In this document: piece after piece, positions 1 through 33,722 of the stretch
Numbering within the stretch: position 1 is the stretch's first letter
Layout of the letters: every line of letters begins with the position of its first letter
Virus record (IMG/VR): IMGVR_UViG_3300032053_000282
Location: 1-33,722 of that record
From: a virus
Direction: 5' to 3' (one strand)
Length of the DNA stretch: 33,722 bases
The notes under the pieces: generated by a model
The model's database searches: none
Told to the model about the DNA's origin: nothing
Seen by the model: the letters and a program-made list of their open reading frames with translations, nothing else
Translations under genes and position numbers: made by a program

Positions 1-195
1 CTTCAGCCACACGTTGTTCTTGAAAAGGTTCAGGTCGGCTGCGAGCCGGATGTAGTGGTTCGAGTTCCTCATATGCCCCACGCCGTCGTCGTCGTAGCTC
101 TCCCCGAACGTCAGCTCGTACCCTCGGTCGTACGCGAAGACGATGAGCTTCGCGATGAGCCGGACGAACGCCTGCTGTTTGTCGAGTAGCGTCAT
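1..195 (-). CDS. M15-family peptidase endolysin, N-terminal part (cut by window edge)
   Basis: First 65 codons of a phage endolysin of the M15 (VanY/D-Ala-D-Ala carboxypeptidase-like) family, which cleaves peptidoglycan peptides at lysis. The ATG at 195 overlaps the stop of the upstream gene (ATGA). Visible features are the start MTLLDKQQAFVRLIAKLI, the family segment YELTFGE (about 27-32) and the zinc-ligand pair His47 and Asp54 in NHYIRLAADLNLF (H-x6-D). The reading frame is open to base 1. The rest of the protein, with the third zinc ligand, lies at the other end of the window (33620-33722, same strand), so the gene spans the circular junction. Family identity is clear from both halves. 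Role in lysis is inferred from the family and the neighbouring small membrane and spanin genes. Confidence 0.9.
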   Translation of the reverse strand, partial: MTLLDKQQAFVRLIAKLIVFAYDRGYELTFGESYDDDGVGHMRNSNHYIRLAADLNLFKNNVWLK

Positions 196-485
196 CGCCT
201 GTCCATCTCCATCGCGTCCACCCGCTCGTGGAGCTTGTCGACCTTGTTGTCGAGCACGGCGTGCTTCGCCGAGCAGTCCGGCTTCTTCATCGTGTCCTCG
301 TGCCGGTCGTAGTACTCCTTGATGAACTCTTTAAACTCCGTTCTCAATTCCTTAACGGAGTCGCACATCGTGTTGATCCACCGCAGCGCGAGCCAGCACG
401 TGAGGCCGATGACCGCCGAAGTGATTCCGACGATGACGCCAATCGCTTGCAGGGCGTGGTCTATCGCTATGCTGTCAATCGCCAT
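192..485 (-). CDS. Small membrane protein with coiled-coil tail, holin candidate
   Basis: A 97-residue protein with one strong hydrophobic segment (about residues 13-35, rich in Ile, Val and Leu), followed by a charged helical tail with heptad-like spacing to the C-terminus. It sits directly before the endolysin gene, with an ATGA stop/start overlap, and its start overlaps the end of the preceding membrane gene by 19 bases. Position and topology suit a one-span holin or a membrane partner of the endolysin. I recognise no named holin family, and a structural or membrane-anchoring role is possible. Function is inferred from context only. Confidence 0.7.
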   Translation of the reverse strand: MAIDSIAIDHALQAIGVIVGITSAVIGLTCWLALRWINTMCDSVKELRTEFKEFIKEYYDRHEDTMKKPDCSAKHAVLDNKVDKLHERVDAMEMDRR

Positions 486-763
486 ATCGCGAACCCCGCA
501 GGACCGGCGAGCTTGCTCGCGAGGTCGATGATCGTATCGTAGCCCTGCCCTTTACCCTTCCATCCGTCGACATAAAACTCGTCGACGCAGGTCCACGCAA
601 CCCACAGCGCCGGGAGCCACGATCCCCACAAGACGCCAGCGAGCGCGAACGTCGTCCCCGCGAAGAAGTGCGCTGCGAACTCCGTTCGCGCGAGGCAGCC
701 CCCGACGCCGATGCGCTCCAAGAGGCGCGAGAGAAGCCAATTCGGGTTGAGCCAATTCTTCAT
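467..763 (-). CDS. Hydrophobic membrane protein, possible holin
   Basis: A 98-residue protein with a hydrophobic core (about residues 28-58, Trp-rich: VLWGSWLPALWVAWTC), then a conserved-looking acidic and aromatic stretch DEFYVDGWKGKGQGYDT and a short C-terminal hydrophobic segment. Two membrane spans are plausible. The ATG at 763 overlaps the stop of the upstream 314-residue tail gene (ATGA), which indicates translational coupling. Together with the next two genes it forms the start of the lysis block. Which of the small membrane proteins is the holin cannot be decided from sequence. Confidence 0.65.
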   Translation of the reverse strand: MKNWLNPNWLLSRLLERIGVGGCLARTEFAAHFFAGTTFALAGVLWGSWLPALWVAWTCVDEFYVDGWKGKGQGYDTIIDLASKLAGPAGFAIWRLTA

Positions 764-1704
764 AATATCTGATATGTGAATGTCCCGGCAATCGTATCTG
801 CCGCGTTGGAAAACCCGTTATTGACAGGAACGACATCGTCAGAACACAACCTCCAAATGGCCCCATAAGTTGCTTGCGCCAGAAGGCATACTGATGCACG
901 AGGCACAGCTCCTCCATACGCGACTTGTCCGGCCGACCAGCATAGCGCAGCAGGTGTCATCGGAGCATAAACATACGTCAGTGCCCCATCGCCTCCGTTC
1001 GTCAACGCGCCCCCAATGGAAACGGAGAGCCACAAAAGACCGCTCTTGCTCAGTTTCCAATTGATTATGTCGGCATTTCCATACGGCCCGTTCGCTCCGG
1101 TGAAATGACTTGCCCGTGCACCGTTTTGCCCTGCTGCCATCGAGAAAAGAGTATTTTCATTCGACATTCCGAAACCGTCCGTTGTCGCAAGAGCATCAAC
1201 CGTCCATTCCCTCGACCCGACCCCGCCGTATGTATAATATTGTCGATGAGAGCCAATCCAAACGCACGGTTGTCCGCCAGTCCCTGCGGCATGAACTGCC
1301 CACGCAACAGTGTCCCCCTGTGCGGGCGTTCCAGAAAGAAGCGCATCGGAGAACGACACGTTGGCGTGCGCTGAAATTGTGGTCTTGTGAGGATGCCGCG
1401 ACGTCGCCGCTATGACACCTGCAGCCGTGTTGTCGATGTTCACTAGGTAGTCGTGCCACGGCATCACAAATGCGCCAGCACTTCCCCACGATACGGTCGC
1501 TGTAATTCCGCACCCCATCGAATCGGGATACGCCGCAGGATCGAAGGTGTAGCTCTTCCCCGTCAGGTCGAGAGTTACGAAATCTCCGGGAGTTCCCTGC
1601 TTCGGGAAGCGAACCTTCGTAACCCCTATTGCCGAGATTGTGAGTGTCGTGCCCGCCAGCGAATACTTGAACGCGCCTTTGATGACTTCCGGGACTCCTG
1701 CCAT
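760..1704 (-). CDS. Tail appendage or receptor-binding candidate
   Basis: A 314-residue protein rich in Gly, Ala, Ser and Thr with alternating hydrophobic beta-type segments and no signal peptide or membrane span. The start is supported by a Shine-Dalgarno sequence (AAGGAGGAAG) just upstream. It is the last virion-type gene before the lysis genes, the usual place for phage tail-fibre or receptor-binding proteins. Its interior has many Trp and Tyr residues (for example REWTVDALA and INWKLSKSGLLWLSVSIGG), which would suit a lectin-like beta-sandwich. I recognise no family. The 48-base gap upstream holds a small inverted repeat (CCTGA/TCAGG). Confidence 0.65.
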   Translation of the reverse strand: MAGVPEVIKGAFKYSLAGTTLTISAIGVTKVRFPKQGTPGDFVTLDLTGKSYTFDPAAYPDSMGCGITATVSWGSAGAFVMPWHDYLVNIDNTAAGVIAATSRHPHKTTISAHANVSFSDALLSGTPAQGDTVAWAVHAAGTGGQPCVWIGSHRQYYTYGGVGSREWTVDALATTDGFGMSNENTLFSMAAGQNGARASHFTGANGPYGNADIINWKLSKSGLLWLSVSIGGALTNGGDGALTYVYAPMTPAALCWSAGQVAYGGAVPRASVCLLAQATYGAIWRLCSDDVVPVNNGFSNAADTIAGTFTYQIL

Positions 1705-1752
1705 GACTTCCTCCTTGCACCTATCCTGATTTAGTCAGGGTTTCTGGTGCGG

Positions 1753-2076
1753 TTAATCTGCGCAAGTGAACCAATTACTCCCGTCGCTGACGAACGTGAT
1801 AGAGCCGAACGCCTCCGCCATGGCCACGCTCGCAAGGCCGTCAATCGTCTCGGCCCCCTGAGTCGTGACGGTGATATTGTTGAGCCCAGCTCCTCCGGTA
1901 ACGTCCACGATTTTGACGACGTTTCCGTCATAGCAAGCCGCAGTCGGTAGGTCCACGGATCTCGCCGCAGTCGTGTCGACCCTCGCGACCTGCGTCCCCG
2001 GCTGCAGCGTGACGTTCCCTGCGACGCCTTCGGTGACGAGCGGGTACTTCGCGACTCCGTTGATTATCGCTCCCAT
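1753..2076 (-). CDS. Small ETIDG-motif virion protein (paralogue 1)
   Basis: A 107-residue beta-rich protein. Its C-terminal half carries the block NITVTTQGAETIDG followed by a Gly-containing segment and SDGSNWF. The same block, in the same order, occurs in the products of 11022-11516 and 11524-11931, so the three are paralogues within this genome. Motifs of this kind are common in small phage tail or capsid-decoration beta-domains. This copy lies between two tail appendage genes, far from its sisters next to the tail nozzle gene. The exact structural role is unknown. Confidence 0.7.
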   Translation of the reverse strand: MGAIINGVAKYPLVTEGVAGNVTLQPGTQVARVDTTAARSVDLPTAACYDGNVVKIVDVTGGAGLNNITVTTQGAETIDGLASVAMAEAFGSITFVSDGSNWFTCAD

Positions 2077-2085
2077 GATTCCCCC

Positions 2086-4224
2086 TTATGCCAGATAGCC
2101 GCCGTCTTCCGCGGCGATGTACTCGATCGAAGCGATGAGGTTCAGCGCCGTCGCCCCTCCGCCGGTCGGGTCGACTTGGATCGTCCCGCCTGCCGGGAGG
2201 TAGACCCTCCCGCCGTTGCTCGCCCACGACACCTGCTTCCCCGCCGCGTCGAGGTTCGCCCTGAGCCCGGCGACCGCGTCGACGAAGGTGACCACCGTCC
2301 CGGCCCCCGCCCCCTGAGCGACGATGTTCGTGAGGTCCGCCGTCTGGGCTGCGACTGCGTAGAGCGTGAAGCTCTTGATGAGGACCGGCTTCGTCGTCGC
2401 CGTTGCGATGACCGTAGCCGCGGCGTTCGCAGCGATGGCGATCGGGACGTTGAGCACCTGCGTCTTGCCGGTCAGCCGGTTCACCGCGGCGACCGCCCCG
2501 GTGACCCCGTTGTTCACCGTGGTCACTCCGAGTAGGAGGTTCTTTGCGTAGCCCATCAGCGACCCGCCAGCGACTGTGTCCGTCTTGTTGCCGACGACGT
2601 CCCGCATGTTCGTGTTCGCCGCTGAATCCGCGCCCGGGACCGCGATCGCCGTAGCCAGAACGCCAGCAGCGTCTGGAACCACAAGCGCGCCAATAAGCCC
2701 CGCAGCGGTTCCTGCGACATCAGGGACAACGAGCGCGTTGACCGCGTCCGCGAGCCACCTGATGAGCAGGCCAGCCCTGACGTTGTCCGCGATGGAGCCG
2801 TCCGCAGCGTCGAGGGAGGTCGTCTCGACCTCGGTCGCGCCTCCCGGAAGGTTGTCCGCGATCCACCGCAGGATGAGGCCCTCCCTCTGGTTCGCCGCGG
2901 CGCTCCCGGCTCCGATGCCGAGAGAAGCAGTTTCAAGCGCCGTCCTTGAAGCGGAGAGCCCGAAGGTTCCGCTATCCAGCCGGTCCGTCACGAGGCAGGT
3001 GTAGAGCGGCTTCCCTGCAGTGTCAGGTATTCCCAGCGCGGCGAGCAAGCTCTGGAGGTTCGTCTGAGCGACGAAGTCGCCGATGTTGCCGTAGAGCGAT
3101 TTGTTCGCCGCGTCCGGGTTGCCGAGCAGCGCAACGATCGTCTGGAGGTTCGTCCTCGCGGAGGGATTGCCGAGGTCCGTCTGGATCGCGTCGACCGCCG
3201 CCTGCACGTACTCCTGCCGCTCGACCACCGACCCGTCGGCGTTCGCCACCACGAGAGAGGTGTCAGCCACGTTGTTGTTGTTGTTCGCCCCGAGGAGGAC
3301 GCTCATCCAAGCGTCGCGCGGGAGGATGGTGTACGTCGCAGACGCCACGATCGGAAGCGGGAACGGGTTCTCGACCGTCACCGTGTCCGACGCCGCGTCG
3401 AAGTCGGAGACGACCCTCGAAAGCCCGACGTTCGCCCCGGACGTCATGACGAGAATCTGCCCGTTGAAGTAGTCGTCCACCTGCGTGAGTGCGTTGTCAA
3501 CGAGGGTCGCCGTGGTTCCGTTGTCAGCCGTGCCGCTGATCGTCCCGGCTATCCCGAGGCCCGCGAGAATCGCGGCGAGGTCCGCCGCAACCGATCCGGC
3601 TGCTCCGTACCCGAGCTGCACGTTCAAGCTCTGCGCCGCGGGGTTGCCGAGGATTCCGTAGATGTCACCGAGCGTCGCGGCGGATCCGTCGCCTACGTCG
3701 TCCATCAGGTCGGCGATGTTCCCGTCGATGGAGTCGAACCGGTCCTTGACCGTAGAGGCGTCGTTGCCGAACTTCGCCGTCAGGTCCGCGAGCGAGTGGG
3801 CCCTCATCGGTCCGACGAGGCCAGCAACGTCGCGCATCTGGTCAGTGTGGTTCGCGTACCCCGTCTTCCCGTTCATGTACGCGGCGGCCGCTAGGTCGAC
3901 TCCTGCGCCCGGAGCTGCTAGGACGGAGACCGCAGACGCCGGGCCGACGGACGGGCTCACGATCTCGAAGTGGTCCGAGTTCCACGTGCAGAGCGTCCCC
4001 GTGAGCGAGGCCGCGAGCGCCGTCTGGACCGCCGTCGCGACGAGCGCCATCGTGGTCGCCCCCGTGAAGTCCGGGGTCACGTTGGAGTACTTCGTCCCGT
4101 CGATCGTGACCGTGAATTTTCCTGTGTTCGTGAGCGCGGCCCACGTCGCAGCGACCGCAGTCCCGGCCGCGCCGCAGACAAGCCGCGCCGCTCTGGCCGT
4201 GGTATCAGTTTTTGCGTAACCCAT
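2086..4224 (-). CDS. Large low-complexity tail protein (fibre/whisker type)
   Basis: A 712-residue protein, strongly enriched in Ala, Gly, Leu, Asn and Asp. Residues about 20-125 form a beta-rich domain with the run GKFTVTIDGTKYSNVTPDF and a later DHFEIVSPSVGPASAVSVL. This resembles the DUF3383-type fold of phage tail proteins, by eye only. The middle holds degenerate repeats around LLGNPDAANKSLYGNIGDF and ALGIPDTAGKPLY, and a later pair around REGLILRWIADNLPGG and RAGLLIRWLADAVN. The C-terminus looks like a globular beta domain. Length, repeats and position among appendage genes suggest an elongated fibre or whisker. No family was identified with certainty. Confidence 0.65.
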   Translation of the reverse strand: MGYAKTDTTARAARLVCGAAGTAVAATWAALTNTGKFTVTIDGTKYSNVTPDFTGATTMALVATAVQTALAASLTGTLCTWNSDHFEIVSPSVGPASAVSVLAAPGAGVDLAAAAYMNGKTGYANHTDQMRDVAGLVGPMRAHSLADLTAKFGNDASTVKDRFDSIDGNIADLMDDVGDGSAATLGDIYGILGNPAAQSLNVQLGYGAAGSVAADLAAILAGLGIAGTISGTADNGTTATLVDNALTQVDDYFNGQILVMTSGANVGLSRVVSDFDAASDTVTVENPFPLPIVASATYTILPRDAWMSVLLGANNNNNVADTSLVVANADGSVVERQEYVQAAVDAIQTDLGNPSARTNLQTIVALLGNPDAANKSLYGNIGDFVAQTNLQSLLAALGIPDTAGKPLYTCLVTDRLDSGTFGLSASRTALETASLGIGAGSAAANQREGLILRWIADNLPGGATEVETTSLDAADGSIADNVRAGLLIRWLADAVNALVVPDVAGTAAGLIGALVVPDAAGVLATAIAVPGADSAANTNMRDVVGNKTDTVAGGSLMGYAKNLLLGVTTVNNGVTGAVAAVNRLTGKTQVLNVPIAIAANAAATVIATATTKPVLIKSFTLYAVAAQTADLTNIVAQGAGAGTVVTFVDAVAGLRANLDAAGKQVSWASNGGRVYLPAGGTIQVDPTGGGATALNLIASIEYIAAEDGGYLA

Positions 4225-4233
4225 TGTCTCCCC

Positions 4234-5013
4234 CTATTTGTAGGCCGCGTTGACAAGCAGCGCCGACCCCGGGGCCCCAGCGCCTGAGAACGTGGTCGTT
4301 GCCGCCATCGTGATCGCCGTCGCGAATGTGAACCCCTGCACCGGCATCGGAACGTCGTACCCTCCCTGCGCCGGGACCCAGAGCGAGAGCTTCGCCGTGG
4401 TCACCCCGACCGTCGGGGCGGCGTGGTCGAACACCTGCAGGAACATGTCCGATGCGTTCGGATTGTAGACCGAGAGGTAGTAGAGCGTCCCGGGGGTCGC
4501 CTTGATCGTCCGCGCGGCTCCGAGCACCGCGCCGTCGTAGAGCGGGACCGCGGGGTCTGCGAGGGAGACGGCGGCGGTCGTGATCTGCACGTTGAGCTGT
4601 CGGGTAGTGTAGTTGCAGGTGTCCGACGTCCCGGCCGTCGCCTTCTTGTAGTAGAGCTTCCCGAGCACATAGTCGATCGCGTACTCTCCCTGCGCGAGGG
4701 ACGCGAGCAGGAGCGTTTCTGTCGGGTAGGTTTCGAGATCGAGCGCGACCTCCGTCGTAAGAACCGTCCCGGTGACCCACGCGAAGGACGTCGCGCCCTT
4801 CGCCCCGAGCCGGGTGCCCGTGGCGTCGTAGATCGGCGCCTTGTCGAACCCCACGACCCCGGACGTCCCGGCGGCTCCGGCCGAGAAGCTGACCGTCTCC
4901 GCGAGGACCGACAGCGCGTTGCTCGCCATCGTGATGTCGTTCACGAGCCGGGCCGACTTGCCCGGGCCTACGTCAACGAAGCTGCTGAACTGCCTGCTCT
5001 GAATGTCGACCAT
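4234..5013 (-). CDS. Tail/virion structural protein, unknown family
   Basis: A 259-residue beta-rich protein with no membrane span or signal peptide. It is enriched in Thr, Ala, Val and Gly, and a central YAIDYVLGKLYYKKATAGTS segment reads like the strand-turn pattern of small phage structural proteins. Its ATG shares one base with the stop of the upstream 631-residue gene (TAATG), so the two are probably translated together. It lies between the internal-virion-protein block and the large fibre-like gene. A tail appendage or adaptor role is likely but unproven. Confidence 0.6.
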   Translation of the reverse strand: MVDIQSRQFSSFVDVGPGKSARLVNDITMASNALSVLAETVSFSAGAAGTSGVVGFDKAPIYDATGTRLGAKGATSFAWVTGTVLTTEVALDLETYPTETLLLASLAQGEYAIDYVLGKLYYKKATAGTSDTCNYTTRQLNVQITTAAVSLADPAVPLYDGAVLGAARTIKATPGTLYYLSVYNPNASDMFLQVFDHAAPTVGVTTAKLSLWVPAQGGYDVPMPVQGFTFATAITMAATTTFSGAGAPGSALLVNAAYK

Positions 5014-6908
5014 TATCCACCTCCCGGTGCTGTCGGTTTTGTTTGATCCCTGACCTGCCTCTCAAGGGCGTTTCCGAAGTGGGTGAACAGGACCCTCGCT
5101 GACGCCGGGTCCATCTTCGCCCCGGATTTCGCGGCATCGTACATCTTCTGCCAGAATTTTCCCAGACCTTTGTCGAGATCGCCCGGGGGCTGGAACGGCC
5201 TGCCTTGGAACGGCTTGAAGGCCGCAAACATGCGCTGCTCGTAGTCCAGCACGGCCTTCATCGTCTTCGGGTCGAGCACCTGCGCGAGCTCCTTCCGACC
5301 GAAGTCGTCGATCGTCTTCTTGAACGCCTGCGGGTTGTTCGCGGCCCTCACGAGCCCGTTCAGCACGACGCTCTGGATCGGCTCCTTGAGCGACGGGACG
5401 ACCTTCGCCGCCTCGATCGCGTAGGAGAGCGGGAACGAGTTCTTCCCGATCTTCGCGACGATCTCCTCCGGGTGCGACTCAGCGATCTCACGGAGCTGCT
5501 TCATGTACGGTGTGACCCGGGAGTACTCCTCGCGGGCCGAGGAGATCGCCCTGCGGGTCGCCGGGTCCGACGCCTCCCCCAAGCTGTCGAGCATGGCGAC
5601 CCGGTACTCGTGGGCCACTGGCGCGTACTCGCTCCTGCGCTGCTTGAAGGCGGCGTTCTGCATGTCCTTCCTGATCCGGTCGGCCTCTCGGAAGGTCGGG
5701 TTCCTCTGGAGCTGCTCCACCCAGTCGGCGAGGTCGGAGTAGTACTTCTTCAGCTCCGGCGTCTTGATCTTGTCGATCTCCCCGCGGAGGATGTTGCCCT
5801 TCGCGTCGATGAACCCCTGCTCCTGCAGCGGGGACAGGAGGGCGTTCCGCATCTGCTGCCCCGGGATTCTCACCTTGCCGTAGGCGTTGAGGACCGGCTT
5901 CACCGTCGCGTCGTACCGCGCGCCCATCTCCTCGTTCGCCTTGGCGACCGACTCCTTGAAGTGAGCCCCGGAAGCCGTCCTGCCGCGCCCGGTGATCGTC
6001 TCGGGCATCGACTTCGTCTCGTCCGCCGCCCTCGCCTTCCCCGCGGCCCACGCCTCCTTGCGGGTGACCTCCTCGGCCTTGTGGGTCGCCTTGAGGGGTT
6101 CGAGGCGCTTCTGAGCGGCCGCCTCCTCGCCCTCGACGAGCCACCGAAAGCCGGGGAGCTTCTTCATCCGCTCCGGGAGGACCCGGGTCGCGATCTGCTT
6201 CTCCGCGACGTAGTTGAGGCCCTTCCCTATGCCCTGCGCCACCTTCTGGCCGCCGTAGGCGAGCGCGGCCTGCTTCGCGAACTCGGGGAGCATGTCCTGC
6301 GCGAAGTTCGCCTGCGACGCTAGGTTCGTCCGGACCGTCTCCCCGAGGGTCCCGCGGGGGAGGTTCTTCCCTTCGAGCCCCGTCGCCTGCCGGACGCTTC
6401 TTTCGACCGCGAGGCCCGTCGCACCTCCGAGCCCGGCCCCGAGAGGCCCTGCGGCCGCTCCAATCGTCGCCCCGACCGTCGGGAACTGGCCGTGCAGAAG
6501 CTCTGTGTCCGCGGTGCCACCGGGGGACATGATGCCCTTGCCTTGCGCCCTGTTCGCCTGAAGGTTCTGGACGAGGTCCTTCGCGGCGAAGAGCATGTTG
6601 TAGGGGAACGCCTGCTTCTGCGCGTACTCAAGGGCGTCGACGCCGTGGTCCTTGACGAGGTTCTTCGTCCAGTCGAACGCCTCGCGCGCCCACGTCGGTT
6701 TCTTCCTCGTCTCCTCGAACCCCGAGTCGGTGATCCGAGTGCGAAGCTCGTTCGCGAGCTCCGGCTTGACGTCCCCGCGCGCGACGAGCTCGTTCAGGAC
6801 GTCGAGGCGCTGCTGCTTCGACAGGATCGGAGCGCCTGCGTCCATCTTCAGCCCTTCGGACGGGGCCTCGACTTCCGCCTGCGGGAACATGTCGGAAACT
6901 TTTCCCAT
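5013..6908 (-). CDS. Large internal virion/ejection protein candidate
   Basis: A 631-residue, mostly helical and highly charged protein. Residues about 145-190 are a Gly/Ala-rich hydrophobic stretch (TVGATIGAAAGPLGAGLGG), like the membrane-active glycine-rich segments of ejection proteins. The remaining 400 residues are long Lys/Glu/Arg helices. It is the last and largest of four consecutive helical or low-complexity genes (8287-9903, 7705-8277, 6910-7695 and this one) placed after the tail nozzle and a lytic transglycosylase. In podoviruses this is where the internal core or pilot proteins are encoded. Role is inferred; no family was assigned. Confidence 0.65.
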   Translation of the reverse strand: MGKVSDMFPQAEVEAPSEGLKMDAGAPILSKQQRLDVLNELVARGDVKPELANELRTRITDSGFEETRKKPTWAREAFDWTKNLVKDHGVDALEYAQKQAFPYNMLFAAKDLVQNLQANRAQGKGIMSPGGTADTELLHGQFPTVGATIGAAAGPLGAGLGGATGLAVERSVRQATGLEGKNLPRGTLGETVRTNLASQANFAQDMLPEFAKQAALAYGGQKVAQGIGKGLNYVAEKQIATRVLPERMKKLPGFRWLVEGEEAAAQKRLEPLKATHKAEEVTRKEAWAAGKARAADETKSMPETITGRGRTASGAHFKESVAKANEEMGARYDATVKPVLNAYGKVRIPGQQMRNALLSPLQEQGFIDAKGNILRGEIDKIKTPELKKYYSDLADWVEQLQRNPTFREADRIRKDMQNAAFKQRRSEYAPVAHEYRVAMLDSLGEASDPATRRAISSAREEYSRVTPYMKQLREIAESHPEEIVAKIGKNSFPLSYAIEAAKVVPSLKEPIQSVVLNGLVRAANNPQAFKKTIDDFGRKELAQVLDPKTMKAVLDYEQRMFAAFKPFQGRPFQPPGDLDKGLGKFWQKMYDAAKSGAKMDPASARVLFTHFGNALERQVRDQTKPTAPGGG

Positions 6909-6909
6909 G

Positions 6910-7695
6910 TCATTTCACCTGTAGGAGCTTCATCAGGTCGCCCGTGTCCAAGTCCTTGTAGGTCGTCTTCTTACCTCCGACCATCGAGGCCCACGGCTTC
7001 CCGCCGGACCGCTCCATGATGTTCTTGAACGCTTGGATGCCCTGGCTCCGCTCCGAGCTCGTCCCGGTGATGACCTGTTGCAGGAGCGACATCGCCATCT
7101 CCTGCTCTTGGTTCGACAGGTTGCCGGAGTCGCCCATGCCCTTGACGATGAGCGGGCGGATCATCTTCATCGAGTTCTGGAAGGTCGTCATCTCGGGGAG
7201 GTAGCCCGCCTTCTGCTTCCCGACGTTCACCATCGAGATCGCGCGCCCGGGGATTCCCTCCGCTGCGGGTATCTTGTCGAGGAGCTTGAACATGTTGTCG
7301 ACGATCGGGACGACGATGTTGATCTTGCGGATCGTCCCCTCCTCGTTGACGAACGCCTTCTTGACGTCGATGAACTTCTTCGCCTGATCGAGGTCGCCCT
7401 TGAACAGGACCATCGCGTCGTCGAGGGTGAGGTCTGCGTAGGGCTTCCCGAACGAGGCGATCGCGTCGGCGTTCGCCTGATCGAGCGCACGCTTGACACG
7501 GTTCTCCGTCATCAGCCGGGACTCTGTCGTCGCGGCCGTCTCGGCGGCGGCGGCGGAGGGGCTTGCGACCTGCACGCTGAAGCCGGAGCTCCCCATCGTC
7601 CCGCTCTTGGGAATCATCCCGCCCTGAGCCATCATCCCCGGCGCCTGCGGGTTCGGGGCCGGTGCCCCGCCGAATGTGCTCGATAGCTTACCCAT
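6910..7695 (-). CDS. Internal virion protein candidate
   Basis: A 261-residue protein. The first 60 residues are Gly/Pro/Ala/Met-rich and probably disordered, and residues 60-261 are an all-helical charged domain. It abuts the downstream 631-residue gene (stop at 6910, next ATG at 6908). Both start with MGK followed by a hydrophilic leader. Composition and neighbourhood suggest an internal core or ejection protein. I recognise no enzyme motif. Confidence 0.6.
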   Translation of the reverse strand: MGKLSSTFGGAPAPNPQAPGMMAQGGMIPKSGTMGSSGFSVQVASPSAAAAETAATTESRLMTENRVKRALDQANADAIASFGKPYADLTLDDAMVLFKGDLDQAKKFIDVKKAFVNEEGTIRKINIVVPIVDNMFKLLDKIPAAEGIPGRAISMVNVGKQKAGYLPEMTTFQNSMKMIRPLIVKGMGDSGNLSNQEQEMAMSLLQQVITGTSSERSQGIQAFKNIMERSGGKPWASMVGGKKTTYKDLDTGDLMKLLQVK

Positions 7696-7704
7696 CGTTC
7701 CCCC

Positions 7705-8277
7705 TCACATCCCGGGCAGGGTTCCGTCCCCTACCCCCGGGAGAGTTTCGGGCGCTTTCGTGAGCGCGCCCATCTTGATCGCCTTCTGGAAATCCGCGTA
7801 GGTGTTGACCGTGAACGGAGCGCCGTCCTCCGGGTCCCAGAGCTGGTTCTGGAACTTCGGAGCCCCGATCGTGGCCGCGGGCGGCGGGGTGATCTTCCCG
7901 AGCGGGGAGACCTGCCTCGGAGGGATGGGCATCCCGCCCGGCTGCGCGCCCATTCCGTTGTCCCCCGACAGAGCTCCTCCCCCCATCCCCATCATGCTCG
8001 CAAGCCCGCCCATCATCCCCTGCCCCATCTCTGAGGCGAACGACGGCTTAATCATCATCTGCTTCATGAGGTCGCCCGCCGCCTTGTCCTGCATCTCCGG
8101 GCTGATGACGCTCCAGTTCGGCGTGGTCATCTCCGCGAGCCCGTAGGCCTTCTTCTTCAGGGCTTCGAGCTCCATCTGTGGCTGGCGCTCCATCATCGCC
8201 TTCTGAAGGAAGACGTTCGCGATCTGCTGAAGGCCGCCTCCGAGAGAGTTCCCAAGCCCGCCCCAGTTTATAGCCAT
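7705..8277 (-). CDS. Met/Gly/Pro-rich virion protein
   Basis: A 190-residue protein. The N-terminal third is helical (LGGGLQQIANVFLQKAMMER). The middle is a run rich in Met, Gly and Ser (QGMMGGLASMMGMGGGALSG), which is unusual for this genome, and the C-terminal part is Pro-rich. It is encoded nine bases after the Hint-domain gene and ten before the next internal-protein gene. It probably belongs to the same ejection or inner-core set. No family was recognised. Confidence 0.6.
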   Translation of the reverse strand: MAINWGGLGNSLGGGLQQIANVFLQKAMMERQPQMELEALKKKAYGLAEMTTPNWSVISPEMQDKAAGDLMKQMMIKPSFASEMGQGMMGGLASMMGMGGGALSGDNGMGAQPGGMPIPPRQVSPLGKITPPPAATIGAPKFQNQLWDPEDGAPFTVNTYADFQKAIKMGALTKAPETLPGVGDGTLPGM

Positions 8278-8286
8278 GTCGTTCTC

Positions 8287-9903
8287 CTATCCGAGCGTCG
8301 ATCCGAGTTTGACGCCGTTGACGTAGTAGAAACCTTCGCTTGTCCTGATGTCGTGCGTGAACTGGCTCTGCTCGTTCGACGGCTCCTTCCAGTCGAGTTC
8401 GTCGTGGAACGGATGGCCGTCGGACATGACGACCTCCTTCCCGCTCTTGAAGACGTGACGGAAGAACGTGTGGCCCCTCGGGCGCATCGACTGAGAGACC
8501 TGAAGGACGACGCCCCCCTTGACCTCGTCGCCCGGCTCGATGATGTCCACCGGGAAGGTCCCGCCATCCGACATCTCGATCGGAGTCCCTGCGGGCAAGC
8601 ACATGAGCGCCGCGGCGCCGAGCGTCGCGCCTGCGGGGATGAGCGACCCGAGAAGCCCGGGAGACCCAGGGGACCCGGGGCTTCCGCCCGTCGAGAGCTG
8701 GTAGAGCCGGAAAAGGTCCTCCATCGGCTGGCGGTTCGCCTGCGTCTGTAGGGACCACTCGTTGACCCCCTGCTGCCTTCCGGTGAGCCCCTGCTGGTAG
8801 TTCGCCTGCTGCCGCTGGAGCGCCATGTTCGCCATCTGCGACGCCTGAGCGTCCGTTGCTCCCTGCTGGCGGAATATCTCCTCGGCCTGAGCCGTCTGCT
8901 TCTGCCAGTTGGCGTTCTGCTGCGCCTGCTGCTGCTGCCATCCCATGCCCTGTAGGTACTGGTTCGCGCCGAGCTGCTGCTGCGCCTGCTGCGCGCCGAA
9001 CTGGTTCGACAGGTTCGCGAGCCGGTCTCCCTGATCCCTCTGCTGCATCTGCATCGCGCGCGTCGTGGCGCCGGAGGTGAGCATACCCCTTCGGTTCATG
9101 TCCGCCATGATCTGCTCGCGCTGCAGACCACCGGTCCTCTCCGCCTCTCGGTTCGCCATCGCCATCTGAGGCGTGAAGGCGTCGCCCACCATCTGCTGCG
9201 CGGTCATCCCATTCGTCGGGTCGGTGTACTGCGAGCCCTGAAACTGGTACGGGTTCCGCGCAGCGTACTGCGGGGTCGTCTCCGCGAGGTTCGCCTGCCC
9301 CTGCGCGATGAGGTTCTGTAGGTTCCCCGCCTGCGTGCTGAACGCCGCCCGCTGCTCCGGGGTATACTGCTTCTGCGTCATCTGCTGCTGGAGCTGCGCG
9401 AGCTGGTTCTGCTGCCCCAAGAGTCCGCCCGCGGTCGCGATCGTCGGCTGCAGCTGTCCTTCGAGCTGCTGTCCAGCGGTGAACCGGTTCTGGTTCCAGT
9501 ACGGCTGGGACGACTGCATGATGCCCTGAGTCCTCTGCGCCGCTTCAAGCTGCTGTCGGAGCTGGTCGTCGCCTCCTGAGAGAGTCGTCTGGTATCCGCC
9601 TTGAATGATCTGGCCGGTGCGCGGGTCGCGGGTCATTCCCCCGCCGCCGATCATCCCTCCGCCAGCGCCCATGACTCCGGGGAACTGGAACGTCGGCGTC
9701 TGCTCCTGCCCGCCTCCGGACGCCTGCCACTGCTGCTGGAGCTGCGCGACGCGCTGGTTCTGCGAGTCGAGCATTTCCGGGGTCATGAACTGGCCCATCA
9801 TGTACGAGTTCAGGATGTCGCCCTGGTTCTCCCACCCCGGGCCTCTGAACGGCTGGGGTGATTCAGGTGCGCTCCCGAAAAGTGTCTCGCCCGCTGAGAT
9901 CAT
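8287..9903 (-). CDS. Gln-rich internal virion protein with C-terminal Hint (intein-like) domain
   Basis: A 538-residue protein in two unlike parts. Residues 1 to about 400 are very rich in Gln, Asn, Ala and Met (QQWQASGGGQEQ-type stretches) and mostly helical. A short SPGSPGSPG linker and a hydrophobic stretch follow. From Cys435 to the end there is a Hint domain: CLPAGTPIEMSDG with the catalytic Cys, then VDIIEPGDEV, a block-B-like MSDGHPF with His, and a closing HDIRTSEGFYYVNGVKLGS. Hint domains of Hedgehog and intein type cut the peptide bond before the Cys. Here there is no C-terminal His-Asn and no extein after it, so only N-terminal cleavage would be expected. The start ATG overlaps the stop of the GNAT gene (ATGA). 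The Hint call is confident; the virion role is from context. Confidence 0.8.
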   Translation of the reverse strand: MISAGETLFGSAPESPQPFRGPGWENQGDILNSYMMGQFMTPEMLDSQNQRVAQLQQQWQASGGGQEQTPTFQFPGVMGAGGGMIGGGGMTRDPRTGQIIQGGYQTTLSGGDDQLRQQLEAAQRTQGIMQSSQPYWNQNRFTAGQQLEGQLQPTIATAGGLLGQQNQLAQLQQQMTQKQYTPEQRAAFSTQAGNLQNLIAQGQANLAETTPQYAARNPYQFQGSQYTDPTNGMTAQQMVGDAFTPQMAMANREAERTGGLQREQIMADMNRRGMLTSGATTRAMQMQQRDQGDRLANLSNQFGAQQAQQQLGANQYLQGMGWQQQQAQQNANWQKQTAQAEEIFRQQGATDAQASQMANMALQRQQANYQQGLTGRQQGVNEWSLQTQANRQPMEDLFRLYQLSTGGSPGSPGSPGLLGSLIPAGATLGAAALMCLPAGTPIEMSDGGTFPVDIIEPGDEVKGGVVLQVSQSMRPRGHTFFRHVFKSGKEVVMSDGHPFHDELDWKEPSNEQSQFTHDIRTSEGFYYVNGVKLGSTLG

Positions 9904-10460
9904 GGCGTTTCTCCTGTTTCATGGCCTCGGACTTCGGCCTCGATCGCCTGCTTGTACCGCTTGTTGAACATCCCCTTCGTCATGTAGTACTGCTTCATGT
10001 TGTGGAACTCTCCGTCGATGTAGATGTGGTGCTTGAGGACCCCCTCAAGCTCCCATCCGAACGACTTCGCCGCCTTCTCTGCCGCCAGATTCTCCTCGCG
10101 GATGATCGCGATGACCTTGTAGAAGTTCATGCAGTTCATGATGTGGTAGATCAGGAACTTCCCGGCCTCCTGAACGACACCCTTCTTCTGGTGCTCCTCG
10201 GCGATCATCGTATGCACCTCGCATCTGCGGTTGCGCTCGTCCTTGTTGTGGAGGAGCGCGATCCCGAAGACCTCGGTCGGGGTCGCCGGGTTCACGATCG
10301 CGTAGCACTCCTTCAGCGCCATGCAGTCGTGGATGGAGAAAAGCGGCAGATTGTCAAAGAGCATCCCGTACTTACCGCTGTGATACCACCTGTAGAGCAG
10401 AGGCGCGTGAAGCTGCGGCTCGTACGGTATTATTTTCACTTTGTCATTTGACAGGCGCAT
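9900..10460 (-). CDS. GNAT-like acetyltransferase-fold protein
   Basis: About 186 residues from the ATG at 10460, chosen because AGGGGGC lies just upstream. A longer in-frame reading to 10556 would run through a parS site and into the lysozyme gene. The pattern is that of a GNAT fold: a beta segment near VFGIALLHNKDE, the acetyl-CoA loop region EEHQKKGVVQEAGKFLIYHI, then NFYKVIAIIREENLAAEKAAKSFGWELEG, which is typical of the RimJ/RimL type, and a final HHIYIDGEFHNMKQYYM. The gene lies in the virion block between a lytic transglycosylase and a Hint-domain protein. GNAT genes occur at this position in many podovirus-like genomes, but the substrate is unknown. Confidence 0.75.
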   Translation of the reverse strand: MRLSNDKVKIIPYEPQLHAPLLYRWYHSGKYGMLFDNLPLFSIHDCMALKECYAIVNPATPTEVFGIALLHNKDERNRRCEVHTMIAEEHQKKGVVQEAGKFLIYHIMNCMNFYKVIAIIREENLAAEKAAKSFGWELEGVLKHHIYIDGEFHNMKQYYMTKGMFNKRYKQAIEAEVRGHETGETP

Positions 10461-10482
10461 TATTAGCCCCCTACGGTTGGAA

Positions 10483-10498
10483 TGTTCCACGTGAAACA
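10483..10498. promoter_or_regulatory. parS: parS-like ParB-binding site
   Basis: The 16 bases TGTTCCACGTGAAACA are identical to the parS site described in Bacillus subtilis spo0J and fit the widely conserved consensus TGTTTCACGTGAAACA with one difference. The site lies in the 44-base gap between the lytic transglycosylase stop (10505) and the GNAT start (10460). Known chromosomal ParB proteins load on such sites and spread. This genome encodes a ParB-N-domain protein (23256-23906), but that protein shows no parS-binding HTH domain, so host ParB would be the expected reader. The sequence match is direct; function here is inference. Confidence 0.75.
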
Positions 10499-10504
10499 AT
10501 TTTG

Positions 10505-11017
10505 CTACCCGAGAATCTTTTTGACGTAGTTCCTCGTCTCCGAAATCCGCATCCAAGCGTCGTTCTTCAACCTGCCGGGGCCCGCGTTGTACGCGGCGAG
10601 GGCTCGACGGACGTCGCCGCCAGTCAGGCCCATGAGCTTCGACAAGTACTTCGCCCCGCTAAATATCTGGTCCCTCGGGGTAGCCACCGACAGACCCTCG
10701 GATCTCGCGGTCGCTGGCATGATCTGCGTCAGTCCGTAGGCGCCGACGGGCGATCTGGCGTTCGGGTTCCCGCCGGACTCCGCGTTGATGAGGTTCGCGA
10801 GCACCGACGGGCTGACCCCGTACCTCTGGGCCGCATCTCGGATGTCCGAGCCCCATCGCGCCATCACGCTCTGGTTCCCCTTCACGGGGTGCCCGAGCGC
10901 GGCGGAGCCGTGCTGAAGGTTCATGATGTGGCCCCGCAGGTCGGAGAGCGCGTTGCGAAGGTTCGCGACCCACTTCTGAGCAGCCGCCGGGAGCTTGATT
11001 GTCGGGTCCATTGCCAT
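10505..11017 (-). CDS. Virion lytic transglycosylase (SLT domain)
   Basis: A 170-residue protein with a soluble-lytic-transglycosylase domain over residues about 55-170. The catalytic Glu80 is in LINAESGGNPNARSP, followed by GAYGLTQIMPATA (92-104) and AAYNAGPG (141-148), the classical family motifs. Such enzymes cut the glycan strands of peptidoglycan, leaving anhydro-muramic ends. In phage virions they locally open the cell wall during DNA entry. There is no signal peptide, and it sits in the tail/ejection block rather than the lysis block, so a virion-associated role is more likely than lysis. Confidence 0.9.
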   Translation of the reverse strand: MAMDPTIKLPAAAQKWVANLRNALSDLRGHIMNLQHGSAALGHPVKGNQSVMARWGSDIRDAAQRYGVSPSVLANLINAESGGNPNARSPVGAYGLTQIMPATARSEGLSVATPRDQIFSGAKYLSKLMGLTGGDVRRALAAYNAGPGRLKNDAWMRISETRNYVKKILG

Positions 11018-11021
11018 GTCG

Positions 11022-11516
11022 TCACCAGATGAAGAGGTTCGTGCCGTCAGAGTAGAGCCGGAGCTCGCCGTAGTCCTCGGCGATGTCGACGCTCGCGTGC
11101 CCGTCGATCGTCTCCGCGCCCTCGCCCTGCACCGTGATCGGGAAAGTTCCCGCCCTTCCGAACTCGTCCTTCACGAAGACGACGAACGTCCCGGCCGCGA
11201 TGAGCGCGGACGGAATCTTGATCGTCCTCGCCGCGGAGGTGTCGGTCACCCCGATGATGAACTCCTTGACTCCCGTGGTGTTGCTCGCCGCGTACGCCCC
11301 TCGAAGGAAGGCCACCCCGCCCTCGAACTCGTGCTTCCCGGTCCACGTATAGTCGTCCGCGAGGTCCACGTTCGCCGCGTCGATGTTCCCGTTCTGGAGC
11401 GTGTAGAGCCGCGAGATGCGGAGGTTGACCTCCGTGGCGTTCGCGACCGTCCCGTTCGTGAAGGTGTAGGGGTCTGTCTGGACCGCCCCGGCTGAAATCA
11501 TGCCTGCTGAAATCAT
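11022..11516 (-). CDS. ETIDG-motif virion protein (paralogue 2)
   Basis: A 164-residue beta-rich protein. The C-terminal 75 residues carry ITVQGEGAETIDGHASVDI and SDGTNLF, the block shared with 11524-11931 and 1753-2076. The N-terminus begins with a near-perfect 15-base tandem duplication giving MISAG twice, so the ATG at 11516 and the one 15 bases downstream both look usable. The first has GAGG upstream. It lies between the lytic transglycosylase and its sister gene, next to the tail nozzle gene. Probably a small tail or head-decoration component. Confidence 0.7.
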   Translation of the reverse strand: MISAGMISAGAVQTDPYTFTNGTVANATEVNLRISRLYTLQNGNIDAANVDLADDYTWTGKHEFEGGVAFLRGAYAASNTTGVKEFIIGVTDTSAARTIKIPSALIAAGTFVVFVKDEFGRAGTFPITVQGEGAETIDGHASVDIAEDYGELRLYSDGTNLFIW

Positions 11517-11523
11517 GGCTGCC

Positions 11524-11931
11524 TCACTCTATCGTGTAAAGGTTTGAGCCGTCCGACCTCAGCCGCAGGGCCCCGTAGTTCGCCGCGATCGTCGCAGTCG
11601 CCACACCGTCGATCGTCTCCGCGCCCTCGGTGGCGACGGTGATGTTGTTCGCCAGCGCACCGCCGGACTCGTCCGAGACCGTGATCTCGTTGTCAACCTT
11701 CGCGATGAACGCGCTCGCGATCGTCACCGTCCTCGGGGCCGCCGTGTCCGTCACCGCGACATTGAAGTCGTCGGCCGTCGTCTGATAGCTGATCCCGGTC
11801 CTCCGGACGACCTTCCGCTTCTCGTACTCGGAGAGCAGCCGGTAGGCGTCCGTCAGCCAGAGCGTGAGCCGCTGGGAGTAGTCCAGCATCTCCGGCATCC
11901 CGTTCGGCTGTATCGGCGGCCTCGGTAGCAT
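11524..11931 (-). CDS. ETIDG-motif virion protein (paralogue 3)
   Basis: A 135-residue protein. The N-terminal 45 residues are a Pro-rich leader and a helix (YSQRLTLWLTDAYRLLSEYEKRKVV). Residues about 50-135 are the beta domain with NITVATEGAETIDGVAT and a final RLRSDGSNLYTI. It is clearly related to the next gene downstream and to 1753-2076. Its ATG at 11931 follows the propeller gene's stop by one base, so it is translationally linked to the tail tube/nozzle genes. Confidence 0.7.
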   Translation of the reverse strand: MLPRPPIQPNGMPEMLDYSQRLTLWLTDAYRLLSEYEKRKVVRRTGISYQTTADDFNVAVTDTAAPRTVTIASAFIAKVDNEITVSDESGGALANNITVATEGAETIDGVATATIAANYGALRLRSDGSNLYTIE

Positions 11932-11932
11932 A

Positions 11933-13507
11933 TCACTCCACGTACTCGGGCTGCTGCCCGAGGTTCGTCGCGCCCATGATGACGTCCTCGATCCGCATCG
12001 CCTCTGCCGGGGTCGAGTGCGCGAGCTGCAGGAGGAAGTACCTCCCGGAGACCGCGTCCTCCCCGAACGAAGGCGTCAGCTCGACGCGCGTGTATTTCGT
12101 CTCCGGCTCGCTCCAGAGTCCGGTGCCCCAGACCATCGCACCCCAGAGGGACCCCCCGGTCGGGATGACCGCCACCCCGGCTGCGCTGTTGCCGCTCGTC
12201 GTCACCGTGACCGACAGGTGCGTCTCGGAGCTCTGCGTCGTCACGACCGCGAGCTCGGTCAGGAGCTTCACGGACGACGGGTCGCCCATGTCGAGCTTCC
12301 CGGACTGCCACTTCGCGTCGATCGTCAGCGACCCCTCGTCGTCGAGGCCGTAGTCCTGCCGGAAGACGTTCCCGTCGTAGTCGGCCGTCACGAGAATCTG
12401 CTGCGCCGTCGCCGTCTCGAATATCGCCATGCAGTTCGCGTCGATCCCGAGGTGGTAGAGGTTCGTCGAGAGCGGCTGCCCGTCGTCCGAGGTGTAGGTG
12501 TCGTTGAAGTAGTCGTAGGCCATGATCTGGTCGTGCGCCGTCCCGGCCCCGTAGGTCATCGTGAGCCAGTACTGCTTCAGCGGCCGGTAGTTCGCGCTCC
12601 CGCACTTCGACAGGCGGGTCTTGTTCATCTTGTCGTAGAGCGGCTTCGCCGGGTCCCCGAGCGGGATGAGGTTCTTCGACCCGTTGAACCCCTTGAGCTG
12701 CCCCTCCTTCGACAGGAAGACGAGGATGTTCCCGTACCTGCGGCTCTCCACCTCCTGAATCGAGTACCCGCTGGCGCACCCGTCCCCGGAGACGATGAGC
12801 TGCGACGAGTAGTCGGCGTAGGAGGAGCCGGAGATCATGAATATCGAGGACGGCTTCATCACGATGATCCGGTCGGCGTAGCGCGCGACCCCGGTGATGT
12901 CCTCCCCGTCCCCGCGGAACCGCTGCAAGTCCCAGGCGACGTCCCACGTCTCGCAGTCGAAATAGTCGCTGATGTAGATGATGTCGTCGACCGCGACCCA
13001 GAGGCGGTTCATGTGGACGACAGGGAACCTGAAGTCGCCGGGGGTCGCGGCGAGCGCAGCGGCGTTGGCCGCACCTCCGAGCCATTTGAACGGGGTGTCC
13101 TGCTCCGGGCAGATGATGAAGCACTCGTTGCCGCCGTTGTCGAAGAACGTCGCGAAGGAGACGAGGTTGTCCGCGTCGTCCGTGACCGTCACCGCGCCCG
13201 TGAGGTCGGTCCACGAGTTCGTCAGCTTCTTGAAGGCGTCCCCGCCGACCCCGACCTGATACCGGGTGCCGCCGATGATCCCGCTGTAGAGCCCGGCGAT
13301 CGTCTTCGCCGTGGCGTCCGTCTTGTCCTTGAAGAGGTTCGTCGAGATCGACGCCGACCCGCCGCGCTGCATGAGCGCGTCGTTCGTGATGTTCACGTTC
13401 TGCAGGGCGGACGCCTCCATCTGCCCGATCGAGGTGTCGGACTTCATGAGGTTCAGCCCCAGAAACTTCGGGAGCCGCAGGTTCGCGCTGTTGATCTCCT
13501 GTCCCAT
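11933..13507 (-). CDS. Tail nozzle/tubular tail protein, beta-propeller type
   Basis: A 524-residue beta-rich protein whose middle has regularly spaced propeller-like strands: RFPVVHMNRLWVAVDDIIYISD, then TGVARYADRIIVMKPSSIFMI, NILVFLSKEGQLKGF and QYWLTMTYG. This repeating 'value, label, display' pattern is typical of podoviral nozzle or stopper proteins (T7 gp12 and P22 gp10 analogues), which close the portal channel. The N-terminus SANLRLPKFLGLN with SALQNVNI is also typical. It starts immediately after the adaptor gene stop (TAG then ATG). Function is inferred from pattern and order; no named family was verified. Confidence 0.75.
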   Translation of the reverse strand: MGQEINSANLRLPKFLGLNLMKSDTSIGQMEASALQNVNITNDALMQRGGSASISTNLFKDKTDATAKTIAGLYSGIIGGTRYQVGVGGDAFKKLTNSWTDLTGAVTVTDDADNLVSFATFFDNGGNECFIICPEQDTPFKWLGGAANAAALAATPGDFRFPVVHMNRLWVAVDDIIYISDYFDCETWDVAWDLQRFRGDGEDITGVARYADRIIVMKPSSIFMISGSSYADYSSQLIVSGDGCASGYSIQEVESRRYGNILVFLSKEGQLKGFNGSKNLIPLGDPAKPLYDKMNKTRLSKCGSANYRPLKQYWLTMTYGAGTAHDQIMAYDYFNDTYTSDDGQPLSTNLYHLGIDANCMAIFETATAQQILVTADYDGNVFRQDYGLDDEGSLTIDAKWQSGKLDMGDPSSVKLLTELAVVTTQSSETHLSVTVTTSGNSAAGVAVIPTGGSLWGAMVWGTGLWSEPETKYTRVELTPSFGEDAVSGRYFLLQLAHSTPAEAMRIEDVIMGATNLGQQPEYVE

Positions 13508-14455
13508 CTAGGTGTCGTCCCTCGGGTACATCCCCGGAAGCTGCGCCAGCGGCAGCTGGTTCGGGCGGAAAGAGTTCATCGCGAACACCCCGGTCGGCTG
13601 GTAGTCGTCCGCGATCATGTCGTTGACCCTCGCGGCGAACTCCATCGCCACGGCCTGCGTCATCGTCGGGTTGTTCAGGTGCTTGAAGCACTGCCATTTC
13701 GCGTAGAGCTCCGGGACGTCGTGGTACTGCTCCGGTATAAGCGAGATGTCGTGGTCGTCCGAGAGCGTCGGGAGCTTCATCGTGAAGTCGTAGCAGAGCG
13801 AGTCGACCGCGTCCGGGATGTTGAAGAGCGCGATGATCGGGTGCTGAACCGACCGGTCCCTCGGGGCGATCTTGACGAGGACCGTCGCGCCCGCGGAGAC
13901 CGAGATCGTCCCGATGCTCGTCGTCGCCTTCGAGAGCGAGAGGACCTTCGAGACGGAGGTCGAGGTCGATACGACGGTCAGGCCGTTCGTCGTGACCTCC
14001 TCCGTGAAGAGGATGCCCGCGGAGTCGAGCCCCTGAACCGTCACGATGACGGCCGTGTCGGACGCCGACGTGGAGACGAGGTCGAGCACGGACGCGGTCG
14101 TCGGCTGCGTCAGGACGGGCGAGAATCCGACGAGCCGGTAGAGGTACGGGCTCCCCGTGGACGGGCCCGGCTCGTACCTGCGGAACTCCATCTCGGTCAT
14201 GCCGCTGATGAACGTCTGGTCGGTCGGGTTGTAGATGATGATGAGCTTCGAGGTGTCGACGAGCGGGGAGAGCGCGTAGAACTCCTGCGACGCGACGGTC
14301 GCGAGGGTCCACTTGTACTGCCGGAGCCAGGAGAACCGATGCTTCGACGCGACGACCTTCTGCCCGCGGTCGAGCCACCGGCGGATGATCCCGTCGATGT
14401 TCGTGACGGGGTGGCACTCGGCCTTCACGTTCTTCACCATCTCGGCGACGTTCAT
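13508..14455 (-). CDS. Head-tail adaptor (T7 gp11-like position)
   Basis: A 315-residue protein. It starts with a helical segment containing RRWLDRGQKVVASKHRFSWL and then ATVASQEFYALSPLVDTSKL, a pattern common in podoviral adaptor proteins that bind below the portal. A beta-rich insertion rich in Ser, Thr and Val (about 125-215) and a helical C-terminus (YAKWQCFKHLNNPTMTQAVA) follow. A good Shine-Dalgarno (AAGGGGGAAG) precedes the ATG. It sits directly before the nozzle gene, the usual adaptor-nozzle pairing. Confidence 0.7.
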   Translation of the reverse strand: MNVAEMVKNVKAECHPVTNIDGIIRRWLDRGQKVVASKHRFSWLRQYKWTLATVASQEFYALSPLVDTSKLIIIYNPTDQTFISGMTEMEFRRYEPGPSTGSPYLYRLVGFSPVLTQPTTASVLDLVSTSASDTAVIVTVQGLDSAGILFTEEVTTNGLTVVSTSTSVSKVLSLSKATTSIGTISVSAGATVLVKIAPRDRSVQHPIIALFNIPDAVDSLCYDFTMKLPTLSDDHDISLIPEQYHDVPELYAKWQCFKHLNNPTMTQAVAMEFAARVNDMIADDYQPTGVFAMNSFRPNQLPLAQLPGMYPRDDT

Positions 14456-14464
14456 GCTTCCCCC

Positions 14465-14707
14465 TTACAGCTGCTCCACCTTGTGCGCCTTCCCGACGTG
14501 CGTCTGCATCCCGCGCTCCGTCTTGCACTCGAACCCGCAGACGTTGCACTTGAACCCCGTGGGGCTCTCCTCCGGCGGGGGCGGCGCGACGACCGGCTCC
14601 TCCGGCTGCTCGTCCGCGTCGTGGTAGAAGTCCCTCCGGTCCTTCGGAGGGCGGTCGAGGTTCTCCCGCGTGAAGTCCGGAATCTTGTTGCCGTTCTTGT
14701 ACGACAT
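14465..14707 (-). CDS. Small protein with C2H2 zinc finger
   Basis: An 80-residue protein with a charged N-terminus, a Pro/Glu-rich linker (34-50) and one zinc finger. Cys54, Cys57, His70 and His75 are spaced C-x2-C-x12-H-x4-H, the canonical C2H2 spacing, in FKCNVCGFECKTERGMQTH. It has a Shine-Dalgarno sequence (GGGAGGTC) and lies between the capsid-associated gene and the tail adaptor. Classical C2H2 fingers are uncommon in bacteria but known in some phages and in the Ros/MucR group. It may bind nucleic acid or bridge proteins in the neck; the function is unknown. Confidence 0.75.
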   Translation of the reverse strand: MSYKNGNKIPDFTRENLDRPPKDRRDFYHDADEQPEEPVVAPPPPEESPTGFKCNVCGFECKTERGMQTHVGKAHKVEQL

Positions 14708-14731
14708 GGCGACCTCCCGTTAATAGGGTTG

Positions 14732-14756
14732 AAAAGCGGGGCGACCGAAGTCGCCC
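14732..14756 (-). terminator. Intrinsic-terminator-like hairpin behind the capsid genes
   Basis: On the minus strand a perfect 7-bp stem GGGCGAC/GTCGCCC closes a TTCG tetraloop (14739-14756) and is followed, after C-G-C, by TTTT (14732-14735). It lies in the 64-base gap between the capsid-associated gene and the zinc-finger gene. The T run is short, so partial termination that lowers expression of the neck genes relative to capsid is likely. A stabilising 3' end for capsid mRNA is an alternative. Confidence 0.65.
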
Positions 14757-14771
14757 TGCCCTTTAACCCGA

Positions 14772-15551
14772 CTATGCCGAGATCATCGGCGAACCCGCGA
14801 CACCCGTCTGGATGTGGCAGAGGTTCGTCCTGCCGACCTGATCCGTCGTGATCGACGTGCAGGGCAGCGAACCGACGAGGATGGACCGGCTGGACGTCGA
14901 GCTGACCGTCGCCAGACCACCGGAGCCCGTGATGATTCCCTTCGGCCCCGTCACGACCGTGCCAGCTGCCACGAAGTTCGCGAAGGGGTTCCAGCCGTAG
15001 AACTGCACCCAGCCGTAGTAGTAGATGGTCTGCGTCGCCATCGCCACGCCGCGGCAGAGCAGCGACTCGTCGCCCGCGCCAGCCGCAGAGACGCGGTGGG
15101 GCAGGATGACCTCGAAGTCGTCGCCCGAGGAGGGTGCAACGCTCCAAGCGTCGTCCGGGTTGAGATACAGCACCCCGGTCGTGTTGGAGATGATGCGCGC
15201 CGTCTCGCCTTCGGGCGCGGCACCGGCAGCGCCGGTGTCGTCCTTGCAGCGGACGAGGCAGTCCTTCAGGATGTCTGCCGTGAAGGTTCCGGCGAGGACG
15301 ACCGTCGTGGTCGAAGTGCCGGTCGCGTTTGCCACCGCGATGTTCGCAATCTGCGTGTTCCACGAGCCCTTCACTGCGGCGTCGTGGAAGCGCACGTACT
15401 CGAAGCCCCTGAGTCCCCAGATCGGGTGAACGTCCCACCGAGCCGAGCCGAGGATTTCCTGCGCGACTGCGTCGGAGGCATCGAGGTCAGTCGCCCAAGC
15501 CAGACGGCCGTTGCCGTTCGCGGCGAGGGATGCTGCTGATGCGATAGTCAT
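14772..15551 (-). CDS. Capsid-associated (decoration-type) protein candidate
   Basis: A 259-residue protein directly after the major capsid gene, with an AAGGAGGACAG Shine-Dalgarno. It is rich in Gly, Ala, Thr, Val and Ser, with beta-type segments such as TSTTTVVLAGTFTADIL and TIYYYGWVQFYGWNPFANFV. There is no signal peptide or enzyme motif. Gene order (scaffold, major capsid, this gene, neck) is where podovirus-like genomes often encode a decoration or head-fibre protein. Family not recognised. Confidence 0.6.
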   Translation of the reverse strand: MTIASAASLAANGNGRLAWATDLDASDAVAQEILGSARWDVHPIWGLRGFEYVRFHDAAVKGSWNTQIANIAVANATGTSTTTVVLAGTFTADILKDCLVRCKDDTGAAGAAPEGETARIISNTTGVLYLNPDDAWSVAPSSGDDFEVILPHRVSAAGAGDESLLCRGVAMATQTIYYYGWVQFYGWNPFANFVAAGTVVTGPKGIITGSGGLATVSSTSSRSILVGSLPCTSITTDQVGRTNLCHIQTGVAGSPMISA

Positions 15552-15617
15552 GACTGTCCTCCTTGATGATGAAAGCCCAGCGCACCATTGCGCTCAGGGC
15601 GAAATGCCCTCCGGCGC
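15552..15617 (-). other. Double hairpin in the capsid-decoration gap
   Basis: Two adjacent perfect hairpins lie between the major capsid stop and the next gene. One is AGGGC/GCCCT with a 5-base loop (15596-15610). The other is AGCGCA/TGCGCT with a 4-base loop (15579-15594), followed on the minus strand by GGGCTTTC. With only three T residues they are weak terminators at most. They could protect the capsid mRNA 3' end or tune downstream expression. Confidence 0.45.
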
Positions 15618-16565
15618 CTAGACCGTCACGCCGTCCAGCACCCAGCACGACTCGGCCCGGTTCGTGGTCAGCTGCGCGTACAGACGCAGCTTCGCGACGA
15701 GGATGTCCTGGTTCGCGGGCTCGATGAAGTTGCCCATCTTGAAGTTGTAGTCCGTGTGGATGTACAGCTTCAGGTACTTCGTGTTCAGGCCGTAGATTTT
15801 CCCGGCCGGGCAGTTGGCGTCAAAGATGAAGTCGATGCCCTGAAACTTGAGCGCCTGAAAGCCGAGGTCCGCGAGCTTCGGGTTGAGGAACTGCGCCTTC
15901 CCGTCCGCGATGGCTTCCATGTAGCCGAAGTTCGTGCTGTCCGTGACGATGATGTCGGTCCGGTCGTTGCCCCTTGCGCAGGTGCGGACGGCCTTCGACA
16001 TCTTCGACAGGAGGTACGTCCCGTACGCGCCGACGCTCGTGTCGGCGTAGTTCCGCCAGAACGAGTTGGCGACGCGGCTGATCCCGCCGAGCGTCCCGAG
16101 GGACGGAGCGACGTCGACGATCGCCTGCAGCCCGAGCATGTCCTTGCCCGCGTTGCCGGTGCCGTCTCCCATCATCATCTTGCTGACCTTGTCCTCCATC
16201 GACACGATCGCCTGTTCCTTCAGGCCGTCGAGGAGGGAGATCTGCTTCGCTTTTCCTGCGTTCCGGGCTTCCTCGATCCCCTCGATGATGACGGGCACGA
16301 CGGTCTGCTTCCAGTTGAACTCGGCCGCAGAGATGTCGTTGGACTTCGTGATGTTGATCGGGTCGGAGCCGGAGTACGACTGGGCGTTGCTGAAAGACGC
16401 GAGCAGCGGGCGAACGATGGAATCCCCACCGTCCGTCACGATCGCACCCTTGTCCCGCATGAGGCGGAGCAAGGGGATGTGCGAGCTCACGTTGTCAGCA
16501 ATCGTCTTTTCCAGATTCTTGAAAGTCGTTGACGCAATCTGGTCGAATGACGGATTGGCTGGCAT
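15618..16565 (-). CDS. Major capsid protein
   Basis: A 315-residue protein with the pattern of phage major capsid proteins: an N-terminal helix FDQIASTTFKNLEKTIADNV, a mid-domain stretch KQTVVPVIIEGIEEARNAGK with DGLKEQAIVSMEDKVSKMMM, then GNAGKDMLGLQAIV, and a C-terminal beta region GIDFIFDANCPAGKIYGLN. It is preceded by the scaffold gene and has a strong ribosome site (AAGGAGAG). Size and motifs fit an HK97-fold capsid of a small podovirus, and the subunit would form the icosahedral head. Confidence 0.85.
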   Translation of the reverse strand: MPANPSFDQIASTTFKNLEKTIADNVSSHIPLLRLMRDKGAIVTDGGDSIVRPLLASFSNAQSYSGSDPINITKSNDISAAEFNWKQTVVPVIIEGIEEARNAGKAKQISLLDGLKEQAIVSMEDKVSKMMMGDGTGNAGKDMLGLQAIVDVAPSLGTLGGISRVANSFWRNYADTSVGAYGTYLLSKMSKAVRTCARGNDRTDIIVTDSTNFGYMEAIADGKAQFLNPKLADLGFQALKFQGIDFIFDANCPAGKIYGLNTKYLKLYIHTDYNFKMGNFIEPANQDILVAKLRLYAQLTTNRAESCWVLDGVTV

Positions 16566-16577
16566 AACTCACTCTCC

Positions 16578-17300
16578 TTATCTGCCGGAGAGCTGCGAAA
16601 CAGCCATGTTGTAGGCCTCTTCTGTGGTCTGCGCGTGGCCGACGCCCGTTCCCCTCGGCGCGGGCTGTCCGCCCGGTGCCGGGGTTGCGCCTTCCTTCTC
16701 CTTCATCTCGGCGTACACCTTGTCCTTGACCGACTGCTCGATCGCGGACGGGTCGACCGGGTTCAGCGCGTTCCATGCTTGATCGAGCGACAGGCCCTTG
16801 CATCTCAGGTCCATCACCGTGTTTCCGCGCTGTCCGGTGGCCGGGTCGGTGTAGTCGAACTTGCTCCACGCCTCGCCGTGCTTCTGTCGGCCCACTTCTT
16901 CCTGCCTCGCATACTCTGTGGCAAACAGTTGCTGGTAGACACCTTGGGCGACCTGACTCTGCTGGGCGCGGATGGCTGCTGCACCTTCGGCACCGAACTG
17001 GTCGACGAGCGGGTCGGACGTCGGCTGGGGAGGGGCGTACTGCGGCGAGTACTGCTGCTGCATCATCGCTCGCTGCGCTGCGATCGCTGCCTTCTCGGCC
17101 GCGACTGCCGCCTTCTCCGACTCGACTGCCTTCCGCTCCTCTCCGAGCTTCTGGTACTTCTGGGTGAAATCGGCCTGAAACGCTGCAGGGTCATTCGGTA
17201 CGCCCGACTGTGCTGCTGGCGACGCCGCTTGTCCTTGCGCGCTTGTCCCTGACTCCGGGGTCGCCGGAGCGGCGGGGGCCGCTTGGGGCTGCTCTGCCAT
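16578..17300 (-). CDS. Capsid scaffold protein
   Basis: A 240-residue protein. The N-terminus is a Pro/Ala/Gln-rich disordered region and residues about 45-80 are a coiled coil (KLGEERKAVESEKAAVAAEK). A second Gln-rich segment and a hydrophilic C-terminus (TEEAYNMAVSQLSGR) follow. This composition, and the position between portal and major capsid genes, is the signature of podoviral scaffolding proteins, which guide prohead assembly and leave before packaging. There is a strong Shine-Dalgarno (AAGGAGGAG). Confidence 0.8.
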   Translation of the reverse strand: MAEQPQAAPAAPATPESGTSAQGQAASPAAQSGVPNDPAAFQADFTQKYQKLGEERKAVESEKAAVAAEKAAIAAQRAMMQQQYSPQYAPPQPTSDPLVDQFGAEGAAAIRAQQSQVAQGVYQQLFATEYARQEEVGRQKHGEAWSKFDYTDPATGQRGNTVMDLRCKGLSLDQAWNALNPVDPSAIEQSVKDKVYAEMKEKEGATPAPGGQPAPRGTGVGHAQTTEEAYNMAVSQLSGR

Positions 17301-17315
17301 AACTCCTCCTTCGTC

Positions 17316-19310
17316 CTATTGGACGGGTGGGGCCATCGCCGGACCACCCGGCGGTAGAGGCCCCGCTTGCGGTTGACCTACGGGCCCTTCTCCTCCCGGC
17401 ATGGGCGGTAATGGCATCATGCCGTTGAAGCTCGCCCCGTTGCCCGGCGGCATCCCGCCCGGCTGAGGCATCCCTTGAGGAGCGGGCGGGGCGGTAACGG
17501 CCTTCGCCTGCTCCATCGCCTTCTTCTGCGCCTCGAACAGCTCGTGCCCGAGGATGTGGATGACGTTCTCGGTCGAGTTGTTCGACTCTCGCCTGTGGAC
17601 TTCGAGGTGGTAGGGATGGTCCTCGCTGATCTTCGGCGCGATGTAGACGCCGTTGTTCAGAAGGCGGCTCTCCTCCATCGGGTTGTCCTTGCGGAGCAGG
17701 AGGTTGTCGTTCTCGACGCCGAAAACTTCGGCGGCCTCCGTAAGGAGCTCCTCGTGGTCGACCCCGGCCATGAGCTGCGCCGTCGCGACGAACCCCGCGA
17801 ACCCCTGAAAGCGCGCCATCCGGCTCTGGTCGTTGTCCGCCATCGTGGACCCGGCCTTGATCGACGCCTTCAGCTTCTTCGAGATGTTCTTCTTCGTCAT
17901 CTTGACGAACGGATGCTTCTCGTTCCCCTGAAGCATGTCGCCCATCGTGTTCTGCTCGCTGAGGAACGCCGACGAGCTCATCGCGGAGAGCGAGATCATC
18001 CGGGTCGAGGTGTAGTTCTTCTGCATGAGCGCGATCCACTTGTTCGCTATCGACGCCATGCACTCCTCCAGCCGCTCCATGTTCTCGGAGACCTGCTGCG
18101 AGGCGGCCATCTCGACGGCCTTGACCTCGGTCGCCGTCTTGTCGGTGCCCGGCATCTGCCGGAGCGCCTGCTTCGAGATGATCTGGATGTCCTGACGGCA
18201 GGCGTTCTCCGCCTGATAGATCGAGGCGTCGAGCTGGGCGTGCTGCAGAGCGACGACCGCCTGATCCGGCTTCAGCGTCACGATGACCGCGTCGTCCGAG
18301 CTCTTGATCTGGGCGATCTGCTCCTCGGTGAGCTTCGTCTGCGCGGTGACGATGTACTTCGAGTTCCCCTTCTTCGCGTGGGCGACCTCCATCGTGCGGT
18401 AGGTCGCCAATTCCATCAGCTGGTCGCGCCAGAACTCGTAGTCGCCCAGAGGGTCGGACCGCTCCGGGATGTCGTTGTAGGTGAGGAAGTCGTACATCGT
18501 GTCGTAGGGGTACCGTTTCTTGTCCGGGCCCTGCACGAAGCCGGCGATCCCGTCCACGATGTAGGAGACGGTCCCCTTCCGGCGGTCCTCGATCTCGTAG
18601 AACGTCCCGTACTCGAAGTCCTCCTTGACGTCCGCCGCGTACTTCTCGGTCCCCGGCTCCGCCGCGGTCACGGTGATCTGGTCCTTCTTGACCTCGAACC
18701 GGTCCGCGATGTCCTCGCGCTTCGCCCGGCACTCCTGCACGATCCACGGGCTGGCCTCCCAGCAGGGCGAGGTCGAGTCCTTGAGCAGGTACTTCAGCGG
18801 GACGCGGTCGGTGCGAACTTCGTCGTTCTGGACCCTGTCGTCCCATTCGTCCTTGATGAAGTCCTTCTTGAAGTTGAAGTAGGTCTTGAACGCGCAGACG
18901 CCGTCGAACTTCGCCGACTTGATGGCGGCCCGGCAGACCTTCTTCATCTTCAGGTCGCCCCACTTCTTGTTGACGATCAGCTCCGCCGCGCGCGCGTCCG
19001 CCTCGGCGCCCGGCTCGTCCGGCTCCACGAAAATCTTCGGGTTCTTCGAGTAGTACTCGGAGACCGACTGCTTCATGTCGACATAGACGAGGTTGACGGC
19101 GACGGTGTCGTGGTATCCCTGCGGGAAAATCTTGCCTTCGTAGTGGTCGCGCGACCGCTCGCCGCTTTCCAGCCGCGACTTGCGGGCCTCCTTCGCCAGC
19201 GAGATGCGCGCCTTCCAACGCTCAAAGGCCGTCATGGCATCCTCGGCGGGATTCTTGACGGCCTTCTCTGCCTGTTCGTCGGTTTTTACCTTCTCGATCG
19301 CCTTGGGCAT
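17316..19310 (-). CDS. Portal protein
   Basis: A 664-residue protein, within the range of podoviral portals. A charged N-terminal region leads to HYEGKIFPQGYHDTVAVNLV, VSEYYSKNPKIFVEP, KSAKFDGVCAFKTYFNF and VPLKYLLKDSTS, the order seen in P22-like and related portals. Next comes a wing region (EECMASIANKWIALMQKNY), and the C-terminal 60 residues are Pro/Gly-rich. The dodecameric portal is the DNA channel at the capsid vertex. TerS and TerL lie upstream and scaffold and capsid downstream, the standard order. Confidence 0.88.
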   Translation of the reverse strand: MPKAIEKVKTDEQAEKAVKNPAEDAMTAFERWKARISLAKEARKSRLESGERSRDHYEGKIFPQGYHDTVAVNLVYVDMKQSVSEYYSKNPKIFVEPDEPGAEADARAAELIVNKKWGDLKMKKVCRAAIKSAKFDGVCAFKTYFNFKKDFIKDEWDDRVQNDEVRTDRVPLKYLLKDSTSPCWEASPWIVQECRAKREDIADRFEVKKDQITVTAAEPGTEKYAADVKEDFEYGTFYEIEDRRKGTVSYIVDGIAGFVQGPDKKRYPYDTMYDFLTYNDIPERSDPLGDYEFWRDQLMELATYRTMEVAHAKKGNSKYIVTAQTKLTEEQIAQIKSSDDAVIVTLKPDQAVVALQHAQLDASIYQAENACRQDIQIISKQALRQMPGTDKTATEVKAVEMAASQQVSENMERLEECMASIANKWIALMQKNYTSTRMISLSAMSSSAFLSEQNTMGDMLQGNEKHPFVKMTKKNISKKLKASIKAGSTMADNDQSRMARFQGFAGFVATAQLMAGVDHEELLTEAAEVFGVENDNLLLRKDNPMEESRLLNNGVYIAPKISEDHPYHLEVHRRESNNSTENVIHILGHELFEAQKKAMEQAKAVTAPPAPQGMPQPGGMPPGNGASFNGMMPLPPMPGGEGPVGQPQAGPLPPGGPAMAPPVQ

Positions 19311-19317
19311 GTCCCCC

Positions 19318-19614
19318 TCACTTCGTATGCCCCACGAACTTCAGCGACTTGAAACCATCGGCGTGGGCGATGAGCTCCGGCTTTCCCGTCTCCCGCGCGC
19401 AAGCGATTTCCGACTCGGCAAGGTGATCGCGCAGGAGGTCTAAGTCGAAGTCGGGCAGAGCGTAGCACTTGTCGCACATTCCCACAACCGTTTTGTTTCC
19501 GTCGGCGCGGACCAAGTACAGCTGCGTCCTCGCGCCGAACGACGGGGGCCGGACGTCCCGCGGAGCCCCGCAGTTCACGCACCCGCCCTTGCACATCGGA
19601 ATTTTGTCCGCCAT
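19318..19614 (-). CDS. Zinc-binding protein between terminase and portal
   Basis: A 98-residue protein with Cys8, Cys12 and Cys15 (CKGGCVNCG) and a second pair, Cys47 and Cys50 (CDKC), which would form one or two zinc sites. The segment TQLYLVRADGNKTVVGMCDKC looks like a small zinc ribbon. The ATG has AAAGGGGGAC upstream. It stands in the 363-base interval between the terminase and portal genes. Function unknown; it may be a packaging cofactor. Confidence 0.65.
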   Translation of the reverse strand: MADKIPMCKGGCVNCGAPRDVRPPSFGARTQLYLVRADGNKTVVGMCDKCYALPDFDLDLLRDHLAESEIACARETGKPELIAHADGFKSLKFVGHTK

Positions 19615-19677
19615 TTTGTCCCCCTTTTTGTCAACCTTGTCGCGAGCTTTGGAAACTTCGCGCCGGAAAAATGTCCG

Positions 19678-21153
19678 CTACTGCATCCCGAGCCGGTGCC
19701 CGTGCTTCGCCCTCTCACGATCCGCCTGCTTCTCCGCCGCTTCGAGGTCGGTCATCGGACGGGAGTCCAGCGTGTCGAGCAGCGGCGGGCGGCTCATGAG
19801 GAACAGGCGGCAGGATTCGAGCCCGTGGTCCACGCTGTCCGCCGAGATGTCCTCGATCTTGTGCTTGTCGTGCACCGCTGTCGTGATCTCGTCAATCAAG
19901 TTCGGGCAGTCGGTCGAGATGTGCCACCAGCTCGACTGCTCCCCGAGATAGTCCCTGAGCCGCAGGTAGTCGCGCATCCGGGACCAGCCGGGGACGCGCG
20001 CGCTGTCTCCCATGAGCAGGGGCATCCCCTCCTCGGCCCAGACGTCGCACCGCTTCATCGAGACGGTCCGGCCGAACTTGCGGGAATGATGGGCGATCTC
20101 CATCGGGAAGGACTGGGGGTCGCCGACCGCGTACTCGACGACCTCGGCGTGCTTCTCGGTGATCTCCCGGACCTCGCGGGCCGCCTCGACGTCGAGGACC
20201 CGGCTCCGATACCACTCCCGGTAGGTGTAGACGTGCCGGTCCGGGCCGACCGCGTGCCAGTAGACCGCCATGGGCGAGGCGTATCCCCAGTCGACGCTCA
20301 CGAACCGCGGCCATGACGCGCCGATCCGAACGGACGCAGGGTCGTAGGTGTGCCGCGCGCGGTTGAACTCCTCGAAGAACATGCCCTCGAAGACGTCCCA
20401 CTCGCCGTGCAGGTACGCTGCGAGCAGCGCCGGGTTGTGCCCGAAGGCCTGCTTCAGCGTCTCCTCGTAGTTCGGCGGCAGGTGGGGGTTGTCGGACGGA
20501 AGCGCCTTGACGAACGTCGTCCCGGGCGCGGGCAACCTGATGTATTTGTTCTTGATCCAGCAATGCCGAGGGTTCGCGGTGTAGAGGATTTTGTACGGAG
20601 GAACGACCTTATTGACCACGAGCCGGAGCGATCCTTCGAGGACGGCGATGTCCTCCTGATCCGTCTCCTCGGCCTGATCGACCGCGATGAAGGCCAGCTC
20701 CGCGCTGTTGAATTTGTTGACGTTCTCCTGATCGTCCAACCCGCCGTAGAATATCTTCGCGGCGCCGTCGATGACGATCTCCTTCTCGCCCGGGCGCACG
20801 GTGTAGAGCGAGTGCGGGATGACCTTCTTCCATGTCTCGAAGGTGGTCTTGTTGAAGTCGACCGCGCGCTTCCTGCCGACGAACCCGACCGGGACGGGGA
20901 ACTCCGACGGCTGCAGCCCGAAGGCCTCGATGAGCCACTTCGTCCACCAGTAGGCCCAGACGCAGAGGAGGAAGGACTTGCCCCCGCCCTTGGCCCCGCC
21001 ATAGGCGAGGTTCGCGTTATCCGGCGAAGTCAGGACCCGGAAGGCCTGCGACTGGCGGGGGGTGAGCTCGAAGGTGAGTTGATCCGTGGACTCCGTAAAT
21101 GCCCCCAGACGATTCGGGCGGCCTAGCCCCCGCCCGGAGGGTAGATCGCCCAG
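19678..21153 (-). CDS. terL: Terminase large subunit (start codon unresolved)
   Basis: ATPase-nuclease of the DNA packaging motor. Counting from a CTG at 21153, residues 51-60 are the Walker A loop YGGAKGGGKS. Walker B is LAFIAVDQAEE (near 155), and the RNase-H-type nuclease includes FVSVDWGYASP (near 288), AVGDPQSF and SVDHGLESCRLF. About 491 residues is normal for the family. The frame has no ATG, GTG or TTG between the terS stop (21172, same frame) and Walker A. CTG at 21153 or 21108 would be possible. Alternatively, the out-of-frame ATG at 21163 would serve if one base were missing nearby. Identity is certain; the start is not. Confidence 0.9.
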   Translation of the reverse strand: MGDLPSGRGLGRPNRLGAFTESTDQLTFELTPRQSQAFRVLTSPDNANLAYGGAKGGGKSFLLCVWAYWWTKWLIEAFGLQPSEFPVPVGFVGRKRAVDFNKTTFETWKKVIPHSLYTVRPGEKEIVIDGAAKIFYGGLDDQENVNKFNSAELAFIAVDQAEETDQEDIAVLEGSLRLVVNKVVPPYKILYTANPRHCWIKNKYIRLPAPGTTFVKALPSDNPHLPPNYEETLKQAFGHNPALLAAYLHGEWDVFEGMFFEEFNRARHTYDPASVRIGASWPRFVSVDWGYASPMAVYWHAVGPDRHVYTYREWYRSRVLDVEAAREVREITEKHAEVVEYAVGDPQSFPMEIAHHSRKFGRTVSMKRCDVWAEEGMPLLMGDSARVPGWSRMRDYLRLRDYLGEQSSWWHISTDCPNLIDEITTAVHDKHKIEDISADSVDHGLESCRLFLMSRPPLLDTLDSRPMTDLEAAEKQADRERAKHGHRLGMQ

Positions 21154-21171
21154 CGTAGGCCATGCGGCGGC

Positions 21172-21615
21172 CTAACCTGACGCCTTCCCCCCGCCGTTGC
21201 CATTGCCCTTTCCGTTGCCCTTCCCGTTCGCCTTGTCGGTGAGCACGATCTGGACCTTGAGCGCCCCACCTCCGGGGCCGCCGTGCTCAAGCGGGAGCGG
21301 GACCTTGCCGTCCATCCGGTCCCAGAGCTGGTTCAAGGCCGAGGGGTTACCCTTCGCCGCCTGCCGCACGATCGCGCTCGCGAGTATCTGGGCGTAGGTT
21401 TTCGGCGATCCGTCCGGGTTCTTGAGCAGCTTCCCCTGATGCTCGGCCTGCGCTTCCAGCTCCGCCTTGACGAGCTCGGTCAGGCAGAACGCCTTCGTCG
21501 GTCGGCCCTTCGGGTTGCCGGATTGACCCGGCTTCCAGCGATGCTCGATCGGCGGGACGCCACCGCGCCCGCCACGACCCGTCTTTTTGCCCTGATTTTT
21601 AGGGACTTCCGCCAC
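21172..21615 (-). CDS. terS: DUF5681 protein, small terminase candidate
   Basis: A 147-residue protein whose residues about 26-40 are WKPGQSGNPKGRP, the signature of the DUF5681 family often encoded directly before terL in phages and proposed as a small terminase. The middle is helical (LTELVKAELEAQAEHQGKLL) with AIVRQAAKGNPSALNQLWDR, and the C-terminus is a Gly/Lys/Asn tail. The start is GTG at 21615, with GGGGGAT just upstream inside the previous gene's end. Small terminases recognise the packaging site. Assignment is by family signature and position. Confidence 0.75.
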   Translation of the reverse strand: MAEVPKNQGKKTGRGGRGGVPPIEHRWKPGQSGNPKGRPTKAFCLTELVKAELEAQAEHQGKLLKNPDGSPKTYAQILASAIVRQAAKGNPSALNQLWDRMDGKVPLPLEHGGPGGGALKVQIVLTDKANGKGNGKGNGNGGGKASG

Positions 21616-21816
21616 TTATCCCCCGCTTTTCATGGACCTGATGCTCTTCGCGCAGAGTCCGCAGCAGTCGAACCCTTCCCCCTCCGACTTCTTCGCTGCT
21701 TCCTCCAGCACTTCATCTCGGAGGACGATGGGGCACTTCGCCTTCCCGCATTGATGCAGGGTGTGGCCGTGGACGTCCCGCTCGACGAGCATGTGCTTGC
21801 AGGTGTCGCAGTCCAT
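21616..21816 (-). CDS. Cys-rich zinc-ribbon-like protein
   Basis: A 66-residue protein with CDTCKH near the start, His19 and Cys23/Cys28 in the middle, and DCCGLCAKS near the end: eight potential metal ligands. Its stop TAA touches the GTG of the terS candidate, and its ATG lies one base after the upstream gene's stop, with AGGGGTGAT as ribosome site. Small proteins of this kind are frequent just upstream of phage terminase genes. Function unknown. Confidence 0.65.
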   Translation of the reverse strand: MDCDTCKHMLVERDVHGHTLHQCGKAKCPIVLRDEVLEEAAKKSEGEGFDCCGLCAKSIRSMKSGG

Positions 21817-21817
21817 A

Positions 21818-22141
21818 TCACCCCTGAGTGAACGGGTTCCCCGGCAGATTGATGCCCCCGCCGATGCTTCTCAAGCCGAGGCGTTCTCGCTTCGACTGCT
21901 CGTGCCCTTGGATCATCTGGCCGATGAGCGAGATGAGGACGTTCTGGCCGGTGACGCCGTAGGTGACCTGACCGTTCGCCTCGTTGAACTCCTTGCGGAG
22001 GCCGAGGACGAAGGCGAGCTCGTTGGCGCTCCACTCGGTCTTGCTGATCTTGATCTGCCCCGCGGGCGGCTCGGTCGCCGCGCCGATGCCCTCGGGCTCC
22101 TTCTCCGGGTCCTTCGTCTCCTGCGGCAGAATCTTCTCCAC
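21818..22141 (-). CDS. Unknown helical phage protein (GTG start)
   Basis: 107 residues from GTG at 22141, chosen because GGAGGAGG (22148-22155) lies six bases upstream. The frame is open further upstream but without another good ribosome site. The first 30 residues are acidic and Pro-rich. Then KTEWSANELAFVLGLRKEF and GVTGQNVLISLIGQMIQGHEQSKRER form an amphipathic helical domain. The 107-base gap upstream (22142-22248) holds only an inverted repeat, CCGCCC/GGGCGG, over the Shine-Dalgarno region. Function unknown. Confidence 0.55.
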   Translation of the reverse strand: MEKILPQETKDPEKEPEGIGAATEPPAGQIKISKTEWSANELAFVLGLRKEFNEANGQVTYGVTGQNVLISLIGQMIQGHEQSKRERLGLRSIGGGINLPGNPFTQG

Positions 22142-22248
22142 GGGTTGCCTCCTCCGGTTGGTTGCGTGCCCGCCCAGCCGGAGCCGGGCGGTCCATTTCA
22201 GATGCTCTCCCGTTCGATGTCGGTGTGCCGGGGCATCTGGTGTCGGGC

Positions 22249-22410
22249 TCACTTCTTCCGCGCGGACTTCCTCGCCTTCGAGTAGGCCGCGGCGGTCGCC
22301 ATCTCCTGCCGCTTCTTCTGGCTCTTGAGCTTCCCGAACGTCGGGGACACCATCATCTCCTCGATGTTCTTCGAGATCGTCTTCTTCGACTTGCCTTTTT
22401 TGAGCGGCAT
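22249..22410 (-). CDS. Small basic protein (DUF6496-like)
   Basis: 53 residues from the ATG at 22410, which has CGGAGGAAG upstream. The protein is strongly basic and begins PLKKGKSKKTISKNIEEMM, ending with AAAYSKARKSARKK. This layout (basic head, SKNI, then a SKARK tail) matches small phage proteins annotated as DUF6496. It is probably a nucleic-acid-binding peptide. Role unknown. Confidence 0.6.
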   Translation of the reverse strand: MPLKKGKSKKTISKNIEEMMVSPTFGKLKSQKKRQEMATAAAYSKARKSARKK

Positions 22411-22425
22411 GACTTCCTCCGTTTT

Positions 22426-22452
22426 CGTGAAACGTGCCTGCACGTTATCACG
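22426..22452. repeat. 12-bp inverted repeat at the end of the Mom-like gene
   Basis: CGTGAAACGTGC and GCACGTTATCACG form a near-perfect inverted repeat around a CT centre (one unpaired A at 22447). It covers the stop codon of the Mom-like gene and the 37-base gap before the DUF6496-like gene. There is no T run on either strand, so it is not an ordinary terminator. It could be an mRNA hairpin that controls the downstream ribosome site or a dimeric-protein operator. Confidence 0.6.
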
Positions 22453-23263
22453 AACCCTTGACTTCTGCAACGTCTTGAGCGCCGAGGTCGGATGTGCGCC
22501 GCCCTCCCCCAGCTGGTAAGCTGGGTGCATCGCTGCCTATGCTTTCGGCGCTGATAGGTTTCCCCTTGTACATCCGGGCACCGCACTTCTCGATCTCTGA
22601 AAATGGAACGACCGGGACGGCAAGGTTCTCGCGGGCTTTTGGGTCGAGGAAGTAGATGTATCGAAGCTGAAACCCCGGCAGGGGATGAGCCCCGGCTTCC
22701 TTCAGGTGCTTCATGGAAGCGGCACCGGTCTTGAGAATGTTCTTGCCTTTTGCCGCAGCAACTTTGTTGATCCGGCGGTTCACTCCTGCGCCGATGCGAT
22801 AGGAGATGTCGGTAAAAACTTCATCGCCAAGCTCCCAGATGGTCGTGTTCTTCTTGATTCCGGTGAGCACGAACCCGCTCGCCCGATAGATCGTCCCGTC
22901 ACCGCATTGCGTACCATCCGCGAAGCTCACCACCCACTTCATCCACGGATAGGTCTTTTTTATCCACCGCATCGCGAAGCTGATCGCCCTGCTCTCCGAG
23001 TTTCTCGGAAGCCAGTCGGAAAAGGCCAGCCGGTTGAGCTCAAGGAACTCGTTCCAGAGAGTCCCCTTCACCAGCCCGAGCATCTTGCGCTTGTCGAGCG
23101 AAGGCCCGAACTGCATCGCTCCGCCGAGGCGATCGTTCAGGAAAACCCCGAGATGAAGCTGGGAGTTCATCACGACCTTGCGAGAGTAATGCACCGCCCG
23201 GATGACCTTGTTGGCATCCGCTGCCGAGATCGGCTTGACGATGATGTTCTTCGCATCACCCAT
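22448..23263 (-). CDS. Mom-like adenine-modification protein
   Basis: 271 residues from the ATG at 23263, which overlaps the end of the ParB-N gene by eight bases. The core matches the Mom family: VIRAVHYSRKVVMNSQLHLGV, LGGAMQFGPSLDKRKM, ELNRLAFSDWLPRNSESRAI, then WVVSFADGTQCGDGTIYRA and SGFVLTGIKKN. Phage Mu Mom is a GNAT-related enzyme that converts adenine to methylcarbamoyl-adenine in DNA, protecting it from restriction. The conserved core supports the same kind of reaction here. The last 40 residues are a variable tail. Substrate sequence and chemistry were not tested. Confidence 0.85.
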   Translation of the reverse strand: MGDAKNIIVKPISAADANKVIRAVHYSRKVVMNSQLHLGVFLNDRLGGAMQFGPSLDKRKMLGLVKGTLWNEFLELNRLAFSDWLPRNSESRAISFAMRWIKKTYPWMKWVVSFADGTQCGDGTIYRASGFVLTGIKKNTTIWELGDEVFTDISYRIGAGVNRRINKVAAAKGKNILKTGAASMKHLKEAGAHPLPGFQLRYIYFLDPKARENLAVPVVPFSEIEKCGARMYKGKPISAESIGSDAPSLPAGGGRRTSDLGAQDVAEVKGS

Positions 23264-23906
23264 TGACGAACCTCTGCGCGATGAAGGCGAGCGCGTTCCC
23301 GTTGCTGTTCTCGTTGATCGGGTTCTCCCCGGCCCCGGACTCCTTCGCCTTGTCGATGGCAGCGTTGATCTCTTCAACCTGCTCATCGTGCAAGGTGAAC
23401 GTCATCTGCTGAAAGTGCTCGCGATCGCCTTGAGAGAGAGCAGGGGGTTCCACCTCTTCCGCGCTCAATCCGAAAATGTCCGGCAGGTCAATGGCCGGGA
23501 GCAGGTCCTTGAGATCGAGACCGGCCTCCATGAAGAAGTCCGCCAGCCCCGACTCGTCGATGCGCCCGTACCGAGAAGCCGCGAGCAGGACCTTCGCCTT
23601 CGCTTCCTTGCGATCTTTCGCGTCGATGAACACGACAGGCATCTCGTCGGCCGGAAGATGCCATCCCTTATCTGCGAGCTGTTTCAGAACGAAAACGCGC
23701 TGGTGGGAGTCGATGATGTAGTTCTTCCCCTCGTTCCGCCAGATGAAGCCGGGGAACGTGAGCCCGTACTTCAATATCGAGCTTTCGATCTTCTGCGCCT
23801 CCTCCTTGCGGAGGGTTTTAAGATCGCCCTGAAAGTGAATGAGGTCAAAAATACTGACCTTGTCCTTGGTCTCGCAGGTCACTCGGATTTCTTTTTCACC
23901 CGGCAT
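23256..23906 (-). CDS. ParB-N (ParB/sulfiredoxin-like) domain protein
   Basis: 216 residues. The N-terminal part shows the ParB-N pattern: an HFQGDLKTLRKEEAQKIESS helix, YGLTFPGFIW (box I-like), then NYIIDSHQRVFVLKQL (box II-like, with DSHQR where partition ParBs have GERR). The C-terminus FTLHDEQVEEINAAIDKA and ENSNGNALAFIAQRF is shared by phage ParB-like proteins found beside DNA methylases and modification genes. The central parS-binding HTH domain of true ParB is absent. Tight coupling to the Mom-like gene suggests a joint role in DNA modification or nicking. That pairing is inference. Confidence 0.8.
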   Translation of the reverse strand: MPGEKEIRVTCETKDKVSIFDLIHFQGDLKTLRKEEAQKIESSILKYGLTFPGFIWRNEGKNYIIDSHQRVFVLKQLADKGWHLPADEMPVVFIDAKDRKEAKAKVLLAASRYGRIDESGLADFFMEAGLDLKDLLPAIDLPDIFGLSAEEVEPPALSQGDREHFQQMTFTLHDEQVEEINAAIDKAKESGAGENPINENSNGNALAFIAQRFVNG

Positions 23907-24273
23907 TGTTCCCCCTTTGCATCACAGTCGCCATCAGCTTGAGGTCGACGGCGCTGAACTTCGTGACCGACCGCGCCCGGATTTCGAGCCGGTCGTACTC
24001 CTCCTGCCCCAGCCGCGCGACCATGAAGTCGCGGTACTCGCCCTGCTTATCGCCTTCCCATCTTCGGTGGCAGCCGTAGCACAACGCCGCGCAGTTCTTT
24101 TCGTCCCACCGGGTTCCCATCAGGCCCCGCTTCCAGAAGTGCGAGTTGTGGATGCCGCGCGATTTTGCCGGATAGACCCCACCGCACCGCTGGCACGTGT
24201 GGCTGTCCCTCGATTTGATCTGCTCGGAGAAGAGGGAGTCGAGTTTTTTGATCCACCTGCTTCGGTCGCTCAT
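23896..24273 (-). CDS. NinG/Rap-like recombination nuclease
   Basis: 125 residues with CQRCGG (28-33), then GIHNSHFWKRGLMGTRWDEKN and CAALCYGCHRRWEGDKQGEY, followed by MVARLGQEEYDRLE. The Cys pairs, the central His and the final G-x-x-x-Y-x-x-L element follow the NinG (lambda Rap) layout, an HNH-related nuclease that resolves recombination intermediates. The neighbouring ERF recombinase and RecB-like nuclease fit a phage recombination set. Its 3' end overlaps the ParB-N gene by 11 bases. Confidence 0.75.
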   Translation of the reverse strand: MSDRSRWIKKLDSLFSEQIKSRDSHTCQRCGGVYPAKSRGIHNSHFWKRGLMGTRWDEKNCAALCYGCHRRWEGDKQGEYRDFMVARLGQEEYDRLEIRARSVTKFSAVDLKLMATVMQRGNNAG

Positions 24274-24281
24274 CAGGCCCC

Positions 24282-24521
24282 CTAGAAGTCGTGAGCTTTT
24301 TCTCCGGCGTCGTGTTCTGCCTGAACCATTGGTAGAGGTTCATCCACGGCCTCCTTGAGTTTCAATCCCCGGACGAGCTCGATGAACCTGAGACACGCCG
24401 AGAACGTAGCGAACATCCCGGCTTTATCCTCCGCGAGAAACGCGACGGCGTTAATCGCGACCTGCTGCCCCAGATTGTAAGCGGTCACGCTGTCCATCGC
24501 GCTCAAGTTCAGTTTTTCCAT
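24282..24521 (-). CDS. Small helical protein, unknown
   Basis: 79 residues, almost all helical and without Cys or membrane spans (SVTAYNLGQQVAINAVAFLAE and FSACLRFIELVRGLKLKEAV). The ATG at 24521 has AGGGGGAAC upstream, a ribosome site type repeated in this genome. It overlaps the 3' end of the HNH gene by 71 bases in another frame. No family recognised. Confidence 0.55.
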   Translation of the reverse strand: MEKLNLSAMDSVTAYNLGQQVAINAVAFLAEDKAGMFATFSACLRFIELVRGLKLKEAVDEPLPMVQAEHDAGEKAHDF

Positions 24522-24822
24522 CGTTCCCCCTGATATACTTGAGATACCCGTCGAGGTGCGGCTTGAACCAGTCGCTAATTTCGTAGAACGCGAAGAACAT
24601 CTGGTCGAGCTTCACCTTCGCCTGAATGTGTAGGTGGCACCGCTGGCAGAGCGCCGCGAGGTTCCATCCCTCACAGTTCGACTTGTCGCCGTCGAGATGA
24701 TGCACGGTGAGGACGTGCCCGCTCGGAAGGTGGTCGGGATGACTACATCGCTCGCACTTGCGCCCGGCCTTCACCTTAACCGCCTCGGCGATGGACTTCC
24801 AGTTGTCGGGATAGCACGTCAC
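24451..24822 (-). CDS. HNH endonuclease
   Basis: 123 residues starting at GTG 24822, which overlaps the stop of a tiny upstream ORF (GTGA) and has AGGAGGA upstream. The HNH motif is clear: CERCSHPDH, then HVLTVHHLDGDKSNCEGWN and LAALCQRCHLHIQ. HNH enzymes nick or cut DNA. Phage copies serve in packaging, recombination or homing. The last 24 residues overlap the following gene and may be a readthrough of the true end. Confidence 0.75.
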   Translation of the reverse strand: MTCYPDNWKSIAEAVKVKAGRKCERCSHPDHLPSGHVLTVHHLDGDKSNCEGWNLAALCQRCHLHIQAKVKLDQMFFAFYEISDWFKPHLDGYLKYIRGNDGKTELERDGQRDRLQSGAAGRD

Positions 24823-24902
24823 CGGTTCCTCCTGCGCGACTCCTTCGCCGCCTTCCCCCTGCGCCTAGCCGCGCGCTTCTTCTGCTTGCGGATTTTGTTC
24901 AT
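24819..24902 (-). CDS. Tiny basic peptide
   Basis: 27 residues, MNKIRKQKKRAARRRGKAA followed by KESRRRNR, of which about half are Lys or Arg. The ATG at 24902 shares ATGA with the stop of the ORF upstream, and its own stop overlaps the GTG of the HNH gene. GGGGGG lies seven bases before the start. Double stop/start overlaps argue that it is translated. It may bind nucleic acid. Confidence 0.45.
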   Translation of the reverse strand: MNKIRKQKKRAARRRGKAAKESRRRNR

Positions 24903-25030
24903 CGCGCCCCCCGGAGGTCGATGCCTCGATGCCAGACCTTGTCGATGCGATGCTTGAACCATACTACAACCGAGCCGTCGTCGATGAGCGGCTCCGGGGG
25001 AGGACGGAGGTCCTGCGGCTTGGTTTCAAG
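24899..25030 (-). pseudogene. Short ORF with intact end but no start codon
   Basis: 43 open codons ending in IDDGSVVVWFKHRIDKVWHR and then GIDLRGAR, with a stop that overlaps the next ATG (ATGA), the pattern of a real coupled gene. No ATG, GTG or TTG exists in frame after the preceding in-frame stop (TAA at 25031-25033). It looks like the 3' end of a gene whose start was lost, perhaps through the event that left tRNA-like sequence at 25050-25118. A sequencing indel or a rare start codon are alternatives. Confidence 0.4.
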
Positions 25031-25135
25031 TTATGGGTCTGGGTCGGCGGTCGCTGGCGGTGTCGAACCGTGTGCCGCCTTTCTCCGGGGCCGCTCTACC
25101 TGAGAGCGTGACACGCCGCCTCCCCAGCACCGCTC

Positions 25136-25585
25136 TCAGATTTTCTTGTACCTGAACGGGGAATGAACCGTCCGCATGTCCCATCCCTCCACATCCTCCC
25201 ACGGAACGATCCACCGCTCGTAGGAGTGCGACTTCTGGTCGACCTTCACGAAGGCGTAGACGTCCGCCTTCAGGTCCCGGTGCGACTTCTCGTTCACCCG
25301 AAGCTCGTCCCCCGTGACCTGCTTGATGTCGTACCGCTGATAGTCGATGATGAAGTCCGGGCCCTTGACGAACCCGTCCTCGAAGATGTTGTTCGCCACG
25401 AATTTGTGCCCGCTCTTCGAGAGCGCGTCAAGGACGATGAGCTCGCAGAGCGCCCCGCCGACGTTGACCTTGTCGCCGTCCGCCCGCACCGTGCCGGTCG
25501 CGACGTTCGACTGGCGGTTGTTCGCGTTCCGCCTCGTCCCGAGGACCGCCGCGAGTTCTTCGAGCACCGGAGGGTAGGGCTTCAT
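25136..25585 (-). CDS. PD-(D/E)XK-like nuclease candidate
   Basis: 149 residues. After a basic N-terminus comes GGALCELIVLDALSKSGH, then GPDFIIDYQRYDIKQV (about 87-102). This fits the PD...(D/E)-x-K spacing of restriction-endonuclease folds with Asp in place of Glu. A KADVYAFVKVDQKSHSYERW beta segment follows, and many such nucleases have one there. The ATG overlaps the stop of the preceding gene (ATGA). Family assignment rests on this motif alone. A non-catalytic DNA-binding relative is possible. Confidence 0.55.
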   Translation of the reverse strand: MKPYPPVLEELAAVLGTRRNANNRQSNVATGTVRADGDKVNVGGALCELIVLDALSKSGHKFVANNIFEDGFVKGPDFIIDYQRYDIKQVTGDELRVNEKSHRDLKADVYAFVKVDQKSHSYERWIVPWEDVEGWDMRTVHSPFRYKKI

Positions 25586-25758
25586 TCGTCCCCCATCGTC
25601 ATCATAATCGGCTTTTCGCAGGCGGAGCAGCGATAGATCACCGCGCCGTCAGCGTCCCTGTGCTGGTAGAACGAGGCCCCGCAGCACATCGTCTTGACCT
25701 CGGATAACGCCTCGGACGTTTCTTCATCGCGTGGTTTTTCTATTATCACGAATGGCAT
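25582..25758 (-). CDS. Small zinc-ribbon protein
   Basis: 58 residues from the ATG at 25758 (GTAAGGAAA upstream). It has KTMCCGASFY and then YRCSACEKPIMM, two Cys pairs about 20 residues apart, like a one-site zinc ribbon. The start lies inside the end of the HNH gene and the stop overlaps the nuclease-like gene. Function unknown. Confidence 0.6.
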   Translation of the reverse strand: MPFVIIEKPRDEETSEALSEVKTMCCGASFYQHRDADGAVIYRCSACEKPIMMTMGDE

Positions 25759-26053
25759 TTTCCTTACCCTTATTCCTTGCAATTAGTTTATCCAGACGTC
25801 CGTCGATTTCCATATGGCATCTGCGGCAGAGCCATCTCCAGTCCTCAAGGTTCCTACGATAAGTGTGACCGATATTCGCCATATCCATAGGCGCGGCCTT
25901 CTGACATTTTTCACAATTCTCCGGTTTCGTCTTTCTGGAACGGACCCATAAATGGAGCGCATCCAATCCGACATTGTCCCCCTTCCACATCACGTTCCCT
26001 TCGCACAATTTCTTTCGGCGAACCTCCTCCGGCATCTTCTGACCCTTGAGCAT
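25724..26053 (-). CDS. HNH homing-type endonuclease
   Basis: 109 residues from the ATG at 26053 with an excellent Shine-Dalgarno (AGGAGGAACG). GNVMWKGDNVGLDALHLWVR leads into CEKCQK, then MANIGHTYRRNLEDWRWLCR and RCHMEIDGRLD. This is the small free-standing HNH homing layout seen in many phages (G-x-x-x-W-K-G-D-x-V, the Cys pair, A-N-I and the final CRRCH). Base composition is clearly more AT-rich than the flanking genes, a sign of recent entry. It overlaps a Cys-rich ORF that it may have interrupted. Confidence 0.8.
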   Translation of the reverse strand: MLKGQKMPEEVRRKKLCEGNVMWKGDNVGLDALHLWVRSRKTKPENCEKCQKAAPMDMANIGHTYRRNLEDWRWLCRRCHMEIDGRLDKLIARNKGKENAIRDNRKTTR

Positions 26054-26138
26054 CGTTCCTCCTACAAAGAGCGCCACAACCATGACAAATTTTACAATCT
26101 ACCACCATCGCTCCACAATTTTTGCATCTGAGAACCAT
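25911..26138 (-). CDS. Cys-rich zinc-ribbon ORF, perhaps interrupted by the HNH gene
   Basis: The ATG at 26138 has GGGGGAGCG upstream. The first 27 residues contain CKNC, CKICHGC and a further Cys (RCKNCGAMVVDCKICHGCG), a compact zinc-ribbon pattern. From about residue 30 the frame runs through the HNH gene in another frame, and its composition no longer looks like a natural protein. The likely history is a small zinc protein whose 3' part was replaced by the mobile HNH gene. A real long overlap cannot be excluded. Confidence 0.45.
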   Translation of the reverse strand: MVLRCKNCGAMVVDCKICHGCGALCRRNDAQGSEDAGGGSPKEIVRRERDVEGGQCRIGCAPFMGPFQKDETGEL

Positions 26139-26152
26139 CGCTCCCCCGAGCT

Positions 26153-26353
26153 TCAGAACGGTATCGAATCATCGAAGTCCATCTCACCCTGCGAAACGAC
26201 CGGCATCTTGTGGTCGTTCGGTTTCCAGCCGCCTGCCTCAAGCGCGAGCGCCTTCTCCCGCATCTCCTTCGGCGCGCTGTTCCAGATTCTCCCGTCCCGC
26301 TTCCAATAGAGCAGGCCCTTGACCTGCGCCAAGTCGTTGACGTCCCATCTCAT
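26153..26353 (-). CDS. 66-residue protein with SSB-type C-terminal tip
   Basis: The ATG at 26353 has AGGGAGGCGATCA upstream. Residues 1-50 form a Trp-containing charged domain (WDVNDLAQVKGLLYWKRDG). The C-terminus is EMDFDDSIPF, almost identical to the end of bacterial SSB (MDFDDDIPF). The bacterial SSB tip is the docking site for RecO, PriA, Exo I, DNA polymerase chi and others. There is no OB fold in this length. The gene follows the helicase-loader-like gene, which it overlaps by 116 bases. A role in recruiting or competing for host SSB partners is inference. Confidence 0.75.
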   Translation of the reverse strand: MRWDVNDLAQVKGLLYWKRDGRIWNSAPKEMREKALALEAGGWKPNDHKMPVVSQGEMDFDDSIPF

Positions 26354-26786
26354 TGATCGCCTCCCTCTCGGAAAGACCCTCGTAGATGTCCACGAACCGC
26401 CGCTCGTGCCAGTCCTTGTCGGCCGTCAGGGCTTGCCCGTACCCACCGCCCGCGAGGCGGAACGCGCGCTGCGCGCGCTGCGAAGATGTCAGCTTGATGA
26501 AGTCCGGGTCCGAGTCCGGGCGCCCCTCCCAGAACAGGTTGAAGACGATCTTCGCCTCGTTCCTCGGGCTGCAATGCCCCCGGAGCTTGCTCTTGATCTC
26601 GAAAAGCCCCGGCGGGAACGCCGATGGGCTCTGCTGCTGGACCGCTCGCACCGCGGCGATCGCATCCGCCGCCGGGACGTCCGGAAGCTCCGAGGCCCAG
26701 ACCATCGTCGTCGCCTTGTCCGGCCGCCATTGCGGGAACACCCCGAGCATCCACGCCACCAGCTTGTTCGTCTCCTGAATTTTCAC
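26238..26786 (-). CDS. Helicase-loader-like replication protein
   Basis: 182 residues from GTG 26786, which shares GTGA with the stop of the preceding replication gene and has GGGAGGCGG upstream. The N-terminal about 80 residues (LVAWMLGVFPQWRPDKATTM, then VWASELPDVPAADAIAAVRA and FPPGLFEIKSKLRG) resemble the N-terminal domain of the G40P-helicase loader family (gp39P of SPP1). Its partner upstream is a replisome-organizer-like protein, the usual pairing. The last about 38 residues overlap the SSB-tip gene and may be a shadow of it; the true end is uncertain. Confidence 0.6.
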   Translation of the reverse strand: MKIQETNKLVAWMLGVFPQWRPDKATTMVWASELPDVPAADAIAAVRAVQQQSPSAFPPGLFEIKSKLRGHCSPRNEAKIVFNLFWEGRPDSDPDFIKLTSSQRAQRAFRLAGGGYGQALTADKDWHERRFVDIYEGLSEREAINEMGRQRLGAGQGPALLEAGRENLEQRAEGDAGEGARA

Positions 26787-27544
26787 GCCCGCCTCCCTTT
26801 GAGATCGTCCTCGCTCAAAAGCGCGTTGGTATACCGCTCCTGACCGACGAACCCCTTCTTGCCCTCGACTGGACGCTCGATCTTGTTGAGCCAGTTCACG
26901 ATGAACCGCCGGGACTTCACCCGCCCCGGCTTCGTCGAGAGCCAAGCGTCCATCTTCCCGAGCTCGCGGTCGATGTCGATTCCCTTGTAAGTTGGGTTGA
27001 CCTTCAGGCCTTCAAGGAATTGATCGTCCGTGAGAGACGCGCTGCGGCTTTTTGCAGCGCGCTGTACAGCTTTAGATGTTGCTTTACTCTTCTCTGTCTC
27101 TGTCTCTGTCTCTGTCTCTGTCTGTGTCAATCGGGGACCGTTTTGTCTACATTCTGTCGACGGACCTTGATTTTCAAGGGCTTTATCCCTCGCTCGATAT
27201 TCTCGGGCCTTGATCCGCTGATAGTCCCGCCGCTCATCGAGGGACATTTTATTTCTGTATTTCTCGCCATTTATGATGAACCAGCCACCCTCGACCCGCT
27301 TGATTCGCCTGCCCTCGTCGGCCGTCGTTCTGGAGTAAGGGTCGGGGGATGAAAGGACTCGCAGGGCTTCCTCGCACTCCGGCATCGAAACGCGCGCGGC
27401 ATCCGCCAGACCGGGCAGCGACGCCTCGACCATGCTCCAGCGATCCCGCAGCGCGAGCATGGTGATCCACACGATCCGGACGTGGTTCGGCTCGCGCCAG
27501 ACGGTGGACATGACGATTTCGGAGAAGAGTTTCGTGAAACCCAT
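26783..27544 (-). CDS. Replisome-organizer-like protein (winged HTH)
   Basis: 253 residues. The first 95 match a common phage replication winged-helix domain: FTKLFSEIVMSTVW, VRIVWITMLALRDRWSMVEA, SLPGLADAARVSM, PDPYSRTTADEGRRI, and VEGGWFIINGEKYR. A charged linker follows with a TETETETETE run coded by a DNA hexamer repeat. The C-terminal 90 residues (SLTDDQFLEGLKVNPTYKG and WLSTKPGRVKSRRFIVNWLN) resemble the DnaD-tail region. Such proteins bind the origin and recruit the helicase through the loader encoded next. An AGGGGGG ribosome site precedes the ATG. Confidence 0.8.
   Translation of the reverse strand: MGFTKLFSEIVMSTVWREPNHVRIVWITMLALRDRWSMVEASLPGLADAARVSMPECEEALRVLSSPDPYSRTTADEGRRIKRVEGGWFIINGEKYRNKMSLDERRDYQRIKAREYRARDKALENQGPSTECRQNGPRLTQTETETETETEKSKATSKAVQRAAKSRSASLTDDQFLEGLKVNPTYKGIDIDRELGKMDAWLSTKPGRVKSRRFIVNWLNKIERPVEGKKGFVGQERYTNALLSEDDLKGRRA
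27091..27126. repeat. Hexamer microsatellite in the replication gene
   Basis: Five exact copies of TCTCTG (27091-27120) plus a partial sixth. They lie inside the replisome-organizer-like gene and code for alternating Thr-Glu in a linker. The unit is six bases, so copy-number changes would keep the frame and vary linker length only. Confidence 0.9.
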
Positions 27545-27628
27545 GATGGAGCCCCCCTTTAACCGCGGACCATAGATGAACCGTAGACATAAGTCGATAA
27601 AAAAAGTCCATACCCGTTGATATAGGTT
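27545..27628 (-). promoter_or_regulatory. AT-rich gap before the replication gene, origin or promoter candidate
   Basis: This 84-base gap is markedly AT-rich compared with its surroundings. On the minus strand it contains ACTTTTTTTATC and then an imperfect direct repeat, TCTACGGT and TCTATGGT, separated by three bases. No convincing -35/-10 pair was found. Position before the replication genes, the AT richness and the repeats would suit an origin, an initiator-binding site or a promoter, but none is shown. Confidence 0.4.
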
Positions 27629-28231
27629 TTACAGGCCCTTCGCGGCGACCCCAGCTTCCTTGACCGCCTTGACGCCGGGCAGCCGGAGCTCCGCCTTGAG
27701 CGCGCGCGCCTGCTGGTTCAGGAGCGGCTCGTTCGCGAGGAGGTAGCTCGGGGGGGCCTTCCCCGCGGCCACGGCCTTCACCAGCGCCATGAAGTCCACG
27801 ACCTCCGCCCTCCATGTCTCCCGGAGCTGAACCCCGGCGGGGCGCGCGACCTCGTCGAGGACCACGACCTCCTGACCCTGCTTCGCGTTCTTCAGGAGCT
27901 TCGCCTGCTCCTTCTGGCGCCGGGCCTCCTCCGCGACGAGAAACGCCGAAAGCTGCTTCTTGACGATGTTCTCCGCGTCCTTCAGCGGCTGGAGGTGCTC
28001 CTTCTCCATCGCGACGATCGATTTGTGCGCCTTGTTCGAGGCGTCCTTCGGCTCCGCGAACTTATCCACAATCAGGTCCTGAAGCGTCTTAATGCCCCGG
28101 AGGAACTGCCCGGCGGCCTCGCTCTCCTCGGCGTTCGTGACGACGATCGCCCGGGCTTGTTCGAGGATGACGCTGGACTGGGTGTCGAGCTCCGCCGTCT
28201 CCGGCGGGGTGATGGTGATGAGGTTTTTCAC
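27629..28231 (-). CDS. Coiled-coil recombination-associated protein
   Basis: 200 residues from GTG 28231 (AGGGAGGCA upstream, GTGA overlap with the nuclease gene). Residues about 20-125 are a long helical region (EESEAAGQFLRGIKTLQDLI and then HKSIVAMEKEHLQPLKDAEN), followed by KKQLSAFLVAEEARRQKEQA. The C-terminus has RETWRAEVVDFMALVKAV and RLPGVKAVKE. Proteins with this plan are common beside phage ERF or RecT genes and have been likened to Gam-type partners. Exact function unknown. Confidence 0.65.
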   Translation of the reverse strand: MKNLITITPPETAELDTQSSVILEQARAIVVTNAEESEAAGQFLRGIKTLQDLIVDKFAEPKDASNKAHKSIVAMEKEHLQPLKDAENIVKKQLSAFLVAEEARRQKEQAKLLKNAKQGQEVVVLDEVARPAGVQLRETWRAEVVDFMALVKAVAAGKAPPSYLLANEPLLNQQARALKAELRLPGVKAVKEAGVAAKGL

Positions 28232-28773
28232 GCTGCCTCCCTGTAGGTTTTGAGCGCCGAGAGGAACGCCGCCATGTCGCGCGGGTCCTCGTAGCGTTCG
28301 AGTTTGTACTTCCCGTCCTTCCGAAGCAGGAGCCCGAACCGCTTGAGCCCCGCGAGGGTGAAGAAAGTCGAGTAGGCCGCGGTCTGCGGCCCGCATTGCC
28401 CGAGCGATCCCGTCTTGACGTCGATGAGCGCCCAGCATCCGTTGAGCTTCCCGATGAGGTCCGGGGTCCCGGCGAACCCGAGCTTCGAGTTGTACATCGG
28501 ACGCTCGCACCGAGAGACGTCCGGGCGGAACCCCGTCTCCGCCATGAACTTCTTGAACCCCGCGAAGTAGGGGACTGCGATCTCCGGGAGCGTCGACTCG
28601 TCGAGGTCGTCCTCGATCGAGTAGAGCACCGCGAGGTGCACCGCCTGCCCCCGCTCCAGCGGAAGCCGCCCCCGGTAGGGGGACGGCCCCGCCGAGGCGA
28701 GGATCGTCGTGACGTTCGGGACGAGCTTCCCGTTCCATCGGTATTCGTGCGCGTCACGGTCGAACGTGAGCAT
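28228..28773 (-). CDS. RecB-like PD-(D/E)XK exonuclease
   Basis: 181 residues from the ATG at 28773 (AAAGGAGTATAAAA upstream). Motifs in order are GRLPLERGQAVHLAVLYSI (RG-x-x-x-H), Glu90, AGTPDLIGKLNG (101-112), WALIDVKTGS (114-123) with the catalytic D-V-K, and the final CGPQTAAYSTFF. This is the layout of phage exonucleases of the Cas4/RecB superfamily that resect DNA ends for the annealing protein. It is encoded with the ERF recombinase, from which it is separated only by an HNH gene. Confidence 0.85.
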   Translation of the reverse strand: MLTFDRDAHEYRWNGKLVPNVTTILASAGPSPYRGRLPLERGQAVHLAVLYSIEDDLDESTLPEIAVPYFAGFKKFMAETGFRPDVSRCERPMYNSKLGFAGTPDLIGKLNGCWALIDVKTGSLGQCGPQTAAYSTFFTLAGLKRFGLLLRKDGKYKLERYEDPRDMAAFLSALKTYREAA

Positions 28774-28775
28774 TT

Positions 28776-29288
28776 TTATACTCCTTTCCAGCTCCTGTCC
28801 TTCAAGATTCCACAAATACTCTGCTCGCTTACCATAAACATTTTCGCGAGGTCCCTGTTGCTTTTTGTCGTTTGCATTTTTCGTATATCCTTCACGTCTT
28901 GAATTGTTAATTTTGCATTGGCTCCCCTTCGGGTATTTTCAGCAATCGTCACCGGCTCCAGATGTTCCGGGTTCACGCATCGTCTGTTTCTGCAAATATG
29001 ATCCAACGTCAACCCATCCGGTATTCGTCCCTTAAGTTTTTCATAGACGAAACGGTGCGCCAGCAAATGACCTCTTTGCCCATACCCTCCTCGAAGAATA
29101 TGTCGCTCCCAGTTCCAGCATCCGGTTGCTTTATCAACAGACCACATCTTCTCCGACAAACGATTCCAATGTCCCCTGATGAACTTAATGGGTTTCCCTT
29201 TTTGCCATCCCTTTGTGGTGTCGGTCTGCTTTGCGATTTTCGTTTTTTGCCCGCAACCACATTGACAAAGACCACTAGGAATTTTCAT
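28776..29288 (-). CDS. HNH homing-type endonuclease
   Basis: 170 residues. N-terminal CQCGCGQKTKI and KFIRGHWN precede an HNH domain: CWNWERHILRGGYGQ, LLAHRFVYEKLKGRIP, LTLDHICRNRRCVNPEHLEP, then TIAENTRRG. A C-terminal HTH-like stretch (NRDLAKMFMVSEQSICGIL) suits DNA recognition. The gene is plainly AT-richer than both neighbours. It sits between two functionally linked recombination genes and its ATG lies 14 bases inside the ERF gene end. These facts indicate a mobile insertion. Confidence 0.85.
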   Translation of the reverse strand: MKIPSGLCQCGCGQKTKIAKQTDTTKGWQKGKPIKFIRGHWNRLSEKMWSVDKATGCWNWERHILRGGYGQRGHLLAHRFVYEKLKGRIPDGLTLDHICRNRRCVNPEHLEPVTIAENTRRGANAKLTIQDVKDIRKMQTTKSNRDLAKMFMVSEQSICGILKDRSWKGV

Positions 29289-30045
29289 CGCCGGGCTCCC
29301 TCGTTGGTTCTTTTTGGTCTTGGACCCAAGTGCAGATATCTGTGTAGTCGTCCTTCGTGATGAGCTTCGTCGAGTCGATGTGGAACGACTCGGCGAGGTG
29401 CTTCTTCAGCGTCTCGTTGCTGACGCCCGACTCCTTGCAGAGCGCGAACAGGCGCTTCTGCTGCGGCTCCGAGATCGCGTTCTTCGGGCGCTCGACCGTG
29501 GCCCCGAGAGCGTCTGCGGCCGCCTGCGGCATGATCCCCGTCGCTCCGGTGGGCTTCGCAGCCGCCGCCGTCTCGGACGCCCGCTTCGGCATCGGCGTCG
29601 AGCCCTTGCCGGACGCGGCGTTGCCGTCGTCGTCCTCGTCCGAGACCACCCCGACCATCGCCGCGAGAGCGTACCGCCTCGCATAGGTGATCGCCGATCC
29701 GACGCCCTGCGGGTCGTTCTTGACCGGCTTGAGCGTCAGAGACCCGCGGACCCATTGCCCGGAGGAGTGGACGATCATCGTGTGGATCGTCACCCCTTCC
29801 CCGGAGCCCGAGGTCGGCTGCAGGACCGCGAGCTTCTGCTTCGAGAGCGCCGCCCGGCAGGAGTCCCAGACCTGCGAGAGGTCCGCGTAGCTGCTCTTGA
29901 AGAACGGATTCTCGCTGTCCTTCTTCGCGGCCTTCATCTCGCCCTGCGCCAGAGCGAGCGCCGCTGCCAGCTCCCCTATATCCGGGCTGAACTCCAGCGT
30001 CGGAGGCGCGGGCGGTGCCATGTCGTACTGCGGATTCGGTTCCAT
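29275..30045 (-). CDS. erf: ERF-family single-strand annealing recombinase
   Basis: 256 residues. The ERF core is at residues about 25-140: ELAAALALAQGEMKAAKKDS, NPFFKSSYADLSQVWDSCRA, LSKQKLAVLQPTSG, HSSGQWVRGSLTLKPVKNDP and the signature GSAITYARRYALAAMVGV, then DEDDDGN. ERF proteins anneal single strands and circularise or recombine phage DNA. The C-terminal part is a low-complexity linker and a small domain (KRLFALCKESGVSNETLKKH). The start has AAAGGAAAATCAAC upstream. A sigma70-like promoter pointing the other way begins two bases before its ATG. Confidence 0.88.
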   Translation of the reverse strand: MEPNPQYDMAPPAPPTLEFSPDIGELAAALALAQGEMKAAKKDSENPFFKSSYADLSQVWDSCRAALSKQKLAVLQPTSGSGEGVTIHTMIVHSSGQWVRGSLTLKPVKNDPQGVGSAITYARRYALAAMVGVVSDEDDDGNAASGKGSTPMPKRASETAAAAKPTGATGIMPQAAADALGATVERPKNAISEPQQKRLFALCKESGVSNETLKKHLAESFHIDSTKLITKDDYTDICTWVQDQKEPTREPGDENS

Positions 30046-30046
30046 G

Positions 30047-30075
30047 TTGATTTTCCTTTCGACGGCAAGTATGAT
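30047..30075 (+). promoter_or_regulatory. Sigma70-like promoter of a candidate antisense RNA
   Basis: TTGATT (30047-30052), a 17-base spacer and TATGAT (30070-30075) give a good sigma70-type match (4/6 and 5/6) on the plus strand. The predicted start is near 30082. It fires away from the ERF ATG (30045), opposite to the local genes. The inverted repeat GGCAAGT (30064-30070) and ACTTGCC (30092-30098) flanks the -10 and start region and could be a repressor operator. Confidence 0.55.
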
Positions 30076-30081
30076 GTCCGC

Positions 30082-30142
30082 ACCCTGAAGGACTTGCCTC
30101 CCTCGTGGGTGGCGGCGGTTCCGAAACGGACCGCCGCTTTTT
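30082..30142 (+). ncRNA. Candidate small antisense RNA (OOP-like layout)
   Basis: A roughly 60-nt transcript is framed by a sigma70-like promoter (30047-30075) and an intrinsic terminator (30112-30142). It lies opposite to the minus-strand leader between the XRE-type gene and ERF. It has no ORF. Its 5' half is unstructured and contains TTGCCTCCCT (30094-30103), complementary to the AGGGAGGCA ribosome sites of several genes here. Its end lies next to the XRE gene's stop codon. This mirrors lambda OOP, a short antisense RNA between cII and O. No expression evidence; inference from signals. Confidence 0.55.
30112..30142 (+). terminator. Intrinsic terminator on the plus strand
   Basis: An 11-bp GC-rich stem (GCGGCGG then TCCG, pairing with CGGA then CCGCCGC, one bulged T at 30119) closes an AAA loop and is followed at once by TTTTT (30138-30142). 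On the minus strand there is no T run after the hairpin, so it does not serve the flanking leftward genes. A plus-strand terminator here implies a plus-strand transcript. Confidence 0.8.
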
Positions 30143-30148
30143 CTTCGC

Positions 30149-30361
30149 CTACTCGTAGAACCACCCGACCGGCTTCCCGAGAATCTTCGAGAGCGCGAGC
30201 ATATACTCGCCGCCGGGCGTGTGCTTCCCGCCCTCCCACATCTTGATGACCTGCCGCGACCCCTTGCCCGCGGTCTTCACCAGCTCGCGGTAGAGGTCCG
30301 AGGGGCTCATCCCCTTCGCAATTCTCGCGGCCTTCAGCCGGGCCGCCTTGAACTTCCGCAT
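30149..30361 (-). CDS. XRE-family HTH protein (repressor/Cro candidate)
   Basis: 70 residues, a single helix-turn-helix domain: FKAARLKAARIAKGMSPSDL, then GSRQVIKMWEGGKHTPGGEY and LALSKILGKPVGWFYE. The W-E-x-G-K-x-x-P and L-A-x-I-L-G-K-P-V-x-W pattern is that of the XRE/Cro-CI class. AGGAGGTGATGAA precedes the ATG. It has no C-terminal oligomerisation or peptidase domain, so it resembles Cro or a short regulator. The neighbouring inverted repeats (30064-30098 and 31466-31506) are possible operators. Confidence 0.75.
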   Translation of the reverse strand: MRKFKAARLKAARIAKGMSPSDLYRELVKTAGKGSRQVIKMWEGGKHTPGGEYMLALSKILGKPVGWFYE

Positions 30362-30365
30362 TTCA

Positions 30366-30620
30366 TCACCTCCTCTCGTCGTCGAAGGCCTTCTGCTGCA
30401 GCTTCTCGTCCGCCGCAGCGAAGACCATCTGGTTGTCGTCGGCCTTGACGAGCTCCTCGCCGTTCTTCCAGACGGTGATCTCGTCGATCTCGGCGTCCCA
30501 CCTCATCTCGCCGCGGTTCCCGTCGGCGTCGGCCCCGTGCTCGTACCGGGTGAGCTTGACGTCCGCCTCTGCGGAGAACTCGTCCTCCCCGTCCTTCCAC
30601 TCCACGTAGGTGTTCGGCAT
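30366..30620 (-). CDS. Small acidic protein, unknown
   Basis: 84 residues from the ATG at 30620 (AAAGGAGAATTTG upstream). It is acidic, with alternating strands (TYVEWKDGEDEFSAEADVKL, DAEIDEITVWKNGEELVKAD). No family recognised. The stop lies four bases before the ATG of the XRE gene, whose ribosome site is inside this gene's end, so the two are coupled. An anti-restriction or host-takeover role is conceivable for a small acidic early protein, but nothing in the sequence proves it. Confidence 0.6.
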   Translation of the reverse strand: MPNTYVEWKDGEDEFSAEADVKLTRYEHGADADGNRGEMRWDAEIDEITVWKNGEELVKADDNQMVFAAADEKLQQKAFDDERR

Positions 30621-30670
30621 CAAATTCTCCTTTCTATGTGAGCATTCACTTCGGCTGGAACTCGTACTTC

Positions 30671-30892
30671 TCACCCGTCCCCGTACCCGTACCCGGACCC
30701 GTCCCCGTACCCGGACCCGGACCCGTACCCGGACCCGGACCCGTCCCCGTCCCCGTCCCCGTCCCCGTACCCGGACCCGGACCCGTCCCCGTACCCGGAC
30801 CCGTACCCGGACCCGGACCCGTCCCCGTCCCCGTCCCCGTACCCGGACCCGGACCCGTGGTGCCGAAGTTTAATCTTCGATGTGCTTTGCAT
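30671..30892 (-). CDS. Gly-(Ser/Tyr/Asp) dipeptide-repeat ORF
   Basis: 73 codons. A basic head MQSTSKIKLRHHG is followed by about 30 Gly-X pairs in which X is Ser, Tyr or Asp, encoded by GGG-TCC, GGG-TAC and GGG-GAC. The ATG at 30892 lies inside the end of the DUF6948-like gene and has GGAGGCGACCT upstream, which argues for translation. The repeat array itself may be the functional element and the protein incidental. If made, it would be disordered and phase-separation-prone, like Gly-Tyr/Gly-Ser linkers. No family known to me. Confidence 0.5.
   Translation of the reverse strand: MQSTSKIKLRHHGSGSGYGDGDGDGSGSGYGSGYGDGSGSGYGDGDGDGDGSGSGYGSGSGYGDGSGYGYGDG
30674..30859. repeat. 31-copy hexamer array, G-quadruplex-prone
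   Basis: Thirty-one consecutive hexamers of the form CCCG(T/G)(A/C) on the plus strand: CCCGTC, CCCGTA or CCCGGA, with a last CCCGTG. On the minus strand GGG recurs exactly every six bases, a textbook potential G-quadruplex series. Units are grouped (for example two GA units then a run of TC then TA), showing growth by duplication of larger blocks. Copy number may differ between isolates and could be an assembly-sensitive value. Confidence 0.95.
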
Positions 30893-31238
30893 AGGTCGCC
30901 TCCGCTGCGGGGGTCGTGGGGATGATCTCGATGACGTTCGTGAGGAAGACCTCGCCGGTCTTGTTCAATCGGCCATCTTTGATTCCATTATTCGCCACGG
31001 CAGAGAGCGACAGACCACCGCCACTCCATTTCCAAAGGCGGAGCGCGTTCTCCAATTGCACTTCCATGCCGTTCTCAGGGTTCACCCACACAACGTCACC
31101 GATATGCACTCCGGCGGAATACGTACGAAGCAGGCAACGCCGCCCCAGCATCGGATGCACCGACTGCGGCACCTTGCCGCCAATCAAACCCTGCAGCTGC
31201 TTCACTTCGCCCAACGTCAAATCGTCTAGTTTTCCCAT
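30870..31238 (-). CDS. DUF6948-like phage protein
   Basis: 122 residues from the ATG at 31238, preceded by AAGGAGGAAC. The core LLRTYSAGVHIGDVVWVN, then ENALRLWKWSGGGLSLSAVA and VFLTNVIEIIPTTPAAEATY, matches a small phage protein family that I know as DUF6948 (signature R-T-Y-S-A-G-V, R-L-W-x-W and E-I-I-P). Its function is unknown. It is the second gene of the leftward early region. Confidence 0.7.
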   Translation of the reverse strand: MGKLDDLTLGEVKQLQGLIGGKVPQSVHPMLGRRCLLRTYSAGVHIGDVVWVNPENGMEVQLENALRLWKWSGGGLSLSAVANNGIKDGRLNKTGEVFLTNVIEIIPTTPAAEATYAKHIED

Positions 31239-31263
31239 CTGTTCCTCCTTGCGCTCTCGCGCT

Positions 31264-31440
31264 CTAGTGAATCCACAACAGCGACCCGAGCAGCGCACCA
31301 AGCGCCAGCCCGGCCGCGCACATCCACAGCAGGTTCCTCTCCTCTCTGCGGCGGTCCGCCGCGCTGACGTACAGCTTCGCCGCGTCGAGAACCCGCGGGC
31401 CTTCCAGCTCCCTCTGTCCGTTGAACAAGTAGATCGTCAT
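31264..31440 (-). CDS. 58-residue membrane protein, first gene of the leftward unit
   Basis: ATG at 31440 with GGGGGAGGCA directly upstream; stop TAG at 31264. The N-terminal 35 residues are soluble (MTIYLFNGQRELEGPRVLDA then an Arg/Glu-rich turn). A single hydrophobic span closes the protein (LLWMCAAGLALGALLGSLLW). It is the most upstream minus-strand gene and so probably the first made. Small early membrane proteins of phages often act in superinfection exclusion or host takeover; here that is only a guess. Confidence 0.6.
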   Translation of the reverse strand: MTIYLFNGQRELEGPRVLDAAKLYVSAADRRREERNLLWMCAAGLALGALLGSLLWIH

Positions 31441-31465
31441 TGCCTCCCCCTTTCGGATGCCACTT

Positions 31466-31506
31466 GTGTAAAATATCCTTCCACAAAAGAAAAGGAAATT
31501 TTACAC
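31466..31506. promoter_or_regulatory. 15-bp inverted repeat in the divergent control region
   Basis: The left arm 31466-31480 (GTGTAAAATATCCTT) and right arm 31492-31506 (AAGGAAATTTTACAC) pair at 14 of 15 positions around an 11-base A-rich centre. The element lies in an AT-rich island of a GC-rich genome, 26 bases upstream of the first leftward ATG. It contains TAAAAT and TATTTT, which could serve as -10 boxes. It is a good candidate operator for the leftward promoter. It has no T run and so is not an ordinary terminator. Confidence 0.6.
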
Positions 31507-31630
31507 CCGCCGCAAGACCCGACCCGTCGCCTTTTGAAGGCGCGGCGTTCTAATCGCGGCAGGGCGCTATTAGCCGGAGAAGCCCCCGTAAAGGTCGACA
31601 GGGCGCAGCATAGGCGGCTCACTTATTCCC

Positions 31631-31659
31631 TTGAAAAACCCAAGCGATTCGGCTAGTAT
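31631..31659 (+). promoter_or_regulatory. Sigma70-like promoter of the rightward operon
   Basis: TTGAAA (31631-31636), an exact 17-base spacer and TAGTAT (31654-31659). A start near 31666 would give a leader of about 22 bases holding the very strong ribosome site of the first gene. Upstream (31441-31630) I see no gene, but small palindromes at 31528-31542 (CGCCTT/AAGGCG, 3-base loop) and CTAAT/ATTAG (31550-31573). Confidence 0.65.
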
Positions 31660-31670
31660 GTAGGTGTCTC

Positions 31671-31683
31671 GAAAGGAGGTGAT
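31671..31683 (+). promoter_or_regulatory. Exceptionally strong ribosome binding site
   Basis: GAAAGGAGGTGAT is a 13-base perfect complement to the conserved 3' end of bacterial 16S rRNA, placed so that GGAGG ends eight bases before the ATG at 31688. It decides the start over a GTG at 31664 in the same frame. It is the strongest such site in the window and implies high translation of the first rightward gene. Confidence 0.85.
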
Positions 31684-31687
31684 ACCA

Positions 31688-31948
31688 ATGACGAAATTGA
31701 GCGAAGCAGCGGCGGTTCTCGGAAGGCGCGGCGGGAAGGCGAAGACCCCGGCAAAGGCAAAGGCCGCTCGGCAGAACGGTAAGCTCGGCGGAAGGCCGCC
31801 GAAGGTCGTTTGCGACTGCTGCCATAGGGAGGTGAAGTTCATCACCGCCTACGACGTCTGGACGCTCTGCGACAAGTGCCTGAAGCAGGCGGAGCGGGAC
31901 GAGTGGGCGCTTCAGCCGCTGGACGCGCCGCCGCATCTGGTGAAATGA
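31688..31948 (+). CDS. Small basic Cys-containing protein of the rightward operon
   Basis: 86 residues. The N-terminal third is basic and Gly/Ala-rich (VLGRRGGKAKTPAKAKAARQ then KLGGRPPK), like the R-G-G-K/G-R-P segments of small DNA-associated proteins. The middle has CDCCHREVKF and LCDKCLKQ, two Cys pairs about 20 apart, probably one zinc site. It is the first gene of the only rightward operon, with its own promoter and a perfect ribosome site. A regulator or DNA-binding role is plausible; no family recognised. Confidence 0.65.
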   Translation: MTKLSEAAAVLGRRGGKAKTPAKAKAARQNGKLGGRPPKVVCDCCHREVKFITAYDVWTLCDKCLKQAERDEWALQPLDAPPHLVK

Positions 31949-31971
31949 AGCTAACCGAAGGGAGGCAGGCC

Positions 31972-32319
31972 ATGAAGAAAATCGCGAAGCTGGAGGAGAT
32001 GGGGAAGGAACTCGCGAAGCTCCGGGAGCTGAAGAAGGAGATCGCGGCGCAGGAAAAGGCGCGCGCAGAGGAGGTCCACGAGGCGATGGAGAAGGCAGGG
32101 CTCTCCGAGTACGACGGGGAGGGGTGCCGCATCCTCCGGGTCGAGACGACGGTTTACTCGATCGAGGCGGAGGCGCTGCAGGACAAGGTCGGCTGGAAGA
32201 AGGCGCTCGGCTGCTGCCGCGTGCTGGTGGGAAAAGTCAAGGAGAACTTCGGGGACTCGATCGTCGAGGAGATCGGGGAGCCCGAGACGGTGATGTCGCT
32301 CAAGGTCGAGCGGAAGTGA
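31972..32319 (+). CDS. Coiled-coil protein of the rightward operon
   Basis: 115 residues from the ATG at 31972, chosen for AGGGAGGCA five bases upstream; an earlier in-frame ATG at 31945 lacks a good site. Residues 1-45 are a Lys/Glu/Leu coiled coil (KLEEMGKELAKLRELKKEIA). A small alpha/beta part follows (CRILRVETTVYSIEAEALQD, KVGWKKALGCCRVL). Function unknown. It is read with the genes before and after it. Confidence 0.6.
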   Translation: MKKIAKLEEMGKELAKLRELKKEIAAQEKARAEEVHEAMEKAGLSEYDGEGCRILRVETTVYSIEAEALQDKVGWKKALGCCRVLVGKVKENFGDSIVEEIGEPETVMSLKVERK

Positions 32320-32339
32320 ACCCCTCGGAGGGAGGCGAT

Positions 32340-32696
32340 ATGAAGACGACGCTCGCAGTTCTGATGGTGATGGCGATTGCAGGGTCCGCGTGGGCGGTCC
32401 AGCCCGCCAAGCGCCCGGCGGATCAGGAGCAGAAGGCCGCTCAGGTGGCGGATGTCAAGGTGTTCACCGGGGCGCCGGACTGTCCGAAGTACGAGGTGGT
32501 CTCCGCGGTTTCCGGGAGAGGCAGGTCTGCGGAGCAGGCCTTTGCGAAGATGGTCAAGGCGGCCGGGAAGCTCGGGGCCGACGCGGTGGCCAATGTCCAG
32601 CAGGGGACGGCGACGATCGGAGTGCCGACGCCCTACGGCTCGACGCTCATGGGCTCCATCCCGGTGGTGAGCGGGATGGCGGTGAAATGCAGGTGA
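32340..32696 (+). CDS. Secreted protein of the rightward operon (DUF4156-like pattern)
   Basis: 118 residues. MKTTLAVLMVMAIAGSAWA is a clear signal peptide, with cleavage expected after Ala19. There is no lipobox Cys, so the product is probably periplasmic. The mature part has YEVVSAVSGRGRSAEQAFAK and AAGKLGADAVANVQQGTA, the R/G-x-x-x-E-A/A-x-x-L-G-A-D-A-V pattern of small exported proteins such as DUF4156/YbjQ relatives. GAGGGAGGC precedes the ATG. A periplasmic product outside the lytic unit could act in superinfection exclusion or host conversion; this is inference. Confidence 0.65.
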   Translation: MKTTLAVLMVMAIAGSAWAVQPAKRPADQEQKAAQVADVKVFTGAPDCPKYEVVSAVSGRGRSAEQAFAKMVKAAGKLGADAVANVQQGTATIGVPTPYGSTLMGSIPVVSGMAVKCR

Positions 32697-32717
32697 TCTT
32701 CCCGGCAGGGATGAGAG

Positions 32718-32740
32718 GGGCGGCTCCGGCCGCCCTTTTT
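32718..32740 (+). terminator. Intrinsic terminator of the rightward operon
   Basis: A perfect 7-bp stem GGGCGGC/GCCGCCC with a 4-base loop, followed by TTTTT and ATTT. It lies 21 bases after the last rightward stop. The T run overlaps the stop codon of the converging Rz1-like gene, so the two operons meet here. Confidence 0.9.
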
Positions 32741-32996
32741 ATTTGGGGAGGACCCAGACCGGCTCGGCCTCGATCTTCAGCCGGTCGGCCTTGAGGTTCT
32801 CGTCGTTCAGGAGCACCGGCTCGATGGTGACCTCGCACCACCGCTTCCCGGCGGCCGTCTTGCAGTTCTTCACCTCGACGGCGTTGAGCTCAGGGCGCGC
32901 CCAGAGCGGGCGCCTTGAGAGGCCATGTGCTGAGCATCCTTGAAGCGTCTGCATCAGGAATATCGCGAGACAGAATCTTGCGAACGCGCTGGTCAT
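32739..32996 (-). CDS. Rz1-like outer-membrane spanin lipoprotein
   Basis: 85 residues. The N-terminus MTSAFARFCLAIFLMQTLQGC has a basic residue, a hydrophobic stretch and the lipobox L-Q-G-C; lipidation would be at Cys21. The mature part is about 65 residues with a beta-type end (CEVTIEPVLLNDENLKADRL). The gene starts inside the Rz-like gene in another frame (107-base overlap), the classical overlapping Rz/Rz1 arrangement. Spanins fuse the two membranes in Gram-negative lysis. It lacks the Pro-rich segment of lambda Rz1. Confidence 0.75.
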   Translation of the reverse strand: MTSAFARFCLAIFLMQTLQGCSAHGLSRRPLWARPELNAVEVKNCKTAAGKRWCEVTIEPVLLNDENLKADRLKIEAEPVWVLPK

Positions 32997-33216
32997 GGGA
33001 CACCTCCAGCTCCTGCTTCACCACCTCGGAGCGGTCGATCTCCTGCTGCTGCTGCGCGACCTCCTCCGCCTGCCGCGACGCCTGCTTGCCGCGCTCGTGA
33101 GAGGCGCCCTTCAGGTATCCCGAGGCGAACGCGGCGGCGAAGAGGAGCGCGATCAGGACGTACTTGTTCGACAGCGCCTTCCTGCCGACGTCAATCAACC
33201 AGAGGAGAGCTGCCAT
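32890..33216 (-). CDS. Rz-like inner-membrane spanin
   Basis: 108 residues. Residues about 18-37 are one membrane span (YVLIALLFAAAFASGYLKGA). A charged coiled coil follows (QAEEVAQQQQEIDRSEVVKQ, then ELEVSHDQRVRKIL). This N-in, C-out plan, with an overlapping downstream lipoprotein gene, identifies the i-spanin. Its start lies inside the preceding membrane gene's end, 10 bases after a GAGG. Confidence 0.78.
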   Translation of the reverse strand: MAALLWLIDVGRKALSNKYVLIALLFAAAFASGYLKGASHERGKQASRQAEEVAQQQQEIDRSEVVKQELEVSHDQRVRKILSRDIPDADASRMLSTWPLKAPALGAP

Positions 33217-33373
33217 TTTTGTTCATCCTCTTGAACCCGAACTTCTTGATCTCCCAGAGCGAGTTCGCCACGAGGGAGGACTGCCGGATGAGATAGTTGA
33301 CCGCGGCGAGGAGACCTCCGAGCGCCATGACGATCGCCGTCACTCCGCCGAAAATTGCGAGGGCCTTTTCCAT
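33191..33373 (-). CDS. Small one-span membrane protein, holin/antiholin candidate
   Basis: 60 residues with a hydrophobic span (ALAIFGGVTAIVMALGGLLA, residues 4-23), a second weaker amphipathic stretch and a basic tail (IKKFGFKRMNKNG). The ribosome site AGGGGAAACCCCA forms a potential hairpin GGGG/CCCC around the start. It lies between the endolysin side and the spanin genes. Of the lysis-block membrane proteins it has the most holin-like size and charge distribution, but this is not decisive. Confidence 0.6.
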   Translation of the reverse strand: MEKALAIFGGVTAIVMALGGLLAAVNYLIRQSSLVANSLWEIKKFGFKRMNKNGSSPLVD

Positions 33374-33387
33374 TGGGGTTTCCCCTG

Positions 33388-33618
33388 TCAGTACGACTTG
33401 AACGCCGCAGCGCCTGAAGCCGCGGTTTCCGCCGCGGTGTATAGCGTGACGTTCGACCCGGTGATCCCGGCCGCCCCTCCCGCCGCCGCGATGTACTCGT
33501 CCATGCAGACCTTCGCGATGTCGTAGAGCGACACGAGCAGGGCCCGGTCCGCCTTGAGGAGCACGATCTCCGCGTCCCTCGCGTTCAACGCCGCCTGAAT
33601 GTCTTCGTTGACTGGCAT
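33388..33618 (-). CDS. Small lysis-block protein, unknown
   Basis: 76 residues, helical and slightly acidic at the N-terminus (NEDIQAALNARDAEIVLLKA), ending in an Ala/Gly/Thr-rich stretch. There is no membrane span. The ATG at 33618 follows the endolysin stop by one base, so the genes are co-translated. No family recognised. Confidence 0.6.
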   Translation of the reverse strand: MPVNEDIQAALNARDAEIVLLKADRALLVSLYDIAKVCMDEYIAAAGGAAGITGSNVTLYTAAETAASGAAAFKSY

Positions 33619-33619
33619 A

Positions 33620-33722
33620 TTATTTTCTCCCTTCGTGCTCTATCGAGTAGTGGTTTCCGTCCCCCCATCGCCCGCCCCATGCGGTCTTGCAGTCGGGGGT
33701 CCCGAGGGACTCCCAGTACTCT
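33620..33722 (-). CDS. M15-family peptidase endolysin, C-terminal part
   Basis: 33 codons and a stop, open at the window edge. They contain EYWESLGTPDCKTAWGGRWG followed by DGNHYSIEHEGRK, the closing motif of M15 phage endolysins. The His in GNHYS is the third zinc ligand, complementing His47 and Asp54 coded at 1-195. The frame begins with the last base of a broken codon at 33722, so the join to base 1 needs a missing segment of 3n+2 bases. By family length this is roughly 10-15 codons. Confidence 0.9.
   Translation of the reverse strand, partial: EYWESLGTPDCKTAWGGRWGDGNHYSIEHEGRK

Follow-up and report, generated by a model that had tools for sequence, protein, structure and literature searches.

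A C-terminal Hint domain predicted to remove itself from a putative ejection protein of an Mx8-like phage

The closest described counterparts of the domain analyzed here are the Hint domains of inteins, BIL proteins and Hedgehog, and the unrelated Peptidase S74 (intramolecular chaperone autocleavage) module. Inteins sit within conserved host proteins, with both exteins present. According to PMC7664689 and PMC7765530, Hedgehog uses only the first (N-S acyl shift) step, and BIL domains without a +1 nucleophile mainly cleave; B-type BIL domains are described as carrying the N-side intein motifs, with predicted N-cleavage, and as lacking the terminal His-Asn (PMC7765530), which is conserved in the A type. 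Peptidase S74 is described as an autopeptidase (PMC7824862), with the self-cleavage dyad S911/K916 in endoNF (PMC8326128). Within the open-licence literature that we searched, virion maturation was not described as a role of inteins or BIL domains; that search, which covered titles and abstract openings and is thus a weak negative, also returned no account of a phage ejection protein that ends in a Hint domain.

We analyzed a viral DNA stretch of 33,722 nucleotides (IMG/VR record IMGVR_UViG_3300032053_000282; hereafter, the window) with a GC content of 63%, the late genes of which lie on the minus strand:

19678-20799, minus strand: TerL
17316-19310, minus strand: portal
15618-16565, minus strand: Mx8-type major capsid protein (phrog_9953, E = 2.4e-62), used as bait for related phages
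11933-13507, minus strand: tail-type virion protein
11022-11516 and 11524-11931, minus strand: two baseplate-like genes (phrog_20556 matches)
10505-11017, minus strand: transglycosylase
9900-10460, minus strand: GNAT acetyltransferase (PF13302, E = 3.1e-9), directly upstream of P0001, from Met33 of the ORF at 9900-10556
8287-9903, minus strand: P0001, a 538-aa Gln-rich protein with a C-terminal Hint domain (ORF and translation)
5013-8277, minus strand: three genes (7705-8277, 6910-7695 and 5013-6908) downstream of P0001, probable further ejection proteins by position only

The two neighboring genes that match the phrog_20556 baseplate protein are perhaps a tandem duplication. An apparently odd, short TerL was dismissed because the frame runs on upstream across a Walker A-like stretch. 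Elsewhere in the window (22448-23386 and 23256-23906, minus strand), two genes overlap, one being Mom-like and assigned to DNA modification (phrog_1384, E = 1.4e-46) and the other matching ParB-like and DNA methyltransferase families; they are a possible DNA-modification pair.

The P0001 gene starts with the ATG at 9903, which is preceded by AGGAG and shares an ATGA overlap with the preceding gene, and ends with a normal stop codon at 8287, ten bases ahead of the next gene; its third-position GC is 0.87. Gln accounts for 20% of residues 1-433, and the computed mass of the whole protein is 58.6 kDa. The layout is as follows:

8602-9903, minus strand: residues 1-434, predicted mature part, 47.2 kDa (computed mass, gene position)
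8659-8685, minus strand: residues 407-415, (GSP)x3 linker (seen in the translation)
8602-8646, minus strand: residues 420-434, the 15-residue window of highest hydrophobicity within residues 1-434, ending at Met434
8290-8601, minus strand: residues 435-538 (Cys435-Gly538, 104 residues), Hint domain, 11.5 kDa (tblastn, HMM, AlphaFold, fold search)
8599-8601, minus strand: Cys435, predicted nucleophile of the N-S acyl shift (31-sequence alignment)
8413-8424, minus strand: Ser494-Asp-Gly-His497, block B (T/S-x-x-H; alignments)
8347-8355, minus strand: His517-Asp518-Ile519, block F with Asp, where inteins read VYNL/VYAL (mini-intein alignment)
8299-8322, minus strand: residues 528-535, VNGVKLGS, block G, with Gly534-Ser535 at the place of the intein His-Asn (alignment)

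The 105-aa C-terminal end of P0001 was used, with no prior choice of motif, as a tblastn query against 50,697 phage records, 67 of which matched at E ≤ 10. Among the matches listed (60 of the 67), the alignment always begins at query residue 1 or 2 and falls in TerL, UvsX/RecA-like or helicase genes or in unannotated ORFs, the best being a Gordonia TerL (E = 3e-6), followed by a UvsX-type gene (0.03) and weaker matches; judging from the host genes, the matched phage sequences appear to be inteins. Plasmid records yielded 14 matches at E ≤ 10, all weak and mostly to genes of Streptomyces whose annotation names polymorphic toxins with a Hint domain. The search against Hint profiles proposed in an earlier note on this DNA, made from the sequence alone, gave a divided answer. 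An HMM of intein-like sequences, the members of which had been chosen by motif scans modelled on P0001's own Hint domain, scored 38.5 bits (best of 2,000 shuffles, 8.3), and curated Pfam profiles stayed below threshold: Vint at 13.3 bits (cut-off 27, E = 0.076) and Hint_2 at 12.1 bits (cut-off 28.4, E = 0.26), a profile cut-off being a convenience rather than a defining feature of the Hint fold. In NCBIfam, the match was to an intein-containing family, far under its cut-off. A sequence search of the PDB with the P0001 Hint domain alone gave 0 matches; a profile including intein rows matched 44 chains, which shows only that the profile is intein-like. The block A Cys1 (Cys435) with Gly-Thr, Gly-Asp and the block B His (His497) are all present and invariant across 31 aligned sequences, including the Hint domain of a second viral contig, L152.

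AlphaFold modeled the domain with a pLDDT of 86.9 and a pTM of 0.78 from an alignment with 22 further rows, inteins among them; a control run with the window and L152 rows only failed (pLDDT 43.5), so the confidence of the good model rests on the intein rows. The predicted structure is complete through its final strand, and its top Foldseek and VIA matches were all Hint domains: BIL2 (6y75; Foldseek E = 5.7e-5, VIA Z-score = 13.1) led in the PDB, with the gp41-1 intein and Hedgehog (1at0, Z-score = 11.9) among the other leading matches, and all 50 matches listed (Z-scores from 13.1 to 9.5) were inteins, BIL, Vint or Hedgehog domains. Phage entries named “Hint” were also among the matches in a structural viral library. 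With tblastn matches to intein-host genes, HMM and fold in agreement, the Hint identity of the P0001 end, as called in the earlier note, is close to certain.

Within the data searched, proteins of the Hint-ended design occur more than once but are rare, and the Hint end is optional. L152 encodes a 613-aa protein, with the end of a tail-type protein ahead of it and two large genes behind it, that ends in a Hint domain about 35% identical to that of P0001 (E = 2e-17) and scoring 27.1 bits on Pfam Vint; the block G His-Asn is missing in both. This contig was found by scanning viral contigs for the motif M-C-x-[PA]-[AG]-G-T...GD (13 loci, with the motif re-found in 9), so that the Met before the Cys, the Cys and the GT were built into the search; the His was not. 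The L152 body has no similarity to the N-terminal part of P0001, and L191 has an L152-like body (51% identity over 84 aa, E = 1e-16) and no Hint domain, from which we infer that the domain is an optional end module. Searches of viral contigs with either the whole of P0001 or its Hint domain confirmed no close relatives, the neighbor-gene baits (tail protein, portal) gave nothing usable, and a first genome scan with the capsid alignment found nothing. The capsid-protein bait retrieved 46 loci from virus records, none of which (0/46, many being short fragments) had a Hint domain of the P0001 kind. A scan for C-x-P-A-G-T...GD...HP gave 54 loci with the motif re-found in 46; by eye, all of these were inteins or mini-inteins of the ordinary kind, contained in longer ORFs, and none resembled P0001. 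With a two-sequence Hint HMM, 31 of 385 Alphaproteobacteria genomes matched at E ≤ 0.1, and by eye, none of the motif-bearing loci among the 30 listed showed a Gln-rich protein of virion type whose end is a Hint domain lacking His-Asn; in Pseudomonadota, one of 398 genomes matched at E ≤ 0.001.

Two further observations came from these contigs. In L154 (253-327), L155 (991-1065), L157 (3433-3507) and L158 (1865-1939), an intein-like stretch directly follows an H-D-D motif, probably a single TerL site, so that the M-C intein start recurs there. An ORF of L065 (9953-10348) ends about 20 residues past a small Hint domain with an intact His-Asn (VHNKQQ...), resembling A-type BIL domains.

The motifs named in the earlier note (CLPAGTPIEM at Cys435, MSDGHPF and VNGVKLGS) are all found in the P0001 translation; to call them a full Hint pattern was slightly too strong, the closing strand being present and the block G His-Asn absent. 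By comparison with mini-inteins, the domain retains Cys1, G-T, G-D, the block B His and the block F Asp. Block B has Ser where Thr is usual, and block F is without the further-on His, its second position not being conserved. In block G, the intein ending V-x-V-H-N is replaced by V-K-L-G-S, followed by T-L-G and the stop; as had been noted, there is no C-extein, only three residues following this block. P0001 thus has neither the terminal His-Asn nor a +1 Cys, Ser or Thr (KLGS-TLG-stop versus VVHN followed by C), which separates it from both inteins and A-type BIL domains, and agrees with the definition of B-type BIL domains by N-side intein motifs in the absence of the C-terminal motif (PMC7765530). 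Considering that block G is altered and no C-extein follows, cleavage between Met434 and Cys435 would remain and splicing would not: by the intein mechanism, the domain should be capable of the first step only. Self-cleavage is accordingly likely on sequence grounds, and the proposed cut before Cys435 is compatible with the changed block G and the preserved N-side motifs.

The lost block G, the Thr-to-Ser change in block B and the non-conserved block F position would also fit a Hint domain that no longer cleaves and remains joined to the virion protein, acting as a folded cap, as a chaperone or in interactions, and a structural match indicates fold rather than activity. The preserved residues, however, are those needed for the first step only, and Cys1, the sole cysteine in P0001, is kept together with GT, GD and the block B His in two Hint domains that are only about 35% identical, the conservation of Cys and GT in L152 being partly built in. 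We consider loss of activity unlikely.

What the Hint domain is attached to is less directly readable. The N-terminal part of P0001 matched no named family, so a virion or morphogenesis protein other than an ejection protein, for instance, a tail assembly factor whose Hint domain may still cleave, is possible, though less likely; against it stands the order of tail protein, acetyltransferase, P0001 and further genes, which fits Mx8-type phages. An acetyltransferase followed by a phrog_6121-type “virion structural protein” is found in four phage records with Mx8-type capsids, ppBjS10J-1, RHph_N2, MW202489 (where this protein was recognized by tblastn from family members) and BUCT555, and the Mx8 order of p54, small p55, p56 and p57 resembles that of P0001, 7705-8277, 6910-7695 and 5013-6908, a small gene followed by larger ones. 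A further match to phrog_598, “DNA ejection” (E = 5.7e-30), in the phrog_6121-type protein PAE2_13 again speaks against a different function. The phrog_6121 proteins (Mx8 p54 and relatives; P22 gp7/T7 gp14 class), of which P22 gp7 is listed as a gp14-like outer-membrane component in PMC8954989, share with P0001 the gene position after the acetyltransferase and a hydrophobic tail ahead of the end module; P0001 differs in being longer and Gln-richer than most and in lacking a profile match. The phrog_6121 profile matched nowhere in the window, P0001 included, and its comparison with the N-terminal part of P0001 gave an hhalign probability of 0.8% and no HMM match; the three downstream genes likewise had no significant family match. 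For phages of this kind, the genes of internal virion proteins are reported as hard to place on a tree owing to divergence and mosaicism (PMC10386132). The earlier description of P0001 as a Gln-rich, internal-virion-type protein thus holds for gene order and composition and not for homology to phrog_6121. The assignment of P0001 to the virion rests on the gene order, the N-terminal sequence itself being uninformative, and its position points to an ejection-protein role.

To compare protein ends, we surveyed 27 phrog_6121-type proteins whose ends were complete, drawn from phages, genomes and virus contigs. Left out were L045 and L133 (cut at the contig end), L018 (identical to L046), L014 (no phrog_6121 match), L130 (fusion ORF), L115 and L117 (repeats of the L112 gene), partial matches without a complete end, and S74-only matches (other proteins); L111 was admitted by its S74 end and position rather than by the phrog_6121 scan. 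The S74 boundary was set at L008 residue 431 and transferred through alignment A9. Peptidase S74 was matched in 16 of the 27; 16 extend at least 45 residues past the boundary, every one of them with Ser-x4-Lys preserved, at the same Ser-Lys spacing as in the endoNF dyad. The other 11 have no such end module. In 23 of the 27 (not in L103, L108, L120 and L131), the 15-residue window of highest hydrophobicity begins among the final 30 body residues, in most cases 0-3 residues ahead of the S74 Ser or of the protein end. In a computation covering P0001, L152 and L191, with the S74 boundary taken as the last “SD” of the sequence, this window directly adjoins the Cys in P0001 (residues 420-434) and in L152, and not in L191. 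Given that a hydrophobic tail directly precedes both modules, the Hint domain occupies the place of S74, with the nucleophile as its first residue. As a side observation, the phrog_6121 profile match in L120 (1486-2802) crosses a TAA, a stop that may have replaced an end module.

This placement bears on two further explanations. The closest sequence relatives among the matches listed are inteins of phage enzymes, as would be expected of an intein in decay, its C-extein half lost through a deletion or a frameshift. Yet the domain is intact as far as its final strand, terminates at a regular stop codon ten bases short of the next gene, follows a hydrophobic tail as S74 modules do in phrog_6121 proteins, and has the same design in a second phage (L152), and inteins lie inside conserved proteins with both exteins, all of which makes such decay highly improbable. 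Alternatively, the Met434 thioester could be passed to a lipid, a peptidoglycan amine or another virion protein, attaching the N-terminal part through its new C-terminus, as the earlier note had suggested by analogy to Hedgehog. The chemistry would be the same, there is likewise no C-extein, the Hedgehog Hint is among the structural matches, and the end to be attached is hydrophobic, a tail that might be positioned at a membrane. But the three residues past block G leave no room for a Hedgehog-like acceptor-recognition region, and other phages have S74 or nothing at this gene position, giving a plain carboxyl end, so that simple removal of the end piece is favored over ligation, which is chemically possible and, in our view, improbable. 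S74 also acts as a folding chaperone for trimers, and its location need not, therefore, mean that cleavage itself is wanted.

On balance, with moderate confidence, we regard P0001 as a virion protein of the ejection (pilot) type, encoded by an Mx8-like phage with a short tail, and as bearing a self-removing, N-cleaving Hint cap; by analogy, the best reading is that this cap would do in P0001 what S74 does elsewhere. The Hint domain would fold, after which Cys435 would attack the Met434-Cys435 peptide bond in an N-S acyl shift aided by block B (Ser494/His497) and by the block F Asp518. In the absence of a terminal Asn and a C-extein, the thioester would be resolved by water or a small thiol, releasing a 434-residue mature protein with a hydrophobic, Gly/Ala-rich tail and the 11.5-kDa Hint domain; the timing of cleavage and the importance of the tail for pore formation or assembly are inferred. 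Because the tail of the relatives is followed by S74 or by nothing, cleavage would give all of these proteins the same kind of end.

Compared with the known systems, the P0001 Hint domain agrees by description with B-type BIL domains, with which it shares the Hint fold, the N-side motifs, the missing terminal His-Asn and the predicted N-cleavage (PMC7765530); those, however, are described from variable regions of bacterial proteins, whereas this domain closes a phage protein encoded at a virion-gene position. The class 1 inteins found in TerL, UvsX and helicases of phages show detectable homology to it through blocks A and B, and differ in that the P0001 domain has no C-extein, His-Asn or endonuclease and is C-terminal rather than inside an enzyme. 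The Hedgehog Hog/Hint is likewise a C-terminal Hint domain limited to the N-S acyl shift and matches in fold, but P0001 is a phage protein without the sterol-recognition region. Peptidase S74 has in common with it a self-removing C-terminal module behind a hydrophobic tail, with the catalytic residue (Ser) first, and differs in fold, in its Ser-Lys dyad (PMC8326128) and in working as a trimer. The P0001 Hint domain is thus probably, as far as motifs can tell, of the N-cleaving type, placed in a new protein and a new location.

The presence of an unrelated self-cutting domain at the same place suggests that the virus particle is built or fired with a step in which the end piece is removed. More tentatively, short-tailed phages may put interchangeable, unrelated self-cutting modules (S74 in many, Hint in few) on one spot of an ejection protein, capping a membrane-active hydrophobic tail until assembly or packaging and then freeing it. 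If so, virion maturation would be a task for which Hint chemistry has been co-opted, and a single function at a single site would be served by two autoproteolytic domains unrelated to each other. A minimal Cys-based domain of 104 residues that cleaves itself and is C-terminal only would also make a useful tool. For the phages themselves, this would help explain the “tail-fibre” S74 domain on many of these virion proteins and would make testable how an aggregation-prone, membrane-active protein stays safe before infection.

Follow-up and report, generated by a model that had tools for sequence, protein, structure and literature searches.

A hexanucleotide array in a phage genome very probably encodes a glycine-alternating protein paired with DUF6948

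Proteins in which glycine alternates with serine and tyrosine are known from silk fibroin, with its (GX)n repeats, from the keratin-associated high Gly-Tyr proteins, and from the [G/S]Y[G/S] domains of FUS-type proteins, and some eukaryotic Sm/LSm proteins carry Gly-rich low-complexity tails. The phage Gly-X proteins described here resemble the first three in their low complexity and in the alternation of Gly with Ser or Tyr, and their repeat is likewise predicted to be disordered. No homology to those proteins was shown, and the phage proteins differ in adding Asp (about a quarter of X residues), in their length of 50–130 aa, and in being tied to a phage gene. That gene encodes DUF6948 (Pfam PF22253), whose Pfam entry names the domain alone; neither the linked Gly-X gene, its near-constant neighbour, nor an Sm-like fold appears in the family description. 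A survey of low-complexity regions found aromatic residues to be strongly under-represented in those of prokaryotes and phages (PMC6821194), so Tyr-rich Gly-X tracts are unusual.

The window analysed here is the whole 33,722-nucleotide stretch of IMG/VR virus record IMGVR_UViG_3300032053_000282 (positions 1 to 33,722). Its minus strand contains a hexanucleotide array at 30674..30856, built from 30 units of GGG followed by TCC, TAC, or GAC and closed by a final GGG, as read from the sequence and with TRF, which reported a period of 6 with 31.0 copies (30673-30858) and a 36-bp superperiod within the array. The strict six-base periodicity noted in the preliminary description is thus real. Read from 30856 to 30674, the minus-strand units comprise 12 TCC, 10 GAC, and 8 TAC with no fourth type, bordered by CAC and TGA. 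With S for TCC, Y for TAC, and D for GAC, their order is S S Y D D D S S Y S Y D S S Y D D D D S S Y S S Y D S Y Y D. First-order Markov simulation of the window (200 replicates) produced runs of at most 4 GGGNNN units vs 31 observed, and the array is the only one of its kind in the whole record.

The array lies within an open frame of 73 aa (30671..30892, minus strand; MQSTSKIKLRHHGSGSGYGDGDGDGSGSGYG...GYGYGDG*), whose product reads MQSTSKIKLRHH-(Gly-Ser/Tyr/Asp)30-Gly. Its translation, MQSTSKIKLRHHGSGSGYGDGD...YGDG*, begins at an ATG preceded at 6 nt by a Shine-Dalgarno-like GGAGG (30899..30903, minus strand) that is situated inside the coding sequence of the upstream gene. This upstream partner (30870..31238, minus strand; 122 aa) is a DUF6948 member, scoring 70.7 bits against a Pfam cut-off of 27 over residues 33-114, and was characterized further with AlphaFold2, Foldseek, and VIA-align. 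The two genes overlap by 23 nt on the same strand in different frames, so that the repeat-gene ATG falls 23 nt before the DUF6948 end, a start position shared with relatives of the module, and the repeat gene occupies the same place in those relatives. Glycine alternates with Ser, Asp, and Tyr in 12, 10, and 8 of the 30 X positions. Downstream are an HTH_3 gene (30149-30361) and an ERF recombination gene (29275-30045), the arrangement given in the preliminary description, as well as an 84-aa ORF (30366-30620) between the repeat and HTH_3 genes, for which a search for relatives found none. We consider it almost certain, from the sequence and from comparison with relatives, that the array codes for a small (Gly-X)n phage protein, where X is Ser, Tyr, or Asp, with its own ATG and a Shine-Dalgarno site inside the DUF6948 3′ end. 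Sequence matches of the repeat protein in the PDB were low-complexity matches without meaning and were discarded.

In order to follow this arrangement in other phages, relatives of DUF6948 were retrieved solely by DUF6948 sequence, independently of the array, and counted as distinct loci with enough sequence, including cultured phages recovered by tblastn. A Gly-X array lies directly downstream of DUF6948 in 65 of 68 distinct phage loci and upstream in one, an outcome of the comparison with relatives that the preliminary description had proposed. The remaining two loci (L270 and L356) contain Gly-rich ORFs in which the alternation is interrupted and falls below the automatic threshold. Iodobacter phage PhiPLPE, Vibrio phage IKEMa6-1, and Chlorobiaceae phage CV-1-33 likewise carry arrays behind DUF6948, and cultured phages with complete genomes contain the array, annotated as a CDS. 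With respect to DUF6948, most of the downstream arrays (51/65) occupy the +1 frame, as in the window. The repeat gene has its own ATG in 67 of 70 loci, commonly 23, 17, or 29 nt before the DUF6948 end (the first two most often), and Shine-Dalgarno-like sites precede 40 of these 67 ATGs, compared with 17% of the ATGs used as controls (p about 1e-14). These results agree with the earlier proposal that the array codes for a Gly-Ser/Tyr/Asp dipeptide protein and that this protein has a ribosome site of its own. A +1 frameshift fusion with DUF6948 was considered and, though conceivable, set aside as not needed, because own ATGs are near-universal and Shine-Dalgarno-like sites are enriched; in-frame fusion of the array to DUF6948 itself was found at one locus (L112). 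A search for DUF6948 in plasmids gave no match.

Several GGG arrays run into a domain of ~115 aa, labelled A2 here, which gave no Pfam, NCBIfam, or PHROG match and whose predicted structure had no convincing fold match in the PDB. Loci were gathered by conserved A2 motifs alone, and in 71 of 72 distinct loci with upstream room the array is fused in frame to the N-terminal side of A2; DUF6948 is also encoded upstream in most of them. This near-universal in-frame fusion establishes the Gly-X frame as the one that is read, and shows its translation together with a conserved domain. In a predicted Gly-X/A2 fusion, the repeat is disordered (pLDDT < 50, residues 1-27) and A2 is folded. As a counterpoint, profiles of the two domains recognised neither partner beside 16 of the 50 mixed GGG arrays whose flanks were good. 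The A2 proteins (L376-L455) carry the motif FWRSD..G..NGG...GPL..C...LHAT..P.KWKGER.W.VALIGEV..D.K..AL.REI.GE, and their N-terminal Gly-X tract sits behind a short peptide with RGE.P.

The array's codons indicate at which level it is conserved. In DUF6948 relatives the units read GGC TCT/TAT/GAT, or are built on GGT or GGA, instead of GGG; GGG is the majority Gly codon in 16 of 140 comparable arrays, the others using GGC, GGT, or GGA. Across these 140 arrays the X residues are dominated by Tyr (1497), Ser (1440), and Asp (1042 of 4406), in proportions that are similar for GGC, GGT, and GGG arrays (Y.35/.34/.36, S.34/.36/.30, D.23/.19/.26); eight GGA arrays are more mixed than the other classes. 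Arrays that use different Gly codons overlap in composition by 0.79 when read in the Gly-X frame vs 0.29 and 0.43 when read in the other two. Deviations at Gly positions are synonymous in 143 cases vs 52 non-synonymous, with one third synonymous expected by position alone. The third bases of X codons track the GC content of the flanks (rho 0.54, n=132), and both the TCN and AGY families of Ser codons are used. Tyrosine is absent or nearly so in some arrays, namely L285, which uses Asp, His, and Ser, and L281, which is mostly Ala.

Three AT-rich loci (L248, L256, and L265) contain clusters of Gly-X ORFs behind DUF6948 in which little tandem repetition is left: their 24 Gly-X ORFs mix the Gly codons GGA (283), GGT (231), GGG (108), and GGC (71). 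On this evidence, read from sequence, the alternating-Gly pattern of the protein is seen to outlive the DNA repeat in these loci. The clusters consist of 7-9 different consecutive ORFs (L248:5734-8738, L256:5716-7635, L265:5429-7931), many of which begin M-x-x-L-L-x-x-H-H.

These codon data bear directly on a role for the nucleic acid itself, which the preliminary description had raised: the G-rich strand, here the sense strand and a match to the G3N3 pattern, would form G-quadruplexes that pause a polymerase or tune expression. The GGG of the array is a Gly codon, and GGC, GGT, or GGA stand at the same place in most relatives; what is conserved is an amino-acid alphabet in one frame. Since GGG predominates in only 16 of 140 arrays, any quadruplex potential is probably incidental, and a G-quadruplex function was rejected as very improbable because G-runs are not conserved. 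The preliminary description also suggested a variable-length tuner; repeat length does differ between close relatives, as detailed below.

Arrays with identical surroundings differ in length. In four comparisons, unit numbers are unequal (13/23, 34/52, 33/55, and 21/37) despite 400-nt flanks that are 100% identical. Since repeats can be misassembled in metagenomes, the comparison was extended to cultured phages. The DUF6948 genes of the Pectobacterium phages Ymer, Abuela, and Amona are identical, and their repeat proteins are 73, 73, and 67 aa long, respectively; the repeat protein measures 85 aa in Taid (DUF6948 99.7%), 53 aa in Pappous, and 89 aa in Koroua. The N-terminus MSKLIKPE[KR]Y is constant among the compared Pectobacterium phage proteins, and repeat coding lengths in cultured phages vary by multiples of six bases.

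A scan with the pattern GGGKMC returned at least 119 viral and at least 119 bacterial stretches, numbers that give no prevalence. The viral count, obtained for the GGG form alone, does not bear out the rarity in phages claimed by the preliminary description. At least two of the three unit types are mixed in 112 of 119 listed viral arrays vs 12 of 119 listed bacterial ones (Fisher p about 6e-44). The GGGNNN arrays listed from bacterial genomes are mostly uniform runs, and such simple homogeneous runs would be the precedent for reading the array as a neutral microsatellite, expanded by slippage across a chance open frame, or as an assembly artefact. This explanation is hardly credible, given the mixed units of the viral arrays, the fixed neighbour genes and frame, the CDS annotations in complete cultured-phage genomes, and the retention of Gly after codon decay; the fixed neighbours, frame, and codon pattern led us to rule out a microsatellite or mobile-DNA reading. 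One bacterial entry, L223 from a Caulobacter sp. MAG, has a 33-unit mixed S/Y/D array at 3646 (minus strand), the longest among the genome-scan matches listed, and is perhaps a prophage.

The comparisons make it very likely that the repeat gene and DUF6948 belong to one conserved module, widespread among phages, whose repeat lengthens and shortens by whole 6-bp units as protein-level selection keeps its residue alphabet.

A model of DUF6948 was predicted with AlphaFold2 from 64 sequences (pLDDT 88, pTM 0.73). It consists of an N-terminal helix and a small five-stranded Sm barrel, the architecture of Sm/LSm proteins. Foldseek searches of the PDB ranked Sm/LSm proteins first (E about 1e-3), and in VIA-align the model aligned with Sm/LSm chains with Z up to 9.2 (Lsm1-7, rmsd 1.8 Å over 67 residues), all 50 entries among the matches listed being Sm/LSm-type. 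Matches in BFVD at E<=0.001 were four DUF6948 proteins and one uncharacterised Rheinheimera phage protein; Sm-like phage proteins in that database matched the model much more weakly. Searches of PDB sequences gave no DUF6948 match at E<=1, and at E<=0.1 the sole Pfam match was DUF6948, with no sequence-level similarity to known Sm/LSm families. DUF6948 probably has an Sm/LSm-like fold, as predicted from one monomer. It differs from the Sm/LSm/Hfq RNA-binding proteins in lacking a sequence match to a solved structure and in that its low-complexity part is usually a separate polypeptide. A small beta-barrel of this kind need not bind RNA.

We tentatively propose that DUF6948, as an Sm-like protein, would bind RNA or single-stranded DNA early in infection, and that its disordered, Gly-rich, Tyr-studded, acidic partner would supply weak multivalent contacts. 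Tyr residues would make the contacts, Gly and Ser would serve as spacers, and Asp would tune the charge. The outcome may be a nucleoprotein assembly or condensate whose properties are set by residue composition and length and not by exact sequence. That composition stays constant while order and length vary freely is as such a multivalent-contact model predicts, and a strict version with Tyr as the sticker is weakened by the Tyr-poor arrays L281 and L285. This mechanism, from Sm-like nucleic-acid-binding DUF6948 to multivalent assemblies, is possible and no better than that; the chain of gene, module, fold, and mechanism taken together we place somewhat below an even chance. A broader version, in which phages of many hosts carry a two-part condensate kit comprising the Sm-like nucleic-acid-binding protein and, as a separate chain, a hypervariable Gly-X scaffold with Tyr and Asp that is selected for composition but not for sequence, which would form an early-infection compartment or RNA granule, seems unlikely.

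The Gly-X chain, flexible and hypervariable, may instead act on or beside DUF6948 or A2 as a silk- or bristle-like spacer, coat, or decoy whose length variation would allow escape from host recognition. The predicted disorder of the repeat, the rapid change in length and order between identical flanks, and its fusions in which it links a short N-terminal peptide to A2 are consistent with this explanation, but a pure spacer would not need near-constant Ser/Tyr/Asp proportions across codon types; we regard it, too, as a doubtful though reasonable candidate. An acidic nucleic-acid mimic, with the Asp-bearing chain as a competitor of DNA or RNA for binding to a defence or regulatory protein of the host, would fit the Asp content of the repeat and its early-region position beside the HTH and ERF genes. 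It is rather improbable, as the Asp share varies widely, some arrays are mostly Gly-Ala (L281), and the structure prediction shows neither a helix nor an ordered charged surface.

Gly proteins of low complexity are a known kind, as are Sm-like proteins, and it is their pairing in phages, together with the hypervariable Gly-[S/Y/D] class, that appears new. In the open-access literature, no paper was found that names DUF6948 or describes the module, and searches there for hexanucleotide repeats and for Gly-X or Sm-like proteins of phages gave nothing on it. The locus represents a widespread, testable phage gene pair in which a protein is kept by composition and not by sequence and varies in length between near-identical phages, and it offers a natural system for what selection sees in low-complexity proteins. 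It also carries a warning for annotation, as Gly-X genes have been assigned wrong frames (MAMALA... in Chlorobiaceae phage CV-1-33 and MW202478) or left unannotated (in the PhiPLPE record), and contig ends fall inside Gly-X arrays. The wrong-frame MAMALAMA... annotations in public phage records lie at L294:1282-1854 and L292:1786-2031.

Other features of the window were recorded in passing. A second hexanucleotide tract (27087-27128), located in an ORF at 26783-27544 (minus strand) whose product has no Pfam match, codes TETETETETE, and a similar tract, TETETDEDEDTDTETK, occurs in the ORF that follows the Gly-X gene of L293 (2120-2518). A Mom family DNA-modification protein is encoded at 22448-23335 (minus strand; PF25680, 174 bits), overlapped by an ORF (23256-23906) that looks ParB-like by eye and has no Pfam match. 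The C-terminal part of the ORF at 8287-9903 (minus strand), CLPAGTPIEMSDGGTFPVDIIEPGDEV..., has no Pfam match at E<=1e-3 and resembles, by eye, a Hint/intein start.
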